Shown here in pieces: positions 1 through 64,000 of a stretch of DNA of 64,000 nucleotides. Origin of the DNA: a virus. Every line of letters begins with the position of its first letter. The first letter of the stretch is position 1. A model generated the notes under the pieces. It saw nothing but the letters and a program-made list of their open reading frames with translations. It was not told where the DNA came from and ran no database searches. The stretch covers positions 1 to 64,000 of IMG/VR virus record IMGVR_UViG_3300044739_000018, one strand, 5' to 3'. Both the position numbers and the translations under genes were made by a program.

Positions 1-2
1 TG

Positions 3-140
3 CTCAAGACCCTGTACGTCCCTGATGCCCGCTTCCAGGTTCCGGCCATCCAGGGCACCGTGCAGCAGAAGCTCACCACGCAGTTCAACTTCACCTCGGA
101 CGGTGGAGTGCTTGAGGTTTACCAGGGCGCTCGTCCGTAA
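3..140 (+). CDS. Probable major tail tube protein, C-terminal fragment
   Basis: Open from the window edge to a TAA stop; about 45 residues are visible. The end of the chain (FNFTSDGGVLEVYQGARP) looks like the last beta strand of a phage tail tube protein. The position directly upstream of the tail chaperone and tape-measure genes is where the major tail protein normally lies. A strong hairpin follows, as expected after a highly expressed structural gene. The identification rests mostly on gene order; the fragment is too short for a firm family call. Confidence 0.6.
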   Translation, partial: LKTLYVPDARFQVPAIQGTVQQKLTTQFNFTSDGGVLEVYQGARP

Positions 141-168
141 CGAGCGTTAGGCAGTTCAAGGAATGGAC

Positions 169-194
169 GTGGGGGTCGGGAAACCGGCCCCCAC
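169..194 (+). terminator. Hairpin after the tail tube gene
   Basis: Arms GTGGGGGTCGG and CCGGCCCCCAC around an AAA-containing loop give a nearly perfect 11-bp stem (one G-U type mismatch). No U-tract follows, so it may be an attenuator or RNA-stabilising stem that lowers transcription into the chaperone genes. It sits 20 bases before the start of the next gene. Confidence 0.6.
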
Positions 195-213
195 ATAGAA
201 GGAATGGAGCAAT

Positions 214-1044
214 ATGCCGAAGACCCGCCGCCTTGGCGACCTCTATGTCGTGGGCCAGGAGTTGACTCTGGACGACGGCGAAGGTGCCGTGACCGTCTGG
301 ATCAACAAGCTCAATCCTGTGGATCAGGAGGCAGCGTTGCGCAATGCCAACGCTGCCCGCGCCAGGGTGCTGGCTGGCAAGAGGGACCCTGACAATCAAG
401 AGCGACTTTCGCTGGAATCTGAGCTTCTCGATCAGTCCAAGGACGAGCTTGTTGACTTCCTGGCCGCAGATGCTCTGAACAACAAGCAGGAGGCCCTAGA
501 AGCCGAGCTAGCGGCCGAACAGGAGTGGGACGACAAGAACTACCTCCAGGGCCTTCTGGACGCCTGGGAGGGGGGTATGGAGGACCGCTACAACCGCGAC
601 CCCGAGGACGCAGAGGCAAAGCACGTCTTCGAGGAAATGGATCGGTGGCACAAGGTCGTCCAAGAGCGTCTGGACGGCGAGAAGGAGCGGCTCCAGGCTG
701 ACATTGGTCAGCGCACCGAGGACATCCTCCGACAGCAGGTTTTGGAGCGGCTTCTGACGGTCCAGGCCGACCTCGCATGGCTCAGCGAGTACCACCTATC
801 CGAGATTCTTTTCGCTGTCCGCGAGCCAGACCACCACAAGAAGAAGTACTTCAATGGCAGGGCGGACGTTGAGGAGCTTCCTCAGGAAGTCATGATGGCT
901 CTCTACGAGGGCTACCGCAACCTCTCCATTGACCCGACAGAGGGAAAAGACTCGCCGGGGACCCCGGCTTCCTCGCCCTCGTCAGAGCCATCAACCGAGG
1001 AGGAAACCTCTCAGCCATCTGGCCCGCAGGATGCACTTCTATAG
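214..1044 (+). CDS. Tail assembly chaperone, short form (gpG-like)
   Basis: 276 residues, acidic and helical. It lies between the tail tube gene and the tape measure, where siphophages keep their two overlapping tail assembly chaperones. The start ATG follows an AAGGAATGGAG ribosome site. The last third (SPGTPASSPSSEPSTEEETSQPS) is low complexity, typical of the unshifted product. A canonical slippery heptamer lies in the zero frame about 100 bases before the stop, so most ribosomes make this form and a fraction shift into the longer product. The chaperone coats the tape measure during tail assembly. Confidence 0.8.
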   Translation: MPKTRRLGDLYVVGQELTLDDGEGAVTVWINKLNPVDQEAALRNANAARARVLAGKRDPDNQERLSLESELLDQSKDELVDFLAADALNNKQEALEAELAAEQEWDDKNYLQGLLDAWEGGMEDRYNRDPEDAEAKHVFEEMDRWHKVVQERLDGEKERLQADIGQRTEDILRQQVLERLLTVQADLAWLSEYHLSEILFAVREPDHHKKKYFNGRADVEELPQEVMMALYEGYRNLSIDPTEGKDSPGTPASSPSSEPSTEEETSQPSGPQDALL

Positions 1045-1280
1045 AGGACGTTCCCCACGATCTGACCTTCGCCGTTCAACACGCAACCATAGTGATCTCC
1101 TGGCAGGAGAACTTGCTCGAAGGAGAGATGCCACCCGATTGGATGTGGCCTTACCAGGACGAGTTGGAAGTCTGGTTCGAAGAAGTCGATAGGAAGCGCA
1201 AAGAGAAGAACAATCCAGGTGGTGAGGACGCAGAGGGCGACTCGATGATGCAGAACGAATTCTCCAGGGGCAGGCGGTAA
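214..1280 (+). CDS. Tail assembly chaperone, -1 frameshift fusion (gpGT-like)
   Basis: A -1 shift at GGGAAAA (942-948) joins the first 245 codons to a second frame that is open without a stop from 948 to the TAA at 1278-1280, giving about 355 residues. The shifted tail reads like real protein (FLALVRAINRGGNLSAIWPA, then HDLTFAVQHATIVISW) and matches the T-domain style of actinophage chaperones. No good independent start exists for the second frame: its only candidate is a GTG at 1092 without a ribosome site. The stop overlaps the ATG of the tape measure. Confidence 0.75.
942..948 (+). promoter_or_regulatory. Programmed -1 frameshift slippery site
   Basis: G GGA AAA read in the zero frame (codons GGA at 943 and AAA at 946) is the classic X XXY YYZ heptamer. 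Both tRNAs can re-pair after slipping back one base. It is positioned near the end of the first chaperone frame, before the second frame continues to 1280. Confidence 0.8.
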
Positions 1281-4200
1281 TGGCAACCAACGTTGATGCA
1301 AAGTACCGGATCGGCTTTGAGCTTGAGTCCAAGGATTTCATCGCGGGCCTCAAGGCCATTGAAGCCGAGTTCCGGAAGGCTGCCGGAGGCATCGGCCTAG
1401 GACAACTGCCCGGCGCCAAGGGCGCACAGCCCATTAAGTCGCCGCAAGATGTTCGACAGTTTGCCGCCGCGTTCTTGGCAGAGGGAAAGAAGCTTCAAGC
1501 GGGCCTGAAGGGCACGCCAGCGGAGCTAAGGAAGTTCGAGAAGGCCCTGGATGCGGCCTACAAGGCCATCCTGCACGGAGCCTCGCGTTTCCAGGGACGG
1601 ATTACCGCTGCGAAGGGCGCGGCCACCGACAAGGGCGTCCTTTACGACGAGGCCGCGACCATCCTTGCTGCGGGCAAGACGGCCCGAGAGTCAGCCCTGA
1701 ACTTCTTTGCCAAGGCAGGATTCAACAGCATTGGGGAAGCCCCTTCTGGCAAGCGCCCTGGCCTCGGTGGTTACGATCACCCACAGGCTGCCTACCGTGA
1801 GCGACTGGACGAGGAGCGCAACGCCGCCAGGGAGGCGATCAAGGCCAAGAAGTACGAGGCCCTGTCGATCCGCCAGAATGCCAACAAAGAGCGCGAGCTT
1901 TATGCCCTCAAGGCGCAAGAAGTAGCGGCTGAAGCTGACACCCTGCGGGCGCAGCGGCAGATTGCCAAGGAAACGTTCAACCAGTCAGAGTTGGCGAAGC
2001 AGGGCACGCTGTTCCAGCGGTTCCAGGCGCGTCGCCATGCTGCCCGCACCGGAGAGGTTGTCAGCCCGCTCTCGCAGCAGACGGCTGGTGGCCTGGTCGG
2101 CAACGCCCTCATCACCACTGGCAAGTACGCGGCTGCCGGTGCCCTCACGTACGGTCTGGTGAGCAAGATCGGTGCTGCGACCCGGAGCGCCATCGACTTC
2201 CAACGTGAGTTGAAGATCCTGGAGTCGCAGTTCGAGACGGTGGGAGCCACTGGTGAGGAGAGCTTCGGAGACGTTCGTAACTCCATCTTGGAAATCTCGT
2301 CATCGGTCGGTGAGACGGCACAGAAGACGGCCCTTACCTACCGACAGCTTGCTCCGCTCTACGAGGGAGAGAAGGAGAGGCTGGCACAGCAGGGGCTGAC
2401 GCCCAAGCAGGCAACGGACGATGCAACGAAGACGGCGCTCCAGTTCTCCAAGGTTACCGGGCTGCCCATTGAGGAGATTAACGACTCCCTGACCTCTCTG
2501 AAGGTCACCTTCGACAAGATTGACCTGCGGCCCTTCCTAGACCAACTTGTGTTCCTGGAGGCGGAGGAAGCGGTTCTTGCTCGTGAGACGGTGAAGTTCA
2601 CCGCCAACATTGCTCCGGCCGCAAAGGAGCTTGGCTTCACCTTCTACCAGCTTGCCAACGTCGGCACGGTCTTGCAGCAGGTCAGCGGTATGACCGGAGA
2701 CGTGCTGTCCGAGCAGTTCCAGCGAGTCCTGGTCAGCCTGAAGGACAAGAGTGACAAGATCTTCGACATCTACGAGCGGAACCCGCTGCTCAGTGGAAGT
2801 CTGCCGAAGATCACTGCAAAGTATTCTGAGAATGACATTTCTGGCGTCATCGAGCAGATGCTTACTGACGTTGCCCGGCTGCGAAAGGAAGCGCCAGAGG
2901 CGGCGGAAGGCATTGTTCAGAAGTTGAACTTCACCCTCGGTGGTAACCGACAGGGTGGAACCATCGGTGCTCTGTTCAAGGACGCGCAGAAGTCCCTCGA
3001 CGCGTTCAAGGGCAAGGACATCGACCCGCGGGCTGTGGGTGGCCTTCAGACGCGGTACGAGAAGGTGTCAGAGAGCATCGGTCAGCAGCTTGACAAGGTT
3101 CGTGAGTCCTTTGGGAACCTGTTCGCCTTCCTGGCTACAAGCGGGCTTGGAGATGGCCTCGCTTTGATCCTCAGGTTCGCAGCGACACTGCTCAGGTACC
3201 TCCATAACATCCTCAAGTTTGGCGAAGACATCGGCAAGAAGTTTGGCGGCTGGCCGTTCAAGATCGCCAGTGCTGCTGCTGGTCTGTTCGGGATCATCAA
3301 GCTGCTGAAGTACATCCGGACCTTGGTTGCTCAACAGGGTGCCATCAACCTGTTGAGTGCTCTTCCTGGTCTCGGCGGGCTTGGAAAGTTCGGTCGCGCC
3401 GCTGGCCCGGTTGCTGCTATCTCCGGGACGGACGCGGCGGCGGTCTCTGCCCTTGGAGGACGGGCTGTTGGCGGAATGTCAATTGGGGCTAGTGAAGCCG
3501 CTCTTGGTGGCACCGTTGTCGCCATGGGTCGGCTCGAAAAGGCAATGCAGCTAGTACGAAATGCTGGCTACAGGCTCTTGCAGATGTATGGCAATACAGC
3601 CTTCTTCATCAGGAACCTAGTCACTTCAACGAAGGCCCTTCTTGGCAGGACAGTTCTGCCGGTTCTCCAGAGTGTTACCGCGTCCTTTACGGCGGCGGGA
3701 GCAATCGCTGGTGCCGCCGCCGTGGGAGTTACTGCCGCAGGCGCGGGTGCTGTCCTTGGGGTCCGAGACTTTGTTGCCGAGGGCGGACAGATCCCCCTTC
3801 TTGGGCGTCTCGAAGCCTTCCAGCAAGCCAAGGGTGGAGTTCGGGGACAGAGTGACATTTTCCGCACCGAGATCAGGTCTTGGTCTGATGCCCAGTTGGC
3901 ACAGGAGGAGAAGAACCGTTCTGGCTTCTTCACGAGGCTTGAAGAGGGATTCTCCAAGTTCATCTTCGGCCGCAGCTCCAGCAATGACCTGGATCGTGAA
4001 CGGGATCGTCGGGACGCTGCCGCTGCTGCCCCAGGGCTGTCACGAAGGCTTACTCAGGGTGCCGCCGCGTTCGACAAGGACGACATTAGTGACGCCTTGA
4101 AGGTCGAGTCGTACAACTATGGCGACAACTACAACCGCAAGGACTTTGACACCATCAAAGAGATTGTCGCCAAGGTCAAGAAGGGCGACAAGCGGGCCAT

Positions 4201-5875
4201 TCGTATCGCGAAGGAACTGCTCAAGGGAAAGTTCAAGAACGACAAGGAGTTCCAGGAACTCATCGACGCCATGGATGCGTCGGCCGAGGACCAGAAGGCC
4301 ATCGCTGCCGCAGCCGCCGCTGTCTCATACGAGACTATCAAGCGTCGACTCAACGAGGGTCGCCCGGGGACCTCGCTGGAAGACCTCAAGACGGCTGCCC
4401 AGAAGCACTCCAAGGCACTCAAGGACGCCATCCCCAAGGACCCGAACGCTGTCGGGTATGACGAGGCTGTTGAGGCATACGAGCAGGCGGTTGCCGAGGA
4501 AAACAATGCTGTCTTTGAATACCTGAATCGCATGGCGGATCGTGCCGCCCGGCTGGCACGTGCGCGCAATCAGGAGGGCGGCGGTCTGCTGGGGCAGATC
4601 CGCTCGATCCGACAGCGCCTGTCCGATTCATCGTATGGCACGCCAGACCAGCGCGCTGACATGGAGCTACAGATTCTGGAGGCCCAGAAGCAATACGATG
4701 ACGCCCTCCGCGAAGGCGGGTACTCGGAGCGGGCAGCCGAGTTTGAGTCCACCGGCAACACCGTGGCTGCTGCCCAGGAGCGGCAGCGTCAGATCGAGGA
4801 TCAGATCCGGCGCGTCAAGGCGGCGGGGGATGAGAACGGCGAGCTTCCTGGGCTGACTGCCCAGCTAATCCAGGCGAAGGTGACGGTTCGCAACACAAGT
4901 TTGGCTCTGTTCAACGCAGAGATGGACCTCTATGTAGCGATGGCGGGCGGCGACCCGGTGATTTCGGCGCAGGCAGCCATCGACAAGGCTGTTCGTGCCC
5001 AGCGGGACCTTGACCCAAAGTCTGAGGAGTACCTCAACCAACAGGCGATCATTGAAACACAGACACGGACAAAGGCGGCTGCTTCCGCCGCCGAGCGGAA
5101 CGCCGAGCGCGTTCTTGCCTCTGTCCGCTCTGGAGATCCGCTTTCTGCTGCACAGGCCGAGCTGGATGATGCGGACGAGGCTGTTCGTCTTGCGGCTCCT
5201 GGCATCCAGAAGCTTGAAGCGGAGCGGCGTCGTGTTGAGGCCCAGCGGACCATTGCCGAGACCATTGCCGCGATCGGGCAGGCCCAGGCAGACCTCCTGA
5301 TTGCCTACGCGAATGCGGCGGGCGACTCGGTTCTTGCGTCCCAGTTGGCAGCGAAGAAGGCGCAGGATGCCCTCACTGCATACCAGGCCGCGCATCCTGG
5401 ATCAAACGCTGGCAATGATCCGCAGATTTCTACTCTCCAGGCGGCGGTCGTAGATGCAAATGCTGCGGCACGGGATGCAACGCAAGCAGATGCAGAAGCG
5501 AACATCGACTTCCTGCTCCAGATGGACAAGATCAGTGAAGCCACAGCCATCAGCATGTACCAGCAGCTTCTGGACAATGCCGATGTGGTTGGCCTTACGA
5601 AGAAGCAACGCGAAGCACTCCAGTTGAAGATCAAGGGTCTCCGAGATGCCCTTGGTGCAGACATGCACTTCAACCTGCCCGCTGACATCAGACTGCCGAC
5701 GTTGTACGAGGCGCGTCGTCTCAACCAGACCACGTCTGGTGCCTACCAGGACAACCGCAATGTCACGATCAACCTGACGGCCAATAACACTGTCGACGCG
5801 CAGGGCGCTCTCGACGTGATGGTCGACACTCTGAGTGGCCCCTCCCGCTTTGGATCACGACCGAGGACTTACTAA
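1280..5875 (+). CDS. Tape measure protein
   Basis: 1531 residues, by far the longest gene here, placed directly after the frameshifted chaperones. It sets tail length and is ejected with the DNA. The N-terminal 300 residues are charged and helical. Hydrophobic segments occur near residues 670-690 (ASAAAGLFGIIKLL) and 800-840 (Ala/Gly-rich, AGAIAGAAAVGVTAAGAGAV), as is usual for tape measures. The C-terminal 500 residues are long Ala-rich coiled coil. ATG overlaps the preceding TAA (TAATG). No lysozyme or peptidase domain was recognised in it. Confidence 0.93.
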   Translation: MATNVDAKYRIGFELESKDFIAGLKAIEAEFRKAAGGIGLGQLPGAKGAQPIKSPQDVRQFAAAFLAEGKKLQAGLKGTPAELRKFEKALDAAYKAILHGASRFQGRITAAKGAATDKGVLYDEAATILAAGKTARESALNFFAKAGFNSIGEAPSGKRPGLGGYDHPQAAYRERLDEERNAAREAIKAKKYEALSIRQNANKERELYALKAQEVAAEADTLRAQRQIAKETFNQSELAKQGTLFQRFQARRHAARTGEVVSPLSQQTAGGLVGNALITTGKYAAAGALTYGLVSKIGAATRSAIDFQRELKILESQFETVGATGEESFGDVRNSILEISSSVGETAQKTALTYRQLAPLYEGEKERLAQQGLTPKQATDDATKTALQFSKVTGLPIEEINDSLTSLKVTFDKIDLRPFLDQLVFLEAEEAVLARETVKFTANIAPAAKELGFTFYQLANVGTVLQQVSGMTGDVLSEQFQRVLVSLKDKSDKIFDIYERNPLLSGSLPKITAKYSENDISGVIEQMLTDVARLRKEAPEAAEGIVQKLNFTLGGNRQGGTIGALFKDAQKSLDAFKGKDIDPRAVGGLQTRYEKVSESIGQQLDKVRESFGNLFAFLATSGLGDGLALILRFAATLLRYLHNILKFGEDIGKKFGGWPFKIASAAAGLFGIIKLLKYIRTLVAQQGAINLLSALPGLGGLGKFGRAAGPVAAISGTDAAAVSALGGRAVGGMSIGASEAALGGTVVAMGRLEKAMQLVRNAGYRLLQMYGNTAFFIRNLVTSTKALLGRTVLPVLQSVTASFTAAGAIAGAAAVGVTAAGAGAVLGVRDFVAEGGQIPLLGRLEAFQQAKGGVRGQSDIFRTEIRSWSDAQLAQEEKNRSGFFTRLEEGFSKFIFGRSSSNDLDRERDRRDAAAAAPGLSRRLTQGAAAFDKDDISDALKVESYNYGDNYNRKDFDTIKEIVAKVKKGDKRAIRIAKELLKGKFKNDKEFQELIDAMDASAEDQKAIAAAAAAVSYETIKRRLNEGRPGTSLEDLKTAAQKHSKALKDAIPKDPNAVGYDEAVEAYEQAVAEENNAVFEYLNRMADRAARLARARNQEGGGLLGQIRSIRQRLSDSSYGTPDQRADMELQILEAQKQYDDALREGGYSERAAEFESTGNTVAAAQERQRQIEDQIRRVKAAGDENGELPGLTAQLIQAKVTVRNTSLALFNAEMDLYVAMAGGDPVISAQAAIDKAVRAQRDLDPKSEEYLNQQAIIETQTRTKAAASAAERNAERVLASVRSGDPLSAAQAELDDADEAVRLAAPGIQKLEAERRRVEAQRTIAETIAAIGQAQADLLIAYANAAGDSVLASQLAAKKAQDALTAYQAAHPGSNAGNDPQISTLQAAVVDANAAARDATQADAEANIDFLLQMDKISEATAISMYQQLLDNADVVGLTKKQREALQLKIKGLRDALGADMHFNLPADIRLPTLYEARRLNQTTSGAYQDNRNVTINLTANNTVDAQGALDVMVDTLSGPSRFGSRPRTY

Positions 5876-6258
5876 TGGCCGTTGTGCGATGGACCTTCTT
5901 TGACCCTCTGACCCTGGAGGAATACACGTTCGGGATCAACCCGAACACTGGCGGCTCGCGCCAGTTCAGGAAGACGATCAACTACCAGAGCACGGCCGCG
6001 GCAGACGGCAAGACCCTGGTCTTTGAGGGGCGCGACGAAGTGAACAAGATGGAGTTCTCTGGGGCCATCCTGGAGCAAGGTCAGTATGACGCCATGGTCA
6101 CGTGGTTCAGCAAGCGTCACCAGATCCAAGTTACTGACGATTTGGGCCGCCAGTTCTGGATCTACATTACCTCTTTTGCTCCCGTACGACAGCGTGCCAT
6201 TCACTACCCTTGGAAGCACTCCTATACAGTGGAATACGTGGAAGTTGATTGGCCGTGA
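5875..6258 (+). CDS. Probable distal tail / minor tail protein
   Basis: 127 residues, beta-rich (FFDPLTLEEYTFGINPNTGG; LGRQFWIYITSFAPV). It is the first gene after the tape measure and its ATG overlaps the tape-measure stop. Small proteins at this place often form the tail-tip ring (Dit-like) or a tail completion protein. No motif decides between these. Confidence 0.65.
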   Translation: MAVVRWTFFDPLTLEEYTFGINPNTGGSRQFRKTINYQSTAAADGKTLVFEGRDEVNKMEFSGAILEQGQYDAMVTWFSKRHQIQVTDDLGRQFWIYITSFAPVRQRAIHYPWKHSYTVEYVEVDWP

Positions 6259-8435
6259 GAACATCAGCAACTGAGATCTTCGATATCTGGAGTAGAGGAG
6301 GACCCTTCATCGGTGATGCGGGGACCCCACACTCGCGCGTCACGGTGCAGACTGATTTCTACCTGCACCCTTCTACTGCTCCGGCCGACTTGTGGCAAAA
6401 GATGCCCGTTCGTTACTTCCAGTGCGCGTCGAACAGCCAGACGGAGACAGAGGTCCCCAACGTCAAGAACATCTCCATAGACCGCAGCATCGACAGCGAC
6501 TCGGCTACCTGCACCATCTCGATCTACAACCAGAACATGGACCCCAACGACTCAGGTCAAGAGCTAGAACTTGGAAGCCCGGGTTACTTCACGTGGTCTC
6601 GTGGCACGAACCCTGTTGCCAACACCCGTTGGGGACACGAGGCCAACGCATGGCAAAACGTGCTGACCCCCAACGCTTTGTTGCGGACCTACCAGGGCTT
6701 CGGTGGAACGACCAAGACCATCGAAGATGCCCGCGCAGACGGCAACATTGTCCTCACCGGCGTGTGGCTCGTTGACGAGGTGCGCGTCCAAACGAACGGT
6801 GAGATCGAACTGCGGTGCCGGGACATGGCAAAGCTGCTGATCGAGCAGAAGCTGTATCCACCGCTCGTTCCCTCGGCCTCCTATCCGCTCGACTACCGCA
6901 GGATCTACGAGTACTACACGGTTGTCCTCGCCGGAGCTGGCGAGCGCCCGATGACCTTCTCGTTGAGCGGCAACCAGCCCTGGTATGGCGGGCAGGGTTG
7001 CTACGGCCGCGCTCCTCATCAGCACTGCCCAACGCACGTTTTGGACGAGAACAATGAGTCGTACTGGCTTAGTGTCGGCAACGACCGCGACACGTCCCCG
7101 TGGGCTTTCGAGTACATCGAGTTCGACGTGGGCGGCGGGCCTATCGACACGGTGTCCATCTGGGCCAAGGCTGGTGGCTCTGGCGGTTACCAGTGCTTCA
7201 TCTCCATCATGGAGGACGGCGTGTGGCAGGGGCCAGGCATGATCGACTCCAGCGTGTACGCGCCCATGCACATCGGTCGTTACGGCCCGGAGAACGGGGC
7301 GCAGTGGGCGGCATGGGAAGCCAACATTCCCTATGTCATGCAGGCCGGTGTGCCGTATGACAGCTCCACCGATATCACGCTGCCGCGGATCTACAACGCG
7401 CAGAAGATCCGACTTGGATTCACCAATCTGTGGGCCTCCGGCGTGGGCAACTACCAGTTTCGTGCGGCTATCCGCCGAGTTCGCGTACGTCTTCAGAAGG
7501 ACGTCACGGAGCAGCGGAAGCGGTTCATCAAGAACTTCGATGACTTCGCGGACATCGTGAAGGAACTCCTTCTTTGGTCCGGGTGGTGGCTGTGCGAGAC
7601 CACTGACGCTGGCCTCCCATGTAAGACGGGTGGTAACGCGTACCCACAGGTATTCGGCAACATTGAATGCACCGGAGTGCCTGGCAACGATCTTGAGGTG
7701 GAGGGGGCACAGTTTGAATACGTGCTGCCCAAGGAGATGGTGGACAAGGTGCCCGTCATCGACGCGATCAACGCGCTCAAGGAGATCGTGGGCTACCTGT
7801 TCTATGTGGACGAGGATGGTGCTGCCCGCTTCCAGTCGCCCAACTGGTGGCAGTCGGGCAACTTCGACGAGTTCGGTCAGCACACCAACTTCATCCCGGA
7901 TATCGACGAGCGCGTACAACTTACGGACTACGCCCTGAGCTACTCCGACCAGGCCCAGCAATCTGAAATCATCGTTAGCTCGTATGAGCCGACACTGAAC
8001 CTTTCGGACACCATCACGCACCGGATCGTGCCTCCGAATGCCCAACTCCTGAAGGGCATGGTGAAGGTGTGGCCCTGGATCAACGGGCACTTCGGCGGAG
8101 CCGCCACGAACGGCGAAGCCGGTGCCAGCGCGGAGCAAGCCAAGCAGGAAATTCGCATCCTGGCTGAGCTGGTGACCCTGCATATGTGGTTCCGGCAGCG
8201 GGTTGGCATGGTCCAGTGTGTAGCCAACCCGGCAATTCAAATTGATGACCAGGTGCGGATCTACGAGCGCCAGTCTGGTGAAACGTACATTCACTATGTC
8301 CGAGGGATCAACACGAACCATGATCTTGATGCGGGCACCTACACGATGAACCTTACGACCCACTGGATGGGCACCGCCGACCACTGGGCCATCACTCGCG
8401 ACAACATGACCGGCCTTTTCTCAAACGTGAGTTGA
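6255..8435 (+). CDS. Minor tail protein (baseplate/tail hub candidate)
   Basis: 726 residues from the GTG at 6255, whose GTGA overlaps the previous stop; an in-frame TTG lies two codons upstream. The second gene after the tape measure is usually the tail hub. The central part resembles a carbohydrate- or surface-binding beta sandwich (WAFEYIEFDVGGGPIDTV). The later part (KRFIKNFDDFADIVKELLLW, then FYVDEDGAARFQSPNWW) is the kind of domain seen in actinophage hub proteins. A 606-residue antisense frame exists but is a codon-bias shadow. Confidence 0.75.
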   Translation: MRTSATEIFDIWSRGGPFIGDAGTPHSRVTVQTDFYLHPSTAPADLWQKMPVRYFQCASNSQTETEVPNVKNISIDRSIDSDSATCTISIYNQNMDPNDSGQELELGSPGYFTWSRGTNPVANTRWGHEANAWQNVLTPNALLRTYQGFGGTTKTIEDARADGNIVLTGVWLVDEVRVQTNGEIELRCRDMAKLLIEQKLYPPLVPSASYPLDYRRIYEYYTVVLAGAGERPMTFSLSGNQPWYGGQGCYGRAPHQHCPTHVLDENNESYWLSVGNDRDTSPWAFEYIEFDVGGGPIDTVSIWAKAGGSGGYQCFISIMEDGVWQGPGMIDSSVYAPMHIGRYGPENGAQWAAWEANIPYVMQAGVPYDSSTDITLPRIYNAQKIRLGFTNLWASGVGNYQFRAAIRRVRVRLQKDVTEQRKRFIKNFDDFADIVKELLLWSGWWLCETTDAGLPCKTGGNAYPQVFGNIECTGVPGNDLEVEGAQFEYVLPKEMVDKVPVIDAINALKEIVGYLFYVDEDGAARFQSPNWWQSGNFDEFGQHTNFIPDIDERVQLTDYALSYSDQAQQSEIIVSSYEPTLNLSDTITHRIVPPNAQLLKGMVKVWPWINGHFGGAATNGEAGASAEQAKQEIRILAELVTLHMWFRQRVGMVQCVANPAIQIDDQVRIYERQSGETYIHYVRGINTNHDLDAGTYTMNLTTHWMGTADHWAITRDNMTGLFSNVS

Positions 8436-8436
8436 T

Positions 8437-9270
8437 ATGTCAGACCAGTTCCCGATCTCTGCCTACCTACAGCAGTGGCTGGAGCGCGCCGGTTCGCGGG
8501 CCTACCCCCGGTTGCTTACTGCCATCAACGACGCAACGCCCATGGCTGTGCAACACGCAGAGATGACGTATCTCCGGTACTCGCATCGGGTGGGCACGCT
8601 GCTGCCCATCGGGTACTGGCGGCTGGCTGAGTCCGGGTCCTCGACAGCAGCCGACTCGTCCTCCTTTGGCAGAAACGGCACGTACAACGGGGGCTACACC
8701 CAGCAAGTTCCGAGTCTGGTCTTCTACGCCTGGTCTGAGGACGACAATAAGGCAACCACGTTCAACGGCACGTCTGGCTACGTCAGTGTTCCGCATGCCG
8801 CTGGCTTGAGCATCACGACGGCGGTCTCCGTCGAAGCATGGTTCCAGCGTACGAAGTCGGGAGCGGTCCAGCCCATCGTTGGCAAGGGCCTGTCCACCAC
8901 ACATGCGAATGAGAACTACTCCATGTGGATCAACGCCAGCAATGAGCTTGAGGTGTACTTCGGCAACGGAAGCGCCTCGGTGACGAACAGCACAAAGCCG
9001 TCCATCGACACGGGCATCCACCACGCGGTTGGGACCTATGACGGAGCCACTCTGAACTTGTGGCTGGACAATGGCCTGGCGTCTCAGGACTCTGTGGCCT
9101 TGCTCATGGCGGGCAACAGCAATCCGCTGCGCATCGCCGGTGATGGCACCAACTTCTTTGGTGGCACCGTTGATGAGGTCGCTATCTACAACACGGATAT
9201 CTCAACGGAAGTTGACCGGCATTACAAGGCCGGTGTCGGCGTCCCTGTCCCGATCGCGTACGCACGATGA
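8437..9270 (+). CDS. Minor tail protein with LamG-like jelly roll
   Basis: 277 residues. From about residue 60 it shows the concanavalin/LamG pattern: YWRLAESG, ATTFNGTSGYVSVPHA, SVEAWFQRTKSG, IVGKGLS, HHAVGTYDGATLNLWLDNG, IAGDGTNFFGGTVDEVAIY. Such domains bind sugars or cell-surface polymers, so this is a host-recognition candidate at the tail tip. It is paralogous in fold to the gene at 13254-14045. Confidence 0.8.
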   Translation: MSDQFPISAYLQQWLERAGSRAYPRLLTAINDATPMAVQHAEMTYLRYSHRVGTLLPIGYWRLAESGSSTAADSSSFGRNGTYNGGYTQQVPSLVFYAWSEDDNKATTFNGTSGYVSVPHAAGLSITTAVSVEAWFQRTKSGAVQPIVGKGLSTTHANENYSMWINASNELEVYFGNGSASVTNSTKPSIDTGIHHAVGTYDGATLNLWLDNGLASQDSVALLMAGNSNPLRIAGDGTNFFGGTVDEVAIYNTDISTEVDRHYKAGVGVPVPIAYAR

Positions 9271-9728
9271 CCGACTACCGCCGCGCCATCATCCACCAGA
9301 GCACCCAGCGGCCCGCTCCACGGGCAGCGTTCTCACCCTTTGAGAACCGTCGCGCCGAGGTTGATCGCCAAGATGCCATGGGCATCAGCAACCACAGGAT
9401 CTCCGGCTTTTTGACCGTGCTTGGCGCCGGGGAAGTTGCCGTTGACGTGCCATTCCCGCTCTGGTTCGTGGAGAAGCCAGCCTTCAGCTTTGGCGGCGAA
9501 CTTGCTGAAGGCCACTCGGCCGAAGCTCTGAACATGCCGACCGTCTCGTGCGTCGTATTGCGTTGGGCAACTCAGACGCGGGAGATGGCGACCTACTGGA
9601 CCGGAGCCAACCTCGCCGTGGTTACCACCGGCAAGGAAGATCACTCCATGGTCGTGCATTGGCACATGGAGGGCAAGGCGTTTGTGAATCCTGTTGCTGG
9701 CGACGGCGGTACGGATGCGGCGATCTAA
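9267..9728 (+). CDS. Minor tail protein
   Basis: 153 residues; ATG overlaps the previous stop (ATGA). Beta-rich with conserved-looking aromatic stretches (VPFPLWFVEKPAFSFGG; MVVHWHMEGKAF). Sits in the tail-tip cluster between LamG and a large beta protein. No named domain recognised. Confidence 0.6.
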   Translation: MTDYRRAIIHQSTQRPAPRAAFSPFENRRAEVDRQDAMGISNHRISGFLTVLGAGEVAVDVPFPLWFVEKPAFSFGGELAEGHSAEALNMPTVSCVVLRWATQTREMATYWTGANLAVVTTGKEDHSMVVHWHMEGKAFVNPVAGDGGTDAAI

Positions 9729-11056
9729 TGACCGAGCACTCTGTAGCAGCCAACGGAGGCTGGCGAGCGCGCATTGAACGCCCGAGGTTGCCCGTTCTGC
9801 GCGAGCGCATGGGGCCATACCAGGCAGCGGTTCGGCCCTCGTCGGGGGAGCCGGGGGACTGGGCCACCTTGGTGCACAGCCTGTTCAGCTTTGGTGGAGG
9901 AGCCAGCACTACGGCGCGAGTTCGTTACGTCGGCTCAGGTGACACGTACCTTTACACCGGCATTCGGCATGGTTCAGGGTCTACGGAGGACCTGAAGGTC
10001 TTCAATGTCAGCAGTCCATCGAAGCTGGCGTACAAGGGTGGCAACCTTGGCCCGACGTGGGGCGGAACCGGCTCGCGCCTGATTCCGCAGTTCTGGCCGG
10101 ACGAGTGGCCGGATGTCATCGCGGTCGGGGTCCCTCCACAGGGTGGCACAGGTAATGCTGAGCCGGGCGGCGTCCAGATCGTGGAACTTGGACCAGCCTC
10201 TGCACCGCTGGATGACCCGGTGTTCCATAGCTGGTCTACCGTCACCTTGGGATCTATCAGTGGCGGTAGCGTGGGTTTCCCCACTCAAAAGGGCAACAAG
10301 TTCTACTGGTTTGCCACCTATGGGTTTGTCCAGGTGGACCGGCTGGTCTGGGGCGAACTCACGGGTAACACTATGACCAGCGGTGGTGAGGTGAGTTGGT
10401 TCGGGGCGTCCGAGCTGTCGGGGGTCAATCGGAGGGGCTATGGCCCGATGGACTATGTGCCCACAGTGCAGGATTTGGCGGGCAATCCTACGTCGTTTGT
10501 GCATTCCCTCAGTGGTTCGTCATACGGCCTCTTGTTCACCGATGCCCCTCAGTTGGTGACGCAGAACAACCCGGGTACGAACAACAGCATGGGTGGGATG
10601 TTCCACTTCTATAACCAGCCCATGTTCTGGCGGCTGAAGCAACGCACCGGTGGGTCTAACACGGGTGTGGAGATTTTGTACGTGGACGTGACCAGCCCGA
10701 TTCTCCCCACCAATGACACCTGGACCATCAATACAGATGGAGAGCTGCTGGGGCAGAACAACCAGTCGGGCATGGCGCAGGCCACGTATGACCACGACAA
10801 AATGGTGATCCTGATGAAGTTCGGATCCATCTACAAGGTGCTGAACCTGAACTTTGTGACCAGGGAGATCCTGAACGAGTGGACTCTCCCGATTCCGCCC
10901 CCCAGCACGAACCCCTATGGCACGTTCGTTACCAAGAATGCCTCCTACTTCGGCCTTTGGGACTCTGGCGGGGTGTACTTGCTTGACCTGGGCATCAGGC
11001 CAGAGCGCAAGGTGGCCTCCAGCCTGGGCAATCGGGAAAGGGCCTACCGGAAATGA
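9728..11056 (+). CDS. Minor tail protein, beta-propeller-like repeats
   Basis: 442 residues from the ATG that overlaps the previous TAA; the longer frame beginning at 9548 is rejected because it would overlap most of the preceding gene. Repeated blocks such as YLYTGIRHGSG, KFYWFATYGFVQVDRL, MVILMKFGSIYKVLNL and YFGLWDSGGVYLLDLG suggest a propeller-like adhesin. It probably forms part of the tail-tip complex. Confidence 0.6.
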   Translation: MTEHSVAANGGWRARIERPRLPVLRERMGPYQAAVRPSSGEPGDWATLVHSLFSFGGGASTTARVRYVGSGDTYLYTGIRHGSGSTEDLKVFNVSSPSKLAYKGGNLGPTWGGTGSRLIPQFWPDEWPDVIAVGVPPQGGTGNAEPGGVQIVELGPASAPLDDPVFHSWSTVTLGSISGGSVGFPTQKGNKFYWFATYGFVQVDRLVWGELTGNTMTSGGEVSWFGASELSGVNRRGYGPMDYVPTVQDLAGNPTSFVHSLSGSSYGLLFTDAPQLVTQNNPGTNNSMGGMFHFYNQPMFWRLKQRTGGSNTGVEILYVDVTSPILPTNDTWTINTDGELLGQNNQSGMAQATYDHDKMVILMKFGSIYKVLNLNFVTREILNEWTLPIPPPSTNPYGTFVTKNASYFGLWDSGGVYLLDLGIRPERKVASSLGNRERAYRK

Positions 11057-11122
11057 AACAGACCTCATGGAGTGCCGAAAACACAACAGGTGCCGACGCG
11101 CCAGGGAACAGGTAGGTAAGGG

Positions 11123-12505
11123 ATGGCTGGGTCTACCAGTAATTACGGTCTAAAGAAGCTCGGCGCAGGCGAGCACCTGTCTGACGACGGCTACAAGTAC
11201 ACGAGCGCGGACCGCGACCAGATCGACACCCTGCTCAAGCTTGGGGCGGAGACTCATCATCACACCGGGGCCGCTCCCTCCAGTTACTCCGCCACCGCTC
11301 CCACCCTGACGCTCTCAACCACTGGCGGCGTGCTGCCCGCGGGCACCCGCATTTGGTACGCGTACACGTACGTTGATGCCAATGGGTCTGAGACTGGCCT
11401 GTCCACGTCCGACTACGTGGACACTGCTGCTCCTGTCAGTAATCCGGCTGCCCCGACTCTGACCTCCACGGCAACAACCGGAACCCTGATCCCCGGCAAC
11501 TACTACTACGTCCTTTCGGCCTACACCGGCTCCTCAGCCAGTGAGACACAGGCGACCAACCCGAACTACATCACGGTTCCTGCGGGCACGAACACGAACA
11601 AGATCACCCTCACGCTGCCGACTCCACCTGCCGGGGCAACTGGCTTCAACATTTACCGCCAGAAGCCCGGCAGCAGCGGCTACTTCTGGCTGACCACGGC
11701 GGTTGGAAGCTCATACGTTGACAACGGGTCGGTGACGGAAGATTGCAACCGCGTCCTGCCCACCAGGAACTCAACCAACAGTACGAACAAGGTCACCGTC
11801 GAACTGCCCGGGGCAGTGCCAGCGGATACGACCTGGAAGATCTATCGCACCACGAACGACGGCATCTGGACCAACAGTGTCCTGAAGTGGGTCATCGAGG
11901 AGACCTTCGACGGGTCGGGCATCATTACGCCGGAGTACATCGACGTTGGCACGGCGACCTCTCTTGGCAACCCACCCACGACGAGCCAACTGATCGGCAC
12001 TCCTGCCAAGGTTCTGCTCACTGGCGCAGCAGAGGTGCAGGGCAGCATGCCCATGGGCCTTACGGCCTTCCCCTTTGCAGAGACGTGGGGCTTCTTCGGC
12101 ACTCTTGAGATTATCGTGCCTGGAACCTCCGTTTGGGTGTGCCCGTTCCCCGCCGCAACCATTGTCTTCGTCAAGTGTGCCCTCGGTCGTGGCTACGCGC
12201 CCGCTTCTGGCTCCGTGATCGTGGATGTGAACAAGGGCAGTGGCGCTACCCCCACCTACACGACCATCTTCACGACGCAGAGCAACCGGCCGAGCATCGG
12301 TACCGGCCGCCAGATCGGGGCGAAGGCATACCCGGATGTGAAAACGCTCGTTGAGGGCGACTCGCTGTCGGTGGACATCGACGCTATCGGCGGGGGGGCG
12401 ACGAGGACTGACAAGGACTTGACCGTCACTGTTTACATGATTGCCCACGGATTCCCGGCAGCCACGAGCTTCGTTGCTGGCACGACTACAGGTACAGGTG
12501 CCTAA
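11123..12505 (+). CDS. Minor tail protein with repeated Ig/FN3-like modules
   Basis: 460 residues. It begins with NYGLKKLGAGEHLSDDGYKY, a start typical of actinophage minor tail proteins with a DUF-type N-terminal anchor. Tandem beta modules follow: LSTTGGVLPAGTRIWYAYTY, TGTLIPGNYYYVLSAYT and VELPGAVPADTTWKIYRT. These Thr/Gly-rich repeats resemble fibronectin III-like spacers. The C-terminal 150 residues are a separate beta domain. Confidence 0.65.
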   Translation: MAGSTSNYGLKKLGAGEHLSDDGYKYTSADRDQIDTLLKLGAETHHHTGAAPSSYSATAPTLTLSTTGGVLPAGTRIWYAYTYVDANGSETGLSTSDYVDTAAPVSNPAAPTLTSTATTGTLIPGNYYYVLSAYTGSSASETQATNPNYITVPAGTNTNKITLTLPTPPAGATGFNIYRQKPGSSGYFWLTTAVGSSYVDNGSVTEDCNRVLPTRNSTNSTNKVTVELPGAVPADTTWKIYRTTNDGIWTNSVLKWVIEETFDGSGIITPEYIDVGTATSLGNPPTTSQLIGTPAKVLLTGAAEVQGSMPMGLTAFPFAETWGFFGTLEIIVPGTSVWVCPFPAATIVFVKCALGRGYAPASGSVIVDVNKGSGATPTYTTIFTTQSNRPSIGTGRQIGAKAYPDVKTLVEGDSLSVDIDAIGGGATRTDKDLTVTVYMIAHGFPAATSFVAGTTTGTGA

Positions 12506-13254
12506 TGGCTAACGAGAAGCGCAAGCGCCAAATTGCTGTCGGTGGTCTGATTGAGGACAACCCTCTGACCAGCGGTGCTACCACGCTCACGTCTGCGGGC
12601 TTGTCTGCTGTCATCGGAGGGGTTGCGTCGACGGAGCACCTTGCAGTCGTTCTGGATCCGGACGGCACGTATGGAGCGCCCGAGATTGCCTATGTGACGA
12701 CTCTGACGGACGGCGGAACCTCTGGCACCGTGGCGCGGGGCCAGGAGGGCACCACCGCCCGCGAGCATCTGCGAGATGTGCCCTGGATCCATGCAGCGAC
12801 CCTGCGGGACTACCTGAAGATGTGCAAGGCCGTCAGGGACGGCGGCGGCACTGTCACCATCACTTCGACTACGCGCACGCCTGTGGACTCCACCAACTTG
12901 CCCTTTGTGTACTTCGACTGTGAAGTCGGAGACATTGTGGAGTGCCAGTTCGCCTTCGGAGCCAACGTCACGGGAGGTGGTAACGGTTACGTGGACGTGG
13001 AAGTTGACCGACCCACGTCAGCCAACACCTACGTCGCCAATGCCAACGATGACGGTATCGCCGCATGGAGGAACGTGGCTGGTCCCGTCCATGCCGTGGG
13101 TGTGTTCACGATCACTGAACGCGGACGACACGGGTTTCGGCCTGTTGCATTCCGGTCGGGTGGAACCTCGGTGCAACTAGAGAACGCTGCTTCCGGCACT
13201 GCCGATACTCCCATCACCTTCATTGCTAAGAACCTTGGGCCGGAGAGTGCGTAA
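12505..13254 (+). CDS. Minor tail protein
   Basis: 249 residues; ATG overlaps the previous TAA. The N-terminal half (LAVVLDPDGTYGAPEIAYVT, GTVARGQEGTTAREHL) is a motif common in actinophage minor tail proteins: a short beta unit with an RGQEGT-A turn. The C-terminal 140 residues look like a C1q/TNF-like jelly roll (TGGGNGYVDVEVDRP; VFTITERGRHGFRP), often a receptor-binding trimer head. Confidence 0.6.
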   Translation: MANEKRKRQIAVGGLIEDNPLTSGATTLTSAGLSAVIGGVASTEHLAVVLDPDGTYGAPEIAYVTTLTDGGTSGTVARGQEGTTAREHLRDVPWIHAATLRDYLKMCKAVRDGGGTVTITSTTRTPVDSTNLPFVYFDCEVGDIVECQFAFGANVTGGGNGYVDVEVDRPTSANTYVANANDDGIAAWRNVAGPVHAVGVFTITERGRHGFRPVAFRSGGTSVQLENAASGTADTPITFIAKNLGPESA

Positions 13255-14045
13255 TGGCGTCGATGCTCCAAGAGATGATGGCGGACTCTCCGATCCACCT
13301 GTGGAAGTTCGATGCCTTGTCAGGAACCATTCCTGACGAGATTGGCTCATTGGAACTCGACAGTGTGTCGGGCCTGACCTACAACCAGACGGGGCCGGGA
13401 CCATACAAGTCGGTGCTGTTCTCCAACGGCAAGGCGAAGACCACCGCCAATAACGTGTCGCCCGATCCTACTGACATGACAGTCGAAGTGTGGGCACTGA
13501 CCAACACAACCATGTCCACAGGTGTGGGACAGACCGTCTGGTCTTGCTTCCAGAACACCGGGAACTCGTACGGCGGGTTCATCATTGATGCCAACGGCCA
13601 GGCTGCCCTTGGAGTGTCTGGTTCCCCACGTTTCGTGATTGGCAAGCACCTCACCGGAGATCCGTGGGCGCAGGTGGCTATTGATCAGCTTCTGACCACC
13701 GGCGTGTGGCATCACATCGTGTTCACGTTCGAAAACTCTACCGGTACTTCGAAGGCGTACAGGAACGGCACTTTGGAGAACACCCAGGTCGGTACTACTG
13801 GCGGCTCTCGTGCCACAATCAAGGGGCCGGTGCGCTTCGGCGGCTTCAGTGACGATTACCCGCAGTATTGGGACGGGAAGATCGGCCCGGCCGCGGTCTA
13901 CAACACCGTCCTGTCACAGCCACGCATCCAGGCGCACTATGACGCCCTCAACAACTCCATCGTTCCGCTGAATGACCGGTACCTCTCCGGCAGCGCGGAC
14001 GGAGGCCCGCATCGCATGGTGCCCAGCGGAGGGTTCGGTAGCTAA
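13254..14045 (+). CDS. Minor tail protein with LamG-like domain
   Basis: 263 residues. LamG pattern: IHLWKFDALSGTIPDEIG, MTVEVWALTNTTM, GGFIIDANGQAALGVSG, GVWHHIVFTFENSTGTSKAY, RFGGFSDDYPQYWDGKIGPA. The C-terminus carries a short module (PLNDRYLSG..DGGPHRMV) that recurs at the end of the gene at 15076-15933. Probably a surface-binding adhesin. Confidence 0.75.
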   Translation: MASMLQEMMADSPIHLWKFDALSGTIPDEIGSLELDSVSGLTYNQTGPGPYKSVLFSNGKAKTTANNVSPDPTDMTVEVWALTNTTMSTGVGQTVWSCFQNTGNSYGGFIIDANGQAALGVSGSPRFVIGKHLTGDPWAQVAIDQLLTTGVWHHIVFTFENSTGTSKAYRNGTLENTQVGTTGGSRATIKGPVRFGGFSDDYPQYWDGKIGPAAVYNTVLSQPRIQAHYDALNNSIVPLNDRYLSGSADGGPHRMVPSGGFGS

Positions 14046-15076
14046 TGCCCTACGGAACCGTCCAATACGCTGGCGCATACCAGCTCCGCACTACGGCTAC
14101 AGTTACACACACTGGGTCTGTAGTCATGGCGGGAACCGCCACCCTAACGGCAATCTCCTCCGAAGTAGTTTCGTTCTCTTACACCGGAGCGTCCACAACA
14201 TGGACAGTGCCTACGGGAGTTACAACTATTAGCGTCGATGCTTACGGCGCTGCTGGTGGACCCATCACTGCTGAGGTTTACACGCCGGGCTACGGCGGGC
14301 GTGTGAAGTGTGATCTCACGGTAACGCCCGGCGAGGTGCTGCAAATCAACGTTGGTGGACAAGGGGCTACTGGCACGATTGGAGGCTCCGGGGTTGCCGG
14401 TGGTTGGAACGGCGGAGGCGCAAGCGGCAACGGCGCGAGTGGTGGGGGTGGTGCTACTGACGTTCGTAGGGGAGCGTACGCCCTGGCTGACCGCCTGGTG
14501 GTTGGTCCTGCCGGTGGCGGTATCGGTGGTAACGGTAGTGGAACCAACGTCGGCCACGGTCACACTCCAACTGGGGCGAATGGCACGACTGCCGGGGCAC
14601 AGCCTGGTGGTGCTGGTGGTACTTCGAGTGCTGGTGGCGCGGGCGGCAATGGACCGGAGCAAGATGGTTCGCCGGGAACTCTTGGCACGGGTGGTGCTGG
14701 TGCTAATGGGTCTGGTCCTCGCCATGGCGGCGGTGGCGGTGCGGGGTACTACGGCGGCGGCGGTGGTGCTGGGTCCAGCACGCCGGGTCAGTCCGGTGGA
14801 GGCGGTGGCGGCGGCTCCGGACTGAGCACGGGAGTGAATGCAACCCTAACCAGTGGAGTTCGCACCACCGATGGCCTTTTGGTCATCTCCTACCTGCCAG
14901 TGACCAACCAGGTCACGATGGCCGGTATCAGCACCATGACTGTCATGTGGGCCGGACTGGTCACTGGCAGCGTGGCGATGAGCGGATCAGCAGCCATGAC
15001 CACATCGGGATCAGTTACTTCCGGCTTCGCGTTTGCTGCCCGCATGGGACCACTCCTGATTGGCAGGCGGTCTTAA
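14045..15076 (+). CDS. Glycine-rich minor tail protein 1
   Basis: 343 residues. A beta domain (FSYTGASTTWTVPTGVTTIS) is followed by a region with more than half glycine (GNGASGGGGATDVRRGAYAL and similar) likely to form a polyglycine-II or collagen-like bundle, then a short Thr/Met-rich repeat (VTMAGISTMTVMWAGLVTGS; VAMSGSAAMTTSGS). It is a tandem paralogue of the next gene: both share VPxGVTT, VTPGExLQINVGGQGA, ALADRLV and GLSTGV blocks. Adhesion tips of this type occur in phages of several hosts. Confidence 0.75.
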   Translation: MPYGTVQYAGAYQLRTTATVTHTGSVVMAGTATLTAISSEVVSFSYTGASTTWTVPTGVTTISVDAYGAAGGPITAEVYTPGYGGRVKCDLTVTPGEVLQINVGGQGATGTIGGSGVAGGWNGGGASGNGASGGGGATDVRRGAYALADRLVVGPAGGGIGGNGSGTNVGHGHTPTGANGTTAGAQPGGAGGTSSAGGAGGNGPEQDGSPGTLGTGGAGANGSGPRHGGGGGAGYYGGGGGAGSSTPGQSGGGGGGGSGLSTGVNATLTSGVRTTDGLLVISYLPVTNQVTMAGISTMTVMWAGLVTGSVAMSGSAAMTTSGSVTSGFAFAARMGPLLIGRRS

Positions 15077-15933
15077 TGGCAACGACAACTCTCAGCTATA
15101 CGGGTTCGGCTCAGACGTGGCAGGTGCCAGCGGGCGTAACCACTGTCACTGTTGACGTGAAGGGGGCGCAGGGCGGCAAAGCGGCCGGTGCTGCCGGAGA
15201 ATATGGTGGCAAGGGTGGTCGGGTCCAGTGCAACTTGACCGTTACCCCAGGCGAGACGCTCCAGATCAACGTTGGTGGACAGGGTGCTCAGGGCATCAAC
15301 TCGGGCAGTCCTGCTGCTGGCTGGAATGGCGGCGGCGTTGGATACCAAGCTGGTGGCTCAGGTGGCGGCGGAACGGACATTCGTAATGGCTCCTACGCTC
15401 TAGCAGATCGACTGGTCATCGCTGGCGGCGGGGGCGGTCAAGGTGGATACGGGTCAGGTGGAGCTGGCGGCGGCAGCGCGTCTGTTGACAACTCGACCTC
15501 TGGTATCGGCGGCACGCCATCTGGTGGAGCCGGAGCGGCGGCGCTCTCAGGCTGGGGTGGTGGTGGCGGTGGCACAAACTCTGCTGGCGGCGCTGGAAAT
15601 ACCAGCGACCCCTTCAGTGGTGACGGCTTCAGCGGCTCGCTTGGACAAGGTGGTGCCGGTGGAGGGCAGGGTGGGGGTAGCAACGGCGGCGGAGGCGGCG
15701 GAGGCGGTCGCTACGGAGGGGGCGGTGGAGCAGGCAACGCCAACGCTACCTACGGTTCGGGTGGTGGAGGTGGAGGCTCGGGCCTCTCAACGGGTGTTGC
15801 CGAGACGCTGACGAGCGGGTTCAAGACGGGCAACGGTGAGGTTGTCCTGACCTGGACGGCACCCGATCCCCTCAACAATCGTTACAGGGCAGATCACGTC
15901 GATGGTGGCCCCCATCGAATGGTGCTCGGCTAG
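15076..15933 (+). CDS. Glycine-rich minor tail protein 2
   Basis: 285 residues from the ATG overlapping the TAA of its neighbour; an upstream in-frame start at 14947 is rejected. Same architecture as the preceding gene: LSYTGSAQTWQVPAGVTTVT, LTVTPGETLQINVGGQGAQG, then long glycine-rich runs. Its last 20 residues (NNRYRADHVDGGPHRMVLG) replace the Thr/Met repeat and match the end of the LamG protein at 13254. Last of the tail genes. Confidence 0.75.
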   Translation: MATTTLSYTGSAQTWQVPAGVTTVTVDVKGAQGGKAAGAAGEYGGKGGRVQCNLTVTPGETLQINVGGQGAQGINSGSPAAGWNGGGVGYQAGGSGGGGTDIRNGSYALADRLVIAGGGGGQGGYGSGGAGGGSASVDNSTSGIGGTPSGGAGAAALSGWGGGGGGTNSAGGAGNTSDPFSGDGFSGSLGQGGAGGGQGGGSNGGGGGGGGRYGGGGGAGNANATYGSGGGGGGSGLSTGVAETLTSGFKTGNGEVVLTWTAPDPLNNRYRADHVDGGPHRMVLG

Positions 15934-15962
15934 TGCCGAAGGTATCTATGAGGTGATGCCTC

Positions 15963-16166
15963 ATGGCCCAGAGAGAGCAGAAGACCAAGACGGCGGCACG
16001 GTCAAAGAAGGCTGAGGCTGTCGAGGAAGACCCGCCCAAGTCTGAGCACCGTTCTGCCGAAGACCTCAAGGCAGAGATGGATGATCTGCTAGACAACATT
16101 GACGAGGTTCTTGAGGAAAATGCTGCCGATTTCGTGGCTGGCTATATCCAGAAGGGCGGTCAGTGA
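15963..16166 (+). CDS. pup: Prokaryotic ubiquitin-like protein Pup, phage-encoded
   Basis: 67 residues, the usual length of Pup (about 60-70). The N-terminal 30 residues are charged and disordered-looking. Residues 35-67 match the actinobacterial Pup signature: LLDNIDEVLEENAADFVAGY followed by IQKGGQ. In the family, the helix L-D-x-I-D-x-V-L-E-E-N-A-x-D-F-V binds the Mpa/ARC coiled coil, the PafA ligase and the Dop enzyme, and the C-terminal Gly-Gly-Gln is deamidated by Dop to Glu before ligation to lysines. All of these elements are present, with Ile for Val before Gln-Lys. No PafA, Dop, Mpa or proteasome gene is in the window, so it would rely on host enzymes. It has its own GAGGTGA ribosome site and lies between tail and lysis genes. 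It could act as a decoy, as a tag modifying host or virion proteins, or as a replacement for host Pup. Confidence 0.92.
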   Translation: MAQREQKTKTAARSKKAEAVEEDPPKSEHRSAEDLKAEMDDLLDNIDEVLEENAADFVAGYIQKGGQ

Positions 16167-16300
16167 CCGAGGAGTGCCAGGACTGCCAGCGGCTTGAGAA
16201 AGAGCTTGCGGAGTGGAAGGAACTCGCCCAGCACTGGCGGCGCAAGTTCGGTGAGAGCGAGCGCGCCCGCATGACCAACAAGCAAAGGTCGGGCGGCTGA
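16163..16300 (+). CDS. Small Pup-coupled protein, unknown
   Basis: 45 residues from GTG; the GTGA overlaps the Pup stop, so translation is coupled. It begins TEECQDCQRLEKELAEWKE, a CxxC pair in front of a short charged helix, and ends KQRSGG, two glycines at the C-terminus. It is too short for family assignment. The tight coupling suggests a role connected with Pup, but it may simply be a small tail or lysis-region gene. Confidence 0.6.
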   Translation: MTEECQDCQRLEKELAEWKELAQHWRRKFGESERARMTNKQRSGG

Positions 16301-16310
16301 GGCGACTGTT

Positions 16311-16329
16311 GAGCGCCCGTGAGGCGCTC
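16311..16329 (+). terminator. Hairpin after the Pup genes
   Basis: GAGCGCC and GGCGCTC form a perfect 7-bp stem with a 5-base loop, ten bases after the stop of the small Pup-coupled gene. No U-tract. It may end or attenuate the tail transcript before the lysis genes. Confidence 0.5.
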
Positions 16330-16363
16330 CATTAGCACCCTTGCTCTTGCCGACAACGTAGGC

Positions 16364-16606
16364 ATGGTAAGCAAAGAGCGGGTGCGAGGTGTTCACACCT
16401 GGCTGTCTGCTGCCAGAACACAGAAGGCCATCAATGGCTGGCTGGCCGTGGGCTGGTTGGCCTTTGGTCTCATGGGCGTTTGGACCGACCTAAAGGACTC
16501 CATTCCAGTCCTGTTCTTCATCTCTGTGTACGCCAACACGGCAGGCCATTGGGCTGCCTGGGAGGCAGCAAAGTCCGAGGTCCGAGAAGAACAGGTCACA
16601 ACGTGA
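16364..16606 (+). CDS. Small membrane protein, holin candidate
   Basis: 80 residues from ATG at 16364; a GTG at 16319 inside the hairpin is rejected. Two hydrophobic segments: about residues 24-41 (GWLAVGWLAFGLMGVW) and 46-62 (PVLFFISVYANTAGHWAAW), followed by a charged tail. Size, two-TM topology and position before the endolysin genes fit a holin. Several other membrane proteins nearby compete for that role. Confidence 0.55.
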   Translation: MVSKERVRGVHTWLSAARTQKAINGWLAVGWLAFGLMGVWTDLKDSIPVLFFISVYANTAGHWAAWEAAKSEVREEQVTT

Positions 16607-16615
16607 GGATGACCG

Positions 16616-16801
16616 ATGCCGCGCACCCTAACCCGGGCGGGCTGGACCGACGCTGATGGCGTAGCTCGTCTCGTCGTCTTGTGTGTGGCCTGCGCTGCCG
16701 AGCTAAAGGCAAAGCGCAAGTGCTTCGTGCGACCGTTTGGTGCGGGCACGGGTGAGTGTGAACTGTGTAACTACGAACTGAGGCGGGAGGTCGTTGAATG
16801 A
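16616..16801 (+). CDS. Zinc-ribbon mini-protein
   Basis: 61 residues. CVACAAELKAKRKC and CELCNYELR give two Cys pairs, a likely single zinc ribbon. Starts with MPRTLTRAGWTDADG. Overlaps the next gene by the ATGA junction. Function unknown; one of many such mini-proteins in the genome. Confidence 0.55.
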   Translation: MPRTLTRAGWTDADGVARLVVLCVACAAELKAKRKCFVRPFGAGTGECELCNYELRREVVE

Positions 16802-17565
16802 AGTGGTGGCAGAGGTGGTGGCGTAGTTGGTTCCCGCAGGCCCATCGGCATGAGCCAGCAGAACTCAAGGATGGCACAGTCGTACAAGACCGGCGCCTTG
16901 ACCGGATTCCCCAGTTCGACGCACGAAGCCTGAACTTCCCGGTTCGGACCCTGATCCCCCAGGCGTATCCTCCGCGCTCCTACACGTGGTCGGTGCCAGT
17001 CAACCTGAATCAAGGTGCCGAAGGAGCTTGTGTTGGCTTCGGCTTTGCCCACGAACTTGCAGCGAGACCGGCGTCGGTGCCGGGCATGACCAATGACTTT
17101 GCCAGGCAGAAGATCTACTGGCGGGCACAGCAACTCGATCCCTGGGCCGGAGGTGCTTACCCAAACGCCAACCCCTTCTATGAGGGAACGTCCGTTCTGG
17201 CGGGGGCACAGGTCTGCACCAAGGAACTCAAGCTCTATGGCGCATACCACTGGGCCTTCAGCCTGGATGACGTGATCATGGCCCTCGGCTACAAGGGTCC
17301 CGTGGTCCTCGGTGTCAACTGGTACGAGGGCATGTGGGACACCGATGCCCTGGGCTTCATACGAGTCCGTGGTGCCCTCGTGGGCGGGCATTGCATTTTG
17401 GCCCATGCCGTGGACCTGCGGAACAAGCGGGTCAGTCTGTTCAATTCCTGGGGCAAGAACTGGGGCATAGGTGGGAAAGCCTGGATCAGCTTTGCCGACC
17501 TCGACAGGCTGCTAAAGGAGCAGGGAGAGGCTTGTGTGCCCACACTGAGGGTAGTTAAGGCTTAG
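16798..17565 (+). CDS. Papain-like (C1 family) cysteine peptidase
   Basis: 255 residues. The papain triad can be seen: Cys in GAEGACVGFGFAHE (about residue 76), His in VGGHCILAHAV (about 197) and Asn in SLFNSWGKNWG (about 220), with the usual spacing. Members in actinophages sit in the lysis cassette and are thought to cleave peptidoglycan peptides or process virion proteins. No signal peptide; a basic Trp-rich start (KWWQRWWRSWF) could bind membrane or wall. It lies between Pup and the amidase. Whether it acts on wall peptides or proteins cannot be told from sequence. Confidence 0.75.
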   Translation: MKWWQRWWRSWFPQAHRHEPAELKDGTVVQDRRLDRIPQFDARSLNFPVRTLIPQAYPPRSYTWSVPVNLNQGAEGACVGFGFAHELAARPASVPGMTNDFARQKIYWRAQQLDPWAGGAYPNANPFYEGTSVLAGAQVCTKELKLYGAYHWAFSLDDVIMALGYKGPVVLGVNWYEGMWDTDALGFIRVRGALVGGHCILAHAVDLRNKRVSLFNSWGKNWGIGGKAWISFADLDRLLKEQGEACVPTLRVVKA

Positions 17566-17622
17566 TCGATTAACACCCTCATTCTGTCGATCCTCTAGGT
17601 AGAACCAACCCTGGAGGTCGCT

Positions 17623-17751
17623 GTGAGTGAACAAGAAAACCCTCCGGTCGATGAAGACGAACTCGATGGCTGTGACCTGGAGTTTGACGAGGCCGTAACG
17701 GACGAAGAAATCCGGGAGCTTGTGGTTCCCGAGGATCAGGAGAAGGTCTAA
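17623..17751 (+). CDS. Small acidic protein, unknown
   Basis: 42 residues from GTG at 17623, preceded by a good CTGGAGG site. Strongly acidic (VDEDELDGCDLEFDEAV). The stop overlaps the ATG of the endolysin (TAATG), which suggests translational coupling. Confidence 0.55.
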   Translation: MSEQENPPVDEDELDGCDLEFDEAVTDEEIRELVVPEDQEKV

Positions 17752-18638
17752 TGGGGCGCGCCCTCTGGCTCCCGGACCTGCTCCGGCAGTACGGCGTGGA
17801 GGTAATCGAGGTTGCGGGTTGGCGCGAGCGTGGCTCTGCCACCTTCAATCCGCAAGTCATTGTGGCCCACCACACAGCCAACCCCAACCTGGCTGACATG
17901 CCGAGCCTCAACCTCCTCATCAACGGACGTTCGGGGCTTCCTGGACCACTGTGCCAGGTGGGTCTGTCGCGCTCCGGCAAGGCGTACATCGTTGCCTCTG
18001 GACGGGCCAACCATGCGGGCACCGGGAGTTGGCGCGGTGTCTCCGGCAACACGAATGCCCTGGGCATCGAGGCCGAGAACAACGGCACCGGTGAGCCGTG
18101 GCCCGCCGCGCAACTTGAGGCGTACTTCCGGGTTGCTGGCGCCATGTGCGACGGCACCACGCCCATGCGGGGAGCCGAATGGGTTTGCGGCCATAAGGAG
18201 TGGGCACCGAGCCGCAAGATCGACCCCAAGAACATCGACATGAACTGGTTCCGGGACCAGGTGGCACAGCGCCGGGCAGCGAAGCACGCTGGCACCCTGG
18301 GTGGCACAGTCAACCCGACCCCGCCTCCGCCCCCGCCTCCGCCACCGCCGCCTGCTCACTCCCACCCGACGCCGCTGGTCAAGAACGCCCCGGTGAATGG
18401 TGTCTGGCGCGGGCAGGTGTACCACCCCGAAGCTGGCAAGTGGTTCGTCCAGGCCAGCACGGCATGGTGGGAGATTCGTGACATTCAGCAGCATCTCAAG
18501 AACCAGGGTCATCAGATCGCCGTCGATGGATTCGGCGGTCCCACCACCAATCACCACATCGTCACGTACCAGCGTGCCCGGGGCCTGTCGGCTGATGGCG
18601 TTGTTGGGCCTGCGACGTGGGCACGGTTGCACGGCTGA
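17751..18638 (+). CDS. Endolysin: N-acetylmuramoyl-L-alanine amidase with peptidoglycan-binding domain
   Basis: 295 residues. Residues about 25-170 form an amidase_2/PGRP-type domain: VIVAHHTANPN (zinc His), GLSRSGKAYIVASGRANHAG, NTNALGIEAENNGTG, and GHKEWAPSRKIDP (second zinc site and catalytic region). A proline-rich linker follows at about 185-205. The C-terminal 65 residues are a PG_binding_1 domain (IRDIQQHLKNQGH, VDGFGGPTT, VGPATWARLHG). It cuts the bond between muramic acid and the stem peptide at lysis. No signal peptide, so holin-dependent release is likely. Confidence 0.92.
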   Translation: MGRALWLPDLLRQYGVEVIEVAGWRERGSATFNPQVIVAHHTANPNLADMPSLNLLINGRSGLPGPLCQVGLSRSGKAYIVASGRANHAGTGSWRGVSGNTNALGIEAENNGTGEPWPAAQLEAYFRVAGAMCDGTTPMRGAEWVCGHKEWAPSRKIDPKNIDMNWFRDQVAQRRAAKHAGTLGGTVNPTPPPPPPPPPPPAHSHPTPLVKNAPVNGVWRGQVYHPEAGKWFVQASTAWWEIRDIQQHLKNQGHQIAVDGFGGPTTNHHIVTYQRARGLSADGVVGPATWARLHG

Positions 18639-18641
18639 GCC

Positions 18642-19067
18642 ATGACGTGGATCCTGGCAGCACTGCCGCTACCGGCAGGCGTATTCCTCTACCGCATCTT
18701 CGGAGCGGCTACGGACCCCACCGGGGGATGGCTGACAGCACTCAGCGGACTCGGTGTAGCTGGCATCCTCTGCGGATACCTGGCTTTCGATAATACACGT
18801 TTGCGCAAGGAGCTGAAGGACTGCACGGCAACAGTGCTCAAGAAGGACGAGGAGCACGCCAAATTGCTGGTTGACACGCTGGCACGGTACGAACGTCTGT
18901 TGCCGATTGAGACAGAGAGTCAGCGCATCCATACTGAGTCCATCAAGGTGCTGGAACGTAGCATTACCATGATGCACCAGCTTGCAGGTAGGCCAGCCCT
19001 GGACCCCGGCATCCTATCTAAATTGGACGGAGAGACTATCCGTAAATTGATCGGGGGGACGACATGA
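18642..19067 (+). CDS. Membrane protein with long C-terminal helix, holin-type candidate
   Basis: 141 residues. Two N-terminal hydrophobic segments (WILAALPLPAGVFLYRIFG; WLTALSGLGVAGILCGYLAF) and a charged helical C-terminal domain. Starts three bases after the endolysin stop. The layout endolysin then membrane protein is typical of actinophage lysis cassettes. Confidence 0.6.
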   Translation: MTWILAALPLPAGVFLYRIFGAATDPTGGWLTALSGLGVAGILCGYLAFDNTRLRKELKDCTATVLKKDEEHAKLLVDTLARYERLLPIETESQRIHTESIKVLERSITMMHQLAGRPALDPGILSKLDGETIRKLIGGTT

Positions 19068-19261
19068 GTGACGAGAAGATGAAGGAACTGCATCAAGCTG
19101 TCCTAGATGCGGACGAGGCCCTGCTGAAGACGTTGCGAGAGACAGAGTTTGCTCTAGAGCGCGCCATTGCGCAGCGACTGGAGGCGATGAACGACCACAG
19201 AATCATGATCGAGCGCGTGCGTGAGCAACAGGATGAACTGGGAGAGGACCCGGGTGACTGA
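19064..19261 (+). CDS. Small helical protein, unknown
   Basis: 65 residues, almost entirely charged helix (HQAVLDADEALLKTLRETEF). ATG overlaps the previous stop. Probably co-translated with the flanking membrane proteins, where it could act as a soluble partner. Confidence 0.55.
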   Translation: MSDEKMKELHQAVLDADEALLKTLRETEFALERAIAQRLEAMNDHRIMIERVREQQDELGEDPGD

Positions 19262-19847
19262 CGATCTGAACGACGATCTGGATGAACTATCTGTTGGCCT
19301 ATCCGAAGACACAGAAGACACGTTGGCAGACGACCCCCTCGTGCGCGAGCTGCGCAAGACGCAGGCAGCCATCAGGACGGAGAGCGACGAGCGGCAGCGG
19401 GCCATCGAGGCGGAGACTCAGGAGCGCAAGAAGGACTCCCGTCGAAACGTACTTGTGGTCCTTGCAGCCCTCCTGTGGGGCACGACGGGCGTTGTGTTCG
19501 GCTTCGTTGCCTTCAATAGTGCCGCCGACGTACGTGATACCCAGCGGCAGCAGGATCGGGACCGCATCACGGGCCGAGAAGCTGTCTGCGTAGGGCAGAA
19601 CGACAACTTGGAGAAGATCGTCAACGTCTCCCGCTCTCTGCTGGCAGCGACACAGCGGAGCGAGACGGATGAGCCGCGCACGCCGGAGGAGTTGGCTCAG
19701 CGTGACGCAGCTCTCAAGGTGTTCCTGGAGACGCAGGGCTTCCGCTATGTCGAAGGCAAGATTCATGCCGCCTTCCTGGACTGCGAGCTGTACAAGGTCG
19801 ATCCTCAGCAATCCGAAGCCCAACGTGTGTTCAAGGAACATCCTTGA
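19254..19847 (+). CDS. Single-pass membrane protein, lysis region
   Basis: 197 residues from GTG at 19254, chosen for its GGGAGAGGAC ribosome site and overlap with the previous gene. An acidic N-terminus and coiled coil (KTQAAIRTESDERQRAIEAE) precede one TM segment at about residues 63-85 (VLVVLAALLWGTTGVVFGFV). The outer domain has two Cys (EAVCVGQND; FLDCELYK). Spanin-like or holin-regulator roles are possible but unproven. Confidence 0.55.
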   Translation: MTDDLNDDLDELSVGLSEDTEDTLADDPLVRELRKTQAAIRTESDERQRAIEAETQERKKDSRRNVLVVLAALLWGTTGVVFGFVAFNSAADVRDTQRQQDRDRITGREAVCVGQNDNLEKIVNVSRSLLAATQRSETDEPRTPEELAQRDAALKVFLETQGFRYVEGKIHAAFLDCELYKVDPQQSEAQRVFKEHP

Positions 19848-19850
19848 GCC

Positions 19851-20138
19851 ATGGACGAGGCGACGATTGACCGCATCGAACGTGGTGTGGCTGTCATCCT
19901 TGGGCTTCTTGTTGGTGCGGGCGCGGCGGTGGACCTGCGCCAGTTCCGTCGACGCAAGCAGACCTTCTCCTCACTGATCTGGCTCTTGCAGCGCAACAAG
20001 TGGACGCGGGCATCGCTGATCCTGGGGTGGGCGGGCCTCACTGCACATCTGTTCGTGGAGCCAGTGGTGCGGCAGGGCAAAGCTGCCGTGATCATCCAGC
20101 CGCTACCTGTGGTTGATCACCCGCTAGCTGTTGGCTAG
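19851..20138 (+). CDS. Small two-TM membrane protein
   Basis: 95 residues. TM1 about 12-28 (GVAVILGLLVGAGAAVDL), a basic loop (RQFRRRKQTF), and TM2 about 54-75 (SLILGWAGLTAHLFVEPVV). Last gene of the lysis group; another holin or antiholin candidate. Confidence 0.55.
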   Translation: MDEATIDRIERGVAVILGLLVGAGAAVDLRQFRRRKQTFSSLIWLLQRNKWTRASLILGWAGLTAHLFVEPVVRQGKAAVIIQPLPVVDHPLAVG

Positions 20139-20139
20139 C
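20123..20139 (+). terminator. Palindromic hairpin at the end of the lysis group
   Basis: GCTAGC, 5-base loop, GCTAGC, overlapping the stop codon of the last lysis-region gene. Six-bp stem without U-tract; a weak terminator or a protein site. Confidence 0.4.
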
Positions 20140-20154
20140 AATTCCGTTGACTCC

Positions 20155-20205
20155 AAACGTCAATCGAAAATTTGATGTTTCGGGAAGATGGCGATGGCAT
20201 CACCA
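20155..20205. promoter_or_regulatory. Two operator-like palindromes upstream of the HTH gene
   Basis: Palindrome 1: AAACGTCAA (20155-20163) and TTGATGTTT (20172-20180), 8 of 9 positions paired, 8-base AT-rich spacer. Palindrome 2: TGGCGATGGCATCACCA (20189-20205), symmetric except for two positions. Both lie in the 226-bp gap between the lysis group and an XRE-type regulator, where autoregulatory operators are expected. Confidence 0.45.
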
Positions 20206-20244
20206 TTTACCCGATTCTGACCACACACAGCGCGAAGTCAATGC

Positions 20245-20274
20245 TTGCGGTTGCTCGACCGGGTGACATACAAA
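20245..20274 (+). promoter_or_regulatory. Candidate sigma70-type promoter for the replication operon
   Basis: TTGCGG, 18-base spacer, TACAAA. It lies about 90 bases upstream of the HTH gene start and just downstream of the two palindromes. It would drive the HTH gene and the co-directional replication genes. Confidence 0.45.
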
Positions 20275-20364
20275 TTCCGCAACCGTTGCCCTAGACCCCG
20301 GCGGCCGGATCATAAAGGTCGGATTGGAAGGGCGACAAAATTCATAACCACATGGAGGAAAGCA

Positions 20365-20655
20365 ATGGCTGGCAAGGCTTCGCGCTCACACCCGAGCGCG
20401 GGAGAAGCCATACGCCTGCTGCGCGAGCGTGCAGGTCTCAGTGCGCGTGCACTGAGCCGCTATGCCCGCCTCAGTCCTGCCTACGTGGGCAAGGTTGAGG
20501 CGGGCACGCTCGACCCCAGCCTGAAGGCGTTTGCTCGCATTGCAGTGGCTCTCAACATGACCCAACAGGAAATCTGGTGGCTGGTCATGGCCGAAGGGAC
20601 TGTCACACCCCCTGAGTATGATGGCGAACAGACGTTCGAGGAAGGCTCAGGATGA
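20365..20655 (+). CDS. XRE-family helix-turn-helix regulator
   Basis: 96 residues from the ATG at 20365 with a GGAGGAAA site; the longer frame from 20245 lacks one. The HTH is clear: AIRLLRERAGLSARALSRYA, LSPAYVGKVEAGTLDPSLKA. Such proteins bind palindromes as dimers. Its own upstream region holds two palindromes, so autoregulation or control of the replication operon is likely. It overlaps the next gene by the ATGA junction. Confidence 0.8.
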   Translation: MAGKASRSHPSAGEAIRLLRERAGLSARALSRYARLSPAYVGKVEAGTLDPSLKAFARIAVALNMTQQEIWWLVMAEGTVTPPEYDGEQTFEEGSG

Positions 20656-21470
20656 GGTTTTCAGCAAGCAAGATCAATACGTGGATGGCCTGCCCACTAC
20701 AAGCCAAGTTCAAGTATGTGGACCACCTACCACAACGGCAGAGTGGCAAGGCTTCTTTTGGCGTCATCATCCACGACGCCCTCGACTACTACAACAACAG
20801 CCGTGACGTGGACGGAGCTGTAAGGCGGTTCTCTGACCACTGGAAGAACCCCGAGAAGCTTGGGGTGGAACCCGACTACTGGCCGCGGTACACGACGTAT
20901 GGCGGCCTGATGACACGCGGGCAGGAGATTATCAAGGAGTATGCCGACAAGCTGAAGTGGGACAAACGAACGGTCATCGCCACTGAACACAAGTTCTTGG
21001 TTCCGTTCGGTGACCACGAGATCGTGGGGTTCGTGGATCTCGTGGAACTACGCACAGGCCACCGGGGCCAACCAGTCCTGCGGATCGTGGACTACAAGAC
21101 GAATGCCAAGGCTCCGTTCACCACGGCCCTGCGCGTCAACATTCAGTTCACGGCATACATCTACGCCAGCCTGCAACCCGAGTTCTGGCTGGGCAATCCG
21201 CCCGAGGCCCCAGCCATTCCGGACGGGGACAAGTGGTGGGCACAGCTAGACGGTGTACACCGCGAAGGAATCTGGCACCACCTCATGACGAACAAGGAAC
21301 TGTCATGCGGTACCAGGGACGACAAAGACTTCATGCGCCTGTACCGGGCGTGCGAGGAAATCGGCAAGGCCGAGGCGGCAGGGATTTACGTGCCCAACAT
21401 TTCGGGTGACACGTGTACCTACTGCGACTTTGTCGAACCCTGCGGTGTCCCGATCCCGCCGCGCAATTAA
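20652..21470 (+). CDS. PD-(D/E)XK nuclease, RecB/Cas4-like
   Basis: 272 residues. Begins with the RecB-nuclease signature SASKINTWMACPLQAKFKYV; conserved H in FGVIIHDALDYY; catalytic core GFVDLVEL (Asp), RIVDYKTN (D-x-K) and Q in NIQFTAYIYA. C-terminal CTYCDFVEPCG plus the early Cys could hold an Fe-S cluster as in AddB/Cas4. Next to Sak4 and an SSB-like protein, it probably resects ends for phage recombination. Confidence 0.85.
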   Translation: MRFSASKINTWMACPLQAKFKYVDHLPQRQSGKASFGVIIHDALDYYNNSRDVDGAVRRFSDHWKNPEKLGVEPDYWPRYTTYGGLMTRGQEIIKEYADKLKWDKRTVIATEHKFLVPFGDHEIVGFVDLVELRTGHRGQPVLRIVDYKTNAKAPFTTALRVNIQFTAYIYASLQPEFWLGNPPEAPAIPDGDKWWAQLDGVHREGIWHHLMTNKELSCGTRDDKDFMRLYRACEEIGKAEAAGIYVPNISGDTCTYCDFVEPCGVPIPPRN

Positions 21471-21499
21471 CAGGAGCATCAGTGACGAAGGAGGAAGGC

Positions 21500-21670
21500 G
21501 TGTCAGAAGTCTGTGAGTCCTGCCGGAAGCCCTATGTGCTCTACCAGCGTTGGGTGGCGGGCGAAATGTTCAGGGTCTGTGCTCTTTGCATCGAGGCCCA
21601 TGAGGAAGCCAGATCGGAGGGATCAGGATGCGTGTCCGAACGACTTGCCCGGATTGCGGTGCGGCTCTAG
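21500..21670 (+). CDS. Zinc-ribbon mini-protein
   Basis: 56 residues from GTG at 21500 behind AAGGAGGAAGG; a GTG at 21482 is an alternative. CESCRKPYVLYQRW and CALCIEAHEEA give a four-Cys zinc knuckle. Unknown function in the recombination operon. Confidence 0.55.
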   Translation: MSEVCESCRKPYVLYQRWVAGEMFRVCALCIEAHEEARSEGSGCVSERLARIAVRL

Positions 21671-21786
21671 AGGTCGAGACCCAGCGGTTCACTGGCGAGC
21701 GGGCCGTCCGGCCCGAGGACCTGGTGAGGATGCACAAGTCAGCAAACGAATGTGAATACGAATTGCGGAAGGACGAAGACAAATGA
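21628..21786 (+). CDS. Small CxxC protein, unknown
   Basis: 52 residues from the ATG at 21628 (GGAGGGATCAGG upstream). TCPDCGAALEV near the start and a single Cys later (SANECEYELRK). Overlaps both neighbours, the usual dense packing of this operon. Confidence 0.55.
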   Translation: MRVRTTCPDCGAALEVETQRFTGERAVRPEDLVRMHKSANECEYELRKDEDK

Positions 21787-21935
21787 GCGTGCGATATGTC
21801 GTGGTGAGCAGGTGTGCTGGATGCAGCGGGCCTATCTATGGGCCGGAGGAAGTGGACGACCTAGACGGCGTCGAGACCATGGTCTTCCACGCTGAGAAGT
21901 GCCCCCTGACGAAGCCGGAACGGAGTGGAAAGTGA
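21783..21935 (+). CDS. Small CxxC protein, unknown
   Basis: 50 residues, ATGA overlap with the previous gene. CAGCSGPIYG and FHAEKCPL supply Cys/His ligands for one zinc. Its TGA overlaps the GTG of the ATPase gene. Confidence 0.55.
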   Translation: MSVRYVVVSRCAGCSGPIYGPEEVDDLDGVETMVFHAEKCPLTKPERSGK

Positions 21936-23053
21936 CCTTGCGAGTGATGAGGACAGGCAACAAGGAGTACGGCAGATACATCAAGGTGCTGCTCTGCGGC
22001 GACCCCGGTGCGGGCAAGACGCTGCTCTCCAGCACGTTCCCCGACCCGTTCTTTGTGTCGGCCGAGGGCGGCATGATGAGCATTGCTGGACGTGGTCTGC
22101 CATACGCCGACGTTCACAGCAGCGAGGAGCTGCTCCAGCTCAAGAACATCTTCGACCAGCCCAAGCCGGTTCGTGAACAGATGTTGGGCACAGCCATGGG
22201 AAGCGACCAGCCCATCCCCGTGCAGACGGTGGTGATCGACACCATCGACCAGATCAGTCGCATCCTGATTGACGAGCGCAAGACCGCCAATAAGAAGGAC
22301 ACGCTGGCAATCGCGGACTGGGGTTGGCTCGGGGACCAGGTGCGGGCCATCATCACCGGCTTCAGGAATCTGCCAATGCACGTTGTGTTCACGTGCCATC
22401 TCAAGCAGGCCGACGACTCCGAGACTGGTCGCGTCTTCTTCAAGCCTGCGCTGTCGGGCCAGGTGTCCGACGAGATTGCGGGCATGGTTGACCTGGCGTT
22501 GTGGCTCAAGCAGACGCCGATGACCGTCATCGAGGACAACCAGTCGGTGCGCAAGATCGTCCGGCTGCTCCAGACCTTCCAGGATCCGAGTCACCAGTGG
22601 GTCAAGGACCGGTCGGGCAAGCTTCCGCAGGAGTTCGACGTGGACTTCAAGACGGATTTCAACCGGCTGAACGACCTCATCTTCGGTGACATCCCGGACG
22701 AAACGCCGGAGTCAACGGAAGTTGAGGAGCCGCTTGAGGCTACAGACCCGCCGGAGATCGTCGAGGAGCCTGCCGCTTCAACGGACGTTGAGACTGAAGT
22801 GTCGGTTGAACCGAACAATTCTGCGGCCGTTGAGCCTGAGGCTGAGCCGGAGACGCCTGTTGTGGCAGAGACAGGCACGGAAGTAGCTGAACCTCCTGCC
22901 GGTGTGGATGCCGAGACCGGTGAGGTCACCGGCTTCACGTGTGAGAAGTGCGGAACTGTCTTCGACAACGAGGACCAGCGCGACCTATGCAAGATCAAGC
23001 GTGTTCCGATCATGTGCACCAAGTGCTACCGCGACAACTTCAAGACCAAGTGA
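21932..23053 (+). CDS. Sak4-like RecA-fold ATPase (AAA_24)
   Basis: 373 residues from GTG overlapping the previous stop. Walker A LLCGDPGAGKTLLSSTF at about 24-36; Walker B TVVIDTIDQISRIL; further motif NLPMHVVFTCHLKQ. This is the phage nucleotide-binding family that includes Sak4 single-strand annealing recombinases, which work with SSB. Residues about 245-345 form an acidic Val/Glu/Thr-rich linker, followed by a zinc finger (CEKCGTVFDNEDQRDLC, CTKCYRDN), an uncommon addition. Operon with nuclease and SSB-like genes. Confidence 0.85.
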   Translation: MTLRVMRTGNKEYGRYIKVLLCGDPGAGKTLLSSTFPDPFFVSAEGGMMSIAGRGLPYADVHSSEELLQLKNIFDQPKPVREQMLGTAMGSDQPIPVQTVVIDTIDQISRILIDERKTANKKDTLAIADWGWLGDQVRAIITGFRNLPMHVVFTCHLKQADDSETGRVFFKPALSGQVSDEIAGMVDLALWLKQTPMTVIEDNQSVRKIVRLLQTFQDPSHQWVKDRSGKLPQEFDVDFKTDFNRLNDLIFGDIPDETPESTEVEEPLEATDPPEIVEEPAASTDVETEVSVEPNNSAAVEPEAEPETPVVAETGTEVAEPPAGVDAETGEVTGFTCEKCGTVFDNEDQRDLCKIKRVPIMCTKCYRDNFKTK

Positions 23054-23062
23054 GGATGACAG

Positions 23063-23512
23063 ATGGCTGAGTTCGTACTAACAGAGGCGCAGGCAAGCGA
23101 CAAGAAGGAGTTCGAACCGCTCCCCGATGGCCTGGTGGTAGAGGCAGAGCTTCTCTCCGTCACGGTCAAGCCCAAGAAGATCAGGGGCGAGGACATGGAG
23201 CGGGTGGAGTTTGCTTTCAAGATCGTTGACGGCGACTTCAAGAACCGTAGGGTCTGGGGCGACACGTCCACGGCCTTTGTGGATCACCCCGAGTGCCGCC
23301 TGCGGGCATGGACCCAGGAAATCATGGGCGTTGACTTGCCCAAGGGGTTCAAGCTGGACACTGACGCGCTGGTTGGCTCGCGTTGCCGGGTTGCCATTTC
23401 GGCATACGAGTGGGAGCCGAAGGATGCACCCGGCACTACGAAGCATGGTGCCCGCGTCCAGGACGTGATCCGCAGCAAGTCTCAGCTTGGCATGTCGGAG
23501 GAGCCGTTCTAA
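23063..23512 (+). CDS. SSB-like single-strand DNA-binding protein (DUF669-type)
   Basis: 149 residues. OB-like core (GLVVEAELLSVTVKPKKI, RVEFAFKIVDGDFKNRRVWG) and an acidic tail ending in MSEEPF, comparable to the DxxPF tip by which bacterial SSB recruits partners. It follows the Sak4-like gene, a pairing often seen in phages where Sak4 depends on the co-encoded SSB. Confidence 0.7.
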   Translation: MAEFVLTEAQASDKKEFEPLPDGLVVEAELLSVTVKPKKIRGEDMERVEFAFKIVDGDFKNRRVWGDTSTAFVDHPECRLRAWTQEIMGVDLPKGFKLDTDALVGSRCRVAISAYEWEPKDAPGTTKHGARVQDVIRSKSQLGMSEEPF

Positions 23513-23820
23513 TGGACGAACTTCAGGACATCGCTGTGCGCTGGCACGTGAAGCGGTTCCCTGAGGCTGGCCCCGAGCACGTCTGCATGAAGGCGACGGA
23601 GGAGTTGGGTGAACTTGCTGGCGCGGTCAACGGCCGCGTCGGCAAGAACGCCCCACGAGCACGAGGCGATGTGGGCGAGGAGGCAGCCGATGTGCTCATC
23701 ACGGTGATGATTCTGCTTGGCCGCTACTACCCCGAATACTCGTTGATGGACGAGGTAGCCAAGAAACTGGCGATCCTCACCGATCCTGAGAGCGGGCATA
23801 GGTCGGCTGCCCTGGCATGA
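23512..23820 (+). CDS. MazG-like nucleotide pyrophosphohydrolase
   Basis: 102 residues from the ATG overlapping the previous TAA. MazG metal motif: KATEELGELAGAVNGRV then GDVGEEAADVLITVMILLGR (E-E-x2-E ... E-x2-D). Single-domain MazG proteins hydrolyse (d)NTPs to monophosphates, or ppGpp. In phages with modified purines a MazG-type enzyme supplies dGMP, which is relevant to the PurA/PurZ-like gene at 45280-46605. Confidence 0.85.
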   Translation: MDELQDIAVRWHVKRFPEAGPEHVCMKATEELGELAGAVNGRVGKNAPRARGDVGEEAADVLITVMILLGRYYPEYSLMDEVAKKLAILTDPESGHRSAALA

Positions 23821-25769
23821 CCAACCTGACCGAGTACCTCCGCAGCAAGGGACTCACGGTAAAGCGGGCAGGACCGGACGATGTTCATGTTGCCTGCTGG
23901 TACTGCAAAGAGGACCCAGGGAAGCGAGGCAGGCTTTACGTCAACGTCAGTGCTGACGAGAACGTGGCCGGTCTGCACTTCTGCCATCTGTGTGGAACGA
24001 GGGGCAACCTTCGGACCATGCGCAAGCACTTCGGTGACCCCGTGGACGACGACAAGGACGATACGTCTCACGCCGTTCAAGGGATACTCCAGGTGGCCTG
24101 CAAGTACTACGAGGACGCGCTCACACCGGACGTTCTGTCGTGGCTCAAGAAGGAACGTGGCCTTCGCCTGGAGACGATCCAGCAGTTCCGGCTGGGCTGG
24201 GCGCCGGGCGGCCTCCTCGAACACCTTCGTGAACGAGGGTTCAAGACGAGCGATGTGGCCGCCACGGGATTGGCTGTGGAGCGCAACGGAAATTGGCAGG
24301 ACTTCCTGCTCGACGAGGTGGTCATCCCGTATCAGGTTGCAGGCTCGGTGGTGATGCTGCGAGGCAAGAAGATGGACGGCAAGTACCGGACACCACCGCA
24401 TCAGAAGGCTCGCATCTTCAACAGCGATGCCGTTTGGAACGCCCACGAAATCCTCATCTGCGAGGGCGAGTTTGATGCCATGGTGCTGTCGCAGTTGGGC
24501 TACGACGCATGTGGAGTGCCTGGTGCCACCACCTGGCAGGAAGCATGGAATGGTTACTTCGAGAAGTCACGGCTCATCTACATCTGCTTCGACCCCGACC
24601 AGGCGGGCAACAACGGAGCGGAGAAGATCAAGGAGCAGTTGGGCAGCCGGACTCGACGCGTGGAGTTTCCCGTCCCGGAGAACACCGACGCTGGCGAGGT
24701 TGACCCGTCATACCTTGTCGTCAAATGGCAGTACGCCAAGCTTGAGTTCGACCAGCTTTTGAACGAGGCGGTGCTCCGAGGCAGCCTCCTAATCACCGTT
24801 GACGACGCCTATCGAGAGTGGAAGGAGCTTCAGGGTCAGAAGGGCTTGCAACTCGGCTATCCGGACCTCGACATGTCCATCTCGCCAGGGCTGCTGAAGT
24901 CACAGGTGCTGGTGGTCCTGGCGAAGACGAACACCGGCAAGACCCTGTTCCTACTGAACCTCTTCCAGCGCATCTCGATGTTGCAGAAGGACGCCAAGAT
25001 CCTGTTCATCTCCCTTGAGCAGACACGAGGCGACTGGTTTGAGCGGGCACAGAGGATCTGGAACTTCTACAACCTGGACTGTGAGCCGCAGTTTGTTGAG
25101 AAGGAGACGCTGAAGTACTGGCGTGAACGTCTGTTGCTGGTTGACAAGAACCGCGTCTCTGAAGAAGAACTGCTGAACAGCATGGATGAGTACGAGTTGC
25201 AGATGGGCTGTAAGCCTGACCTTGTAGCCGTGGACTACCTCGGGTATTGGGCAGCGGGCTTCAAGGGCAAGGATCGTTACGAGCGAGTCAGTGGTGCGGT
25301 CGAGAGCTTGAAGGCGGTTGCCAAAGAGAAGCGAGTGCCCATCGTTTCACCCCACCAGGTGTCCCGTGTTGCTGAGTTTGGTAGCGAACCGGACGTTGAC
25401 GCGGCCCGAGACTCTGGTGCTGTGGAGGAGACAGCCGACTTCGTGTTTGGTCTGTGGTCTCCCGACGCAACCAAGGGCAAGCAGGCGGATCAGCGCAACG
25501 GCCTCGTGAACCTGCGCATCGGCAAGAGCCGCCATGGAGGTAAGGGCGACACCATCAAGATCCAGTTTGCACCCGTGACGCTGGCGATGGTGCCCTACGA
25601 CGACAACAAGCTGCGGACGCTGGCCTCTGACGAGCTTCAGTACAACATTCAACGAGACACCTGGAAGCAGGCCATCTTCCGGCATCGGACGGGGCGCAAG
25701 GACATACACCTCGGGCCTGTCCCAGAACTAGAGACACCCACCGAACCAGAAGTCGAGAACGAAAGTTGA
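23817..25769 (+). CDS. DNA primase-helicase (T7 gp4/Twinkle-like)
   Basis: 650 residues. Zinc-binding domain with CWYCKEDPGK and CHLCGTRGN (residues about 27-63). Toprim core ILICEGEFDAMVLSQLG and IYICFDPDQAGNNGAEKI at 218-275. DnaB-type helicase with Walker A VLAKTNTGKTLFLL (about 365), ILFISLEQTR and Walker B DLVAVDYLGYW (about 468), and the motif 3/4 region PIVSPHQVSR. It unwinds the fork and lays primers. The zinc finger has Cys ligands in the standard order. Confidence 0.93.
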   Translation: MTNLTEYLRSKGLTVKRAGPDDVHVACWYCKEDPGKRGRLYVNVSADENVAGLHFCHLCGTRGNLRTMRKHFGDPVDDDKDDTSHAVQGILQVACKYYEDALTPDVLSWLKKERGLRLETIQQFRLGWAPGGLLEHLRERGFKTSDVAATGLAVERNGNWQDFLLDEVVIPYQVAGSVVMLRGKKMDGKYRTPPHQKARIFNSDAVWNAHEILICEGEFDAMVLSQLGYDACGVPGATTWQEAWNGYFEKSRLIYICFDPDQAGNNGAEKIKEQLGSRTRRVEFPVPENTDAGEVDPSYLVVKWQYAKLEFDQLLNEAVLRGSLLITVDDAYREWKELQGQKGLQLGYPDLDMSISPGLLKSQVLVVLAKTNTGKTLFLLNLFQRISMLQKDAKILFISLEQTRGDWFERAQRIWNFYNLDCEPQFVEKETLKYWRERLLLVDKNRVSEEELLNSMDEYELQMGCKPDLVAVDYLGYWAAGFKGKDRYERVSGAVESLKAVAKEKRVPIVSPHQVSRVAEFGSEPDVDAARDSGAVEETADFVFGLWSPDATKGKQADQRNGLVNLRIGKSRHGGKGDTIKIQFAPVTLAMVPYDDNKLRTLASDELQYNIQRDTWKQAIFRHRTGRKDIHLGPVPELETPTEPEVENES

Positions 25770-25772
25770 GCC

Positions 25773-25934
25773 ATGGAGAAGACAGCAAAAACCCTTATGC
25801 CATCGAGACATTGGGCATTGGCGGAAGCTGCCAGCCGCCACCCCATGAACGCAACGTGGGCTGACACTTCCACCCCGTCTCCGCCGATGAACACAGGAGC
25901 GGCGCAGCCGTCGCTGGCCGGGAGGGCCGAGTAA
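25773..25934 (+). CDS. Small protein, unknown
   Basis: 53 residues between two tightly packed genes: ATG three bases after the primase stop, and its TAA overlaps the methyltransferase ATG. Sequence is Ala/Pro/Met-rich (HWALAEAASRHPMNATWADT) without a known motif. Supported mainly by packing; the ribosome site is weak. Confidence 0.4.
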   Translation: MEKTAKTLMPSRHWALAEAASRHPMNATWADTSTPSPPMNTGAAQPSLAGRAE

Positions 25935-26860
25935 TGGGAACCAAGACGCCCTCTTTTGGGTCCGGCAAGCGTGAGTCACATGATGCGAGTGACTTCTACA
26001 AGCGCAACCTTGCCAGTGGCGGGTTCGTCCGAGCTGTACAACCTGAACTCAGCTCAACGGACGTTACGAGCGGGCTGTACGCCCACACATCCGAGGACAT
26101 GCACGAGCTTCCCGACAACAGCGTAGGGCTGATGGTTACCTCCCCGCCTTACCACGTTGGCAAAGATTATGACACCACGGACAGCTTCGACGACTACCTT
26201 GACCTGCTCTTTCGCGTCTTTGAAGAGACGTTCCGTGTCATGGAGCCGGGCGGGCGAGTGGTCATCAACGCGGCTGGGCTGGGTCGCTCACCGTACGTTC
26301 ACCTGCCTACCTTCATCAACGCCATCATGCTGGAGATCGGCTTCATGCCCAGGGGCGAGGTCATCTGGGTGAAGGCTGCCGGTGCCAGTGGCTCGTGTGC
26401 CTGGGGCAGCTTCATGAAGGCCAGCAATCCCGTGCTGCGTGATCTGCATGAGCATCTACTGGTGTTCTGCAAGGGCTGGGAGAACCCCAAGGGTGAAGTC
26501 CAATGGGGCCGCTACAAGGCAGGAGAGTCCACCGTCTCCAAGCAGGAGTTCCTGGACTACACGCTGTCGGTCTGGAACATGCCACCCGAGTCAGCCAAGC
26601 GCGTTGGTCATCCTGCTCCATTCCCTAAGGAGCTACCGCGACGGTTCATCGAGCTTTACTCCTACAAGGGGGACGTGATCCTTGATCCGTTCATTGGGGC
26701 AGGTGCAACTGCCGTCGCCGCACTAGCAGCGGGACGCAAGTACGTGGGCTATGACACAAATCCTGCGTACCTCACCATCGCAAAGCACCGGCTTAAGGAA
26801 GCCGGACAGAGCATGATTTGCGACGCGCACCTGCAATCGTGGAAGGACAAGACCAAGTGA
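25934..26860 (+). CDS. DNA methyltransferase, N4-cytosine/N6-adenine class
   Basis: 308 residues. Catalytic motif IV LMVTSPPYHVGKDYDT (TSPPY, more typical of N4-cytosine enzymes) near residue 72 precedes the AdoMet motif I DPFIGAGATAVAALAAGRKY near 258, i.e. the beta-class order. PPESAKRVGHPAPFPKELPR is the usual stretch before motif I. No restriction endonuclease is adjacent, so it is an orphan that probably protects phage DNA from host restriction. Confidence 0.9.
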   Translation: MGTKTPSFGSGKRESHDASDFYKRNLASGGFVRAVQPELSSTDVTSGLYAHTSEDMHELPDNSVGLMVTSPPYHVGKDYDTTDSFDDYLDLLFRVFEETFRVMEPGGRVVINAAGLGRSPYVHLPTFINAIMLEIGFMPRGEVIWVKAAGASGSCAWGSFMKASNPVLRDLHEHLLVFCKGWENPKGEVQWGRYKAGESTVSKQEFLDYTLSVWNMPPESAKRVGHPAPFPKELPRRFIELYSYKGDVILDPFIGAGATAVAALAAGRKYVGYDTNPAYLTIAKHRLKEAGQSMICDAHLQSWKDKTK

Positions 26861-27303
26861 GCTTCGTTGACCTTTTGAAGCCGCAGGACGTGGTGGATGC
26901 ACGGACATTTGCGGACTATGTACGACAGATCTTGGGCACTCCGACCAACACAATGAAGGACCTGGTAACGCTCCAGAAGAAGCTGAAGGAACATCAGGAG
27001 GCGTGGCCGAACGCGGACTGGCAAACGCTCGTTCGCACGGTGGACTGGTGCAAGGCGCGGAAGAAGCGGCCTGCACGAGCCTTCCTGGTCGTGGACTGGG
27101 TTCGTTATGCCTGGGCGGACGGCTACTTGCCCGAGCTGGATACGAAGCCGGTGGACCAGCAGCTTGAAGAAGCGATCAGTGAGGCACTGGAAGTTGAGAC
27201 AGACACCGAGTGGCGTTACCGCCTTATCGGTGCAGAGGGTCGAGCACGGAAGGAGGTCTACGTCGCATGGAAGACCGCGCAAATGTCATCGAATTCCCTG
27301 TAA
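26857..27303 (+). CDS. Hypothetical protein
   Basis: 148 residues from GTG overlapping the methyltransferase stop. Helical, basic in the middle (WPNADWQTLVRTVDWCKARK; FLVVDWVRYAWADGYLPEL). It could be an accessory of the methyltransferase or of replication; no family recognised. Confidence 0.6.
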   Translation: MSFVDLLKPQDVVDARTFADYVRQILGTPTNTMKDLVTLQKKLKEHQEAWPNADWQTLVRTVDWCKARKKRPARAFLVVDWVRYAWADGYLPELDTKPVDQQLEEAISEALEVETDTEWRYRLIGAEGRARKEVYVAWKTAQMSSNSL

Positions 27304-27437
27304 AGATCACGCCGCCGCTTTGCAGTAACTGTGACCATGCGGCGTTGTCCTCATACGGAGTGTATTGCATGCTCTTTAACGAGAACATTATGTCCGAAAC
27401 GGTGGCCGCAGAGTGCGAGGAGTTCGACCCACAATGA
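27267..27437 (+). CDS. Small Cys-rich protein
   Basis: 56 residues from the ATG at 27267, preceded by AAGGAGG. CSNCDHAALSSYGVYC and AECEEFD give four Cys, resembling a rubredoxin-like or zinc-ribbon knuckle. Directly upstream of the ribonucleotide reductase with an ATGA overlap; it might serve as its redox partner, but that is inference. Confidence 0.5.
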   Translation: MEDRANVIEFPVKITPPLCSNCDHAALSSYGVYCMLFNENIMSETVAAECEEFDPQ

Positions 27438-29470
27438 GTACCGATTTCCTGTCGTTCAAACTATCTGACGACTTCATCCACCCCTATAAGCGGCGCAAGG
27501 TTGGCTGGGGATTCCCCATCGGAGCGGGCAACAGCCTGGGTGAACTGACCTACATCACCAAGTACAGCCGCCGCAAGGAGGATGGCAGCAAGGAGCAGTG
27601 GCATGAGACCACTCGCCGCGTCATCGAGGGCATGTACTCCATCCTCAAGGACCACTGCAAGCAGAACCGCACGCCGTGGAACGAGTCCAAGGCACAGCGG
27701 TCAGCCAAGGACGCATACGAGCGGCTCTTTGCGTTCAAGTGGACCCCACCAGGCCGTGGCCTCTGGATGATGGGCACCGAGTTCGTCAATGGACGTTCCA
27801 ACAGCGCGGCGCTTCAGAACTGTGCCTTCATCAGTACCGAGAAGCTGTCCAGCCACAGCCATGCTGAAGCAACGTTGCCGTTCACCAGGCTCATGGAGAT
27901 GAGCATGTTGGGTGTGGGCGTGGGCTTCGACACGAAGGGAGCGGGCAAGCTCACCATCCACAAGCCAATGCTGGCAGACCCAGTGGAGTACACGGTCATC
28001 GAGGACAGTCGCGAGGGCTGGTACGACAGCGTGCGCGACCTGCTGCTGAGCTACTTCTTTCCGAACCAGTCAGCGGTGATGTTCGACTACAGCAACATTC
28101 GGCCTGCTGGCCTGCCCATTAAGGGCTTCGGTGGGCTTGCTGCGGGGCCTGAACCGCTCATCAGACTCCACGATGACATCCGCAATCTGTTCAACGGACG
28201 TTGGGAGGTGGACTCGAAGCTCAGCTCCAGCGACATCGTTGATGTGATGAACCTTGTCGGCAAGTGCGTAGTTGCAGGGAACGTGAGGAGAAGTGCCGAG
28301 ATCGCGCTAGGAGACGCCCACGACAAAGCGTTTCTTGATCTCAAGAACTACGACCTGAACCCAGAACGGATGGGCAACGAGGGTTGGGGCAACGTCTCGA
28401 ACAACTCCGTCTTCGCAGAGATCGGCGGCAACTACGACCACCTCGTGCCACGCATCGCAACAAACGGTGAGCCGGGGATGCTCTACCTCGACATGTGCCA
28501 GCAGTACGGCAGGCTGATCGACCCTCCGAACAACAGGGACTACCGAGCAGCGGGCACCAATCCGTGCGGTGAACAGACGTTGGAGAGCTACGAGTGCTGC
28601 ACCCTCGTGGAGACCTTCCCCATCAACGCCGAGGATCTGGACGACTACACCCGGACCCTGAAGTACGCGTACCTGTATGCCAAGGCCGTGACACTGCTGC
28701 CCACGCACTGGCCCGAGACCAATGAAATCATGCAGCGCAACCGCAGGATCGGTTGCTCTGTCTCCGGCGAGGCCCAGTTCGCGGAGCACTATGGCTGGAC
28801 CGAGATTCGGACCTGGCTCAACGCTGGTTATCAGGCTGTGCAGGACCGAGATGAGCAGTACTCGGAGTGGCTTGGTGTCCGCGAGTCCATCAAGACAACG
28901 TCCGTTAAGCCGAGCGGCACCGTGAGCCTTCTTGCAGGAGTCACCCCTGGTGTGCATTGGCCGACCGCCGACGTGTACATCCGACGCATGAGGCTCGCCA
29001 AGAACGACCCGCTGCTTGAGGCGTGTGAGGCGGCGGGCTACCTCACCGAGCCGGACTTCATGGACCCGAAGCACACGATGGTCGTGGAGCTTCCGGCCCG
29101 CGGCCCGAACGTTCGAACCGAGCGCGAGGTGTCAGTCTGGGAGAAGGCTGCACTTGCCGTCCTCCACCAGCGGTACTGGGCTGACAACCAGGTGTCCGTG
29201 ACGCTCACCTTCAAGCCCGAGGAACAGGGTGACCTGGGGGCATTGCTTCGTGCCTTTGAGGGGCAGTTGAAGTCGGTGTCGTTCCTGCCTCTGTCGGAGG
29301 AAGGTGCCTATCGCCAGATGCCTTACGAGCGCATCAACGATGACAAGTACGAGGAGCTGATCGCCAACGTTCGTTCGATGGACTGGAAGAAGCTCTACGC
29401 GGGAGCGGCGAACGACGCGGAGGGCGAGTTGTTCTGCAACAACGACGTGTGTGAGATGCCAGTCAGATGA
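27434..29470 (+). CDS. Class II (B12-dependent) ribonucleotide reductase
   Basis: 678 residues, the size of the monomeric adenosylcobalamin-dependent RTPR. Family signatures: LQNCAFIS (Cys about 130), GVGVGFDTKGAG, GTNPCGEQTLESYECC (active-site Cys about 378), VKPSGTVSLLAGVTPGVHW, and a C-terminal redox pair FCNNDVCEMPV (Cys 668 and 673). It makes deoxyribonucleotides without oxygen, using cobalamin from the host. No thioredoxin gene is adjacent. Confidence 0.92.
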   Translation: MSTDFLSFKLSDDFIHPYKRRKVGWGFPIGAGNSLGELTYITKYSRRKEDGSKEQWHETTRRVIEGMYSILKDHCKQNRTPWNESKAQRSAKDAYERLFAFKWTPPGRGLWMMGTEFVNGRSNSAALQNCAFISTEKLSSHSHAEATLPFTRLMEMSMLGVGVGFDTKGAGKLTIHKPMLADPVEYTVIEDSREGWYDSVRDLLLSYFFPNQSAVMFDYSNIRPAGLPIKGFGGLAAGPEPLIRLHDDIRNLFNGRWEVDSKLSSSDIVDVMNLVGKCVVAGNVRRSAEIALGDAHDKAFLDLKNYDLNPERMGNEGWGNVSNNSVFAEIGGNYDHLVPRIATNGEPGMLYLDMCQQYGRLIDPPNNRDYRAAGTNPCGEQTLESYECCTLVETFPINAEDLDDYTRTLKYAYLYAKAVTLLPTHWPETNEIMQRNRRIGCSVSGEAQFAEHYGWTEIRTWLNAGYQAVQDRDEQYSEWLGVRESIKTTSVKPSGTVSLLAGVTPGVHWPTADVYIRRMRLAKNDPLLEACEAAGYLTEPDFMDPKHTMVVELPARGPNVRTEREVSVWEKAALAVLHQRYWADNQVSVTLTFKPEEQGDLGALLRAFEGQLKSVSFLPLSEEGAYRQMPYERINDDKYEELIANVRSMDWKKLYAGAANDAEGELFCNNDVCEMPVR

Positions 29471-29814
29471 CCTGCGACTACTGCCTCGATGGTCGTCACA
29501 TTCGTTGCCGTCCGTACTCAACGGGCTGTACCTGCTTGCGTTGTGCGTCTGAAAGACCCAAGATGCCCAAGCCCCCGAAGACTCCGAGAGTTGCAAAGGA
29601 GCCGAGACCCAAGGCTGCGAACGGTTATGCCACCGGCAAGGTGGGCCGACCTCTGGGTTGGTCGAGTCTGTCGTCAGAGGTCCAGGCGCAGGTTGAAGCC
29701 GAGCTTGCGGCAGGCGGCACCTTGAACGGCACGGCTCGTCTTGTCGGAGCTTCGCGGGAGCAGGTGCGGACCATTAGGTCGCGGATGCGAAGACTGGAGA
29801 AGGCAGATGGATGA
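29467..29814 (+). CDS. Zinc-binding/HTH small protein
   Basis: 115 residues. N-terminal knuckle CDYCLDGRHIRCRP with CTCLRC, a basic Pro/Lys linker, then a C-terminal helix-turn-helix-like part (LNGTARLVGASREQVRTIRS). A DNA-binding role is plausible. Overlaps both neighbours. Confidence 0.55.
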   Translation: MTCDYCLDGRHIRCRPYSTGCTCLRCASERPKMPKPPKTPRVAKEPRPKAANGYATGKVGRPLGWSSLSSEVQAQVEAELAAGGTLNGTARLVGASREQVRTIRSRMRRLEKADG

Positions 29815-30013
29815 GGATGGCTTCATTGCCAAGGGGACTGTGGTGCGGTGTCCCGAGTGTGGCTATGAGATGAAGCTGGCGATCAAGTCGCGAGGAATGA
29901 CTTGTTCCCAGGGGGCTGGACGGCTTCCGCACAAGCCAAAGGAGATGGTGGAGGTATCCACCACGGTGAAATCAGGGGCCGTTACATTGACGGCCAGGAC
30001 AAGGAGGAAGTGA
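29807..30013 (+). CDS. Zinc-ribbon mini-protein
   Basis: 68 residues from ATG 29807. VVRCPECGYEMKL and TCSQGAGRLPH supply Cys/His ligands. Basic tail (TARTRRK). Unknown. Confidence 0.5.
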   Translation: MDEDGFIAKGTVVRCPECGYEMKLAIKSRGMTCSQGAGRLPHKPKEMVEVSTTVKSGAVTLTARTRRK

Positions 30014-30477
30014 TGAACGAAAGAGTGGATTCCACTCCGGTCGACAACTACCAGGGCGTGTTCTCTGGTGGCTTCGATGTTGAGGCCATCGACCAGGAGC
30101 TGATGAAGTACGACCGCGACGTAACGGTCGTTGTGACGTGCCGGGTCAAGCCTCCTCGCTACAAGGAGACGAAGGATGGTGACCTGACTCGGGTCAACGT
30201 GCTGGGTGTCAAGGAGGTGGCCGTCCTTCACGAAGAGGATGAGAAGCAGATCCTTCAGCGCCTGAACTTGCAGGAGCTGTCGCAGATGACCCTCTACGAA
30301 GGCCCCGCAGACCCGGGCGGACCCGAGGTTGTGGAGGACGAAACGGACGTTGAGGATCCGGACAGCGTGTTCCAGCCCGGCGAGGTCTTCCGACCTGGTG
30401 AGCGCGAGGTCGTCAGCAGGATTGGCTACGACGACCCTGCCCTGGAGCGATTCCTGTCGGAGCAGACCCCCCGGTAA
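30013..30477 (+). CDS. Hypothetical protein, acidic C-terminus
   Basis: 154 residues; ATG overlaps the previous stop. N-terminal folded part (VDNYQGVFSGGFDVEAIDQE; DVTVVVTCRVKPPRYKETK) and a strongly acidic second half. No family recognised. Confidence 0.55.
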   Translation: MNERVDSTPVDNYQGVFSGGFDVEAIDQELMKYDRDVTVVVTCRVKPPRYKETKDGDLTRVNVLGVKEVAVLHEEDEKQILQRLNLQELSQMTLYEGPADPGGPEVVEDETDVEDPDSVFQPGEVFRPGEREVVSRIGYDDPALERFLSEQTPR

Positions 30478-30737
30478 TGGAAGATGTCCCTGACGTAATC
30501 ATCATCAGCGTGTCGTTCGTCGAGGACTTGGTGCAAGTTGAGTTCGTCGAGGAGCGCAAGCAGACGGATCACGTGAGCCACGTCGAGTCAATGACCGTTG
30601 CCCGCGACACCATCGAAGAAGAAGCAGGAGAACTGGAGTCAGCGGCACGAGAAATTCTTGACAAGATGCACGTACTTCAGCGGAACCCGCCCGAGGCACG
30701 TCCGCGCCTGCGTGAAGAGACAGATGACGACGAGTGA
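30477..30737 (+). CDS. Hypothetical protein
   Basis: 86 residues, acidic (VIIISVSFVEDLVQVEFVEE; MTVARDTIEEEAGELESAA). ATG overlaps the previous stop. No motif found. Confidence 0.55.
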   Translation: MEDVPDVIIISVSFVEDLVQVEFVEERKQTDHVSHVESMTVARDTIEEEAGELESAAREILDKMHVLQRNPPEARPRLREETDDDE

Positions 30738-30975
30738 CTGGAAGCTCCGAGGCCGTTGCGTCGGAGTGCAGCCACCGGATGCCGACCTGTTCTTTTCGGA
30801 GGACTACAGGGACCAGAGACGGGCCAAGCGCGAGTACTGCGCCTGGTGCCCTGTCACCAAGGAGTGCCTGGACTACGCCCTAAGAACTGAAACGTGGGTT
30901 GGGGTGTGGGGCGGCATGACCGAGGACGAGCGAGAGAAGTACGACCGGCAGCGCAGACGGAGGGGACTGGCCTGA
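30724..30975 (+). CDS. WhiB-family Fe-S transcription regulator
   Basis: 83 residues from the ATG at 30724. Family features: one Cys in LRGRCVGVQ, then YCAWCPVTKECLDYAL (C-x2-C-x5-C), giving the four 4Fe-4S ligands, followed by the turn GVWGGMTEDER and a basic DNA-binding tail (RQRRRRG). WhiB proteins bind the primary sigma factor and tune transcription; phage versions are known to repress host whiB genes and block superinfection. The family is actinobacterial, supporting the host assignment. Confidence 0.93.
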   Translation: MTTSDWKLRGRCVGVQPPDADLFFSEDYRDQRRAKREYCAWCPVTKECLDYALRTETWVGVWGGMTEDEREKYDRQRRRRGLA

Positions 30976-31148
30976 TGTGTGACAAAGAGCGTTACTACCT
31001 GGTGTCGCAGCTTGAAGCAGCGGTGGAGAACGTAACGCTCTGGCACAAACGGACTGACGATATGGCGTTCAACTTTGCAGTGGACTCACTGGTGAGACGC
31101 TTCGGACGGCTCAAGGCGCATGAGGAAAGGACCAAGAGTGACAAGTGA
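30975..31148 (+). CDS. Small helical protein, unknown
   Basis: 57 residues right after WhiB with an ATG overlapping its stop. Helical, amphipathic (YYLVSQLEAAVENVTLWHKR; FAVDSLVRRFGRLKAHEE). No motif. Confidence 0.5.
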   Translation: MCDKERYYLVSQLEAAVENVTLWHKRTDDMAFNFAVDSLVRRFGRLKAHEERTKSDK

Positions 31149-31449
31149 CGAACTAGCGCAGGAGGTTGCCGACTTCATCGGCGGAGCCTGTGCCCGCGTC
31201 ATGGGTTCAGGGCAGATCCAATACGAGAAGGACGGTCAACAGAAGTTTGAGTCCATGAGCCTGGAAGAACTGGTGGACTGGACCATCGAGGAGCTACAAG
31301 ACGTAGCCGTCTACTCGGTGATGCTCGCCATCCGGATCCAGCGAGTGCAGGAACTCATCAACGGACGTGTTGCGAAACTCGGTGGCGAGATTCATGCCCA
31401 GGAGGAGCGCGTTGCAAAGCTCCGGTCTGCGATCCCACGGATTCACTGA
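31138..31449 (+). CDS. Hypothetical protein
   Basis: 103 residues from GTG at 31138. Contains IGGACARVMGSGQIQYEKDG and FESMSLEELVDWTIEELQDV; the latter resembles the N-terminal helix of actinophage dATP/dGTP-related or MazG-like helical proteins, but metal ligands are not clear. Left unassigned. Confidence 0.5.
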   Translation: MTSDELAQEVADFIGGACARVMGSGQIQYEKDGQQKFESMSLEELVDWTIEELQDVAVYSVMLAIRIQRVQELINGRVAKLGGEIHAQEERVAKLRSAIPRIH

Positions 31450-31652
31450 TGAAAACGTTCGTTAGCTCCCTGCCTGGGCGTGAGCACATGAAGCTCAAGA
31501 TCAAGAAGGAGACCAAGACCGAGGTCACCGTCGAGGTAGACAGACAATTTCTTGACAAGTCAACCGGAGAGATCCGAATTGATAAGCGGACAGTGACCAT
31601 TCCGATAGAGAACTGGCACTACTGGCTGCTGGCCTACAAGGAGGCCAAGTGA
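31449..31652 (+). CDS. Hypothetical protein
   Basis: 67 residues, small beta-sheet pattern (LKIKKETKTEVTVEVDRQF; IRIDKRTVTIPIENWHYW). ATG overlaps the previous stop. Confidence 0.5.
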   Translation: MKTFVSSLPGREHMKLKIKKETKTEVTVEVDRQFLDKSTGEIRIDKRTVTIPIENWHYWLLAYKEAK

Positions 31653-31879
31653 ACGTTCTGACATGCGATAGCTGCACCACCACCGAGAACATGAACAACG
31701 AGATGGACTGGGTGAAGGTTGCTGATGCCTACGGGTGGAACGGTGACTTCTGTTCCTGGGAATGCACTCGCGACTTTGCCCAGGACATGGTGGACAACCC
31801 GCCCGAGACAATCGACCAGGTGCCTGCGCTACAGCCGGAACCCGAGCCGACCAAGCCGAAGGCGAAGTCCAGTGGCTGA
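31649..31879 (+). CDS. Small zinc-finger-like protein
   Basis: 76 residues from GTG. LTCDSCTTTEN and FCSWECTRDF form two Cys pairs, a treble-clef-like arrangement. Pro/Glu-rich tail. Confidence 0.5.
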   Translation: MNVLTCDSCTTTENMNNEMDWVKVADAYGWNGDFCSWECTRDFAQDMVDNPPETIDQVPALQPEPEPTKPKAKSSG

Positions 31880-32087
31880 GACTCGACACCACACTTTCCG
31901 TGATTCTTCACGAGTCGACGAGGCAACTTACGATGTCGACGAGAAGAAGATCCTCGTAACGTTTGTGGACGGTACGCAGTGGGTCTACGAAGGCGTACCG
32001 TTCAAGGAGTGGACGCACTTCCAAGCCTCGCCGTCACCTGGCCGCTTCATCGACAGCCTCAACAGGTATGACAACCACGCCGCTTAA
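31872..32087 (+). CDS. KTSC-domain protein
   Basis: 71 residues from GTG at 31872. Matches the KTSC pattern: SSRVDEATYDVDEKKILVTF, DGTQWVYEGVPFKEW, SPGRFIDSLN. KTSC domains accompany nucleic-acid enzymes (for example lysyl-tRNA synthetase C-termini) and occur alone in many phages; the role is unknown. Confidence 0.75.
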   Translation: MAETRHHTFRDSSRVDEATYDVDEKKILVTFVDGTQWVYEGVPFKEWTHFQASPSPGRFIDSLNRYDNHAA

Positions 32088-32769
32088 GCTGGAGGTCCGA
32101 GAGCAGGTCATCACCTGCACCTCGTGTGACCTCCACGAACGTTGTAGCGCGCCCGTGCCGTGGTCCGGGCCGGTCCCAGCGCAGGTTGCGGTGCTGGGTG
32201 AGGCCCCGGGCAGGCAGGAGGACGAGCAGGGTGCGCCCTTCGTCGGTCCCGCAGGGAAGCTCCTGCGTGATGGGCTAACGAACGTTGGCCTGGACCCCTC
32301 GAAGCTCGCCTTCATCAACACCGCCTCGTGCTGGCCGCGTAACGAGGATGGAAAGGGCAGGGCACCACTGCCGAAGGAGGTCCAAGCCTGCGCCAAGAAC
32401 CGGGAGGACCAACTCGACCTGGTGGCTGCCAAGTTCGTGCTGCTGACGGGCAACGTGCCGCTCCAGGCGTACCGCTGGGACTTGAAGATCACCAAGGCCC
32501 GGGGACACACCTTCATGCGGAACCATCGCATCCATTTCCCCATCTTCCATCCCGCAGCAATCCTTCGAAACCCCGGGTGGAAGCGCGACTTTGAAGCTGA
32601 CCTCCAGACCTTCGCCAAGCTTGTCGAGGACCCCGAGGTTGACATTCCTCTAACGTGTGTTTACTGCGCCCGAGACGACTCCCAGGTGGAGTGGTGGCGG
32701 TTCGATGACGAGGGCATGGAGTACTGCGAGAAGTGCTACGTGCTCAGTCCGCAGGGCAGGCGGGAGTGA
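32068..32769 (+). CDS. Family 4-like uracil-DNA glycosylase fused to a zinc ribbon
   Basis: 233 residues. Fe-S-type UDG: CTSCDLHERC at the N-terminus, motif 1 VLGEAPGRQEDEQGAPFVGP, then NTASCWPRNEDG...EVQAC (remaining cluster Cys), and motif 3 HPAAILRNPGW. It removes uracil from DNA. Residues about 195-233 add an extra zinc ribbon (CVYCARDD, YCEKCYV), not a standard UDG part. Confidence 0.88.
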   Translation: MTTTPLKLEVREQVITCTSCDLHERCSAPVPWSGPVPAQVAVLGEAPGRQEDEQGAPFVGPAGKLLRDGLTNVGLDPSKLAFINTASCWPRNEDGKGRAPLPKEVQACAKNREDQLDLVAAKFVLLTGNVPLQAYRWDLKITKARGHTFMRNHRIHFPIFHPAAILRNPGWKRDFEADLQTFAKLVEDPEVDIPLTCVYCARDDSQVEWWRFDDEGMEYCEKCYVLSPQGRRE

Positions 32770-32981
32770 GCGGCCACTGCAAGTTCTGCTACGCAGTCAT
32801 GGAGAACGTGGACCATGATAAGTGGTGGTGCCCTGAGTGCCTCAAGAGGAAGGTCAAGCAGGCGCGGCTGGGCGAGTGCCGGTGCGGGCAGGTTGAGGGC
32901 GTACACGAGCACACGGCCCCGCCAGAGCTAACGGCGACCGAGATTCAAGAACGACGAGCGCGAGAAAATCTTGACAAGTAA
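32766..32981 (+). CDS. Zinc-finger mini-protein
   Basis: 71 residues from GTG at 32766. CKFCYAVMENVDHDKWWCPE and CLKRK, then CRCGQVEGVHEH: two possible zinc sites. Coupled to the UDG gene by overlap. Confidence 0.5.
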   Translation: MSGHCKFCYAVMENVDHDKWWCPECLKRKVKQARLGECRCGQVEGVHEHTAPPELTATEIQERRARENLDK

Positions 32982-33162
32982 CGCCCACTTCTCCCTGTCC
33001 GTATGGAATGCAGAAGGCGAGCAGATCGACCGACAGTCGAAGCTCACGGTGTGGGACGCGGTGGCGCAGGCGCAGGCAGCGCAAGACCGCGGATGGATGG
33101 CGAAGGTGACACCCATGGTGCCCGAGAAGGTGCAACTACGGACGCGCCGTAGGAAAATTTAG
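32971..33162 (+). CDS. Hypothetical protein, last plus-strand gene of the operon
   Basis: 63 residues from a TTG start that overlaps the previous gene. Small alpha/beta pattern (FSLSVWNAEGEQIDRQSKLT; VWDAVAQAQAAQDRGWMAKV). Converges with the first minus-strand gene. Confidence 0.45.
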   Translation: MTSNAHFSLSVWNAEGEQIDRQSKLTVWDAVAQAQAAQDRGWMAKVTPMVPEKVQLRTRRRKI

Positions 33163-33199
33163 CCCCCGGGAACTTGGGACTTTGAGTGTTGATTCAACG
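33154..33199 (-). repeat. 47-bp element, copy 1
   Basis: Read on the minus strand: TTGAATCAACACTCAA, then a CCC...CCCGGGGGC stem-like stretch, then TAAATTTTCC. It covers the last codons of the minus-strand gene at 33159 (encoding ALNQHSKSQVPGG) and the end of the converging plus-strand gene. Three related copies lie at 42315, 47562 and 52175. Confidence 0.6.
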
Positions 33200-33476
33200 C
33201 CCGTTCAAGTTCCAGGCACCGAAGGCGCAAGAACTCCTTCTCCGCATCACTTTCTTCAAGCTTGCGCGTGATTATGGCGAGCGAACGCGTGATCATTTCC
33301 AGGCGGTGGATCATTTCGACCTCGATGTTGGTCGGTCTGTCGTTCGCACGGATCACCGGGTCCCGCTTGCCGTACTCGTAGATGTCATGGTCCCAGGACC
33401 CGTAGTCGTAGGAGGGCGCGTTGCTGCGCTTGAACGGGTTGTTCGACCCAGGCGCGGGCGGGTCAACTATCGGCAT
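33159..33476 (-). CDS. Hypothetical protein
   Basis: 105 residues from the ATG at 33476 with a CGGAGGAAG site. Acidic/aromatic N-terminus (SYDYGSWDHDIYEYGKRDPV) and a C-terminal coiled coil (HRLEMITRSLAIITRKLEES). The last residues NQHSKSQVPGG are encoded by the 47-bp element. Confidence 0.55.
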   Translation of the reverse strand: MPIVDPPAPGSNNPFKRSNAPSYDYGSWDHDIYEYGKRDPVIRANDRPTNIEVEMIHRLEMITRSLAIITRKLEESDAEKEFLRLRCLELERALNQHSKSQVPGG

Positions 33477-33735
33477 GAGCTTCCTCCGGGAGCCAGCACA
33501 GTTCGCAGACGTTGTAGGCGCGGTGGAACTTCTGGAAATCATGAGGCTCTACGCGCGCGTGCTCAACCATCGTTGACTGCAACACGCCGAGCAAACCCCA
33601 GGGATTGTCGAGACGAATGAACAGTCGTTCTCCGTCATCAGGCCAGTGCCATAGGCCGACGACCTTGCCCCCTTCCACCATCACGTCAAGTCGATTGCCT
33701 GTGGTGATATGGGTGCCCGCGCCGGTCGTCGTCAC
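33463..33735 (-). CDS. Hypothetical protein, leaderless
   Basis: 90 residues from GTG at 33735. A -10 box (TAGGAT) ends six bases upstream, so the mRNA probably begins at the start codon, a form common in actinobacteria. Contains VCELCWLPEEAH, one CxxC. First gene of a short minus unit ending at 33159. Confidence 0.55.
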   Translation of the reverse strand: MTTTGAGTHITTGNRLDVMVEGGKVVGLWHWPDDGERLFIRLDNPWGLLGVLQSTMVEHARVEPHDFQKFHRAYNVCELCWLPEEAHADS

Positions 33736-33741
33736 ACTTGA

Positions 33742-33769
33742 ATCCTACCTCTCCACTAGCCGATAGCAA
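33742..33769 (-). promoter_or_regulatory. Promoter with leaderless start
   Basis: Minus strand TTGCTA, 16-base spacer, TAGGAT, then TCAAGT and the GTG start. TAGGAT is the favoured actinobacterial -10 form. The opposite strand has TTGAAT, 18 bases, GATAGC pointing to the HNH gene, so two promoters overlap back to back. Confidence 0.55.
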
Positions 33770-33777
33770 GAGTGACA

Positions 33778-34260
33778 ATGGCCGTCAGCAGAGTCCGATG
33801 CGCCGCATGCCGCGAGTACGTTTCGCCGGACGGTGCAATCTCAATCGGGATCAGTCGTGTCTGCTCCGAGGAGTGCATGAGAGACCTCTCCCGGCGCAAG
33901 CGGCGGACTAAGCCGGACCCGCGCAGGAGTAGGCAACAGGGGCCTGGTCGCCTGGACGCTGTGATACGTGCTGAAATCCGTAAGCGCGACGGAGAACGGT
34001 GCCGGTGGTGCGGGAGAAACGGATCTTCTGGCCTACAGATCCACCACATTCTCTACCGCAGCCAAGGAGGACCGGACCACCACTCCAACCTGATCCTGCT
34101 GTGTGCTGACCACCACGCCCTCGTTCACAGCAACAAGAGACACTGGCAGCCGGTCCTCCTTGGCACCCTCTGGATCGGCTACGTGCGCCAACGGATGTTG
34201 ACGGTGCCAGAGGTAGAGCGATGGTTGATTAAGGACGGGCTGTTGGAGCCGTTGGAGTAA
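33778..34260 (+). CDS. HNH endonuclease
   Basis: 160 residues from ATG (GTG at 33772 possible). N-terminal zinc finger (VRCAACREYVSPDG, VCSEEC) and an HNH core: CRWCGRNGSSGLQIHHILYR, GPDHHSNLILLCADHHALVH. The only plus-strand gene in a 31-kb minus-strand region, flanked by its own divergent promoter, so it is probably a free-standing homing-type endonuclease that inserted here. Its last codons overlap the converging minus gene. Confidence 0.85.
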   Translation: MAVSRVRCAACREYVSPDGAISIGISRVCSEECMRDLSRRKRRTKPDPRRSRQQGPGRLDAVIRAEIRKRDGERCRWCGRNGSSGLQIHHILYRSQGGPDHHSNLILLCADHHALVHSNKRHWQPVLLGTLWIGYVRQRMLTVPEVERWLIKDGLLEPLE

Positions 34261-34465
34261 CGGAGCCTGCGGTGGTGCCGAAACTTGCAGCACCCTCGTC
34301 GCCGCCACTTCCGTCGTCACCCTGCTCATCCTTGACCCTGCGCCCGGACTTCAACCGCTCCCACTCGATGGTGGACTGGTGCTTGTTCGGTGCGCCCTGG
34401 TCAGGGTCGCCGGACTCCCGAATCGTCTGGGGTCCGTCCGAGTCGTACTTCGTCTTGTCCGTCAT
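34229..34465 (-). CDS. Small disordered protein, unknown
   Basis: 78 residues, hydrophilic (KTKYDSDGPQTIRESGDPDQ) with a Gly/Thr/Pro-rich end. ATG behind a strong GGAGGAGAAG site. Overlaps the 3' ends of both neighbours. Confidence 0.5.
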   Translation of the reverse strand: MTDKTKYDSDGPQTIRESGDPDQGAPNKHQSTIEWERLKSGRRVKDEQGDDGSGGDEGAASFGTTAGSVTPTAPTARP

Positions 34466-34955
34466 GCTTCTCCTCCTGCTTGGCTACAGGAGTGTTATCG
34501 GCACCCTGCATGATCCTTTGCAGGTCATGGGAGCAGATCTGAACGGGCGTTGCGATGCGCAGGCGGGCAGCAACGTCCTTGCGGTCCAGTTTCCAGCCAC
34601 CAGCCTCAGCTTCCCAAAGCCAGCAGTGCAGGCCGTCAGGGTCTACGGTCAGCTTGAAGTCCACGGACGTGTTGCCGCGTCCGAACGTTTCGATGAGGGC
34701 GACGGACATTTCACCCTTCCAGAACACGTCACACAGATAGTTCTCGACCCACTTTGGCATCAGCTCCTGCGCAGCGTCACCGAACCGCAGGGAGAGAAGC
34801 TGGTCGTCATCGACTGTTCCATAGACGTGATACAACAGCGGGCCGATGGTACGGCGAACCTTCGTCAGAGACAGCCCACACTCTTTGCCGAGGACAGCCG
34901 CGTGGCACTTGCCATCGTCGTGCAGGGCCTCGTGTCCTGCCTCGCAGCGGTACAT
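34401..34955 (-). CDS. Hypothetical protein
   Basis: 184 residues from ATG at 34955 (ATGA overlap with the upstream gene). Starts MYRCEAGHEALHDDGKCHAA (zinc-like Cys/His), followed by an alpha/beta domain (RTIGPLLYHVYGTVDDDQLL; ALIETFGRGNTSVDFKLTVD). No family recognised. Confidence 0.55.
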   Translation of the reverse strand: MYRCEAGHEALHDDGKCHAAVLGKECGLSLTKVRRTIGPLLYHVYGTVDDDQLLSLRFGDAAQELMPKWVENYLCDVFWKGEMSVALIETFGRGNTSVDFKLTVDPDGLHCWLWEAEAGGWKLDRKDVAARLRIATPVQICSHDLQRIMQGADNTPVAKQEEKHDGQDEVRLGRTPDDSGVRRP

Positions 34956-35272
34956 CAGTACCCCTCCAGTTCTTTCATGGCCTCCAGTAGAGGCGTTGTG
35001 GGTGGGTTCTTGGGCACGTAGATATGGCAGTCGCATTGGTACCAATCCTCAGCGTCCTTGTCCCACCACTCCTTGCGGCAGACGCCCTTGCCGCTGTTGT
35101 GGAACGACTGAGCGTGGTCGCAGGTGCAGACGCCCATCGGCACAACATCTAGCGCCGGGCGCGCCACGGGGGGGAGCATGTTGCTGCGAGACCGATACCC
35201 GATGCCGTAGCCAAGGGCCATCATGCCTCCGCCGAGCACCATGCCCAGCAAAATGCCCAGGATCAGGGTCAT
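34955..35272 (-). CDS. Membrane-anchored Cys-rich protein
   Basis: 105 residues. N-terminal TM (LILGILLGMVLGGGMMALGY) then a soluble domain with CTCDHAQSFHNSGKGVC and YQCDCHIYV, a likely zinc or disulfide fold. Part of a four-gene membrane cluster with an SPFH lipoprotein. Confidence 0.6.
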   Translation of the reverse strand: MTLILGILLGMVLGGGMMALGYGIGYRSRSNMLPPVARPALDVVPMGVCTCDHAQSFHNSGKGVCRKEWWDKDAEDWYQCDCHIYVPKNPPTTPLLEAMKELEGY

Positions 35273-36273
35273 CGGCGCTCCCGTACCTCCGGCACAACGT
35301 TCGTTGAGATACCAGGCTGTAGCTCGGCAGCGAATTCCTTACGGCCTTTGAGCGAAGCCTTGATGTAGTCAAGCCGATCCGTGGAGCTGGACACAAGGTC
35401 ATCCACGGCGCTGTCGGAGGACCGGGTGAGGCTCTCAATCTCATCCACGAGATCGTCCCGCCCTTCCCTCAACGCCATCACCTTCGGGTCGTGGCCGTGC
35501 CCGCGCAGACGCTCGATGTCCCGGTCGATCTCGCGGACCAGGGCCATCTCACTTGCGTAGCACTCTGCGACACGCTGGTGGAACTTGCGTCGACGCGCCG
35601 CCCGCCATGCGAAGTAGGGAACGAAGAACCCTGGGGCCAGCATGACGAGTGTGATCTTGTGCCCGTCAGCCTTGCCGTTCAGGTTCCAGTTCAGGTCTCC
35701 GAATTGGCGCACATCGTAGTCGTTCTGTCGATCAGCCATGGCACGTCGATGTCCCAGGGCGAGGGCCAGTGGTCCACCAAAGAACCACGCCAAGCCCGCA
35801 GCCGTGGGCACACTGAGGCCGAACGGCGTTGCCGAAAAGCCACTGGTGTCCACAGTGTGGACCTCCCGAGCGAGAACTCGGTCGAGCTGGCCGTTCTTGA
35901 CCTGCTCAACGTTCGTTCTGAACTCGGGAGTGAGAGCGCCACACTCTTGGCACCCTTCGGAGACGAACGGGTCCTCTCCGATGGCGTCAGCGATGCCGCC
36001 GTAGGTGTTGCTGTGCCCACGGAAGTCCCGCAGGTCTGTTGCGTTACGCAGGTCTGTTGCGAGCTGGTTGTCCACCGTTGGACCGCCATCAGATTCCTCG
36101 CCCGCGATGACGCGGTAGAAGTGAGCCTTGGTGGCCTGCTGCTCGGCAATGTCCTGGTTGATGTTGTGGGTGAGGGCCTGGCTCCCCACGCTGCCCCCGA
36201 CCGCACAAGCGATCAGGAACAGCATGATGACGAGCGGCCGGATGACGTTGTAAAGCAGGATCTTGTGTCTCAT
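35269..36273 (-). CDS. Membrane protein with coiled-coil C-terminus
   Basis: 334 residues from ATG 36273. TM1 about 10-32 (RPLVIMLFLIACAVGGSVGS), a outer-type loop with paired Cys (SEGCQECGAL), TM2 about 150-170 (TAAGLAWFFGGPLALALGH), TM3 about 200-216 (ITLVMLAPGFFVPYFAW), then a 120-residue charged coiled coil. Likely partner of the adjacent SPFH lipoprotein. Confidence 0.6.
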   Translation of the reverse strand: MRHKILLYNVIRPLVIMLFLIACAVGGSVGSQALTHNINQDIAEQQATKAHFYRVIAGEESDGGPTVDNQLATDLRNATDLRDFRGHSNTYGGIADAIGEDPFVSEGCQECGALTPEFRTNVEQVKNGQLDRVLAREVHTVDTSGFSATPFGLSVPTAAGLAWFFGGPLALALGHRRAMADRQNDYDVRQFGDLNWNLNGKADGHKITLVMLAPGFFVPYFAWRAARRRKFHQRVAECYASEMALVREIDRDIERLRGHGHDPKVMALREGRDDLVDEIESLTRSSDSAVDDLVSSSTDRLDYIKASLKGRKEFAAELQPGISTNVVPEVRERR

Positions 36274-36274
36274 G

Positions 36275-36481
36275 TCAGTACCCCACGAAGTAGCCGGACG
36301 AAAAGAGCCGGTACCCCACACCAACGATGGCGAGGGCAACCACTGTGCCCCCGACCAACGCTGGCAGGTTCTTCGTGTCGAGGGCGCGCTTGGCGACCGC
36401 CGCTCCAATGGCGACGATCACCGTTGCGCACACCATCGACAGGCACCGCAAGACAAAGCTGCTTGCGGGAGGCCAGTCCAT
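36275..36481 (-). CDS. Small two-TM membrane protein
   Basis: 68 residues with two hydrophobic helices (FVLRCLSMVCATVIVAIGAA; LVGGTVVALAIVGVGYRLF). Start overlaps the stop of the SPFH gene. Confidence 0.6.
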   Translation of the reverse strand: MDWPPASSFVLRCLSMVCATVIVAIGAAVAKRALDTKNLPALVGGTVVALAIVGVGYRLFSSGYFVGY

Positions 36482-37518
36482 TAGCCCGCGGGCTGCCCGT
36501 TGATGTAGACGGGAGCACGCTTGCCTTCGCAGTCAAGCCCGTGCTGGGCAAGCTGGCGGCACTTGGCCGTGTCCTTCTTGGCCTGCAACTCAGCCGTGTT
36601 GGCTTCCTCCGCCAGAAGCTGAGCCTTGGCCTTCTCGGCGGCGATGAGAGCCTGCTGCTGCGCGCCCTGCAACTCACCTTGGAGGCGGGCAGTCTCCAGC
36701 TTCTGCTTGGTCTGCTCGACCTGCTCCCGATCCTTCACGAGAGACGAGTCGTTGCCAGGACCGGCGTAGGTCACCTGGAACCTCATGGTCGGGCACTTGG
36801 CGTCACCGCCGCCAGCATCGGAGTCGATGCCACAGAAGTAGTCGCCGCCCAGGTTGGCCTTCAACCGCTCCGTGAAGGCAGCACCCAATTCGCTGCCCAG
36901 CCTGGTGCGTGTGGCTTCCTGCGCTTCCTGTCCGGCAGGCAGGATGCCTGCCTCGCTGGCGTTGCCCGGGAAGTTGTAGTGCAAGAACGCCCAGTCGTAG
37001 TGGTTCATGGTCTCACCGACAACTTCCTTCATGGTGATGCCGAAGTTCTCGTTGAGGAACCGGAACCATCCCTGCTGCGCTACCTCCGCCGGGTTGCCAC
37101 GAGCGTTGAAGCCGAGGTCTCCGTCGTCGCCAGCGTTGCGCCGACCATGCTTGGAGAACCACTCGCATGCCTTGGACAGATTGAAGCGGAACCTCACCTG
37201 TCCCTCGACATGCACCGGGGTACCACCACGAGCGTTGCCCTCGTAGAAGGCAGGGGCACCGGGGTCAGCCACGTTGCGGTCGGAGTTCGCCATGTAGAAC
37301 CTGTTGCTGGCAGGGATCTTCACGACCTGATCGTTGTCGTCGATCTTCTTGCTGTCTGCGCCGGGCGGGATCTGGAACTTCAACTTCTGCCCACCCCGTT
37401 CACTGCCATCGAACACACAGATGTGCGTGTCGGAGGTTGCGGTGGCGTATCTGCTACATGCAGCTAGGGCGGTGACCGCGATGGCAGCAAGTACAGCCAC
37501 GATGATTGTGCGCTTCAT
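36481..37518 (-). CDS. SPFH/band-7-like lipoprotein
   Basis: 345 residues. Signal peptide with lipobox (VTALAACS, Cys about 21). SPFH-like part (KIPASNRFYMANSDRNVADP; VHVEGQVRFRFNLSKACEWF) and the C-terminal flotillin-type coiled coil rich in Ala/Glu/Gln/Lys (QKLETARLQGELQGAQQQAL) followed by two Cys. SPFH proteins form membrane rings that scaffold proteases and transporters. Here the anchor is lipid on the outer face rather than the usual TM, an odd variant. Leader has the A/C-rich CGAACCGAA motif. Confidence 0.7.
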   Translation of the reverse strand: MKRTIIVAVLAAIAVTALAACSRYATATSDTHICVFDGSERGGQKLKFQIPPGADSKKIDDNDQVVKIPASNRFYMANSDRNVADPGAPAFYEGNARGGTPVHVEGQVRFRFNLSKACEWFSKHGRRNAGDDGDLGFNARGNPAEVAQQGWFRFLNENFGITMKEVVGETMNHYDWAFLHYNFPGNASEAGILPAGQEAQEATRTRLGSELGAAFTERLKANLGGDYFCGIDSDAGGGDAKCPTMRFQVTYAGPGNDSSLVKDREQVEQTKQKLETARLQGELQGAQQQALIAAEKAKAQLLAEEANTAELQAKKDTAKCRQLAQHGLDCEGKRAPVYINGQPAG

Positions 37519-37536
37519 CTTCTCTCTTTCGGTTCG

Positions 37537-37773
37537 TTACTTGACGGACGGGATGAACTGGAACACGAGCACGTCGGTCTCGGGAGAGCCGGTGCGCAGG
37601 GTGAAGCCGTGCCGAGTGGCGTGGATCTTCAAGACCGACCGCATCGAGCCGACCTTCACGTCGAAGTCCTCGCCGCGCTTGATCTGCCAGATGTCGCCAT
37701 CCGTCCACTGGTCCCACGGGTACTTGTTGGTCCCGCGCGACTTGAAGTCGTAGTCGTTGAGCTTTGTTGCCAT
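37537..37773 (-). CDS. Hypothetical protein
   Basis: 78 residues, compact beta protein (YPWDQWTDGDIWQIKRGEDF; FTLRTGSPETDVLVFQF). Strong AGGAGGAAG site. No family recognised. Confidence 0.55.
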   Translation of the reverse strand: MATKLNDYDFKSRGTNKYPWDQWTDGDIWQIKRGEDFDVKVGSMRSVLKIHATRHGFTLRTGSPETDVLVFQFIPSVK

Positions 37774-37807
37774 GCTTCCTCCTGTTTACGGTGCTGTGAC
37801 AGTACTG

Positions 37808-38305
37808 CTAGCCGGAGACGCTGACAAGAGACCAAAGGGCCTCATCAGCAACGCACTCGTTGTCGTCGCAGTTCTCGCCACAAATATGGTCTCGGTGCGC
37901 TGCGATGGCAGCGATGAGGCGGTTCCTCTCACGCACGGCGAACACAACTTCCTGTCCGTCGCGGGTTCCTTCCCGAAGCAGTCTCGCTTCGAGAAGCTGG
38001 TTCTCTACGCCTGCCTTGAACCGCAAGGCACCTGCGCGCCAGCGTTCGTAGCCTGCCTGATCGCGCTTGGCTACGTTGCCGGTGGCCTTTGCCGCCGCAT
38101 ACTCGGCCTTCTTCGCCGCAAGCTGGCCCTCCACCGACTTCTTCATCGAGACGAGGGTGAAGTACCAGCGAGTGACAGCGTCGGGATGACGCAGCAAGGA
38201 AGCCCGGCCATCATCCGGGTTCCTCACTGCATCATCCACGACAGACTTGAAGTCCTCGTCGGACAGGGCCATCAGCAACTCGGGGGTGCTGGTGGCCGTC
38301 GTCAT
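37808..38305 (-). CDS. Hypothetical protein, helical
   Basis: 165 residues from ATG at 38305 that overlaps the stop of the upstream gene. Long helices (KKSVEGQLAAKKAEYAAAKA; QLLEARLLREGTRDGQEVVF) and a C-terminal CGENCDDNEC cluster. Possibly a partner of the C2H2 protein. Confidence 0.55.
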   Translation of the reverse strand: MTTATSTPELLMALSDEDFKSVVDDAVRNPDDGRASLLRHPDAVTRWYFTLVSMKKSVEGQLAAKKAEYAAAKATGNVAKRDQAGYERWRAGALRFKAGVENQLLEARLLREGTRDGQEVVFAVRERNRLIAAIAAHRDHICGENCDDNECVADEALWSLVSVSG

Positions 38306-38940
38306 TAGGACGACGGGCCGGTTGCGCCGAGCAGGTGCTCCGTGGCCTGGACCCACTCGTTCAGAGCGGTGACCGCAGCCAGGTTGCCCGGGATGCCCTT
38401 GGGAAAGAGCAGCCCGATGAGGGTGTCCAACGTGTCGTCATCGAGGTGGATGCCCTCGACCACGAGCGCGGCACGGACGGGGGCAGAAGCCTCGGTGCGG
38501 TCCTTCTGGATCGCACGCTCCCGCTGAGCACGCCGCTCGGCCATGACAGCCCGCGTGGTGCCCTTGGGACGGCCACGAGGACGCTTGGTCGCCTTGACCT
38601 TCGGCTCGGCCTCGACCGGGGCAGTCTCAGCCGCCAGCTTCTGGGCCAGCTTGCCGTCCGGCTTGCGGATCACGCACCACTTCTCATGCGGCGCACGAGC
38701 AGGCTCGCTCATGGTCTTGTTGCAGTTGCGGCACTTCACCATGTTGTGGCTGCGCTGGTGAACGCGCACCGACTTGAGGTTGTCGAACTCCTTGCCACAC
38801 CCATCCTCGGGGCACTTGAACGTGACCGATTGGACGGGAGCAGTGGACTTCGCCTCAGCGGGCGGGTCCAGCACCGCAACATTGCTGCCAGTATCAACGA
38901 CGCCCAGAGGCTCCGCGATCTTGGCTTCGGATGCAGACAT
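38305..38940 (-). CDS. Nested shorter form of the C2H2/AT-hook protein
   Basis: 211 residues beginning MSASEAKIAEPLGVV. The ATG at 38940 follows AAAGGAGAAGGTG at ideal spacing, better than the start at 39192. It would contain the two zinc fingers and AT-hook but not the HicA-like domain, as in overlapping toxin/antitoxin-like arrangements. Inferred from the ribosome site only. Confidence 0.5.
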   Translation of the reverse strand: MSASEAKIAEPLGVVDTGSNVAVLDPPAEAKSTAPVQSVTFKCPEDGCGKEFDNLKSVRVHQRSHNMVKCRNCNKTMSEPARAPHEKWCVIRKPDGKLAQKLAAETAPVEAEPKVKATKRPRGRPKGTTRAVMAERRAQRERAIQKDRTEASAPVRAALVVEGIHLDDDTLDTLIGLLFPKGIPGNLAAVTALNEWVQATEHLLGATGPSS

Positions 38941-39192
38941 CACCTTCTCCTTTGTAGGACCTCGCATGAAGTCCTGTACGGGTACTCCGAGCACGGCCGC
39001 AGCCTTTCGGAGTGCCTTCCAAGGCGTGGGAGTGTTTCTCCCAACCGCCGTCAGTTGCACTCTGTGATCGCGGTATGCGAGCACAGTATGACCGCCGTTG
39101 CCGCCTATCTCCTCAAAACCCCACGACTTCAAGAGTGCGAGGGCATTTCGATTGGAGATAGGAGCGGCAGCGGCCGAGCGTCTACGCGCCAC
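38305..39192 (-). CDS. HicA-like domain fused to C2H2 zinc finger and AT-hook
   Basis: 295 residues. Residues 10-75 resemble the HicA dsRNA-binding/RNase fold (LLKSWGFEEIGGNGGHTVLA with the key His). Residues about 124-146 are a classical zinc finger, C-x4-C-x12-H-x3-H (FKCPEDGCGKEF... VHQRSH), followed by a second knuckle (CRNCNKTMSEP... HEKWC). Then an AT-hook-like KRPRGRPKG near 205 and a helical C-terminus. An internal ATG at 38940 has a perfect AAAGGAGAAGGTG site, so a shorter 211-residue form without the HicA part is probably also made. Both halves point to nucleic-acid binding. Confidence 0.65.
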   Translation of the reverse strand: MARRRSAAAAPISNRNALALLKSWGFEEIGGNGGHTVLAYRDHRVQLTAVGRNTPTPWKALRKAAAVLGVPVQDFMRGPTKEKVMSASEAKIAEPLGVVDTGSNVAVLDPPAEAKSTAPVQSVTFKCPEDGCGKEFDNLKSVRVHQRSHNMVKCRNCNKTMSEPARAPHEKWCVIRKPDGKLAQKLAAETAPVEAEPKVKATKRPRGRPKGTTRAVMAERRAQRERAIQKDRTEASAPVRAALVVEGIHLDDDTLDTLIGLLFPKGIPGNLAAVTALNEWVQATEHLLGATGPSS

Positions 39193-40090
39193 CCTTCTTG
39201 CTCCTTTCCTTCAGGAACTGGTGTCCCTTGCGGGTGATGACCCGACCGCGGTCAGTCAGTTCCACGTAGCTGCTGTTGAGGAGGAGTCGTTCCAGATCAA
39301 CGACAACACTCTCGTTCAGCCGCAGCAGGTTGCTCAGGGTCTTGACGCCTGCCTTTCCACCGAGCCGGTTAAGCGTCTCGATGTAACGAACATGCTGCAC
39401 CGAAAGACCGCTCTCGTCAACCCGGCACAGTTCGAATACCTCTTGGGCAGTCGGTGTGCGCTTGTTCACAGCAGTGAGGTCCCTTGCGGTAAGCACGAGC
39501 TGGCGTGCGTTACGCGGAGTGCCTGCCGCAGCCCGACCGAACTGGATGCAAGTTTCCTCGTCCAATTCGACGCCAGCCTTGACAGCCATGCCCCTGACGA
39601 TGCTCCCCATGTCCTCGTCCGAATAGTCGTCGAACTCGGGACGGATGAGAAAGCGGTCGAACAAGGGACGAATGAGGGACTGCCGTTCCGTGGTGGCTCC
39701 CACGATCATGAGCAGTCCCGCGTGGATGCGTCGGCCACTGGAGTCCTGTATGTAGTTGAACTCCAGCAGCGGAAGCAGTTCCTCCTGTTGCTTCTTGGAG
39801 GCACGATGGATCTCGTCCAGCAGCAGCACACCATCGAACTGCCGGACGATGTTCGTCAGGGTGGCAGTGTTGATCGGCATGGTGAAGGACTCGAAGTCAG
39901 CAAACATTCCGTCGCCAATGATACGGGCGAGGCTTGTCTTTCCAAATCCAGCAGGCCCGTGTAGTAGGACGGGATCGAGAGCCGTGCCAAGCTCTACGGC
40001 GGCTGCCATGCGCACCTGTAGCTCGGCCTTCAGCGGTTCTTGCCCGATGAAGTCGTCCCACGTGTCAGGGCGAAGGGTATCTTCGCTCAT
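39182..40090 (-). CDS. RuvB-like Holliday junction AAA+ ATPase
   Basis: 302 residues. Begins like RuvB: LRPDTWDDFIGQEPLKAELQ; Walker A LLHGPAGFGKTSLARII (about 42-58); Walker B GVLLLDEIHRASKK; sensor 1 LLMIVGATTE; arginine region RPLFDRFLIR; and a C-terminal winged helix (VELTDRGRVITRKGHQFL). It would drive branch migration or act as a clamp-loader-like remodeller. No RuvA or RuvC is in the window. Own promoter at 40119-40148. Confidence 0.85.
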   Translation of the reverse strand: MSEDTLRPDTWDDFIGQEPLKAELQVRMAAAVELGTALDPVLLHGPAGFGKTSLARIIGDGMFADFESFTMPINTATLTNIVRQFDGVLLLDEIHRASKKQQEELLPLLEFNYIQDSSGRRIHAGLLMIVGATTERQSLIRPLFDRFLIRPEFDDYSDEDMGSIVRGMAVKAGVELDEETCIQFGRAAAGTPRNARQLVLTARDLTAVNKRTPTAQEVFELCRVDESGLSVQHVRYIETLNRLGGKAGVKTLSNLLRLNESVVVDLERLLLNSSYVELTDRGRVITRKGHQFLKERSKKGGA

Positions 40091-40118
40091 TGCACTCCTT
40101 TACGTTTCGGTTAGGCCA

Positions 40119-40148
40119 AGCATACGCACTGGCTTGGCTCAGTGTCAA
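40119..40148 (-). promoter_or_regulatory. Promoter for the RuvB-like operon
   Basis: Minus strand TTGACA, 18-base spacer, TATGCT, a near-consensus sigma70 promoter. The leader that follows is CTAACCGAAACG and then an AAAGGAG ribosome site. Confidence 0.75.
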
Positions 40149-40152
40149 TACG

Positions 40153-40518
40153 TTACGCCATGCCCCGTCGTCGCATCTCCAGCATGTATGCCGTGCGCTG
40201 ACTGTGCATTTCGCGGCCCGTGTCCGTCTTTGGGTCGATCATTTCGCCGCGGGCAAGAAGATCCTGCCGCACCTTGTTGAACCTGCTGGACAGTTCGACC
40301 TCGGTGAGCAGCGACACGTCCTCAACGTTGATTGGGGCTTCAAGTTCGAGGCCCTCCATCAGTCGCTTGAACTCGTCGTCCGCATCAGGCGGCTCCATCG
40401 TGCTCATCGGCTGTGTCAACCTCCTCTCGTAGTCCCGCAGCTCGCGGGTCCAGGCATTCTCGGAGCGGGGCAAGCCAATCGGCTTCCACTTCTTCCGCTT
40501 CTTCTTCCGCTTTCCCAT
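40153..40518 (-). CDS. Hypothetical protein with very basic N-terminus
   Basis: 121 residues. MGKRKKKRKKWKPIG is a nucleic-acid-binding type start; the rest is helical (DDEFKRLMEGLELEAPINVE; ELSSRFNKVRQDLLARGEM). No family recognised. Confidence 0.55.
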   Translation of the reverse strand: MGKRKKKRKKWKPIGLPRSENAWTRELRDYERRLTQPMSTMEPPDADDEFKRLMEGLELEAPINVEDVSLLTEVELSSRFNKVRQDLLARGEMIDPKTDTGREMHSQRTAYMLEMRRRGMA

Positions 40519-40520
40519 GG

Positions 40521-40835
40521 TCAGGCGCTGGCACGCCGCCTCCCTTCGATGATGAGCCGTTCGACCTCTGTGATGAAGTTCTCAACCTGCTCGTTCCGCT
40601 TGACCGCGGCAGACCACACGTTGAAACACTGCCCGCAGTAGACCGAGGGCGGGTTGGTGGCAGGACGCCACGGACGATGCGGCGTGATTGCGTGGACCTT
40701 CCACCGCCCGCACCATGCGTGGTCCTGGTTGACGCGGACAGCATGGATCTTGCTGGCCCGCTGGCTCTCGGAAAGTCCTTCAACCAGCGGGCCAAGCTCG
40801 GCCAGGTATTCGCGGATTCGTTCTGATTCGCTCAC
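40521..40835 (-). CDS. Hypothetical protein
   Basis: 104 residues. A central zinc-like patch (HAWCGRWKVHAITPHRPW; VYCGQCFNVWSAAVKR) between helices. Unknown. Confidence 0.55.
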   Translation of the reverse strand: MSESERIREYLAELGPLVEGLSESQRASKIHAVRVNQDHAWCGRWKVHAITPHRPWRPATNPPSVYCGQCFNVWSAAVKRNEQVENFITEVERLIIEGRRRASA

Positions 40836-41023
40836 GCAGTTGAACCCTCCGCCGAGTCTCCCGTGACCTTGAACACCAGCGTGTTGCCTTCGTGTCCATA
40901 GATCTCGAAGTTGAAGCCCTGGATCTCCCCGACACCTGCCCGCTCCTGTACGAGAGCGGCAAAGTCGGGGGCATCACACTTCAGCAATTCGTCCAGGTCC
41001 ACGCGGACCATCTTGACGATCAT
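40832..41023 (-). CDS. Hypothetical protein
   Basis: 63 residues (VDLDELLKCDAPDFAALVQE; FEIYGHEGNTLVFKVTG). ATGA overlap with neighbours. No motif. Confidence 0.5.
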   Translation of the reverse strand: MIVKMVRVDLDELLKCDAPDFAALVQERAGVGEIQGFNFEIYGHEGNTLVFKVTGDSAEGSTA

Positions 41024-41583
41024 GCCTTCTCCTTTTCCATGTCCTTCACCATCCGTGTTGCACGCTGGACGGCGCGAGCCAACTTGGTCTCGTCAGACAA
41101 TGCACGGGACTTGATCTTCTCTCCGGCAAAGGCTGCCCGCAGCGCCTTGCCCGCCTCGATGCCGATGAAACGGTCAACGAGCCGAATGTAATGCCGGACG
41201 AACTCGGGGCCATGGTGAGCCACGTGCTCGTCCGTGAGCTTGTGTGCCAGCGCGTGCAGTACGGAAAGGTGGTTGCGATCCTGCAAGCTCAGGCAGTCGT
41301 AGCCCGGCTTCCAGTCGTTGCGCACCAGGTCGCAGTACTTAACCTTCCAGTCCACCACGGCTGGGTTCAGGTAGAGACCAGCGGGAGCGTGCTGCTTCCA
41401 CCAACGGGAGTTGATGACCTCCCGGACGAAGATGTCGGTGTCCCACATGCGCAGGGCTGGGAACAACAGCATGCTGTTCGGAGCGTTCTTCTTCGCCTTG
41501 CTCGCACGAAGACGGGCGCCCAGGATGAGTGCTTCCTCGGCCCGCCACACCTTGGCCCGCTGGCTGTCGCGGGGCCGGGTCAT
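41020..41583 (-). CDS. Metallopeptidase-like protein with degenerate HExxH
   Basis: 187 residues. LSVLHALAHKLTDEHVAHHG followed by PEFVRHYIRLVDRF fits an actinobacterial metallohydrolase family in which HExxH and a downstream His-Gly-x-x-Phe bind zinc. Here the catalytic Glu is Ala (HALAH), so it may bind zinc without cleaving. The rest (VDWKVKYCDLVRNDWKPGYD) supports a folded alpha/beta enzyme. Confidence 0.5.
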   Translation of the reverse strand: MTRPRDSQRAKVWRAEEALILGARLRASKAKKNAPNSMLLFPALRMWDTDIFVREVINSRWWKQHAPAGLYLNPAVVDWKVKYCDLVRNDWKPGYDCLSLQDRNHLSVLHALAHKLTDEHVAHHGPEFVRHYIRLVDRFIGIEAGKALRAAFAGEKIKSRALSDETKLARAVQRATRMVKDMEKEKA

Positions 41584-41774
41584 TCGTGGATCTCTACGGT
41601 GACCTCAAACTCCGACTCGTCGAAGTCAAAGCCCTCGATCACCACGTCGGCCCCGCCGTGCTGGCCGTTCAGGGTGACCGTGACGGTGTGGATGATGTCT
41701 GTGTCCGCCTCTTGAAGCACGGACTCCACGGCGTCCGCCGCGGTGTGCATGACGCCGCTGTCGAGGGTGTCCAT
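41580..41774 (-). CDS. Small acidic protein
   Basis: 64 residues, acidic beta pattern (TDIIHTVTVTLNGQHGGADV; VIEGFDFDESEFEVTVEIHE). Unknown. Confidence 0.5.
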   Translation of the reverse strand: MDTLDSGVMHTAADAVESVLQEADTDIIHTVTVTLNGQHGGADVVIEGFDFDESEFEVTVEIHE

Positions 41775-42154
41775 CAGCCCTCCTTGCTACCAAGCTCGGC
41801 AGCCATGGCCTCCAGGGCGTCGAGCACCTTGCGCTCCTCGTCCTCGGTTGCCTGCTTGGCTTCCTTGCCCTCCAGATCGGCTGCCATCAACAGCAGCTTC
41901 TCCTTCACTCCAGCCACGCTCTCCTTCTGAGCAGGAGCGGACGGAGCAGCGCCGCCAAGCTGGCGGTCGAGTTCACGGATGTGCTTGCACTCGAACTTCA
42001 CACCCATGCCGCCAGCCTTGTTCCGGCCGATGGCGTAGGCCGTGCAGTTGCAGGACCAGAAGTCACCCTCGGAACCCCACGTCACGACGTAGTTGCGAGA
42101 GCTGGACTCGGAGCTGACCTCGTAGAAGTCATCGCCCCTCTTAGTTACTTGCAT
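41774..42154 (-). CDS. SWIM zinc-finger protein
   Basis: 126 residues. The SWIM pattern C-x-C-x(n)-C-x-H is clear: DFWSCNCTAYAIGRNKAGG, VKFECKHIREL. SWIM domains bind DNA or proteins. The C-terminal 35 residues are an acidic amphipathic helix (TEDEERKVLDALEAMAAELG). Preceded by a structured leader and an A/C-rich spacer. Confidence 0.8.
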   Translation of the reverse strand: MQVTKRGDDFYEVSSESSSRNYVVTWGSEGDFWSCNCTAYAIGRNKAGGMGVKFECKHIRELDRQLGGAAPSAPAQKESVAGVKEKLLLMAADLEGKEAKQATEDEERKVLDALEAMAAELGSKEG

Positions 42155-42168
42155 CGGTACCTCCCTGT

Positions 42169-42271
42169 TACGGTTTGGTTTGGTTTGTTATGCGGGGCCG
42201 AGAAACGTGTAGCGCCACAGGCCCCCGAAGGAACCTGCGATCCCGTTCTCGGGAACGCCTCCCGACCCCGC
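42169..42271 (-). promoter_or_regulatory. Structured 5' leader of the SWIM gene
   Basis: In the transcript, GCGGGG (42271-42266) pairs with CCCCGC (42197-42192), enclosing two smaller hairpins (GGGA..TCCC and CAGG..CCTG). An unpaired AACAAACCAAACCAAACCG spacer (to about 42169) then leads to the GGGAGG ribosome site. The start of the structure coincides with the predicted transcription start. It looks like a designed 5' RNA element; not a tRNA. Confidence 0.5.
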
Positions 42272-42276
42272 AGTTC

Positions 42277-42305
42277 AGTTTGCACGAGGATTCCACGCTT
42301 CGCAA
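42277..42305 (-). promoter_or_regulatory. Candidate promoter for the SWIM operon
   Basis: Minus strand TTGCGA, 17-base spacer, CAAACT. The -10 is weak but the spacing and location, just upstream of the structured leader, fit. Confidence 0.4.
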
Positions 42306-42314
42306 GCTGGCAAA

Positions 42315-42360
42315 CGAAAATTTGCCACCCCGAAGCTCGGGAGTCCCAGTGTTGACTTAC
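42315..42360 (-). repeat. 47-bp element, copy 2
   Basis: Minus strand: AGTCAACACTGGGACTCCCG, then AGCTTCGGGGTGG and CAAATTTTCG; CCCGA..TCGGG forms a stem. It starts at the stop codon of the gene at 42357-42560 and lies upstream of the SWIM promoter. Confidence 0.6.
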
Positions 42361-42560
42361 GGAGCGGGCGGCTCCAGGATGGCCCGGATCAGTTCTTCTG
42401 TGAGGAAGTCCAGACCTGTCGCATCTTGGTTGACCAGCTTGTCGTTGCGCTCCAGCACGGCACGCACGTTGATGCGCAGCATGGGGGCGATGGCTTGGAA
42501 CAACTGCTGTTGCATGTTGCTCAGCATGTTCAGGAAGTCGGGCGGTAGGTCAGGTTCCAT
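42357..42560 (-). CDS. Small helical protein
   Basis: 67 residues (PPDFLNMLSNMQQQLFQAIA; FLTEELIRAILEPPAP). Amphipathic helices, no motif. Stop abuts the 47-bp element. Confidence 0.5.
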   Translation of the reverse strand: MEPDLPPDFLNMLSNMQQQLFQAIAPMLRINVRAVLERNDKLVNQDATGLDFLTEELIRAILEPPAP

Positions 42561-42819
42561 GCTTCTCCTTCAAGTTACGGATGTACTCCTCGACGTGCTT
42601 ATCCTCCAGGAACTCCTCGACTATATCCATCACGAGGTTCGTGACGTGGGAGTACTCGTTCCCATAAGTCGGTGAGGCGTAGGCTCCGCCGCCCTTGGTG
42701 CAGGTCTTACAGAGGTAGCTGCTGTCGGTGTCCTGTGACATGGTGTCCAGGCGGACACTGTGGTGCCTGACAACATCAGCGATGGCCGCTCGCAGGTCCT
42801 TCATTGCTTCGGCAGACAT
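42550..42819 (-). CDS. Hypothetical protein
   Basis: 89 residues from ATG 42819. One CxxC (LCKTCTKGGGAY) between helices (MKDLRAAIADVVRHHSVRLD; NLVMDIVEEFLEDKHVEEYI). Ribosome site is weak; translation may be coupled to the upstream gene. Confidence 0.5.
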   Translation of the reverse strand: MSAEAMKDLRAAIADVVRHHSVRLDTMSQDTDSSYLCKTCTKGGGAYASPTYGNEYSHVTNLVMDIVEEFLEDKHVEEYIRNLKEKHGT

Positions 42820-42917
42820 CTGTAATGAAAGAAGCGCCCGCACTCCAACTCCATGCAGTCGTCGTACTTGTGGATCAGCTCGGAGCACCCTTCGCAGGTG
42901 CGTGTGGTGTGGGCCAT
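42801..42917 (-). CDS. RING/PHD-like mini zinc protein
   Basis: 38 residues: TCEGCSELIHKYDDCMELEC followed by FHYRC. The ligand order C-x2-C-x9-C-x4-C-x4-H-x2-C recalls a treble-clef/RING half. ATGA overlap with the gene upstream. Confidence 0.5.
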   Translation of the reverse strand: MAHTTRTCEGCSELIHKYDDCMELECGRFFHYRCLPKQ

Positions 42918-43243
42918 CAGTCCATGTCGATGGCGTAGCGCGGGCCTTCGCTGGCACGTGACCGCCAGTCTCGGGCAGCACGACGGACGTTCTCCAGTTC
43001 GTCCTGCCGACGCCGATGATTGTGGCTGTCGTAGGAGAGCGTGGGGTTGTGGTCGGTGTTCTCGTACACAGAGACGGACGATGAGCCAAGGACGGCGGTC
43101 ACCCAAATGACCACACCGTCTGGCCCCTTGACGAGCACGCTCTCGAAGTCCTTGAGAACGTGGTCACAATGCTGGTCGTCTCCGAACTCTCCCTCACAGA
43201 CCTTGCACTTGCCTTCCTGGCCTTCGTACTTGTGGTCAGCCAT
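42917..43243 (-). CDS. Hypothetical protein
   Basis: 108 residues from ATG 43243. N-terminal Cys/His knuckle (CKVCEGEFGDDQHCDH), then a beta stretch (VVIWVTAVLGSSSVSVYE) and a basic helix. Unknown. Confidence 0.55.
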   Translation of the reverse strand: MADHKYEGQEGKCKVCEGEFGDDQHCDHVLKDFESVLVKGPDGVVIWVTAVLGSSSVSVYENTDHNPTLSYDSHNHRRRQDELENVRRAARDWRSRASEGPRYAIDMD

Positions 43244-43338
43244 CAGATCAGGATGGCAACAGCGATGAGAACGGCTGCGATGAGGATGAAAAGGCGCGTA
43301 ACCCACACGACGCCCTTGTTCAGCGGTTCGTTGCTCAT
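43243..43338 (-). CDS. 31-residue single-TM peptide
   Basis: MSNEPLNKGVVWVTRLF then LILIAAVLIAVAILI-type hydrophobic end; one TM helix. ATGA overlaps on both sides support translation. Small hydrophobic phage peptides often modulate host membrane enzymes. Confidence 0.5.
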   Translation of the reverse strand: MSNEPLNKGVVWVTRLFILIAAVLIAVAILI

Positions 43339-43547
43339 GATTCCTCCATGTCGTTGACCGGGCGAAAGCCGTGGCAGTGGTCGACCCACGTGCGCCGCCA
43401 TCTTGACCAGCGCATGCCTCCTACTTCGTTGGCCCCGTAGGTCAGGCACTCTCCGTAGAAGGCGCCGCCGTCTCGGGCGATACTCGTGTGATGCCTCGTG
43501 GCAGTGCAGCCGCACTCGCAGAGAGCAACGGGGCTGTTGGCCCTCAT
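43335..43547 (-). CDS. Small Cys/His protein
   Basis: 70 residues. ALCECGCTATRHHTSIARDG and ECLTYGANEVGG, a metal-binding style start. Coupled to both neighbours. Confidence 0.5.
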   Translation of the reverse strand: MRANSPVALCECGCTATRHHTSIARDGGAFYGECLTYGANEVGGMRWSRWRRTWVDHCHGFRPVNDMEES

Positions 43548-43903
43548 CGGTTCCTCTCCACGTATGCGGCTGTTGCTGCGTCCATAGCAGCAATGAGTCC
43601 GTGGTCCTCGTAGGTGAAGGCGAACCGCCGGATGTCATTCCACCGGTGGCGTTCGCTCACCAGCAGCTTGCGGAGCGACTCTACCTGCCTGGCCTGCTCC
43701 CCAAGGGCCACCTCGCGCTCCACAACGTCGGCGTAGAGCACGCTGGCCTCCTGGTTCAGCTCCTGGATCACGGGCCAGATGGCATTGGTGCAGAGCGTGA
43801 CGACTTTGAGTTTCATGGGATGGTCCCACCAGTCGGGGACCTTGGCGTCTACGGCGTAGGAGAGCAGCCGCTCGATGTTGTCCCTGTCCATGGACTCAGC
43901 CAT
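43544..43903 (-). CDS. Hypothetical helical protein
   Basis: 119 residues (DRDNIERLLSYAVDAKVPDW; VEREVALGEQARQVESLRKL). Ends in helices. No family recognised. Confidence 0.55.
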   Translation of the reverse strand: MAESMDRDNIERLLSYAVDAKVPDWWDHPMKLKVVTLCTNAIWPVIQELNQEASVLYADVVEREVALGEQARQVESLRKLLVSERHRWNDIRRFAFTYEDHGLIAAMDAATAAYVERNR

Positions 43904-44288
43904 TGATCGGCACCACCTTGTGCTCCTTGTGGATGGAGCAGAAGTATGGGATGTGCTCCGTCGTGTTTGGGTTGCGGGCCAGGTACCTGCATTGGCAGAA
44001 CCTCTCCAAGTACCCGCGGGTGAACCCCATGATCCTGAACAGAGCGACGGCCTCGGACTCATGCTTGACCTGCTCGATGGCTGGTGCCGTGATGCCATCC
44101 TTGATGAACTCGAACACCCATTCCTCGGCGTTCTCGTCGCGTCCTTCCTGCGCAGCACGGGCAACGTCGGCCAACGAACGTGGCCCACCTTCTTCACCCA
44201 AGAAAAGCAGGCACTGACGGATGCCCTTTGCAACTTCCTGGACGAGCCGGTCCATCACCGGGTCGTCAAACAGCAGGTCATCGGACAC
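43896..44288 (-). CDS. Hypothetical protein
   Basis: 130 residues, acidic helical N-terminus (SDDLLFDDPVMDRLVQEVAK) and a C-terminal Cys/His patch (RFCQCRYLARNPNTTEHIPY, FCSIHKEH) that may bind zinc. Confidence 0.55.
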   Translation of the reverse strand: MSDDLLFDDPVMDRLVQEVAKGIRQCLLFLGEEGGPRSLADVARAAQEGRDENAEEWVFEFIKDGITAPAIEQVKHESEAVALFRIMGFTRGYLERFCQCRYLARNPNTTEHIPYFCSIHKEHKVVPING

Positions 44289-44547
44289 GGAGGTACTCCT
44301 GGATGGCCGCGCTGATGGCCGGGGGACGAATGCGATCCTTGTGGATGCGCTCGGCCACGTTGATGGCTGCCTCTAGGGCGGCAGGGTTCAGTTCTGAGTA
44401 GGTCTTGTGCGGGCGCACGGCTGACCGGAACCAACGCCGCTTCTCCCGCAGGCCGGGTGGTGTGGGCGGGCACTGATCCATGCCCGAGTGCATGCCGTTC
44501 GTGCCATGGCAGTTCGGGCAGATGTAATCGTCATTCCACTTTGCCAC
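44278..44547 (-). CDS. Small zinc-ribbon protein
   Basis: 89 residues from GTG at 44547 behind AAAGGAGG. YICPNCHGTNGMHSGMDQCP forms a probable zinc ribbon; helical C-terminus. Confidence 0.5.
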   Translation of the reverse strand: MAKWNDDYICPNCHGTNGMHSGMDQCPPTPPGLREKRRWFRSAVRPHKTYSELNPAALEAAINVAERIHKDRIRPPAISAAIQEYLRVR

Positions 44548-44755
44548 GTCGCCTCCTTTCCTCTGAGTAGGCACGAACCTCGTCGTACCAGGCTTGGTTG
44601 TGCGGTTCGTCCTTGCCGCGGTGGCAGGGGCAGATACAAAAACCACCCCCAGCAACGCCGCGAGCACGCTCGGACGCCGTGGGGGTGTTCTCGTACCTTT
44701 CGCACTCCCCATGGTCCTCGTCCATACAGGAGTCGGACACAAAGGGGTAGGCCAC
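44531..44755 (-). CDS. Small Cys-rich protein
   Basis: 74 residues from GTG at 44755 (overlaps the TAG upstream); an ATG at 44725 is possible. GGFCICPCHRGKDEPHN and HGECERYE carry Cys/His. Basic helical end. Confidence 0.45.
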   Translation of the reverse strand: MAYPFVSDSCMDEDHGECERYENTPTASERARGVAGGGFCICPCHRGKDEPHNQAWYDEVRAYSEERRRRGKVE

Positions 44756-44937
44756 TACGCCGCTCTGTCGTGCCTGCTGCCGCGCTTGAGCAGACCACGC
44801 GTGGTTGCCCACAGCACGGTGCCCAGGCCGATGATGAGCACCGGCACGCCGAAGATGCGGAAGCGGTACAGAACCGCAGCAGCGAACCACGTTGCCGCGA
44901 TGCACGCGATGAGGGAGAACCAGTCGCCCTTGTCCAT
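44755..44937 (-). CDS. Small two-TM membrane protein
   Basis: 60 residues: two hydrophobic helices (FSLIACIAATWFAAAVLYRF; GVPVLIIGLGTVLWATTRGL) and a basic tail. Confidence 0.55.
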   Translation of the reverse strand: MDKGDWFSLIACIAATWFAAAVLYRFRIFGVPVLIIGLGTVLWATTRGLLKRGSRHDRAA

Positions 44938-45308
44938 TAGAAATCACCTCCGCCGCCACCACCGGAGTCGAAGCTGCCTCCGCCCGAGTCGTATGAGGAC
45001 CCCGAGTCGTAGCTGCTCCCACCACTGTCGTAAGACGAGCCGCCCCCGTCGTAACCGGACGAGCCGCTGTCGCCGCTGGAGGACTCGGAGCTGGTCTCGG
45101 CCGGGGCACACTCGGTGCTGGCCTCAGAGGCCGTCTCCGTGGCCTCAGGGGCACAATCAGCGTCCCGAGGCTCCTGGTCGGTCCTGTTGGAGTTGTCGAT
45201 GTAGAGCGGGTTCACGTACCCCGGGTGGAGCATGGTGTTGGTGGTCGTCTGCTGCACGAAGGGCCTACTCGCGGGCCGGTTACGCCGACGCCGAAACCAG
45301 TTTCTCAT
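44937..45308 (-). CDS. Low-complexity Ser/Tyr/Asp/Gly repeat protein
   Basis: 123 residues from the ATG with AAGGAGGAAGG. Basic start (MRNWFRRRRNRPASRPF), then from about residue 85 tandem repeats of the type SSYDSGG and a Gly/Asp-rich end. The Tyr-spaced repeats resemble phase-separating low-complexity regions. Overlaps the end of the purA-like gene. Confidence 0.55.
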   Translation of the reverse strand: MRNWFRRRRNRPASRPFVQQTTTNTMLHPGYVNPLYIDNSNRTDQEPRDADCAPEATETASEASTECAPAETSSESSSGDSGSSGYDGGGSSYDSGGSSYDSGSSYDSGGGSFDSGGGGGGDF

Positions 45309-46605
45309 TGCCTTCCTCCTTGAAGAATGAACGTTGAAGTACTCGTGTCTCGTGGGCTGTCGGTCCATAGGATGTCAGGACCACGGGCCTGCTCAGGTGA
45401 TGCTCGATCATGTCAAGGTACGCCGACTTCGACACGTTCGTCAGGACCGGCAGGAAGTCCTTCATCAGCAGCGTGGTGTCACGCCCGCCGAGGTAGTAGT
45501 CACCCGGCACGACGCCACTCGGAGCGTCGTAGCTGGTGCAGATCGGCATGCCTTCGTCGGGCACGCGGTCCATGTGGGTGACAGCGAGGCCGTCAACGTC
45601 GCTGGCTGTGATGGCGTACTGCAACACGGGTAGGTCCAGGTGGCCGTTGCGCCATGCTCCCTGCCAAACGCCCGCCCCGTTGTGCAGCTCGGGAATGTCT
45701 CGCGTCATGTGGAAGTCCTCGGTCACCATCGGACCCGGGCCATGCCTCGTGGTGTAGGAGCGGATCACACCAAGGACGGTGACGTTGCGCCGCGTTCCGG
45801 TACCACTCAGCAACTCCAGGGCGTTGTGTCGTGTGGTCTTGGACCACGTGGTGTAGGGGTGGAAGCCGAACTGTTCATCCAGCAGCACGCCCTGTGCCCC
45901 CTCGAACACGATGTTCTCGTAGTTGCGAAGCGGATTGCCTGCCTCGATCTGAACGACGTTGCCGAAGTCAGCGTAGGCGTCCAGCCATTCCTTCATCTTC
46001 GGGTAGAGAATGTTCTCCATGGCCTGGCCCCACATGTCCTTGTCCACCGTGCGGGGCACTTCGAACTCGCCCACCGCATCCTTGGCGTACCGGAGGAATC
46101 GTTCCAGCATGACCTGAGAAAGCACTCGGTCAGTCAGGTGTCCGACGCGCAGGACTGATTCCCACCCGGAATGCGACTGGTGGATGCGTCCTTCTCCGAC
46201 ACCCTCACCCGTGGACCCATGCCGGTCAATCCCTCGGCTCAGTTCCCGCAGTCGATTGAGCGACTTGTGGGCGGGCGTGAGGACCATGGCTCGCGTGTCG
46301 ACGTGCAGCATGGAGAACGGGTCCTTCACGCCTACCGAACGCAGGTGCTCGGCTTCCTTGAAGGCGTTGAGGGGGTTCACCATCATGAACTTCGACAGGT
46401 AGGTCGAGGACCCGGCAAGTGTGCCCGCACCGAACTGCGAGAAGGTGTGGTGCTTGCCATCCCACGTCACCACGTTGTGAGCGGCTTGTGGCCCGCCGCA
46501 ATAGCGGACCACAAGCGCGCCTCTCTGCTGACGACAGAGGAAGTCAACAACCTTCCCCTTGCCAGCGTCACCAAAGCCAAGGTCAACAACGACCGTTGCC
46601 TTCAT
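45280..46605 (-). CDS. Adenylosuccinate synthetase family protein (PurA/PurZ-like)
   Basis: 441 residues, full length for PurA. P-loop VVDLGFGDAGKGKVVDFL keeps Asp13 and Lys16 (E. coli numbering) but has Ala in place of Glu14. The His loop reads RYCGGPQAAHNVV, so catalytic His is kept while the Asn of HNAGH is Gln. GSTGEGVGEG corresponds to GTTGRGIGPA; later VFEGAQGVLLDEQFGFHPY matches VMFEGAQG. PurA joins IMP and Asp; phage PurZ relatives use dGMP to make 2-aminoadenine precursors and usually replace Asp13 by Ser or Gly. This protein is intermediate, so substrate cannot be settled here. A MazG gene and an RNR are in the same genome; no DatZ was seen. Confidence 0.85.
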   Translation of the reverse strand: MKATVVVDLGFGDAGKGKVVDFLCRQQRGALVVRYCGGPQAAHNVVTWDGKHHTFSQFGAGTLAGSSTYLSKFMMVNPLNAFKEAEHLRSVGVKDPFSMLHVDTRAMVLTPAHKSLNRLRELSRGIDRHGSTGEGVGEGRIHQSHSGWESVLRVGHLTDRVLSQVMLERFLRYAKDAVGEFEVPRTVDKDMWGQAMENILYPKMKEWLDAYADFGNVVQIEAGNPLRNYENIVFEGAQGVLLDEQFGFHPYTTWSKTTRHNALELLSGTGTRRNVTVLGVIRSYTTRHGPGPMVTEDFHMTRDIPELHNGAGVWQGAWRNGHLDLPVLQYAITASDVDGLAVTHMDRVPDEGMPICTSYDAPSGVVPGDYYLGGRDTTLLMKDFLPVLTNVSKSAYLDMIEHHLSRPVVLTSYGPTAHETRVLQRSFFKEEGNEKLVSASA

Positions 46606-47540
46606 CGGGTCAGAGCAGCCTCGACGGCCTTGATGGTCACGTCCTCGGTCTCGTGCTCACGCAGGTGCTCCAGTCCCTCGGAAAGCTCGATGGCCTCCTC
46701 GGCAAGCCCCACGGTCACAGCGATGACCTCGGCCACGCTCTCACCGCGGTCGTCCAGCAGGATGACGTTCTGCCCGAGCAGACCCTGCCATGCCTTGATG
46801 ATGGCGTCCTGGCTGCCGCTGTCGGTCGCAGGGATGAGGACGTAGACCTCGTACTTCTCCTGCAACTCGGCAAGGATGTCGGTGGTCGGGATGTTGTCGG
46901 TGATCTCGTCACCGATGACACGCCGGACCTCGCGAGCCTTGACCTGCGGGTAGGGAGCCTCGTCACCGATGATGAAGGCGTAGCCCTTGTGCTGACGCTT
47001 CTCGAAGCACTCGATGTAGGTCTTGCGGGCGAGGTAGTACATGCCCAGCTCGTAGGACTCGTAGCCCCAGCCGCCGCCGTTGCCCTCGATGAAGATGTTC
47101 TTCAGGTGCTCGTCCATGCGGTTGTCCGCCTCGAACTGCGCCATCTGGAGCGGCACGCGGTCAGACGTGGCGTCACCGACAGCCCCGAACATGATCTGCG
47201 GGTCCTCGACGTAGCCCTTCATCTGCACCAGCCCCAGCAGGGCGGGCAGCTTCTTCAACAGCGTCTCCGGGATCTCGCCCATGCTGCCGGTCACGTCGAA
47301 CAGCACGGCCACAGCCACGCTCTTGGGATGCTCCGGCAGGTCCATGGACTCGCGGATGTTGTCGCCAGCGTGAACGCCGTTGTTGTTCACGCTCTTGGGA
47401 TCGAGCGTCTCGTGCGCCTTCCACTCTGTCATGCCACGGCTGCGAGTCGTGTCGGTGTACTCGAAGCCGCTCTTGCCGGAACGCAACGTCGCACCAGTGG
47501 TGCTGGCGTAAACGTCCGTTGACCAGTTTCCTCCGCCCAT
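46602..47540 (-). CDS. vWA-domain protein
   Basis: 312 residues from ATG at 47540 with AAGGAGAAAG; the longer frame from 47657 is rejected. MIDAS motif VAVLFDVTGSMGEIPE near residue 77, followed by GAVGDATSDRVPLQ and FIIGDEAPYP, a complete von Willebrand A fold. It overlaps the purA-like gene by ATGA. Possible metal-dependent adaptor; a second vWA protein (ViaA-like) lies at 53560-55176. Confidence 0.82.
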   Translation of the reverse strand: MGGGNWSTDVYASTTGATLRSGKSGFEYTDTTRSRGMTEWKAHETLDPKSVNNNGVHAGDNIRESMDLPEHPKSVAVAVLFDVTGSMGEIPETLLKKLPALLGLVQMKGYVEDPQIMFGAVGDATSDRVPLQMAQFEADNRMDEHLKNIFIEGNGGGWGYESYELGMYYLARKTYIECFEKRQHKGYAFIIGDEAPYPQVKAREVRRVIGDEITDNIPTTDILAELQEKYEVYVLIPATDSGSQDAIIKAWQGLLGQNVILLDDRGESVAEVIAVTVGLAEEAIELSEGLEHLREHETEDVTIKAVEAALTR

Positions 47541-47815
47541 CAGCTTTCTCCTTGGTTGTGTTCGAAATTTCGCCCCACCGGGGGTTGAGAGTCTGAGTGT
47601 TGACTCTCGTTGATGAGGGTCCGTTGCTGCCGAAGAAGCAGCCAGAAGTACAGCCACCCAAACGGGACCATGAATAGGCCCATCACGAAGGCGTCAGCCC
47701 AGCCGATGTCCGCGGCCCACCCGCTAAAGGCGATGTTCACCAAGCCGGTGAGTGTGCAGGCACCGATGCTGCCAAGCAGTCCGTGAAGGACTGGTCGTTC
47801 GTGGAGCAAGCTCAT
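47540..47815 (-). CDS. Small membrane protein ending in the 47-bp element
   Basis: 91 residues from ATG 47815. Two TM segments (LLGSIGACTLTGLVNIAFSG; AFVMGLFMVPFGWLYFWLLL). The last 20 residues (ESQHSDSQPPVGRNFEHN) are encoded by the repeat element. Confidence 0.55.
   Translation of the reverse strand: MSLLHERPVLHGLLGSIGACTLTGLVNIAFSGWAADIGWADAFVMGLFMVPFGWLYFWLLLRQQRTLINESQHSDSQPPVGRNFEHNQGES
47562..47610 (-). repeat. 47-bp element, copy 3
   Basis: Minus strand: GAGAGTCAACACTCAGACTC, TCAACCCCCGGTGGGGCG, AAATTTCG. CCCC/GGGG can pair. Occupies the end of the small membrane gene, about 25 bases before the vWA gene. Confidence 0.6.
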
Positions 47816-48597
47816 GCCATCGAGAAGGGTCGGAACCGGCGCGGCCCATACAGGCGCTCCAGAAGGTCGTCGAAATGCTCCTTGATCTGCCAAGGGTGGG
47901 CAGCCATCGTCGGCATCAGCATGGCGTTGAAGAAGGCGCGGTACTCCTTCGGGATGCCGTCAGGAATGGAGCCGTACTTCGGATCACCGCCCATCACATA
48001 GAGCATGGTGCGGGCAGCCATGGCGAGGTCCATCTGGTGGTACGCCTCGTGGCCGAGCACGGTCTTGGGGTACCAGTCCAGGTACTCCTGGCTCCAGAGG
48101 GTCTGGGGCATTTCCTCCATAGTGGAGTAGCACCAGTCCACGAGGACCAGCCCGTGCATTTCCGGGTGGATCATCACGTGGTCGGGCACGATGGCTCCGT
48201 GAACGAACTGCTGTTCATACGCGAAGCCGAGGACTACCAAGAGACGCCGAAACATCCAGGCCATATCCCTTGGGTCGATACCTCCAGGATACCGCGTCAG
48301 CACCTGCTTTAGCGAGTAGAAACCGTCCAGGTGAGTGAAAGCGTTCACCCACTTGCCGCCATCTGTGACGAAAGTCTCATGGAACTCGGGCAAGTAAGGC
48401 ACAAGCCTCGGGTCCGGTTCGTCCAGCAGCATCGAGAGGATCGACGCTTCCTTCGCGACGTGGCCTTCCTTGCCATCGTCGGACACCTTCAAGGCGTAGT
48501 AGTCGCCGTCCTTTAACGCACGGTAGATGGTGGCTTCCTCACCTTGCGCCGTCTCGTCGAGCAGCAGGTAGCTGCCCACCTGGTCACCGGGTTGCAT
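47812..48597 (-). CDS. Protein-kinase-fold protein, probable pseudokinase
   Basis: 261 residues from ATG 48597 (GGGGAGG site). Gly-rich start GSYLLLDETAQGEEATIYRA, ATP-lysine motif YYALKVSDDG, catalytic-loop position FVHGAIVPDHVMIHP and metal loop VLVDWCYS. The usual HRDLKPxN catalytic Asp is missing (HGAIVPDHV), and DFG is DWC. So it likely binds nucleotide without normal phosphotransfer, or uses an atypical mechanism. Role could be adaptor or inhibitor of host kinases. Confidence 0.65.
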   Translation of the reverse strand: MQPGDQVGSYLLLDETAQGEEATIYRALKDGDYYALKVSDDGKEGHVAKEASILSMLLDEPDPRLVPYLPEFHETFVTDGGKWVNAFTHLDGFYSLKQVLTRYPGGIDPRDMAWMFRRLLVVLGFAYEQQFVHGAIVPDHVMIHPEMHGLVLVDWCYSTMEEMPQTLWSQEYLDWYPKTVLGHEAYHQMDLAMAARTMLYVMGGDPKYGSIPDGIPKEYRAFFNAMLMPTMAAHPWQIKEHFDDLLERLYGPRRFRPFSMA

Positions 48598-48754
48598 TGG
48601 TCCAACCTCCCCTTGGCATTCCGCATCGGTAACAGTGGTCCGAGCGATAGATGAGACCACCGACCGACTTGATGAACTTGTGGCCGTTCAGTTTGCCCCA
48701 CAGCCCGATGCAATGGACGTTGGGCGGGGCCTTGGTAGTGGGCTGTCTGCCCAC
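48584..48754 (-). CDS. Small CxxC protein
   Basis: 56 residues from GTG at 48754 overlapping the TAG upstream. NVHCIGLWGKLNGHKFIKSV and DHCYRCGMPRGG; two Cys and His, probable zinc site. Stop lies within the kinase-like gene start. Confidence 0.5.
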   Translation of the reverse strand: MGRQPTTKAPPNVHCIGLWGKLNGHKFIKSVGGLIYRSDHCYRCGMPRGGWTNATR

Positions 48755-48930
48755 TAGTCGTCCAGGTGGCTACGGATGGCCCTGTAGGCGTCCTCGCGGG
48801 TCTTGGTCCGACCACGGTGGTAACCGCGGCCGGGGATCTTGTAGTCGAAGGCGAACCAGCCCGCTTCCTCGTCAATCAGCCGGTCCAGGGCCTCGTCGGT
48901 TGTGTCGAAGCGCAGCACCTTCTCACTCAT
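48754..48930 (-). CDS. Hypothetical protein
   Basis: 58 residues from ATG 48930 (VLRFDTTDEALDRLIDEEAG; FAFDYKIPGRGYHRGRTKT). Coupled to neighbours. Confidence 0.5.
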   Translation of the reverse strand: MSEKVLRFDTTDEALDRLIDEEAGWFAFDYKIPGRGYHRGRTKTREDAYRAIRSHLDD

Positions 48931-49175
48931 GCGTTGGCCGGTTCCTTGACCTTGGTGTAGCCGTAGATGACGCCGTTGCCGAACTCCCAGAGGATGCGAC
49001 CGTAGTTGCGGGTCACGTATCCCTGGGCGTTGCGCTGCGAGCCAAAGGCGTGGTACTCGGTGATCCTCCGGTTCGGGCCGTGAATCTCCACGAGGTGAGC
49101 ATCGTTCTCTTTGGTGATCGTGGCAAGCCACATGTATCCCCGCGGGATCGGCGTAGTGCGAGGAGTGTGGGACAT
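48927..49175 (-). CDS. Hypothetical protein
   Basis: 82 residues, beta-rich (YMWLATITKENDAHLVEIHG; ITEYHAFGSQRNAQGYVTRN). ATGA overlaps. Unknown. Confidence 0.5.
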   Translation of the reverse strand: MSHTPRTTPIPRGYMWLATITKENDAHLVEIHGPNRRITEYHAFGSQRNAQGYVTRNYGRILWEFGNGVIYGYTKVKEPANA

Positions 49176-49390
49176 CAGCCTCTCCTTGTGATCTTGTTCT
49201 TGACCAGTGCTAGGGCGTAGAGCGCCGATCCGATGGCCGCGATGACGCCAGCTATCAGCGCCATCGCAAGGCCAAAGGAAAGGAACGCCACAATGATTGG
49301 GATGAACAGGAGGATGAACGGGACAGCGTGGAAGCCAGTGAGCCTGACTGTCGTGGTGCCGTCGTCGTTGCGAATCCTCTGGACTGCCAT
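49175..49390 (-). CDS. Small two-TM membrane protein
   Basis: 71 residues from ATG 49390: AVPFILLFIPIIVAFLSFGL and LIAGVIAAIGSALYALALVK, basic tail. Overlaps the upstream stop. Confidence 0.55.
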   Translation of the reverse strand: MAVQRIRNDDGTTTVRLTGFHAVPFILLFIPIIVAFLSFGLAMALIAGVIAAIGSALYALALVKNKITRRG

Positions 49391-50328
49391 CAGTGCTTCA
49401 CCAGTCCGAGCATCTGCACGACGCTGCTCTCGAAGATCTGGAGACGGCTGTGCGTGTTGTCGAGCGTCTGCTCCAACAGGTTGCCGTACTCCTTCGTCTT
49501 GCCGGTGAGGGCGTGGTACTTGTTGAGGTACTCCTGGTACGCCTTCTCCGTGATCTTCTGCCCGCTGGTCTGGATCTCCTGCATCTTGACGAGCAGGCTG
49601 TCGATCTCGTCCGCGGTCTCGGCCTCGAAGGCACGCTGGAGCATTTCCCTCTGCTTGGTGTCGTCCACCAGCGGGAACTCCGAGCACGAGGACCCGTTGC
49701 CGAGTCCGTTCACGAACTCCTCGACGGCCTGGACCTCAGCAGCGAATTCCTCCGGCACGAAGTAAAGGCCGTTGCGAACGACGGTGGCACCGAGTCGGAT
49801 GATGAAGTGGCGCACCCACTCCCGCACCGTGTACCCCGTGACGCTGCCGCGCTGGCTGTTGTACTTCTGCTGCATTTCGGCGGCGATCACGTCGGCCATC
49901 GGGTTGCGGTAACCCGGCAGAGCGAGAGCCTCGAACTTGCCGCCAGCCTTCTCGAACGTCACGTCGTATGCCTGGTCGTAGGTGAGCCTGCGCCCGCCAC
50001 CGTCGACCTGCTCCACGACGATGCGGCGAACGATCTTGCCGTTGCCCTCAGGCACGTCGCGGACGAGGAAGTTCTCGTAGACGTTGGGGTTGCTGGTCGG
50101 CTCCTTCTTGCGCTCGCACTCCTTGGTGACACGCCGGAACGTGTCGGAGTCCTTCGGCATGAGAGGCAGGCTCTTGTCGATGCCTGCGGCCACCAGCCTG
50201 CGCACCACTTCGCTGTGGTCCATGCGCAGGTCGTTGACGGTGTAGTACACCAAGCGGCCGAGGAACATCTGCTTTCCGGCATTGGCCGCGTTGATGAGAC
50301 GCGTCTGCAAGTCGCTGTATGCGCTCAC
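49390..50328 (-). CDS. Hypothetical protein, DUF-type
   Basis: 312 residues (NAANAGKQMFLGRLVYYTVN; YDQAYDVTFEKAGGKFEALA; MADVIAAEMQQKYNSQRGSV) ending in a 90-residue coiled coil (LLVKMQEIQTSGQKITEKAY). Own promoter and hairpin leader, so it is likely a well-expressed early protein. No function recognised. Confidence 0.6.
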   Translation of the reverse strand: MSAYSDLQTRLINAANAGKQMFLGRLVYYTVNDLRMDHSEVVRRLVAAGIDKSLPLMPKDSDTFRRVTKECERKKEPTSNPNVYENFLVRDVPEGNGKIVRRIVVEQVDGGGRRLTYDQAYDVTFEKAGGKFEALALPGYRNPMADVIAAEMQQKYNSQRGSVTGYTVREWVRHFIIRLGATVVRNGLYFVPEEFAAEVQAVEEFVNGLGNGSSCSEFPLVDDTKQREMLQRAFEAETADEIDSLLVKMQEIQTSGQKITEKAYQEYLNKYHALTGKTKEYGNLLEQTLDNTHSRLQIFESSVVQMLGLVKH

Positions 50329-50377
50329 TGGTATCTCCTGTTCGGTTTGGTTATGTTGGTTATGTTGACGGCTGGCC

Positions 50378-50396
50378 CCCAGGGATCATGCCTGGG
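50378..50396 (-). promoter_or_regulatory. 5' hairpin of the 312-residue protein mRNA
   Basis: CCAGG, 7-base loop, CCTGG lies right at the predicted transcription start; then an AACATAACCAACATAACC and AAACCGAAC spacer leads to AGGAG. Same layout as other leaders in this region. Confidence 0.45.
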
Positions 50397-50397
50397 A

Positions 50398-50427
50398 ACG
50401 GTACCGTCAGCAGGTGTTGCTTGTCAA
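50398..50427 (-). promoter_or_regulatory. Promoter
   Basis: Minus strand TTGACA, 18-base spacer, TACCGT, upstream of the gene at 49390-50328. Confidence 0.65.
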
Positions 50428-50452
50428 GCGATCATGCCCGAGAAGGGCAGGA

Positions 50453-50566
50453 TCAGGTGCGGTGCGTGTCTTTGAGAATGCAGCACACGGCACAGCAAAA
50501 GCGTTGACGCTCAGCCATCAGGCGCTTGCACTCGGATTCCGTGGCCCCACACTCGGAGCACTTCAT
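50453..50566 (-). CDS. 37-residue zinc-knuckle protein
   Basis: MKCSECGATESECKRLMAER followed by FCCAVCCILKD, seven Cys in 37 residues. The ATG overlaps the TGA of the upstream gene (TGATG), supporting translation. Confidence 0.5.
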   Translation of the reverse strand: MKCSECGATESECKRLMAERQRFCCAVCCILKDTHRT

Positions 50567-50802
50567 CAGTTCAGGCCGTGGACCAGCACGTGGCGCACGT
50601 CGATGAGCAGCGTCTGGAGTTCCCGAATGTCCTTCGGCTCCAAAACGGTGCGGACGGCGCTGGCCTGGAGCCAGGTCTCCACATCCTTGACCAGCCCCTC
50701 GACGGTGACCTCGGGGACCGTGACCTCGACCTCGACAGCGGTGTCTGTCTCCACGCCTTCTGTATCGGCAGGGACAGCCTCGTCAACCAAGCCCTCGGTC
50801 AT
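50566..50802 (-). CDS. Hypothetical protein
   Basis: 78 residues: Val/Glu/Thr-rich acidic half and a C-terminal helix (PKDIRELQTLLIDVRHVLVH) of the same spacing as the other C-terminal tail helices. Unknown. Confidence 0.5.
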   Translation of the reverse strand: MTEGLVDEAVPADTEGVETDTAVEVEVTVPEVTVEGLVKDVETWLQASAVRTVLEPKDIRELQTLLIDVRHVLVHGLN

Positions 50803-51038
50803 ACGGTGTGCCCGAACCCGTCACGGAGCAGCCGACGAGCTGCCTCTGCCAAACGAGCATTGAGCCGGAAGGCATCGCCGGACGGGTGTCCGTTCTCGAT
50901 GTCAACCTTCAACCGACGCAACTTCCCGTGAAGCTCCACTGACCGCTTCGCCTTCTGCTGTGTGCCCAGCATCGAGAGGCTCGACAACTCCTGCTCCAGT
51001 GCCGCCAGGCTCAGCTCGATCTCCGCTGTTGTTGCCAT
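50799..51038 (-). CDS. NKQ-module protein, short form
   Basis: 79 residues from ATG with GGAGGAAG. TQQKAKRSVELHGKLRRLKV and AEAARRLLRDGFG are the diverged counterpart of the module at the RavA-like C-terminus. It overlaps the gene upstream by 137 bases in another frame. Confidence 0.6.
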   Translation of the reverse strand: MATTAEIELSLAALEQELSSLSMLGTQQKAKRSVELHGKLRRLKVDIENGHPSGDAFRLNARLAEAARRLLRDGFGHTV

Positions 51039-51774
51039 CTGCTTCCTCCATGTTCGGTAGTTGGAACGCCTTCATTGCTTCCTTCCGTCCACACTCAGAG
51101 CATAGACGGACACCCTTCTCGTAACGGCTGATTGCGTGCCTGTGTCTCGGGGCTTCCGAGCCACAGTGTCCGCAGACGTAGCTCTTGGGGTGAAACACTG
51201 GCTCCAGGACGAACTCCGAGTAAGCCTCGGTGCCCGACCAGTAGTCGCTGCCCTCGTGGTGCTCGGAGAGCTTGACCGTGAACTCGCCTGTCACGTACTG
51301 CTGAATGAGGTCCCACCGATCCTCTATGTCCACGCAGGCACCAAGAACGTAGCTGTCTCGGCTCTGCTCGGGACCGCTGATGTACTCAGCGGTGCAGTTC
51401 TCTCCTGCCTCGCACGGGTCCTTGCAGTGCAGGTACAGCCGACCTTCCTCGATGGTTACGCCCCACTTGTGGTCCTGCGCCTTGCATGGCCGCTTGTCCT
51501 TCTTGGACCAGGGCTGGACCCAAAGGGGCCAGTACACGCACTCCGGGTAGGTCTCACGCTCCCAGGCGAGAGCGTCAACTACGTCGGCGTTCGACCAAAC
51601 CGGCGCTTCGATCCACTTGTGCTCAGGCCCGCGGCGGTGCCGTGAAAGAGCACCAATCCAGGTGGTCTCGTCGCGTCGCTTCTGATCCCACACCTTGGGT
51701 CCCCACCTGAGGGTCATGCGTTCTGCCCATGCCAGGACGACAGCATGCGGGTCGTCGTAGTTCTCGTCACTCAC
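50902..51774 (-). CDS. Hypothetical zinc-finger protein
   Basis: 290 residues from GTG at 51774 (GGGAGGTCG site); the frame extends to 51822. Contains YVCGHCGSEAPRHRH and RLCSECGRKEA, a four-Cys zinc ribbon near the end, and an N-terminal helical/acidic part. Its last 45 codons overlap the NKQ gene in a different frame. Confidence 0.55.
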   Translation of the reverse strand: MSDENYDDPHAVVLAWAERMTLRWGPKVWDQKRRDETTWIGALSRHRRGPEHKWIEAPVWSNADVVDALAWERETYPECVYWPLWVQPWSKKDKRPCKAQDHKWGVTIEEGRLYLHCKDPCEAGENCTAEYISGPEQSRDSYVLGACVDIEDRWDLIQQYVTGEFTVKLSEHHEGSDYWSGTEAYSEFVLEPVFHPKSYVCGHCGSEAPRHRHAISRYEKGVRLCSECGRKEAMKAFQLPNMEEADGNNSGDRAEPGGTGAGVVEPLDAGHTAEGEAVSGASREVASVEG

Positions 51775-52174
51775 CGCCTCGACCTCCCATTGGATCCGAC
51801 TCTTGAACTTCTGCCGCGGCAAGTTCAGCCTCCATCTTCACGAGCTTGGCAGCGGCGGTCTCGACCTCGCGCATCGTTGGCGCGGGCGCTGCGTGTAGCT
51901 CATCGTGCAGGATCGACTCGGTTTGGTTCTCGGTCTGGAAGTTGCACTCTTGGCACACCCAGGCCCGCGTGGGCGGTGGTCCCATCAGGAGCGGCCGCTT
52001 GCCACAGGTTGCTGCGTGGTGGGTGCCCATGCGAATGTCGTTGAACCCCTTACCACAGCCAGGACACGTGTACTTCTGCGGCTGCTGCGGGTGGAGGGCG
52101 TAGACCACATGGCGCGTCAGTTCGGCATTGTTCCTAAATGCCTGGCCGCAATACACGCAGTCATACGTTGGCAT
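51767..52174 (-). CDS. Three-finger C2H2-type zinc-finger protein
   Basis: 135 residues. Finger 1 CVYCGQAFRNNAELTRH then VVYALH (C-x2-C-x12-H-x5-H); finger 2 CPGCGKGFNDIRMGTHH then AATC (C-x2-C-x12-H-x3-C); finger 3 CQECNFQTENQTESILH then DELH (C-x2-C-x12-H-x3-H). Three such fingers in tandem are a eukaryote-like DNA/RNA-binding layout, rare in bacteria. C-terminal helix AAAKLVKMEAELAAAEV. Confidence 0.72.
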   Translation of the reverse strand: MPTYDCVYCGQAFRNNAELTRHVVYALHPQQPQKYTCPGCGKGFNDIRMGTHHAATCGKRPLLMGPPPTRAWVCQECNFQTENQTESILHDELHAAPAPTMREVETAAAKLVKMEAELAAAEVQESDPMGGRGGE

Positions 52175-52961
52175 CGGAATTTTGCCCCACCGAGAGTTGG
52201 GAGGTTGAGTGTTGATTCAACATCCCCTTCACGACCTCGGTCTTGCGGGCCTCCAGGTCGATCACTCGCTGTTCCAGAACGGGCGTTAGCGAGAGCACTT
52301 GTGTGACTTCCGCCAGTACGGCCTCGACCTCGGGCAAGTTGCCCGTCTCCACCGTCTCGTCGATGCGAGACAGCAGGGAGGCAAAAGACGACTCGGGGTT
52401 GAGCGCGACAGGAAGCGCGTCATCCATCATGTCGTTGACCTTGTGTCCGTCGTCGGCCTCGCGCTGCATGAGCAGGCGGGCCTTGGCGACCGCGTCCTGC
52501 TTCGTGCGGGCAAGAGTGTGGAGCGAGTAGCCCAGGTGATTGCCCTTGCTGCTCACGCGTCGGACACCCACGGCGTAGTGCTGCATGTTGTACCACTGCG
52601 CGTGGTTCCCGGCCGCCCCCAACAGCCATCCCTTGTAGCGGGTGCCCTTCACGAAATCTTCCGCGCCTGCGTAAGAGCGTGAGAACACGTAGATCTGCCA
52701 CTCGACTCGCGGCTTGCGGACTACGCCAACGGGGATGATCTCGTCGTCAGGCAGGTCCAACGAATCCAGGTGCTGCCGCCAATAGCGGCTTGTGGCCTTG
52801 CCGATCTGGCCGTCCCTCTTGTAGCGGGTGTAGAACTGCGCTCCACAGTCGCAGACCCAGTAGACGTTGTACTGGTTGATCTGCGTCTCAGTCAGACTGT
52901 GCCCTGGCCTGCCAGGGGCGAATCCAACCTCTGCGGCGGTCTTGCCGGTGAGTGTCGCCAT
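52161..52961 (-). CDS. Hypothetical protein with N-terminal zinc-like patch
   Basis: 266 residues (VYWVCDCGAQFYTRYKRDGQ; GWLLGAAGNHAQWYNMQHYA; long C-terminal helices EVEAVLAEVTQVLSLTPVLE). Its last 20 residues (LNQHSTSQLSVGQNSDANV) are the 47-bp element. Confidence 0.55.
   Translation of the reverse strand: MATLTGKTAAEVGFAPGRPGHSLTETQINQYNVYWVCDCGAQFYTRYKRDGQIGKATSRYWRQHLDSLDLPDDEIIPVGVVRKPRVEWQIYVFSRSYAGAEDFVKGTRYKGWLLGAAGNHAQWYNMQHYAVGVRRVSSKGNHLGYSLHTLARTKQDAVAKARLLMQREADDGHKVNDMMDDALPVALNPESSFASLLSRIDETVETGNLPEVEAVLAEVTQVLSLTPVLEQRVIDLEARKTEVVKGMLNQHSTSQLSVGQNSDANV
52175..52222 (-). repeat. 47-bp element, copy 4
   Basis: Minus strand: GTTGAATCAACACTCAACCT, CCCAACTCTCGGTGGGGC, AAAATTCCG, ending just before the ATG of the C2H2 gene. 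Shares GTTGAATCAACACTCAA with copy 1. Confidence 0.6.
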
Positions 52962-53215
52962 CAGCCGGGCCTCACCAGCGGCTTGACGTTGCTGAACTTC
53001 AAGAAGTCGAAGCTGGGGTCACCCATCTTCTCCGCAGACGGCTCGTCCACAAACTTGAAGAAGGCGGTGGTGATGCCGAGTGCGTCAGCGACCTGGGACA
53101 CAAGGTCTACGCCACCTGAGTCGTAGTCGCCCCAGGTGATGATCTTGTCGTCCAGGTAGAGGTACTGCATCTCGCCCACGTAGTCGTAGTCGAGAACGAT
53201 GTTGATGGTTGCCAC
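52961..53215 (-). CDS. Hypothetical protein
   Basis: 84 residues from GTG at 53215, decided by the CGGAGG site. IVLDYDYVGEMQYLYLDDKI and FFKFVDEPSAEKMG; compact alpha/beta. Leader has the AACCAACCAAACCGAAC spacer. Confidence 0.5.
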   Translation of the reverse strand: MATINIVLDYDYVGEMQYLYLDDKIITWGDYDSGGVDLVSQVADALGITTAFFKFVDEPSAEKMGDPSFDFLKFSNVKPLVRPG

Positions 53216-53243
53216 GTTGGCCTCCGTTCGGTTTGGTTGGTTG

Positions 53244-53281
53244 TGAGAGGGGCCGGGGCTTCCCCGCACCGACCCCTCTCA
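53244..53281 (-). terminator. Strong intergenic hairpin
   Basis: GTGAGAGGGG pairs with CCCCTCTCAC (10 bp), with an inner CGGGG/CCCCG hairpin. No U-tract. Lies between the small NKQ gene and the A/C-rich leader of the next gene, so RNA processing or stabilisation is as likely as termination. Confidence 0.6.
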
Positions 53282-53284
53282 CGA

Positions 53285-53563
53285 TCATTTCAGCGGCGGA
53301 TCAGGCGGATACGCGATCTGGAAGATCTCGCTCAAAAGGATCCTCGCCACTCGGGTGAGTTCCTCCTGCTCGGCGTCTACATCAACGCCTGTTTTCGCAA
53401 GCTCGTCCAGATCACGCTTCGCATCCTCCAGCTTCTGGTGAATGCTGATGCCGTGCTTGTTCCTGATCTGCTTGTTGACCTGGCCTGCGTTGAAACGGCG
53501 AAGCAAGTCATCCAGGTCCAGGCCCGCCTGCTCGACGCGAGCGGCGATCTCGGAGACGCTCAT
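53285..53563 (-). CDS. NKQ-module protein next to the ViaA-like gene
   Basis: 92 residues from ATG 53563 (overlaps the ViaA-like stop). VNKQIRNKHGISIHQKLEDA and KRDLDEL then VARILLSEIFQI match the C-terminal module of the RavA-like ATPase, 1.7 kb upstream in the same operon. It consists of that module almost alone. Confidence 0.72.
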   Translation of the reverse strand: MSVSEIAARVEQAGLDLDDLLRRFNAGQVNKQIRNKHGISIHQKLEDAKRDLDELAKTGVDVDAEQEELTRVARILLSEIFQIAYPPDPPLK

Positions 53564-55176
53564 GCGCCACCGATTCCGCCGAAGATATCCCGGATATCCT
53601 CGCCGCCCTTCAAGTCCTTGATGGTGAGCACCCGCTTGTCGCAGATGGTTGCCAGAGGCTCGTCGGAGTAGCCGCCGCCGATCATGATGCCCCACACCGT
53701 GAAGCCCATGCGCTCCTGCTCCTTCTTGAACTCCGTCATCCACTGGTCGTTGACGCCGCAGGCACCGTCAGTGGCGAACACAATGTCGCCCTTGACGAAG
53801 CCGTTCTCGTCGAACTCTGCCCGCAGGTGGTCCAGCGAGCGGGACAGCGGCGTCATGAAGTCGGTGCCTCCCATGAAGGAGAACTCCGCCATGTCGATGA
53901 TCTTCTGCGTGTTGTAATCCTCCGGCTTGGAGAAGTCGAACTCCGCGATCTGATGCGTCGACCCGAAGGTGATGGCACGGAACGACCGCTTCTGAGCACG
54001 AGCCAGGTTGAGCAGGCAGAGGCCCACGGCCTTCGCCCACATTTCCGGCTCACCGCTCATGGACCCTGACGAGTCGTCGCAGTAGATGATGCCGCCCTTG
54101 CCGACCTTTTCCTCACCGCGCATCTCGTACTGGAGCAGGTTGCCCTCGATGAACTCCCGGTAGAAGTCCAGCTTCATGAGCGGGTTGCGCAGCTTCGAGA
54201 ACTGGACGGGCAGGACGCGAGCAAGGTCGTTGCCCTTGCCAATGTCGAACACTTCGTCCCTCGCGTGGTTGACCTTCCGACGCTGCTCGGTGAACATGAG
54301 CCGCTTCATCGGGCCGAAAAGCTCCGCGATCTTCTTCAACCGCGGGTTGTTGAGCTTGGCTGCCAGTTCCATGCGCTCCTTGGCGGGCATGCGCTGGAGT
54401 GTTCCCGGCTCCAGGCCCCACGCGTCGCCCTGCGCAGCCATTTCCTGCGCTTCCTTGACGGCGGCACCGAGAGCCTTCTTCATGGTCTGACGGACGGCAG
54501 GCGTCGCGTTCTTCATCGCCTGCTGGAAGTCCTTCGCGTTCTGCATGGCCTGGGCCTTCAACGCCTCCATCTGCTTGTTCAGCAGGGCGCGCTGCTTGTT
54601 CCAGTCCTGTGCCTTCTTCGCGTCCTCCGGGTCGTCCAGATCGAGGTCGTCGATCATTTCGTCCAAGGACCGAAGCTGCTCCTGCTGGTCGTGCAAGTCC
54701 TGGAGCTGCTTCTGCAACTCCTTGGCCTTCTCCTGCTCAGTCTTGAGCCGGTCGTGCAGGGTTTCGAGGTCGGGCCGCATCGCCATGGTGCCCATGGCCG
54801 CGGCAACCTCGTCGCCCACCGTGCCGAGGGAGCGAAGCTCGTCCCATTCCTTCAATTCCATGGCCTCGGAAGTGATGGTGTGGTCGATGACGTACTGCGG
54901 CTGCATGTCGCCCACGTCCTCGTGCTTCGGCTCGACCTTGACCAGTGACCAGTACGTGTCTGACCACAGGGCGTTGCCGGTGTCCACGGTGTCGCAGAAG
55001 CGATCCGCCTCGTTGGCGTACTCCTGCATCTGATCGCGGAGCCGTTCCTCATCCTCCACGTCGTACTTGTCGTGCTGGATCGAGTGCTTCGACAGCTTGC
55101 TCGGGTCGGGTGCGTTACCCGACTTCAAGAACTCGTCGAGGAAGCCCTTCTTCTTGCGCTTGCGCCAGTCTGCCAT
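53560..55176 (-). CDS. ViaA/CoxE-like vWA protein
   Basis: 538 residues. N-terminal 350 residues are helical with a long Gln/Leu coiled coil (LHDRLKTEQEKAKELQKQL). The C-terminal vWA domain has MIDAS DDSSGSMSG near residue 366, FRAITFGSTHQIAEF, FSFMGGTDFMTPL and DIVFATDGACG. Large vWA partners of MoxR/RavA ATPases have this shape; it lies directly downstream of the RavA-like gene. The pair likely forms a chaperone-like complex. Confidence 0.8.
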   Translation of the reverse strand: MADWRKRKKKGFLDEFLKSGNAPDPSKLSKHSIQHDKYDVEDEERLRDQMQEYANEADRFCDTVDTGNALWSDTYWSLVKVEPKHEDVGDMQPQYVIDHTITSEAMELKEWDELRSLGTVGDEVAAAMGTMAMRPDLETLHDRLKTEQEKAKELQKQLQDLHDQQEQLRSLDEMIDDLDLDDPEDAKKAQDWNKQRALLNKQMEALKAQAMQNAKDFQQAMKNATPAVRQTMKKALGAAVKEAQEMAAQGDAWGLEPGTLQRMPAKERMELAAKLNNPRLKKIAELFGPMKRLMFTEQRRKVNHARDEVFDIGKGNDLARVLPVQFSKLRNPLMKLDFYREFIEGNLLQYEMRGEEKVGKGGIIYCDDSSGSMSGEPEMWAKAVGLCLLNLARAQKRSFRAITFGSTHQIAEFDFSKPEDYNTQKIIDMAEFSFMGGTDFMTPLSRSLDHLRAEFDENGFVKGDIVFATDGACGVNDQWMTEFKKEQERMGFTVWGIMIGGGYSDEPLATICDKRVLTIKDLKGGEDIRDIFGGIGGA

Positions 55177-55223
55177 TCAGACCATCCTTCCTATGCGCTT
55201 GGTGTTCGGTTCGGTTGGGGCAT

Positions 55224-55269
55224 CGGAGACGGTGCGCCCATCGGTGCATGGATAAACGCACCGTCTCCG
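55224..55269 (-). terminator. 13-bp perfect inverted repeat between ravA-like and viaA-like genes
   Basis: CGGAGACGGTGCG and CGCACCGTCTCCG, 20-base loop, followed by an AACCGAACCGAAC leader and the ViaA-like ribosome site. No U-tract; probably adjusts the ratio of ATPase to vWA protein. Confidence 0.6.
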
Positions 55270-55285
55270 AAGGTCTTGCAGGTTA

Positions 55286-56491
55286 CTACTGGACCTGCGA
55301 GGCGTCGATGCCGAAGATCTCCTTCAGCAGCGTGCGGGTGACGCCCAGCAGACGGGTGTTCAGCTCCGACATGGTGTCGGACTTGCGACCCGTCTTGACG
55401 GCCCGCTTCTCCAGTCCGTCCAGGTCGGCCTTCGCCCGCTCCAGCTTCCCGTGAAGCTCGATGCCCTTCTTGTTCTTGATCTGCTTGTTGTCCGAGTTCT
55501 TGATGACCTCGTCCAGATCGACAGCGAGCTTCTCGACCGTCTCCAGCAGATCCATGGCCTCCTTGTCCAGCGGGTTCGCCAGCTCCAGGACGGCCTTCTC
55601 GACGATGGCCTGCTCGTCGGGACGGGTCCAGAGGACGTGCCGCAGGAGACGCATGTCGTCGATATCCGCGACGGGCCGCTGGCTCATCCAGGCCGTGGCC
55701 TTGATGATCTTCAAGCACTCCGCGAAGCGACGGTCGGTCGGCTCGATGCCCTCCTTGCGCAAGTTGTTGCGCAGGGTGTTCATCGCGTCGAGCACGTCGT
55801 CGTTGACGTTGACCGCCTGGGACTCGACCTGAGCCTGGACGATCTCGTCCCACGTCACGATGGCCTGGGGCGCACCGGCGACCTGGAGCTTCAACATCTG
55901 GAGGAAGTTGCCCGCCTCCTGGATGGGACGCACGATGTGACGGAAGTGGACCCGGTCGTACATCGCTTCGAGTTCCTCACCCTGCGGCAGCTCGTTGCTG
56001 GCGCAGAACAGGGTCGAGAGCGGCACGTTGATCGGCACGTCGTTGTAGAAGATCCGCTCGTTCATGATGGTCAGGAGCGAGTTGAGGATCGACGAGTTGG
56101 CCTTGAAGATCTCGTCCACGAAGGCCAGCTTCGCCGTGGGCAGCATGCCCTTGACGTTGCGCCGGTACTCGTCGTTCTCCAGGGCCGTGAGGCTCGGGGG
56201 ACCGAACAGTTCCTCGGGGGTCGAGAAGCGGGTGACCAGACGCTCGAAGTACTCGTCCGGGCCGATCCCGCCGATGTGCGCCTTCATCGTGCGCACGAGC
56301 CGCGACTTCGCCGTTCCGGGCGAGCCGAGCTGGAAGTGGTGCACGCCGCCGATGACGGCGATGGTGCCCGTCATCGTCTCCTTCGACCGCTCGACCAACT
56401 CGCTGTTCAGCGTGTCGATCAGCAGTTCGAACTTGGCCTGGAGCGGCGCAGGGGCCGCGGCAGGAGCGGGCGTGGTGGTGGTGTCGCTCAA
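55286..56491 (-). CDS. RavA-like MoxR-family AAA+ ATPase with C-terminal NKQ module
   Basis: 401 residues from a TTG start at 56491 chosen for its GGAGGAAAA site. Walker A LGSPGTAKS at 56-63; RFSTPEELFGPPSLTAL; Walker B AKLAFVDEIFK at about 122-127; ILNSLLTIMNERIFYN; sensor 1 TLFCASNELP; DRRFAECLKIIKATAWMS. These blocks follow E. coli RavA in order. Residues about 315-401 carry the helical NKQ module (NKQIKNKKGIELHGKLERAK, then LLKEIFGI) in place of the RavA LARA domain. Own promoter at 56538-56566. Confidence 0.85.
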   Translation of the reverse strand: MSDTTTTPAPAAAPAPLQAKFELLIDTLNSELVERSKETMTGTIAVIGGVHHFQLGSPGTAKSRLVRTMKAHIGGIGPDEYFERLVTRFSTPEELFGPPSLTALENDEYRRNVKGMLPTAKLAFVDEIFKANSSILNSLLTIMNERIFYNDVPINVPLSTLFCASNELPQGEELEAMYDRVHFRHIVRPIQEAGNFLQMLKLQVAGAPQAIVTWDEIVQAQVESQAVNVNDDVLDAMNTLRNNLRKEGIEPTDRRFAECLKIIKATAWMSQRPVADIDDMRLLRHVLWTRPDEQAIVEKAVLELANPLDKEAMDLLETVEKLAVDLDEVIKNSDNKQIKNKKGIELHGKLERAKADLDGLEKRAVKTGRKSDTMSELNTRLLGVTRTLLKEIFGIDASQVQ

Positions 56492-56537
56492 TTTTCCTCC
56501 ATGGGTGTTGGTTTGGTTGGGTGGTTGGACTGCTTGG

Positions 56538-56566
56538 ACCCTACGGGTCTGTGCAGGTTGAGTCAA
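56538..56566 (-). promoter_or_regulatory. Promoter of the RavA/ViaA-like operon
   Basis: Minus strand TTGACT, 17-base spacer, TAGGGT. The leader contains CCACCCAACCAAACCAAC before the ribosome site. Confidence 0.7.
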
Positions 56567-56645
56567 GCATTTCGTGAGGAGAAAGCCGATTTCCACAGGC
56601 CGCGGCAGGTTATCCACAGCCGTTGGTGCTTTCGCTCAACGAACG

Positions 56646-57173
56646 TTACTCCGTGTCGCTGTCCTCGACGACTGGCAGGACAGGCGTCCTGTTGAACAGC
56701 CGTTGGGTGAGGTAGGGGATGAAAAGGTCCAGGAAGACTTCCGCCGAAGTTGCCGGGACGTGGATGGCCCAGGTTCGCGGCGGGGTGCCATAACCAGGGT
56801 TGACGTTGACATCCTCGACGCCGTGAAGTTGCAACAGGTCGTGGAGACGGGTCCAGGGTTCCGCGGCCTTTTCGGCTGCTTGCTGGTTGAGCTTGGCCTG
56901 GATGTCCTTCTTTGCCTGCTCGAACCGCTTTTCCTCGACACCTTCCTCTACTTGCTCCCATGGCTTGATCTTGCGGCTGGAGCACTTGATCGTCGAGGGG
57001 TTGCCCTGGCCGTCCTTGATGGGACTCCAGTCGTCATCCATCAATGTCAGCGTGTGTAGGGCGTCGTAGCCGTCGCTGCTGTCGATGTACTTGACCTGCG
57101 CCTTGCGAGCAGCGGAGTGTTTACGCGGGACGTATGCGACTCTCATTCCGTACCGCATCTGTCGTCGGTTCAC
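56646..57173 (-). CDS. Hypothetical protein
   Basis: 175 residues from GTG overlapping the upstream stop. Basic start (NRRQMRYGMRVAYVPRKHSA), helical centre (RFEQAKKDIQAKLNQQAAEK) and a beta C-terminus (TWAIHVPATSAEVFLDLFIP). Unknown. Confidence 0.55.
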   Translation of the reverse strand: MNRRQMRYGMRVAYVPRKHSAARKAQVKYIDSSDGYDALHTLTLMDDDWSPIKDGQGNPSTIKCSSRKIKPWEQVEEGVEEKRFEQAKKDIQAKLNQQAAEKAAEPWTRLHDLLQLHGVEDVNVNPGYGTPPRTWAIHVPATSAEVFLDLFIPYLTQRLFNRTPVLPVVEDSDTE

Positions 57174-57469
57174 GGCAGGGTTGGCTCCACGTCTGCTTCC
57201 TCCTCTGTTGTTCCGTCGCGCAGCTTGCTGCGCATTTCGTAGTCGGCGGGAAGGTCGAACCTCTTGCTACAGATCCCACACATGAGGATCTCGCCCTGGA
57301 TGTTGCTGTCGAACGCCTTCTTGTCGTGAGCCAGGAACTTGCCGTTGTCCTCCACGTGGTAGAAGAACTCGTTGTTCCTGACGAGCACGAAGCTGCCCGC
57401 ATGGCCCTCGGGGCAACGCAGCACCGGAATTGATGCCAGCAGCCTGCTGATTTCGTCTTGCTCGCTCAC
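57170..57469 (-). CDS. Zinc-ribbon protein
   Basis: 99 residues: VLRCPEGHAGSFVLVRNN and LMCGICSKRFDLP supply four ligands around a beta domain. Acidic tail. Confidence 0.55.
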   Translation of the reverse strand: MSEQDEISRLLASIPVLRCPEGHAGSFVLVRNNEFFYHVEDNGKFLAHDKKAFDSNIQGEILMCGICSKRFDLPADYEMRSKLRDGTTEEEADVEPTLP

Positions 57470-57855
57470 TCAGTACCTCCTTCCAGGCTCTCGTGAAGCT
57501 CCATGAGCTTCTCCACTGTGCCATCAATGTCATCGGGCGTCACCTTGATGGCGACGATGTTCTCGACGTTGAGGATCGTGCGCAGCCGTGCCCTGCCACT
57601 CTTGGTCTTTTGCCAGGAGTACGCCTTCTTGGGCGCGCCATCAGGTGTGACCTCAGTAAGCGTGACCGAGCAGGATGGCTTCCCGCTGCGCATGATCGGC
57701 TTGCCCTCTGAGTTATTGCGGTTGATGCGCTCCACGATGCCGAACCGCAGGTCAGCGGAGCTTCCGGACACGGCGGCGTAGGCCACAAGATCACCGGGGC
57801 CATACGCTGTCCCCAAAGGATCACTCCAGCCCGGCCATTCCTCTTTCTTAGGCAA
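57466..57855 (-). CDS. Hypothetical protein
   Basis: 129 residues. SH3/KOW-like start (PGDLVAYAAVSGSSADLRFG; SYSW-type turns) and a C-terminal helix TPDDIDGTVEKLMELHESLE, whose spacing matches tails of neighbouring proteins. Confidence 0.55.
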   Translation of the reverse strand: MPKKEEWPGWSDPLGTAYGPGDLVAYAAVSGSSADLRFGIVERINRNNSEGKPIMRSGKPSCSVTLTEVTPDGAPKKAYSWQKTKSGRARLRTILNVENIVAIKVTPDDIDGTVEKLMELHESLEGGTE

Positions 57856-58168
57856 GATCAGCCTCCAGCTTTCGTAGCGAGTTCACGACTTCCGCGATGT
57901 CAGCGTCGGTCGTGGAGACCGGATAGACCATCGCTACACCCTTGTGGTCTGGGCCAAGCCCGCTGGCCGTTGGGTGGTTTTCGATGCCAGCGTCACGCCG
58001 CCAGTTGTAGACCTCCTTGCACGAGGCACAAGTGGAGTTGTGCTGGCCCCACCAGTGCTCTCGCTTGCCGTGTTGGCCCCGGCATCCTGCCTCCTTGGAG
58101 CACAACTCGGGGCACACTGTCACTTCCTCGCCGCCCCACAGTGATCTGCGTTCGGTGGGATACTTCAC
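57848..58168 (-). CDS. Zinc-finger-like protein with C-terminal helix
   Basis: 106 residues. CPELCSKEAGCRGQHGKREH and CASCKEVYNW could bind one or two zincs. Ends TDADIAEVVNSLRKLEADLA. Confidence 0.55.
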   Translation of the reverse strand: MKYPTERRSLWGGEEVTVCPELCSKEAGCRGQHGKREHWWGQHNSTCASCKEVYNWRRDAGIENHPTASGLGPDHKGVAMVYPVSTTDADIAEVVNSLRKLEADLA

Positions 58169-58410
58169 GCCAGGTCCTTCTCCATGGAGAGCAGCTTGTT
58201 GATGGCAGCCTGCACTTCGTTGTCGGTGGGCAGAGTGCCTACCTCCGCGACGCTCAGCTCTTGCACGGCCTCCAGGATTTCCTCCTGGGTGACACCTTCG
58301 GATTGCAAGCGGAGGATGTACTCCGGGTCCCGAAGGCCGACAATGATCTCGTCAGTCGTGCAGTCGTACACACGCCAGCGGTCAACGTCGAACGCAATGC
58401 GGGAGTTCAT
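58165..58410 (-). CDS. Hypothetical protein with C-terminal helix
   Basis: 81 residues; beta start (FDVDRWRVYDCTTDEIIVGL) and tail TDNEVQAAINKLLSMEKDLA, the same length and spacing as in the next gene. Confidence 0.5.
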   Translation of the reverse strand: MNSRIAFDVDRWRVYDCTTDEIIVGLRDPEYILRLQSEGVTQEEILEAVQELSVAEVGTLPTDNEVQAAINKLLSMEKDLA

Positions 58411-59228
58411 ACTGCTACCTGCTTGTTGGTGAAGGTGCCGTCAAGCTGGGCGATCATGCACTCCAGCGGCGACTTGTCGGTGCGCTGCCGGATCAGGCGG
58501 GGCTGCACGAGCCGAGGCTTGTCGGGGTTGACGCAGTAGAGGAACTTGACCTCAATTACGTCGCCAACTTTCAGGTCATTACCGCGCTTTCCGATGATCG
58601 AGGACTTGCCTATTTCGACAATTTTTCCGTCCTTGAACACGCCATAGGCGCAATTGTCCTTGCCGTCAACGTGCATTCTGGTGACGATGGCGTCCACCGT
58701 CTTGACGAACTTGTGTTTGCGCATGATGTCCACGCGTCTGCCGGGACGGTAGGTGCCATCGAGCTTCTTGAACATGACACCTTCGCAGTCCTTCGCGAGC
58801 ATTTCGTCCAGGAGGGCACGCTTGTCAGCCTCATCCTTGGCGCAGACCGAGAGCTGGATGCAGTCGGATGGTGCCCACTTGGCAAAGAACACTTCCAGAG
58901 CCTTACGCCTGGTCCTGTACGGCGTGTTCAGGCCGATGTGCGTGCCAGCGACGGGAAGGTCGAACACAACCAGGGTGTCCCCGATCATTTCTCCGTCCCA
59001 GACCCAGGTGCCGGTGGTGAAGGCGCGGAACTCGGCGGCCAGTCTCGGCGGCAGGATGGTGCGGCTGGAGTCCCGGCCGCGGAGAGCGGTGATCTCACCA
59101 TCTTCGATGTGGACCATGTAGCGCACGCCGTCGTACTTGCGCTCCGCCCACCACTCGTCAGACGTGAGGTAGAACTCGGAACGATTTGACTCGGCGTTGT
59201 TCGCCATCATGGGGCTAAGCAAATCCAT
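58407..59228 (-). CDS. ATP-dependent DNA ligase
   Basis: 273 residues. Motif I WAERKYDGVRYMV (AMP-lysine), motif III-like VWDGEMIGDTLVVFDL, motif IV CEGVMFKKLDG, motif V RKHKFVKTVDAIV, then an OB-like end (GDVIEVKFLYCVNPD). A short ligase of this kind seals nicks or ends; with the Ku homologue at 62729 it gives the phage a minimal end-joining set. Confidence 0.88.
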   Translation of the reverse strand: MDLLSPMMANNAESNRSEFYLTSDEWWAERKYDGVRYMVHIEDGEITALRGRDSSRTILPPRLAAEFRAFTTGTWVWDGEMIGDTLVVFDLPVAGTHIGLNTPYRTRRKALEVFFAKWAPSDCIQLSVCAKDEADKRALLDEMLAKDCEGVMFKKLDGTYRPGRRVDIMRKHKFVKTVDAIVTRMHVDGKDNCAYGVFKDGKIVEIGKSSIIGKRGNDLKVGDVIEVKFLYCVNPDKPRLVQPRLIRQRTDKSPLECMIAQLDGTFTNKQVAV

Positions 59229-59520
59229 GTTGCTCCCTTCGGTTCAGTTCGTTCGCCATGTCTGCCAGCTTCATGGCGACATGGGCCAGTTGTTCCTCGG
59301 TGATGACCTCGGTGACTACGCTGTCGAGGTGACAGGAGCACACACACGGCGGGCTACCTGCCCTTTTGATGATGCCGTCGCACTTCCCGTGCGAGCTGAC
59401 CTGTGAGCAATTGCCCTGTGCCTGGTTGTGCCAGTGTTCACACGCCGCCTTGCCGAGCCTCTGATACTCGGTAAGCCACGTGCCACAGACCGTGCAGTGG
59501 TAGTGGTCGTTAGAACTCAA
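59215..59520 (-). CDS. Zinc-ribbon protein with C-terminal helix
   Basis: 101 residues from a TTG at about 59520 (TTG 59526 possible). YHCTVCGTWLTEYQRL, then CEHWHNQAQGNC and CVCSCHLDS, many Cys/His. Tail TEEQLAHVAMKLADMANELN. Confidence 0.5.
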   Translation of the reverse strand: MSSNDHYHCTVCGTWLTEYQRLGKAACEHWHNQAQGNCSQVSSHGKCDGIIKRAGSPPCVCSCHLDSVVTEVITEEQLAHVAMKLADMANELNRREQHGFA

Positions 59521-59962
59521 GACCAAACGCCTTCCGCTCTCGGCGCTTCTGTCGCCACTTCCTCATGTACTCGCGTCGTTCCTCGGTACAAGAAGGCGTG
59601 GACGGGCAGTCGGCCTTGCTGCGGCAGCCGTAGGTGTAGCCGGTGACGGTGCCGTGGGGAATCTGCTCCGCCGTGTGGTTGTGCTCACCGTTGACGCAGT
59701 TCTCATGCGAGGCACCGTGCTTTCGGTAGTCGCGTGGTGCGGGCTTGGCGAAGAACGGCTTGACCAGGTGTGAGTCGGGATCGTTGAGGATCTGGAACAC
59801 ACGTTGACGTGAGACGCCGTAAATCTTGCCGATGGCCTCCAACGTCCAGTGCTTGTCCCGCAGCAACTTCATGTGCTGGTTCCGCTCGGCTAGTTCGCGC
59901 CGTACCGCCATGACGGCATCGAACTTTGCCTGCGAAGCCAGCTCGCGATCCCGCCGATTCAC
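59510..59962 (-). CDS. Helix-turn-helix protein with zinc-like region
   Basis: 150 residues. HTH about 38-60 (LEAIGKIYGVSRQRVFQILN), resolvase/sigma-like. Then a Cys/His-rich part (GASHENCVNGEHNHT; YGCRSKADCPSTPSC) and a very basic helix (MRKWRQKRRERK). A DNA-binding regulator is likely. Confidence 0.65.
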   Translation of the reverse strand: MNRRDRELASQAKFDAVMAVRRELAERNQHMKLLRDKHWTLEAIGKIYGVSRQRVFQILNDPDSHLVKPFFAKPAPRDYRKHGASHENCVNGEHNHTAEQIPHGTVTGYTYGCRSKADCPSTPSCTEERREYMRKWRQKRRERKAFGLEF

Positions 59963-60276
59963 TGGCCCCGAGTTACGTCACGCCAGCGGGCATCGACCTC
60001 TTTGGCCGACCCGCCGTACCGCCTGCGACGCGTTGTCTCGCCCCACCCAAAGCAAGCTGCTCCGACGCCAGCGCAGGCCCAGAAGATGATGCCGCCCACC
60101 GCGCTGGCACAGAAGATGCGGACGAGGCCGAAAGCGATCCGGCCTGCGTCAGTGGGGTTGGCCTTGGCTCCGTCCACGACGGCAACGATGCCGCCAATGA
60201 ACAGGATGTAGAAGCCCACGTAGAAGCCGAGGACGACTCCTGCGAGGATGAACAGAACTCCGAGGATGTACTTCAC
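59959..60276 (-). CDS. Membrane protein
   Basis: 105 residues from GTG 60276 (AGGAG site, GTGA overlap). Three hydrophobic stretches (ILGVLFILAGVVLGFYVGFY; ILFIGGIVAVVDGAK; SAVGGIIFWACAGVGAACFG) and a basic tail. Confidence 0.6.
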   Translation of the reverse strand: MKYILGVLFILAGVVLGFYVGFYILFIGGIVAVVDGAKANPTDAGRIAFGLVRIFCASAVGGIIFWACAGVGAACFGWGETTRRRRYGGSAKEVDARWRDVTRGQ

Positions 60277-60572
60277 ATTCTCTCCTGTCGCATGGTGGGG
60301 TCGCTCTCCATCCACCTGGGGGTCTTGGGATCTTTGGCGACGCGGGACTCCAACTCCAGCTTCGCCTGTTCGAGCCGTCGTCCGAGCGCCACGTAGTCGG
60401 TCTGCTCCTGCAACTCGCGCAGGGACTTGTCGAGGTAGTCAGACTTCTCGCGCTCCAGTGCCCACCGCTTGCGGTCCAACTCCAACTTGCGTTCCTTGGG
60501 ATGGACGATGCCGCTGTACGCGGCAGCGATGAGGGCGAGAGCGATGATGGTCAGACAGATCGTGAGAATCAT
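60273..60572 (-). CDS. Single-TM protein with coiled coil
   Basis: 99 residues: TM 2-20 (ILTICLTIIALALIAAAYSG) then a basic/acidic coiled coil (LELDRKRWALEREKSDYLDK). Start overlaps the upstream stop (TGATG). Confidence 0.55.
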   Translation of the reverse strand: MILTICLTIIALALIAAAYSGIVHPKERKLELDRKRWALEREKSDYLDKSLRELQEQTDYVALGRRLEQAKLELESRVAKDPKTPRWMESDPTMRQERM

Positions 60573-60736
60573 CAGACCTCCGTGGTGTCCGCCACGAGCA
60601 GCACGGCGGGGATGATGTCGTCGATGCCGGGGTCAAGGCCGCACTCGGTGACGGGATACACGTCCAGGGCCTCCACCCAAACGGGCAGGTTTCCGTCGTG
60701 CTCCTGGAGTGCTGCGATCAGTTCGCTGACAGTCAT
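60572..60736 (-). CDS. Small hypothetical protein
   Basis: 54 residues (TVSELIAALQEHDGNLPVWV; LDPGIDDIIPAVLLVAD). Pattern of a conserved phage mini-protein; overlapping start and stop on both sides support it. Confidence 0.5.
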   Translation of the reverse strand: MTVSELIAALQEHDGNLPVWVEALDVYPVTECGLDPGIDDIIPAVLLVADTTEV

Positions 60737-61113
60737 GATGCCTCCTGCTCCGGGTTGGTGTCGGGAAGCTGTCCCTTCATGAGATCCTGCGCCATGCGCA
60801 GAGCCGAAGCGGCAGCGTCGTCCACTTTCTTTTCTTCCTCGGACTTCTGCTGGCCCTTCATCATTTCCTCGAACGCGGCGTTGACCTCGTCCGCGTCATC
60901 GAGGCGCTCGTGCTCAGGCGTCTGCTCCCGAGTTGCCTCGGCAGCCACCGCCTTCTGGGCGTCCTCGTCGAAGATGAACATGGCTTGGACCATGTGCGGG
61001 CCGTTGTCCATGTTCGGGAGTACTGCGAAGGTGTGCAGTTCCAGACCGGCTTCCTTTGCGACCTTCTCCAGATGCTCACAGAGCTTCTTGATCGGGTCCA
61101 TCGGGTCTGCCAA
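60733..61113 (-). CDS. Hypothetical acidic helical protein
   Basis: 126 residues from TTG 61113 (ATG 61101 possible). Small alpha/beta start (LELHTFAVLPNMDNGPHMVQ) and acidic coiled coil. Next to an NKQ-module gene. Confidence 0.5.
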   Translation of the reverse strand: MADPMDPIKKLCEHLEKVAKEAGLELHTFAVLPNMDNGPHMVQAMFIFDEDAQKAVAAEATREQTPEHERLDDADEVNAAFEEMMKGQQKSEEEKKVDDAAASALRMAQDLMKGQLPDTNPEQEAS

Positions 61114-61611
61114 TTACTTCACCGCCTTTCGGGTACGGGCCTTGGGGGCCGCCTTGGGTGTGGGTGTGGGCGGAGTTTCGTCCAGCGTCGACATGTTGAT
61201 GCCGAAGATCCCAGCCAGCAATGCCGAGGTCACGGTGTGGAGCAGCTCAGCGGCGAGGCGCACCTGGGGCACATCCCTGGAGTGGTCACCGATGGCCCTC
61301 TCGATGCGGTCCAAGTCGGACTTGGCACGCTCGATCTTGCCGTGAAGCTCGATGCCCCGCTTGTTCTTCATCTGCTTGTTCTCGCTGCCGTTGATGCACT
61401 CGTCCAGAGCGACGGCAAGGTGCTGGACCGTCGTGACGAGTTCCTGAGCCTCGACGTAGGCGTTGGCGGTCGTAGTCAGCGGCGGTGGCTGGGCGATGTT
61501 GACCAGGCGGGCGAGTGCGTCAGCGAAGTCGATGGGCTTTGCGGGCGGTGTTGCGGTCGTGTCGAGGACGCCTTCGACTGCGACGACTTGTACGTCGAGA
61601 ATGACCTTCAT
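61114..61611 (-). CDS. NKQ-module protein, long form
   Basis: 165 residues from ATG 61611 (CAAGGAG site). The centre (ENKQMKNKRGIELHGKIERA, KSDLDRIER) is nearly identical to the RavA-like C-terminal module; the end LLAGIFGINMSTL also matches. A Pro/Thr/Lys-rich tail follows. A free paralogue of the ATPase module. Confidence 0.72.
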   Translation of the reverse strand: MKVILDVQVVAVEGVLDTTATPPAKPIDFADALARLVNIAQPPPLTTTANAYVEAQELVTTVQHLAVALDECINGSENKQMKNKRGIELHGKIERAKSDLDRIERAIGDHSRDVPQVRLAAELLHTVTSALLAGIFGINMSTLDETPPTPTPKAAPKARTRKAVK

Positions 61612-61991
61612 GACTGCTCCTTGTTTTTCAGTTCGGTTGCCAGGGCTTGTAGGGACAGGCTGGTGGCGAGGACACTCTCGAAGGGAAGCCCGTCGTAGAG
61701 CACGCCACCATTCTGCTTGTTGTTGTATTCGATGCGGTCGATCTTGTCGGTTTCGAGCACCATGAATCCGCTGCTGTTGCGGGTGCCGGTGTAGATGCCC
61801 GGGCTGTAGAGCTTGCCGTTGGGCACGGTGATGGCACCGAACCTGCCGCGGTGCTCCGTGCCATCGTCCATTGTGATCTTCATGATCGGCTTCGGGTCCT
61901 GCTTCTTGGCCCACATGAACACGTCGATCACGTCTTTGGGTGTGGCATCAGGAAAGACGATGCCACCCGAGCTGCCTTGCACGATGGGCAT
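61608..61991 (-). CDS. Hypothetical beta protein
   Basis: 127 residues from ATG 61991. Beta strands (IMKITMDDGTEHRGRFGAIT; GFMVLETDKIDRIEYNN) like a small SH3/PH-type domain; C-terminal helix SLSLQALATELKNKE. Confidence 0.5.
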   Translation of the reverse strand: MPIVQGSSGGIVFPDATPKDVIDVFMWAKKQDPKPIMKITMDDGTEHRGRFGAITVPNGKLYSPGIYTGTRNSSGFMVLETDKIDRIEYNNKQNGGVLYDGLPFESVLATSLSLQALATELKNKEQS

Positions 61992-62170
61992 TACGGTTCC
62001 ACGACTTCGTAGCCGGGGATGTAGCCGACTTCCACCAGCCACTTCGCAACTGCCTCGGGACCGTTGGCGGCGATCTTGGCAAGTTCATGGTTCATGGCGT
62101 CCTGCGCCAAGTCCCAGAGGTCGCCTTCATCCAGAATCTCGTCGGGATCGTCGGTTACGTGGATCTTCAC
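61991..62170 (-). CDS. Small acidic protein
   Basis: 59 residues from GTG 62170 (IHVTDDPDEILDEGDLWDLA; EAVAKWLVEVGYIPGYEVVE). Stop overlaps the next ATG (TAATG). Confidence 0.5.
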   Translation of the reverse strand: MKIHVTDDPDEILDEGDLWDLAQDAMNHELAKIAANGPEAVAKWLVEVGYIPGYEVVEP

Positions 62171-62484
62171 GTGTACTTCTCCTTGATCTTGGTGATCTCA
62201 TGCTCGTCCAGGCGTGCTTCGATCTCCTTCACGCGGGCGGCGAGGCAGATGATGCACTGGTCGTTCAGGACCCCATGAGGACAAGCCGCTGCTGGCTTTG
62301 AGGACACCCGACGCCTGGGAACGGACGTTGGTACTTGTCCGGTTGCCTGCAACATGCGCTGGTGCTCGGCCTGGTCAATGAGGGCAGCCAAAGCCGAGGA
62401 ACCCTCGACCGTTTCCCCTGCGGCTTCCAGTTCTTTGCGCCGCTCTTGTGCCCGCCTGAGCAGGCGCTCAGGAATCTCGGTCAC
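62167..62484 (-). CDS. Hypothetical zinc-knuckle protein
   Basis: 105 residues. ACPHGVLNDQCIICLAA supplies Cys/His; flanking helices are basic. Unknown. Confidence 0.5.
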   Translation of the reverse strand: MTEIPERLLRRAQERRKELEAAGETVEGSSALAALIDQAEHQRMLQATGQVPTSVPRRRVSSKPAAACPHGVLNDQCIICLAARVKEIEARLDEHEITKIKEKYT

Positions 62485-62729
62485 CGGATCTGTTCACACC
62501 TGTTGAGCGGGAAGTTGCTCAGCAGGTCTGGGTAGCCATCACCCGAGACGTGATCGTCGTAAACGTCCCTTGGCACCCAATAGATCGAAGCGCCGGGCAC
62601 GTAGCGTGCCAGCGTCTCGATATCGAGGTAGTCGGGCTTGGCCTGGTCGTGAACCCGTCCGTCCACGTACACAGCGTTGTAGCTATCGCTCTGCACGAGG
62701 ACGGTACGGGTGCCATTGGGCAGGTCCAC
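62481..62729 (-). CDS. Hypothetical protein
   Basis: 82 residues (VLVQSDSYNAVYVDGRVHDQ; YVPGASIYWVPRDVYDDHVS). Directly downstream of the Ku-like gene with overlap; could be co-functional. Confidence 0.5.
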   Translation of the reverse strand: MDLPNGTRTVLVQSDSYNAVYVDGRVHDQAKPDYLDIETLARYVPGASIYWVPRDVYDDHVSGDGYPDLLSNFPLNRCEQIR

Positions 62730-63529
62730 TAGCTGACAGCCTCGATGCTGGCAGCGAGCAGCGCCTCGAAGTCCTGCTCCGGCGAACGCTTGGGAGTGGA
62801 CGGCGTGCTGGAAGCGGGCACCGGAGCACCCATCTTGGCAGCGACCAACTCAGCGATGCGCTGGCGGGTCTTGCTGGCGTAGTCGCCCGGATCGAACGCC
62901 TCGGCCAGCGTCTCGATGAACTGGAGCGCCTTCTGGACGGTCTTGTCCTCGACCGTGGCCGAGTCGGTGCTGATCCCGTTCACGTCCTCGGGCCGGAGAA
63001 GCTCGGTGACGACGAGGTTGCCGTTCCATGCCCGCAGCCGCACCAGCTTGGTGCCACCCCGGCTCATCGCGATCTCACCCAGGAAGGCGTACTCGGCGTC
63101 CGGGTCCTGCAAGATGGCGAGGAGAACAGCGTGAAGCTGGTTCTTGGCCGAGGGGATGAAGGCGTACGAGTTACCCAGCGGGTAGGTGTACGGCTCCACT
63201 TCCTCGATTTTGTGCGGGACGAGGACGAGCATGCCCTTGTCCAACTCCGACTTCTTGGCCTCCGCGACCTCGTCGGCGTCGACCAGCACGTAGTTGTCCT
63301 TGCTGGTCTCACGCATCCGGCCACACTCGCCGGTCTTGCCGATGACGCCGTGCTGCTCACAGATGTAGGTCTGCGAGACACCGTGGGCGTCAGCGACGGT
63401 GGAGTGAGGACAGGCCAGCTTGAAGCCTTCCTCCTTGTCTGCACCCGACCGCTTGATCGGGTAGAAGTCGCCCTGCATCTGCATCAGCGGACCCAGGGAG
63501 ATTGTTACGTTGCTCTGCGCCTTGCGCAT
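62729..63529 (-). CDS. ku: Ku-like DNA end-binding protein
   Basis: 266 residues, the size of bacterial/phage Ku. N-terminus VTISLGPLMQMQGDFYP corresponds to the Ku start ISFGLVxIPVxLY. Middle: NYVLVDADEVAEAKKSELDK and YTYPLGNSYAFIPS; then YAFLGEIAMSRGGTKLVRLR. The C-terminal ALQFIETLAEAFDPGDYASK, TRQRIAELVAAKMG is the typical Ku end (FDPxxY...YR..L..L..AK). A Cys/His patch (ACPHSTVADAHGVSQTYICE) is inserted. Ku holds broken or cohesive ends for ligation; some mycobacteriophages use Ku to circularise short cos ends. Own promoter upstream. Confidence 0.8.
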   Translation of the reverse strand: MRKAQSNVTISLGPLMQMQGDFYPIKRSGADKEEGFKLACPHSTVADAHGVSQTYICEQHGVIGKTGECGRMRETSKDNYVLVDADEVAEAKKSELDKGMLVLVPHKIEEVEPYTYPLGNSYAFIPSAKNQLHAVLLAILQDPDAEYAFLGEIAMSRGGTKLVRLRAWNGNLVVTELLRPEDVNGISTDSATVEDKTVQKALQFIETLAEAFDPGDYASKTRQRIAELVAAKMGAPVPASSTPSTPKRSPEQDFEALLAASIEAVS

Positions 63530-63562
63530 ACCGCAACCCCTTTCGTTTCGTTTGGCGCTGGC

Positions 63563-63591
63563 ACTTTGCCAGCAAGTTTGGTGCGTGTCAA
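63563..63591 (-). promoter_or_regulatory. Promoter of the Ku operon
   Basis: Minus strand TTGACA, 17-base spacer, CAAAGT; the -10 is embedded in a CTGGC/GCCAG palindrome. The leader contains CCAAACGAAACGAAAG before GGGG. Confidence 0.5.
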
Positions 63592-63602
63592 GGCCCGGTT
63601 TC

Positions 63603-63983
63603 TCACCAGGCCATGTATTTCGGTCGTGTCTCGTCGGTGAGCCACTCCAGGCTGACTGGCTTGCCGCTCAACACTCGTTGGCAGATTTGGTTGTCGCAGC
63701 GGTGGGCTTCCTCGGCCATGCGAGTTGCCCAGCGTGCCAGGCTGGCATCATCGCCACCACGGCTTGTATTGCAGCGGTGGCAGGCAATGACGAGGTTCGC
63801 GTTGTCGTTGCCACCACCGTTGCGCCGCGAGACAAGGTGCTCGATGGTCCGCATGTTGCGCTTCGTGATGCCCGCTGTGGAGGGAAGCGGTGGCCTCAGG
63901 ACGTGTGTCTCCACGCCACACCAATGGCAGTTCGGGCCGTCACGAGCAACGAGCTTCTCGGCCTTGCGGCCCGCCCAGCCCAT
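63603..63983 (-). CDS. HNH endonuclease
   Basis: 126 residues. CHWCGVETHVLRPPL, core RTIEHLVSRRNGGGNDNANL then VIACHRCNTSRGG. The HNH pattern (zinc Cys pairs, E-H-...-N-...-H) is complete. Lies at the window end, upstream of the Ku promoter; it may be a homing-type gene or part of the next operon. Confidence 0.82.
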   Translation of the reverse strand: MGWAGRKAEKLVARDGPNCHWCGVETHVLRPPLPSTAGITKRNMRTIEHLVSRRNGGGNDNANLVIACHRCNTSRGGDDASLARWATRMAEEAHRCDNQICQRVLSGKPVSLEWLTDETRPKYMAW

Positions 63984-64000
63984 GCTGTTCGTGCCACCGA

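Follow-up and report, generated by a model that had tools for sequence, protein, structure and literature searches.

The 67-aa ORF at 15963-16166 (+) of the window, the 64,000-base stretch analysed here, is with near certainty a member of the Pup (prokaryotic ubiquitin-like protein) family, its profile match lying far beyond chance. The window comprises bases 1-64000 of a 163,481-base IMG/VR virus record (G000), which belongs to a large tailed phage. Judged by its residues, this phage gene on balance probably makes a fully functional Pup that would feed the pupylation pathway of the host itself, with degradation maintained or redirected. Dozens of phages carry Pup without the enzymes that attach it, which suggests that phages steer the protein-destruction machinery of their hosts.

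Identification of Pup in the window

The ORF starts with ATG at 15963 and ends with TGA at 16164-16166, and its translation is MAQREQKTKTAARSKKAEAVEEDPPKSEHRSAEDLKAEMDDLLDNIDEVLEENAADFVAGYIQKGGQ. Direct reading of the sequence places a Shine-Dalgarno-like GAGGTGA (15950-15956, +) 6 bases 5' of the ATG. The earlier note had named the protein as Pup from the letters alone, and the profile search puts it inside the family, both curated cut-offs being exceeded. Pfam PF05639 (Pup) scores 67 bits (E=2.8e-18, cut-off 27), aligning residues 7-67 with positions 8-69 of a 69-position profile, that is, nearly all of it. The NCBIfam model TIGR03687, an equivalog_domain profile, scores 59.5 bits (E=2.2e-16, cut-off 41.45), and solved Mycobacterium Pup chains match the window Pup with E ~2e-10.

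In the known pathway Dop deamidates Pup-Gln, PafA ligates it to lysines, and the coiled coil of Mpa binds it as a helix; the N-terminal tail of Pup threads into Mpa and the substrate is then degraded in the 20S core (PMC12288473, PMC8755798, PMC6476560). The C-terminus of the window Pup is IQKGGQ, the Gln form that needs Dop; QKGGQ is followed directly by the stop, leaving a free Gly-Gly-Gln. The core that serves PafA/Dop and the Mpa coiled coil (LLDxIDxVLEENAxxFV..YIQK) is kept at the sequence level, and the N-terminal tail is present, polar and of normal length. The claim that the protein holds all that Dop, PafA and Mpa require thus appears to hold at the level of residues. The core residues of Pup in the Mycobacterium Mpa-Pup-20S complex (PDB 7px9 and others) are likewise kept in the window protein. 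However, all parts of that complex come from one cell, whereas in the window case the tag alone is viral.

Genomic neighbourhood

Pup is present once in the 163,481-base record and sits within a same-strand stretch that leads from tail genes to lysis genes. Directly upstream is a glycine-rich tail/virion-type protein (14947-15933, +; phrog_33719, unknown function) that ends ~30 bases 5' of the Pup ATG. Downstream, the GTG start of a 45-aa ORF (16163-16300, +) overlaps the Pup stop as GTGA, and its translation has a coiled-coil look by eye. Next come a small membrane-type protein (16319-16606, +), which by its position is a candidate holin, a cysteine-peptidase-like protein (16798-17565, +; phrog_16701 'peptidase', E=1.3e-56), and an endolysin with an amidase and a peptidoglycan-binding part (17751-18638, +; phrog_880, E=6.6e-52). 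Beyond the endolysin are genes for a PD-(D/E)XK nuclease, a Sak4-like protein, a primase-helicase and ribonucleotide reductase. The placement of Pup between tail and lysis genes in a clear phage context is thus correct, with tail-type genes 5' and the peptidase and endolysin 3'.

At ~139.3-141.0 kb of the record there is a terminase-like ORF with a weak terminase-large-subunit match (phrog_5909, E=6e-5), and further same-strand ORFs extend from it to the record end. A late region may therefore run from the record end into the window.

Two other features of this neighbourhood were seen. The peptidase at 16798-17565, papain-like by eye, is an unusual lysis-cassette neighbour in its position between Pup and the endolysin. 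In addition, the C-terminal motif NxRYxxxxxDGGPHRMV is common to the neighbouring virion-type proteins at 13254-14045 and 14947-15933 (both +), and is perhaps an attachment or processing signal of both.

Absence of partner enzymes from Pup phages

No match to Pup_ligase (PF03136), the proteasome (PF00227) or Mpa (TIGR03689) was found in the whole 163,481-base record. Thus, the absence of pupylation enzymes and proteasome genes, reported in the earlier note for the window, is true of the entire record, and the complete Pup-proteasome gene cluster is lacking, as dop/pafA, Mpa/ARC and 20S are not encoded. Because these partners are absent, the Pup of the window phage must use host enzymes if it acts through pupylation. 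The proposal that the phage borrows the host pathway is to this extent supported, on condition that the Pup works.

For PafA/Dop and the 20S core, the same pattern is seen across the viral records that carry Pup. Whole-record profile searches found PafA/Dop in 0 of 51 viral Pup records, a PafA/Dop motif scan of all IMG/VR gave none confirmed, and a search of 38 viral records returned no 20S subunit. Within flanks of ~6 kb, Dop or PafA accompanies pup at 74 of 80 cellular loci vs 0 of 66 viral loci.

These counts bear on whether the record is a bacterial contig or provirus remnant and the gene simply the pup of a host. Mislabelling of this kind does occur, as the public 'phage' record MT835496.1 with a Pup match (L002, filed as 'Bacteriophage sp.') is bacterial. 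It was rejected as a Pup phage, since it is a bacterial stretch in which Mpa, Dop, Pup and PafA are adjacent; no 20S subunit was found in it. The window record, however, extends over 163 kb without Dop/PafA and has phage genes on both sides of Pup, making this explanation hardly credible. For the viral Pup hits in general, contamination is unlikely because their records are without Dop/PafA while 74 of 80 bacterial loci have them, and with none in any viral Pup record it was rejected as the source.

Distribution of Pup among phages

Beyond the window record, motif and profile scans gave 50 IMG/VR records with a Pup, all distinct contigs; these counts are lower bounds, as the scans require exact motif matches. 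A single-sequence scan of IMG/VR had confirmed none, the motif and profile scans then finding many. BLAST of Pup against isolated phages returned only Streptomyces phage Dagobah and one mislabelled bacterial contig, and BLAST with the Mycobacterium Pup core returned nothing. The low-complexity filter probably masks the Pup core, so absence from BLAST means little.

Dagobah is thus the one isolated phage with Pup, annotated as such (HUN42_00036, 'ubiquitin-like protein Pup', MT711977.1). Like the window phage it has a lone Pup without enzymes, in this case adjoining and following the endolysin. However, the Dagobah Pup differs in its length of 78 aa, in an extra helix-like stretch and in its end, QVGGE (Val in place of Lys, Glu form).

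Many of the Pup contigs are true phages. In L140 Pup follows terminase and portal, and an unassigned 311-aa gene separates it from the major head protein; in L137 terminase and portal precede Pup, after which comes the head protease. Pup lies upstream of terminase in L143 and L142, near an endolysin in L038 and near a portal in L039. In the T4-like Pup group, Pup stands between UvsY and a UvsW-type helicase, and the group also encodes major head protein, tail tube, a late sigma factor and an SbcD/SbcC-like pair. Replication/recombination neighbourhoods surround Pup in L133 and L134, in L044, and in the T4-like phages (UvsY-Pup-UvsW).

Pup might be placed on structural or scaffold proteins, which the host proteasome would then process or clear in head or tail assembly. 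The late-region position in the window phage and the head-module Pups of L140 and L137, with that of L143 upstream of terminase, would suit such a role. It is nevertheless quite improbable, since elsewhere Pup is near replication/recombination genes, as in the cases above, or after the endolysin (Dagobah), and there is no conserved structural partner gene. Indeed, no conserved partner gene of any kind was found adjoining Pup across phages, neighbours being common only within phage groups. The suggestion in the earlier note of action in the particle therefore does not hold as a general rule, since Pup is found in unrelated places from phage to phage, within the head module in some and close to replication genes in others. 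Its interpretation stands as regards family, phage-borne gene, kept elements and absent partner enzymes, while the purposes that it offered (tagging of host defences, competition with host Pup, marking of virions) are candidate roles.

Conservation and selection

The C-terminal GG(Q/E) is present in 35 of the 35 distinct viral Pups compared. Across this set N-15, F-11 and Q-5 are invariant, the D/L/V/E positions of the core that binds PafA/Dop and Mpa are near-invariant, and the constraint at most core positions comes close to that seen in 77 cellular Pups. Every true homologue from a pattern scan that did not require the C-terminus also ended GGQ or GGE. Viral Pups are 57-78 aa long (mean 65) and cellular ones 59-88 (mean 66); because total lengths match, the N-terminal tail needed for threading is of normal length in the viral proteins. 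The lysine share of these tails is 0.125 in viral vs 0.064 in cellular Pups, the cellular set being a biased sample of close matches. C-terminal Gln vs Glu was rejected as a discriminator of viral and cellular Pups, as the two are mixed in both sets.

Among the closest viral relatives, dN/dS is 0.05-0.35 in most estimable pairs. Viral Pups are under purifying selection, as seen from these close pairs. The elements of Pup needed for the known steps appear to be kept, and the viral gene shows signs of working.

Alternatively, abundant free phage Pup could occupy PafA, Dop or Mpa, as a decoy or competitor that spares phage proteins from tagging and degradation. A small protein is easily over-produced, the viral Pup records bring no enzymes, and the Gln end of the window Pup would occupy Dop first. 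Mycobacteriophage proteins are unusually lysine-poor, which has been read as pupylation avoidance and suggests that pupylation harms phages (PMC10665810); the same scarcity of lysine fits defence against pupylation as well as its use. However, a decoy would be free to shed its threading tail or the C-terminus used for ligation, and no viral Pup found has done so. Moreover, the Glu-ending form, already conjugation-ready, makes up 19 of the 35 distinct viral Pups, and free Pup is outcompeted by pupylated substrates at the proteasome (PMC6476560). Competition is thus possible but unlikely, and carrying Mpa, as described below, would not help it.

Phage-encoded Mpa

The T4-like Pup records 3300025886_001308 and 3300034418_008582 also encode a full-length Mpa/ARC ATPase, and they are the only Pup records with Mpa. 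Like the window record they have Pup without ligase or core proteasome, differing from it by the Mpa, which ends GQYL in both. The genes are at L156:267-1862 (-) and L157:13824-15425 (+), each ~10 kb from Pup, and the proteins score 616.6 and 586.3 bits with TIGR03689 (equivalog cut-off 504.75). The two share 70% identity; the first has 46-48% identity to cellular Mpa and aligns with solved Mpa over almost its full length. The Walker motifs and coiled-coil region align with those of cellular Mpa. Mpa docks on the 20S core through the motif GQYL (PMC12288473, PMC8755798).

A second lineage has Mpa without Pup, upstream of terminase (L162, L163, L164, L166, L168, L169 and L171), with ends GQYL or GMYL. 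The L163 terminase shares ~50% identity with the terminases of Streptomyces phage BRock and relatives. Six phage Mpa proteins score 586-658 bits against the TIGR03689 cut-off of 504.75; the phage ATPases are assigned to the Mpa/ARC family by this equivalog profile together with the C-terminal GQYL or GMYL. In isolated phages no full Mpa was found, the matches being other AAA proteins.

The combination of Pup and their own Mpa in T4-like phages favours driving degradation over competition or blocking. For the window phage this argument would apply by analogy, being carried over from other phages to a record without Mpa.

Relatives of the window phage and origins of viral Pup

The nearest relative, L036 (3300020203_000008, 136 kb), is collinear with the window phage and has Pup at the same junction. 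Tail genes are 42-52% and replication genes 37-55% identical between the two, and the Pups are 64% identical over residues 15-67, the L036 Pup ending GGE and the window Pup GGQ. In the tail-to-replication interval no gene but Pup has a counterpart; the rest, including the neighbouring tail and lysis genes, is replaced. No counterpart of the ORF at 16163-16300 was found in L036, where the neighbour of Pup differs. L184, a more distant cousin (primase 42% identical) with replication genes present, is without Pup, so Pup is not essential to the window phage group.

Phages pick up host genes, and the lack of Pup in L184 could be taken to mean that the window gene is a recently captured, unused host pup. 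However, viral Pups are old, divergent and under purifying selection, and in the L036 interval Pup is the sole shared gene where all else has been replaced. An idle passenger is therefore very improbable, the more so as the Pup tree, which has few columns, forces at least 4 viral/cellular switches and puts one viral Pup among those of Nitrospirota.

In that tree there are ~8 viral/cellular switches overall, at least 4 of them forced by well-supported branches. The Nitrospirota placement is that of the L042/L033 Pup, and the window Pup is left unplaced. As a test for one origin of viral Pups the tree was rejected for its shortage of columns; several changes are supported, but their details are not. 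It is most naturally read as repeated capture of Pup from different hosts.

Among cellular Pups, those of Acidimicrobiia (for example L053-L063) are the closest; they have 51-62% full-length identity to the window Pup and match it in length, GG(Q/E) end and two-helix core. In Acidimicrobiia, however, pup shares an operon with the genes for Mpa, Dop and PafA, whereas the phage gene is alone in a virion/lysis region. This nearest match is a weak hint as to the host of the window phage.

Proposed mechanism

Competition, a role in assembly and passive carriage all rank below a functional tag, which would act as follows. The phage Pup would be expressed from the tail-to-lysis stretch, and by this position probably late. 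Host Dop would convert its terminal Gln to Glu, and host PafA would then attach it to lysine residues in proteins of the host and/or the phage. Host Mpa would recognise the conjugates and thread them into the 20S of the host, a step to which some T4-like phages bring an Mpa with the docking motif. As a net effect, pupylation and proteasomal turnover may continue or rise after phage shutdown of host gene expression. The purpose we infer for phage Pup is that host proteins would be removed or amino acids released; amino-acid recycling is a proposed host role of the Pup-proteasome system (PMC8223512).

Novelty and significance

Pup itself was already known, and one isolate, Dagobah, has a lone phage Pup that was annotated without further comment. 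The paper that describes Dagobah (PMC7650747) makes no mention of Pup, and recent reviews of bacterial proteasomes (PMC12288473, PMC8223512) make no mention of phages. Within the open-access literature, with subscription papers and preprints outside its scope, no papers on phage Pup or phage Mpa were found.

Taken more widely, it could be that phages whose hosts possess Pup and belong to two or more phyla (Actinomycetota and, judging by the tree, Nitrospirota) repeatedly took Pup, Mpa or both, never the conjugating enzymes, and so control host protein destruction during infection, as a bacterial counterpart of animal viruses that exploit ubiquitin; this broader proposal might equally prove right or wrong. 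If true, recurrent enzyme-free viral Pup, together with viral Mpa in some lineages, would mean that phages contend over the Pup-proteasome system with Actinobacteria, which include major pathogens and antibiotic producers. Phage Pup also offers a simple way to ask about the role of pupylation during infection, and the question can be tested now because Dagobah infects Streptomyces coelicolor, which is a laboratory host.

Other features of the window

An adenylosuccinate synthetase homologue (PF00709) is encoded at 45280-46605 (-) of the window, and a MazG-like ORF, recognised by eye, at 23383-23820 (+). Together these raise the question of whether the window phage has a diaminopurine (Z) genome. 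A 44-base repeat is present four times (33155-33198, 42318-42361, 47566-47609 and 52178-52221), the copies being 64-77% alike. These repeats are spaced over the second half of the window and may be promoters or regulator sites.
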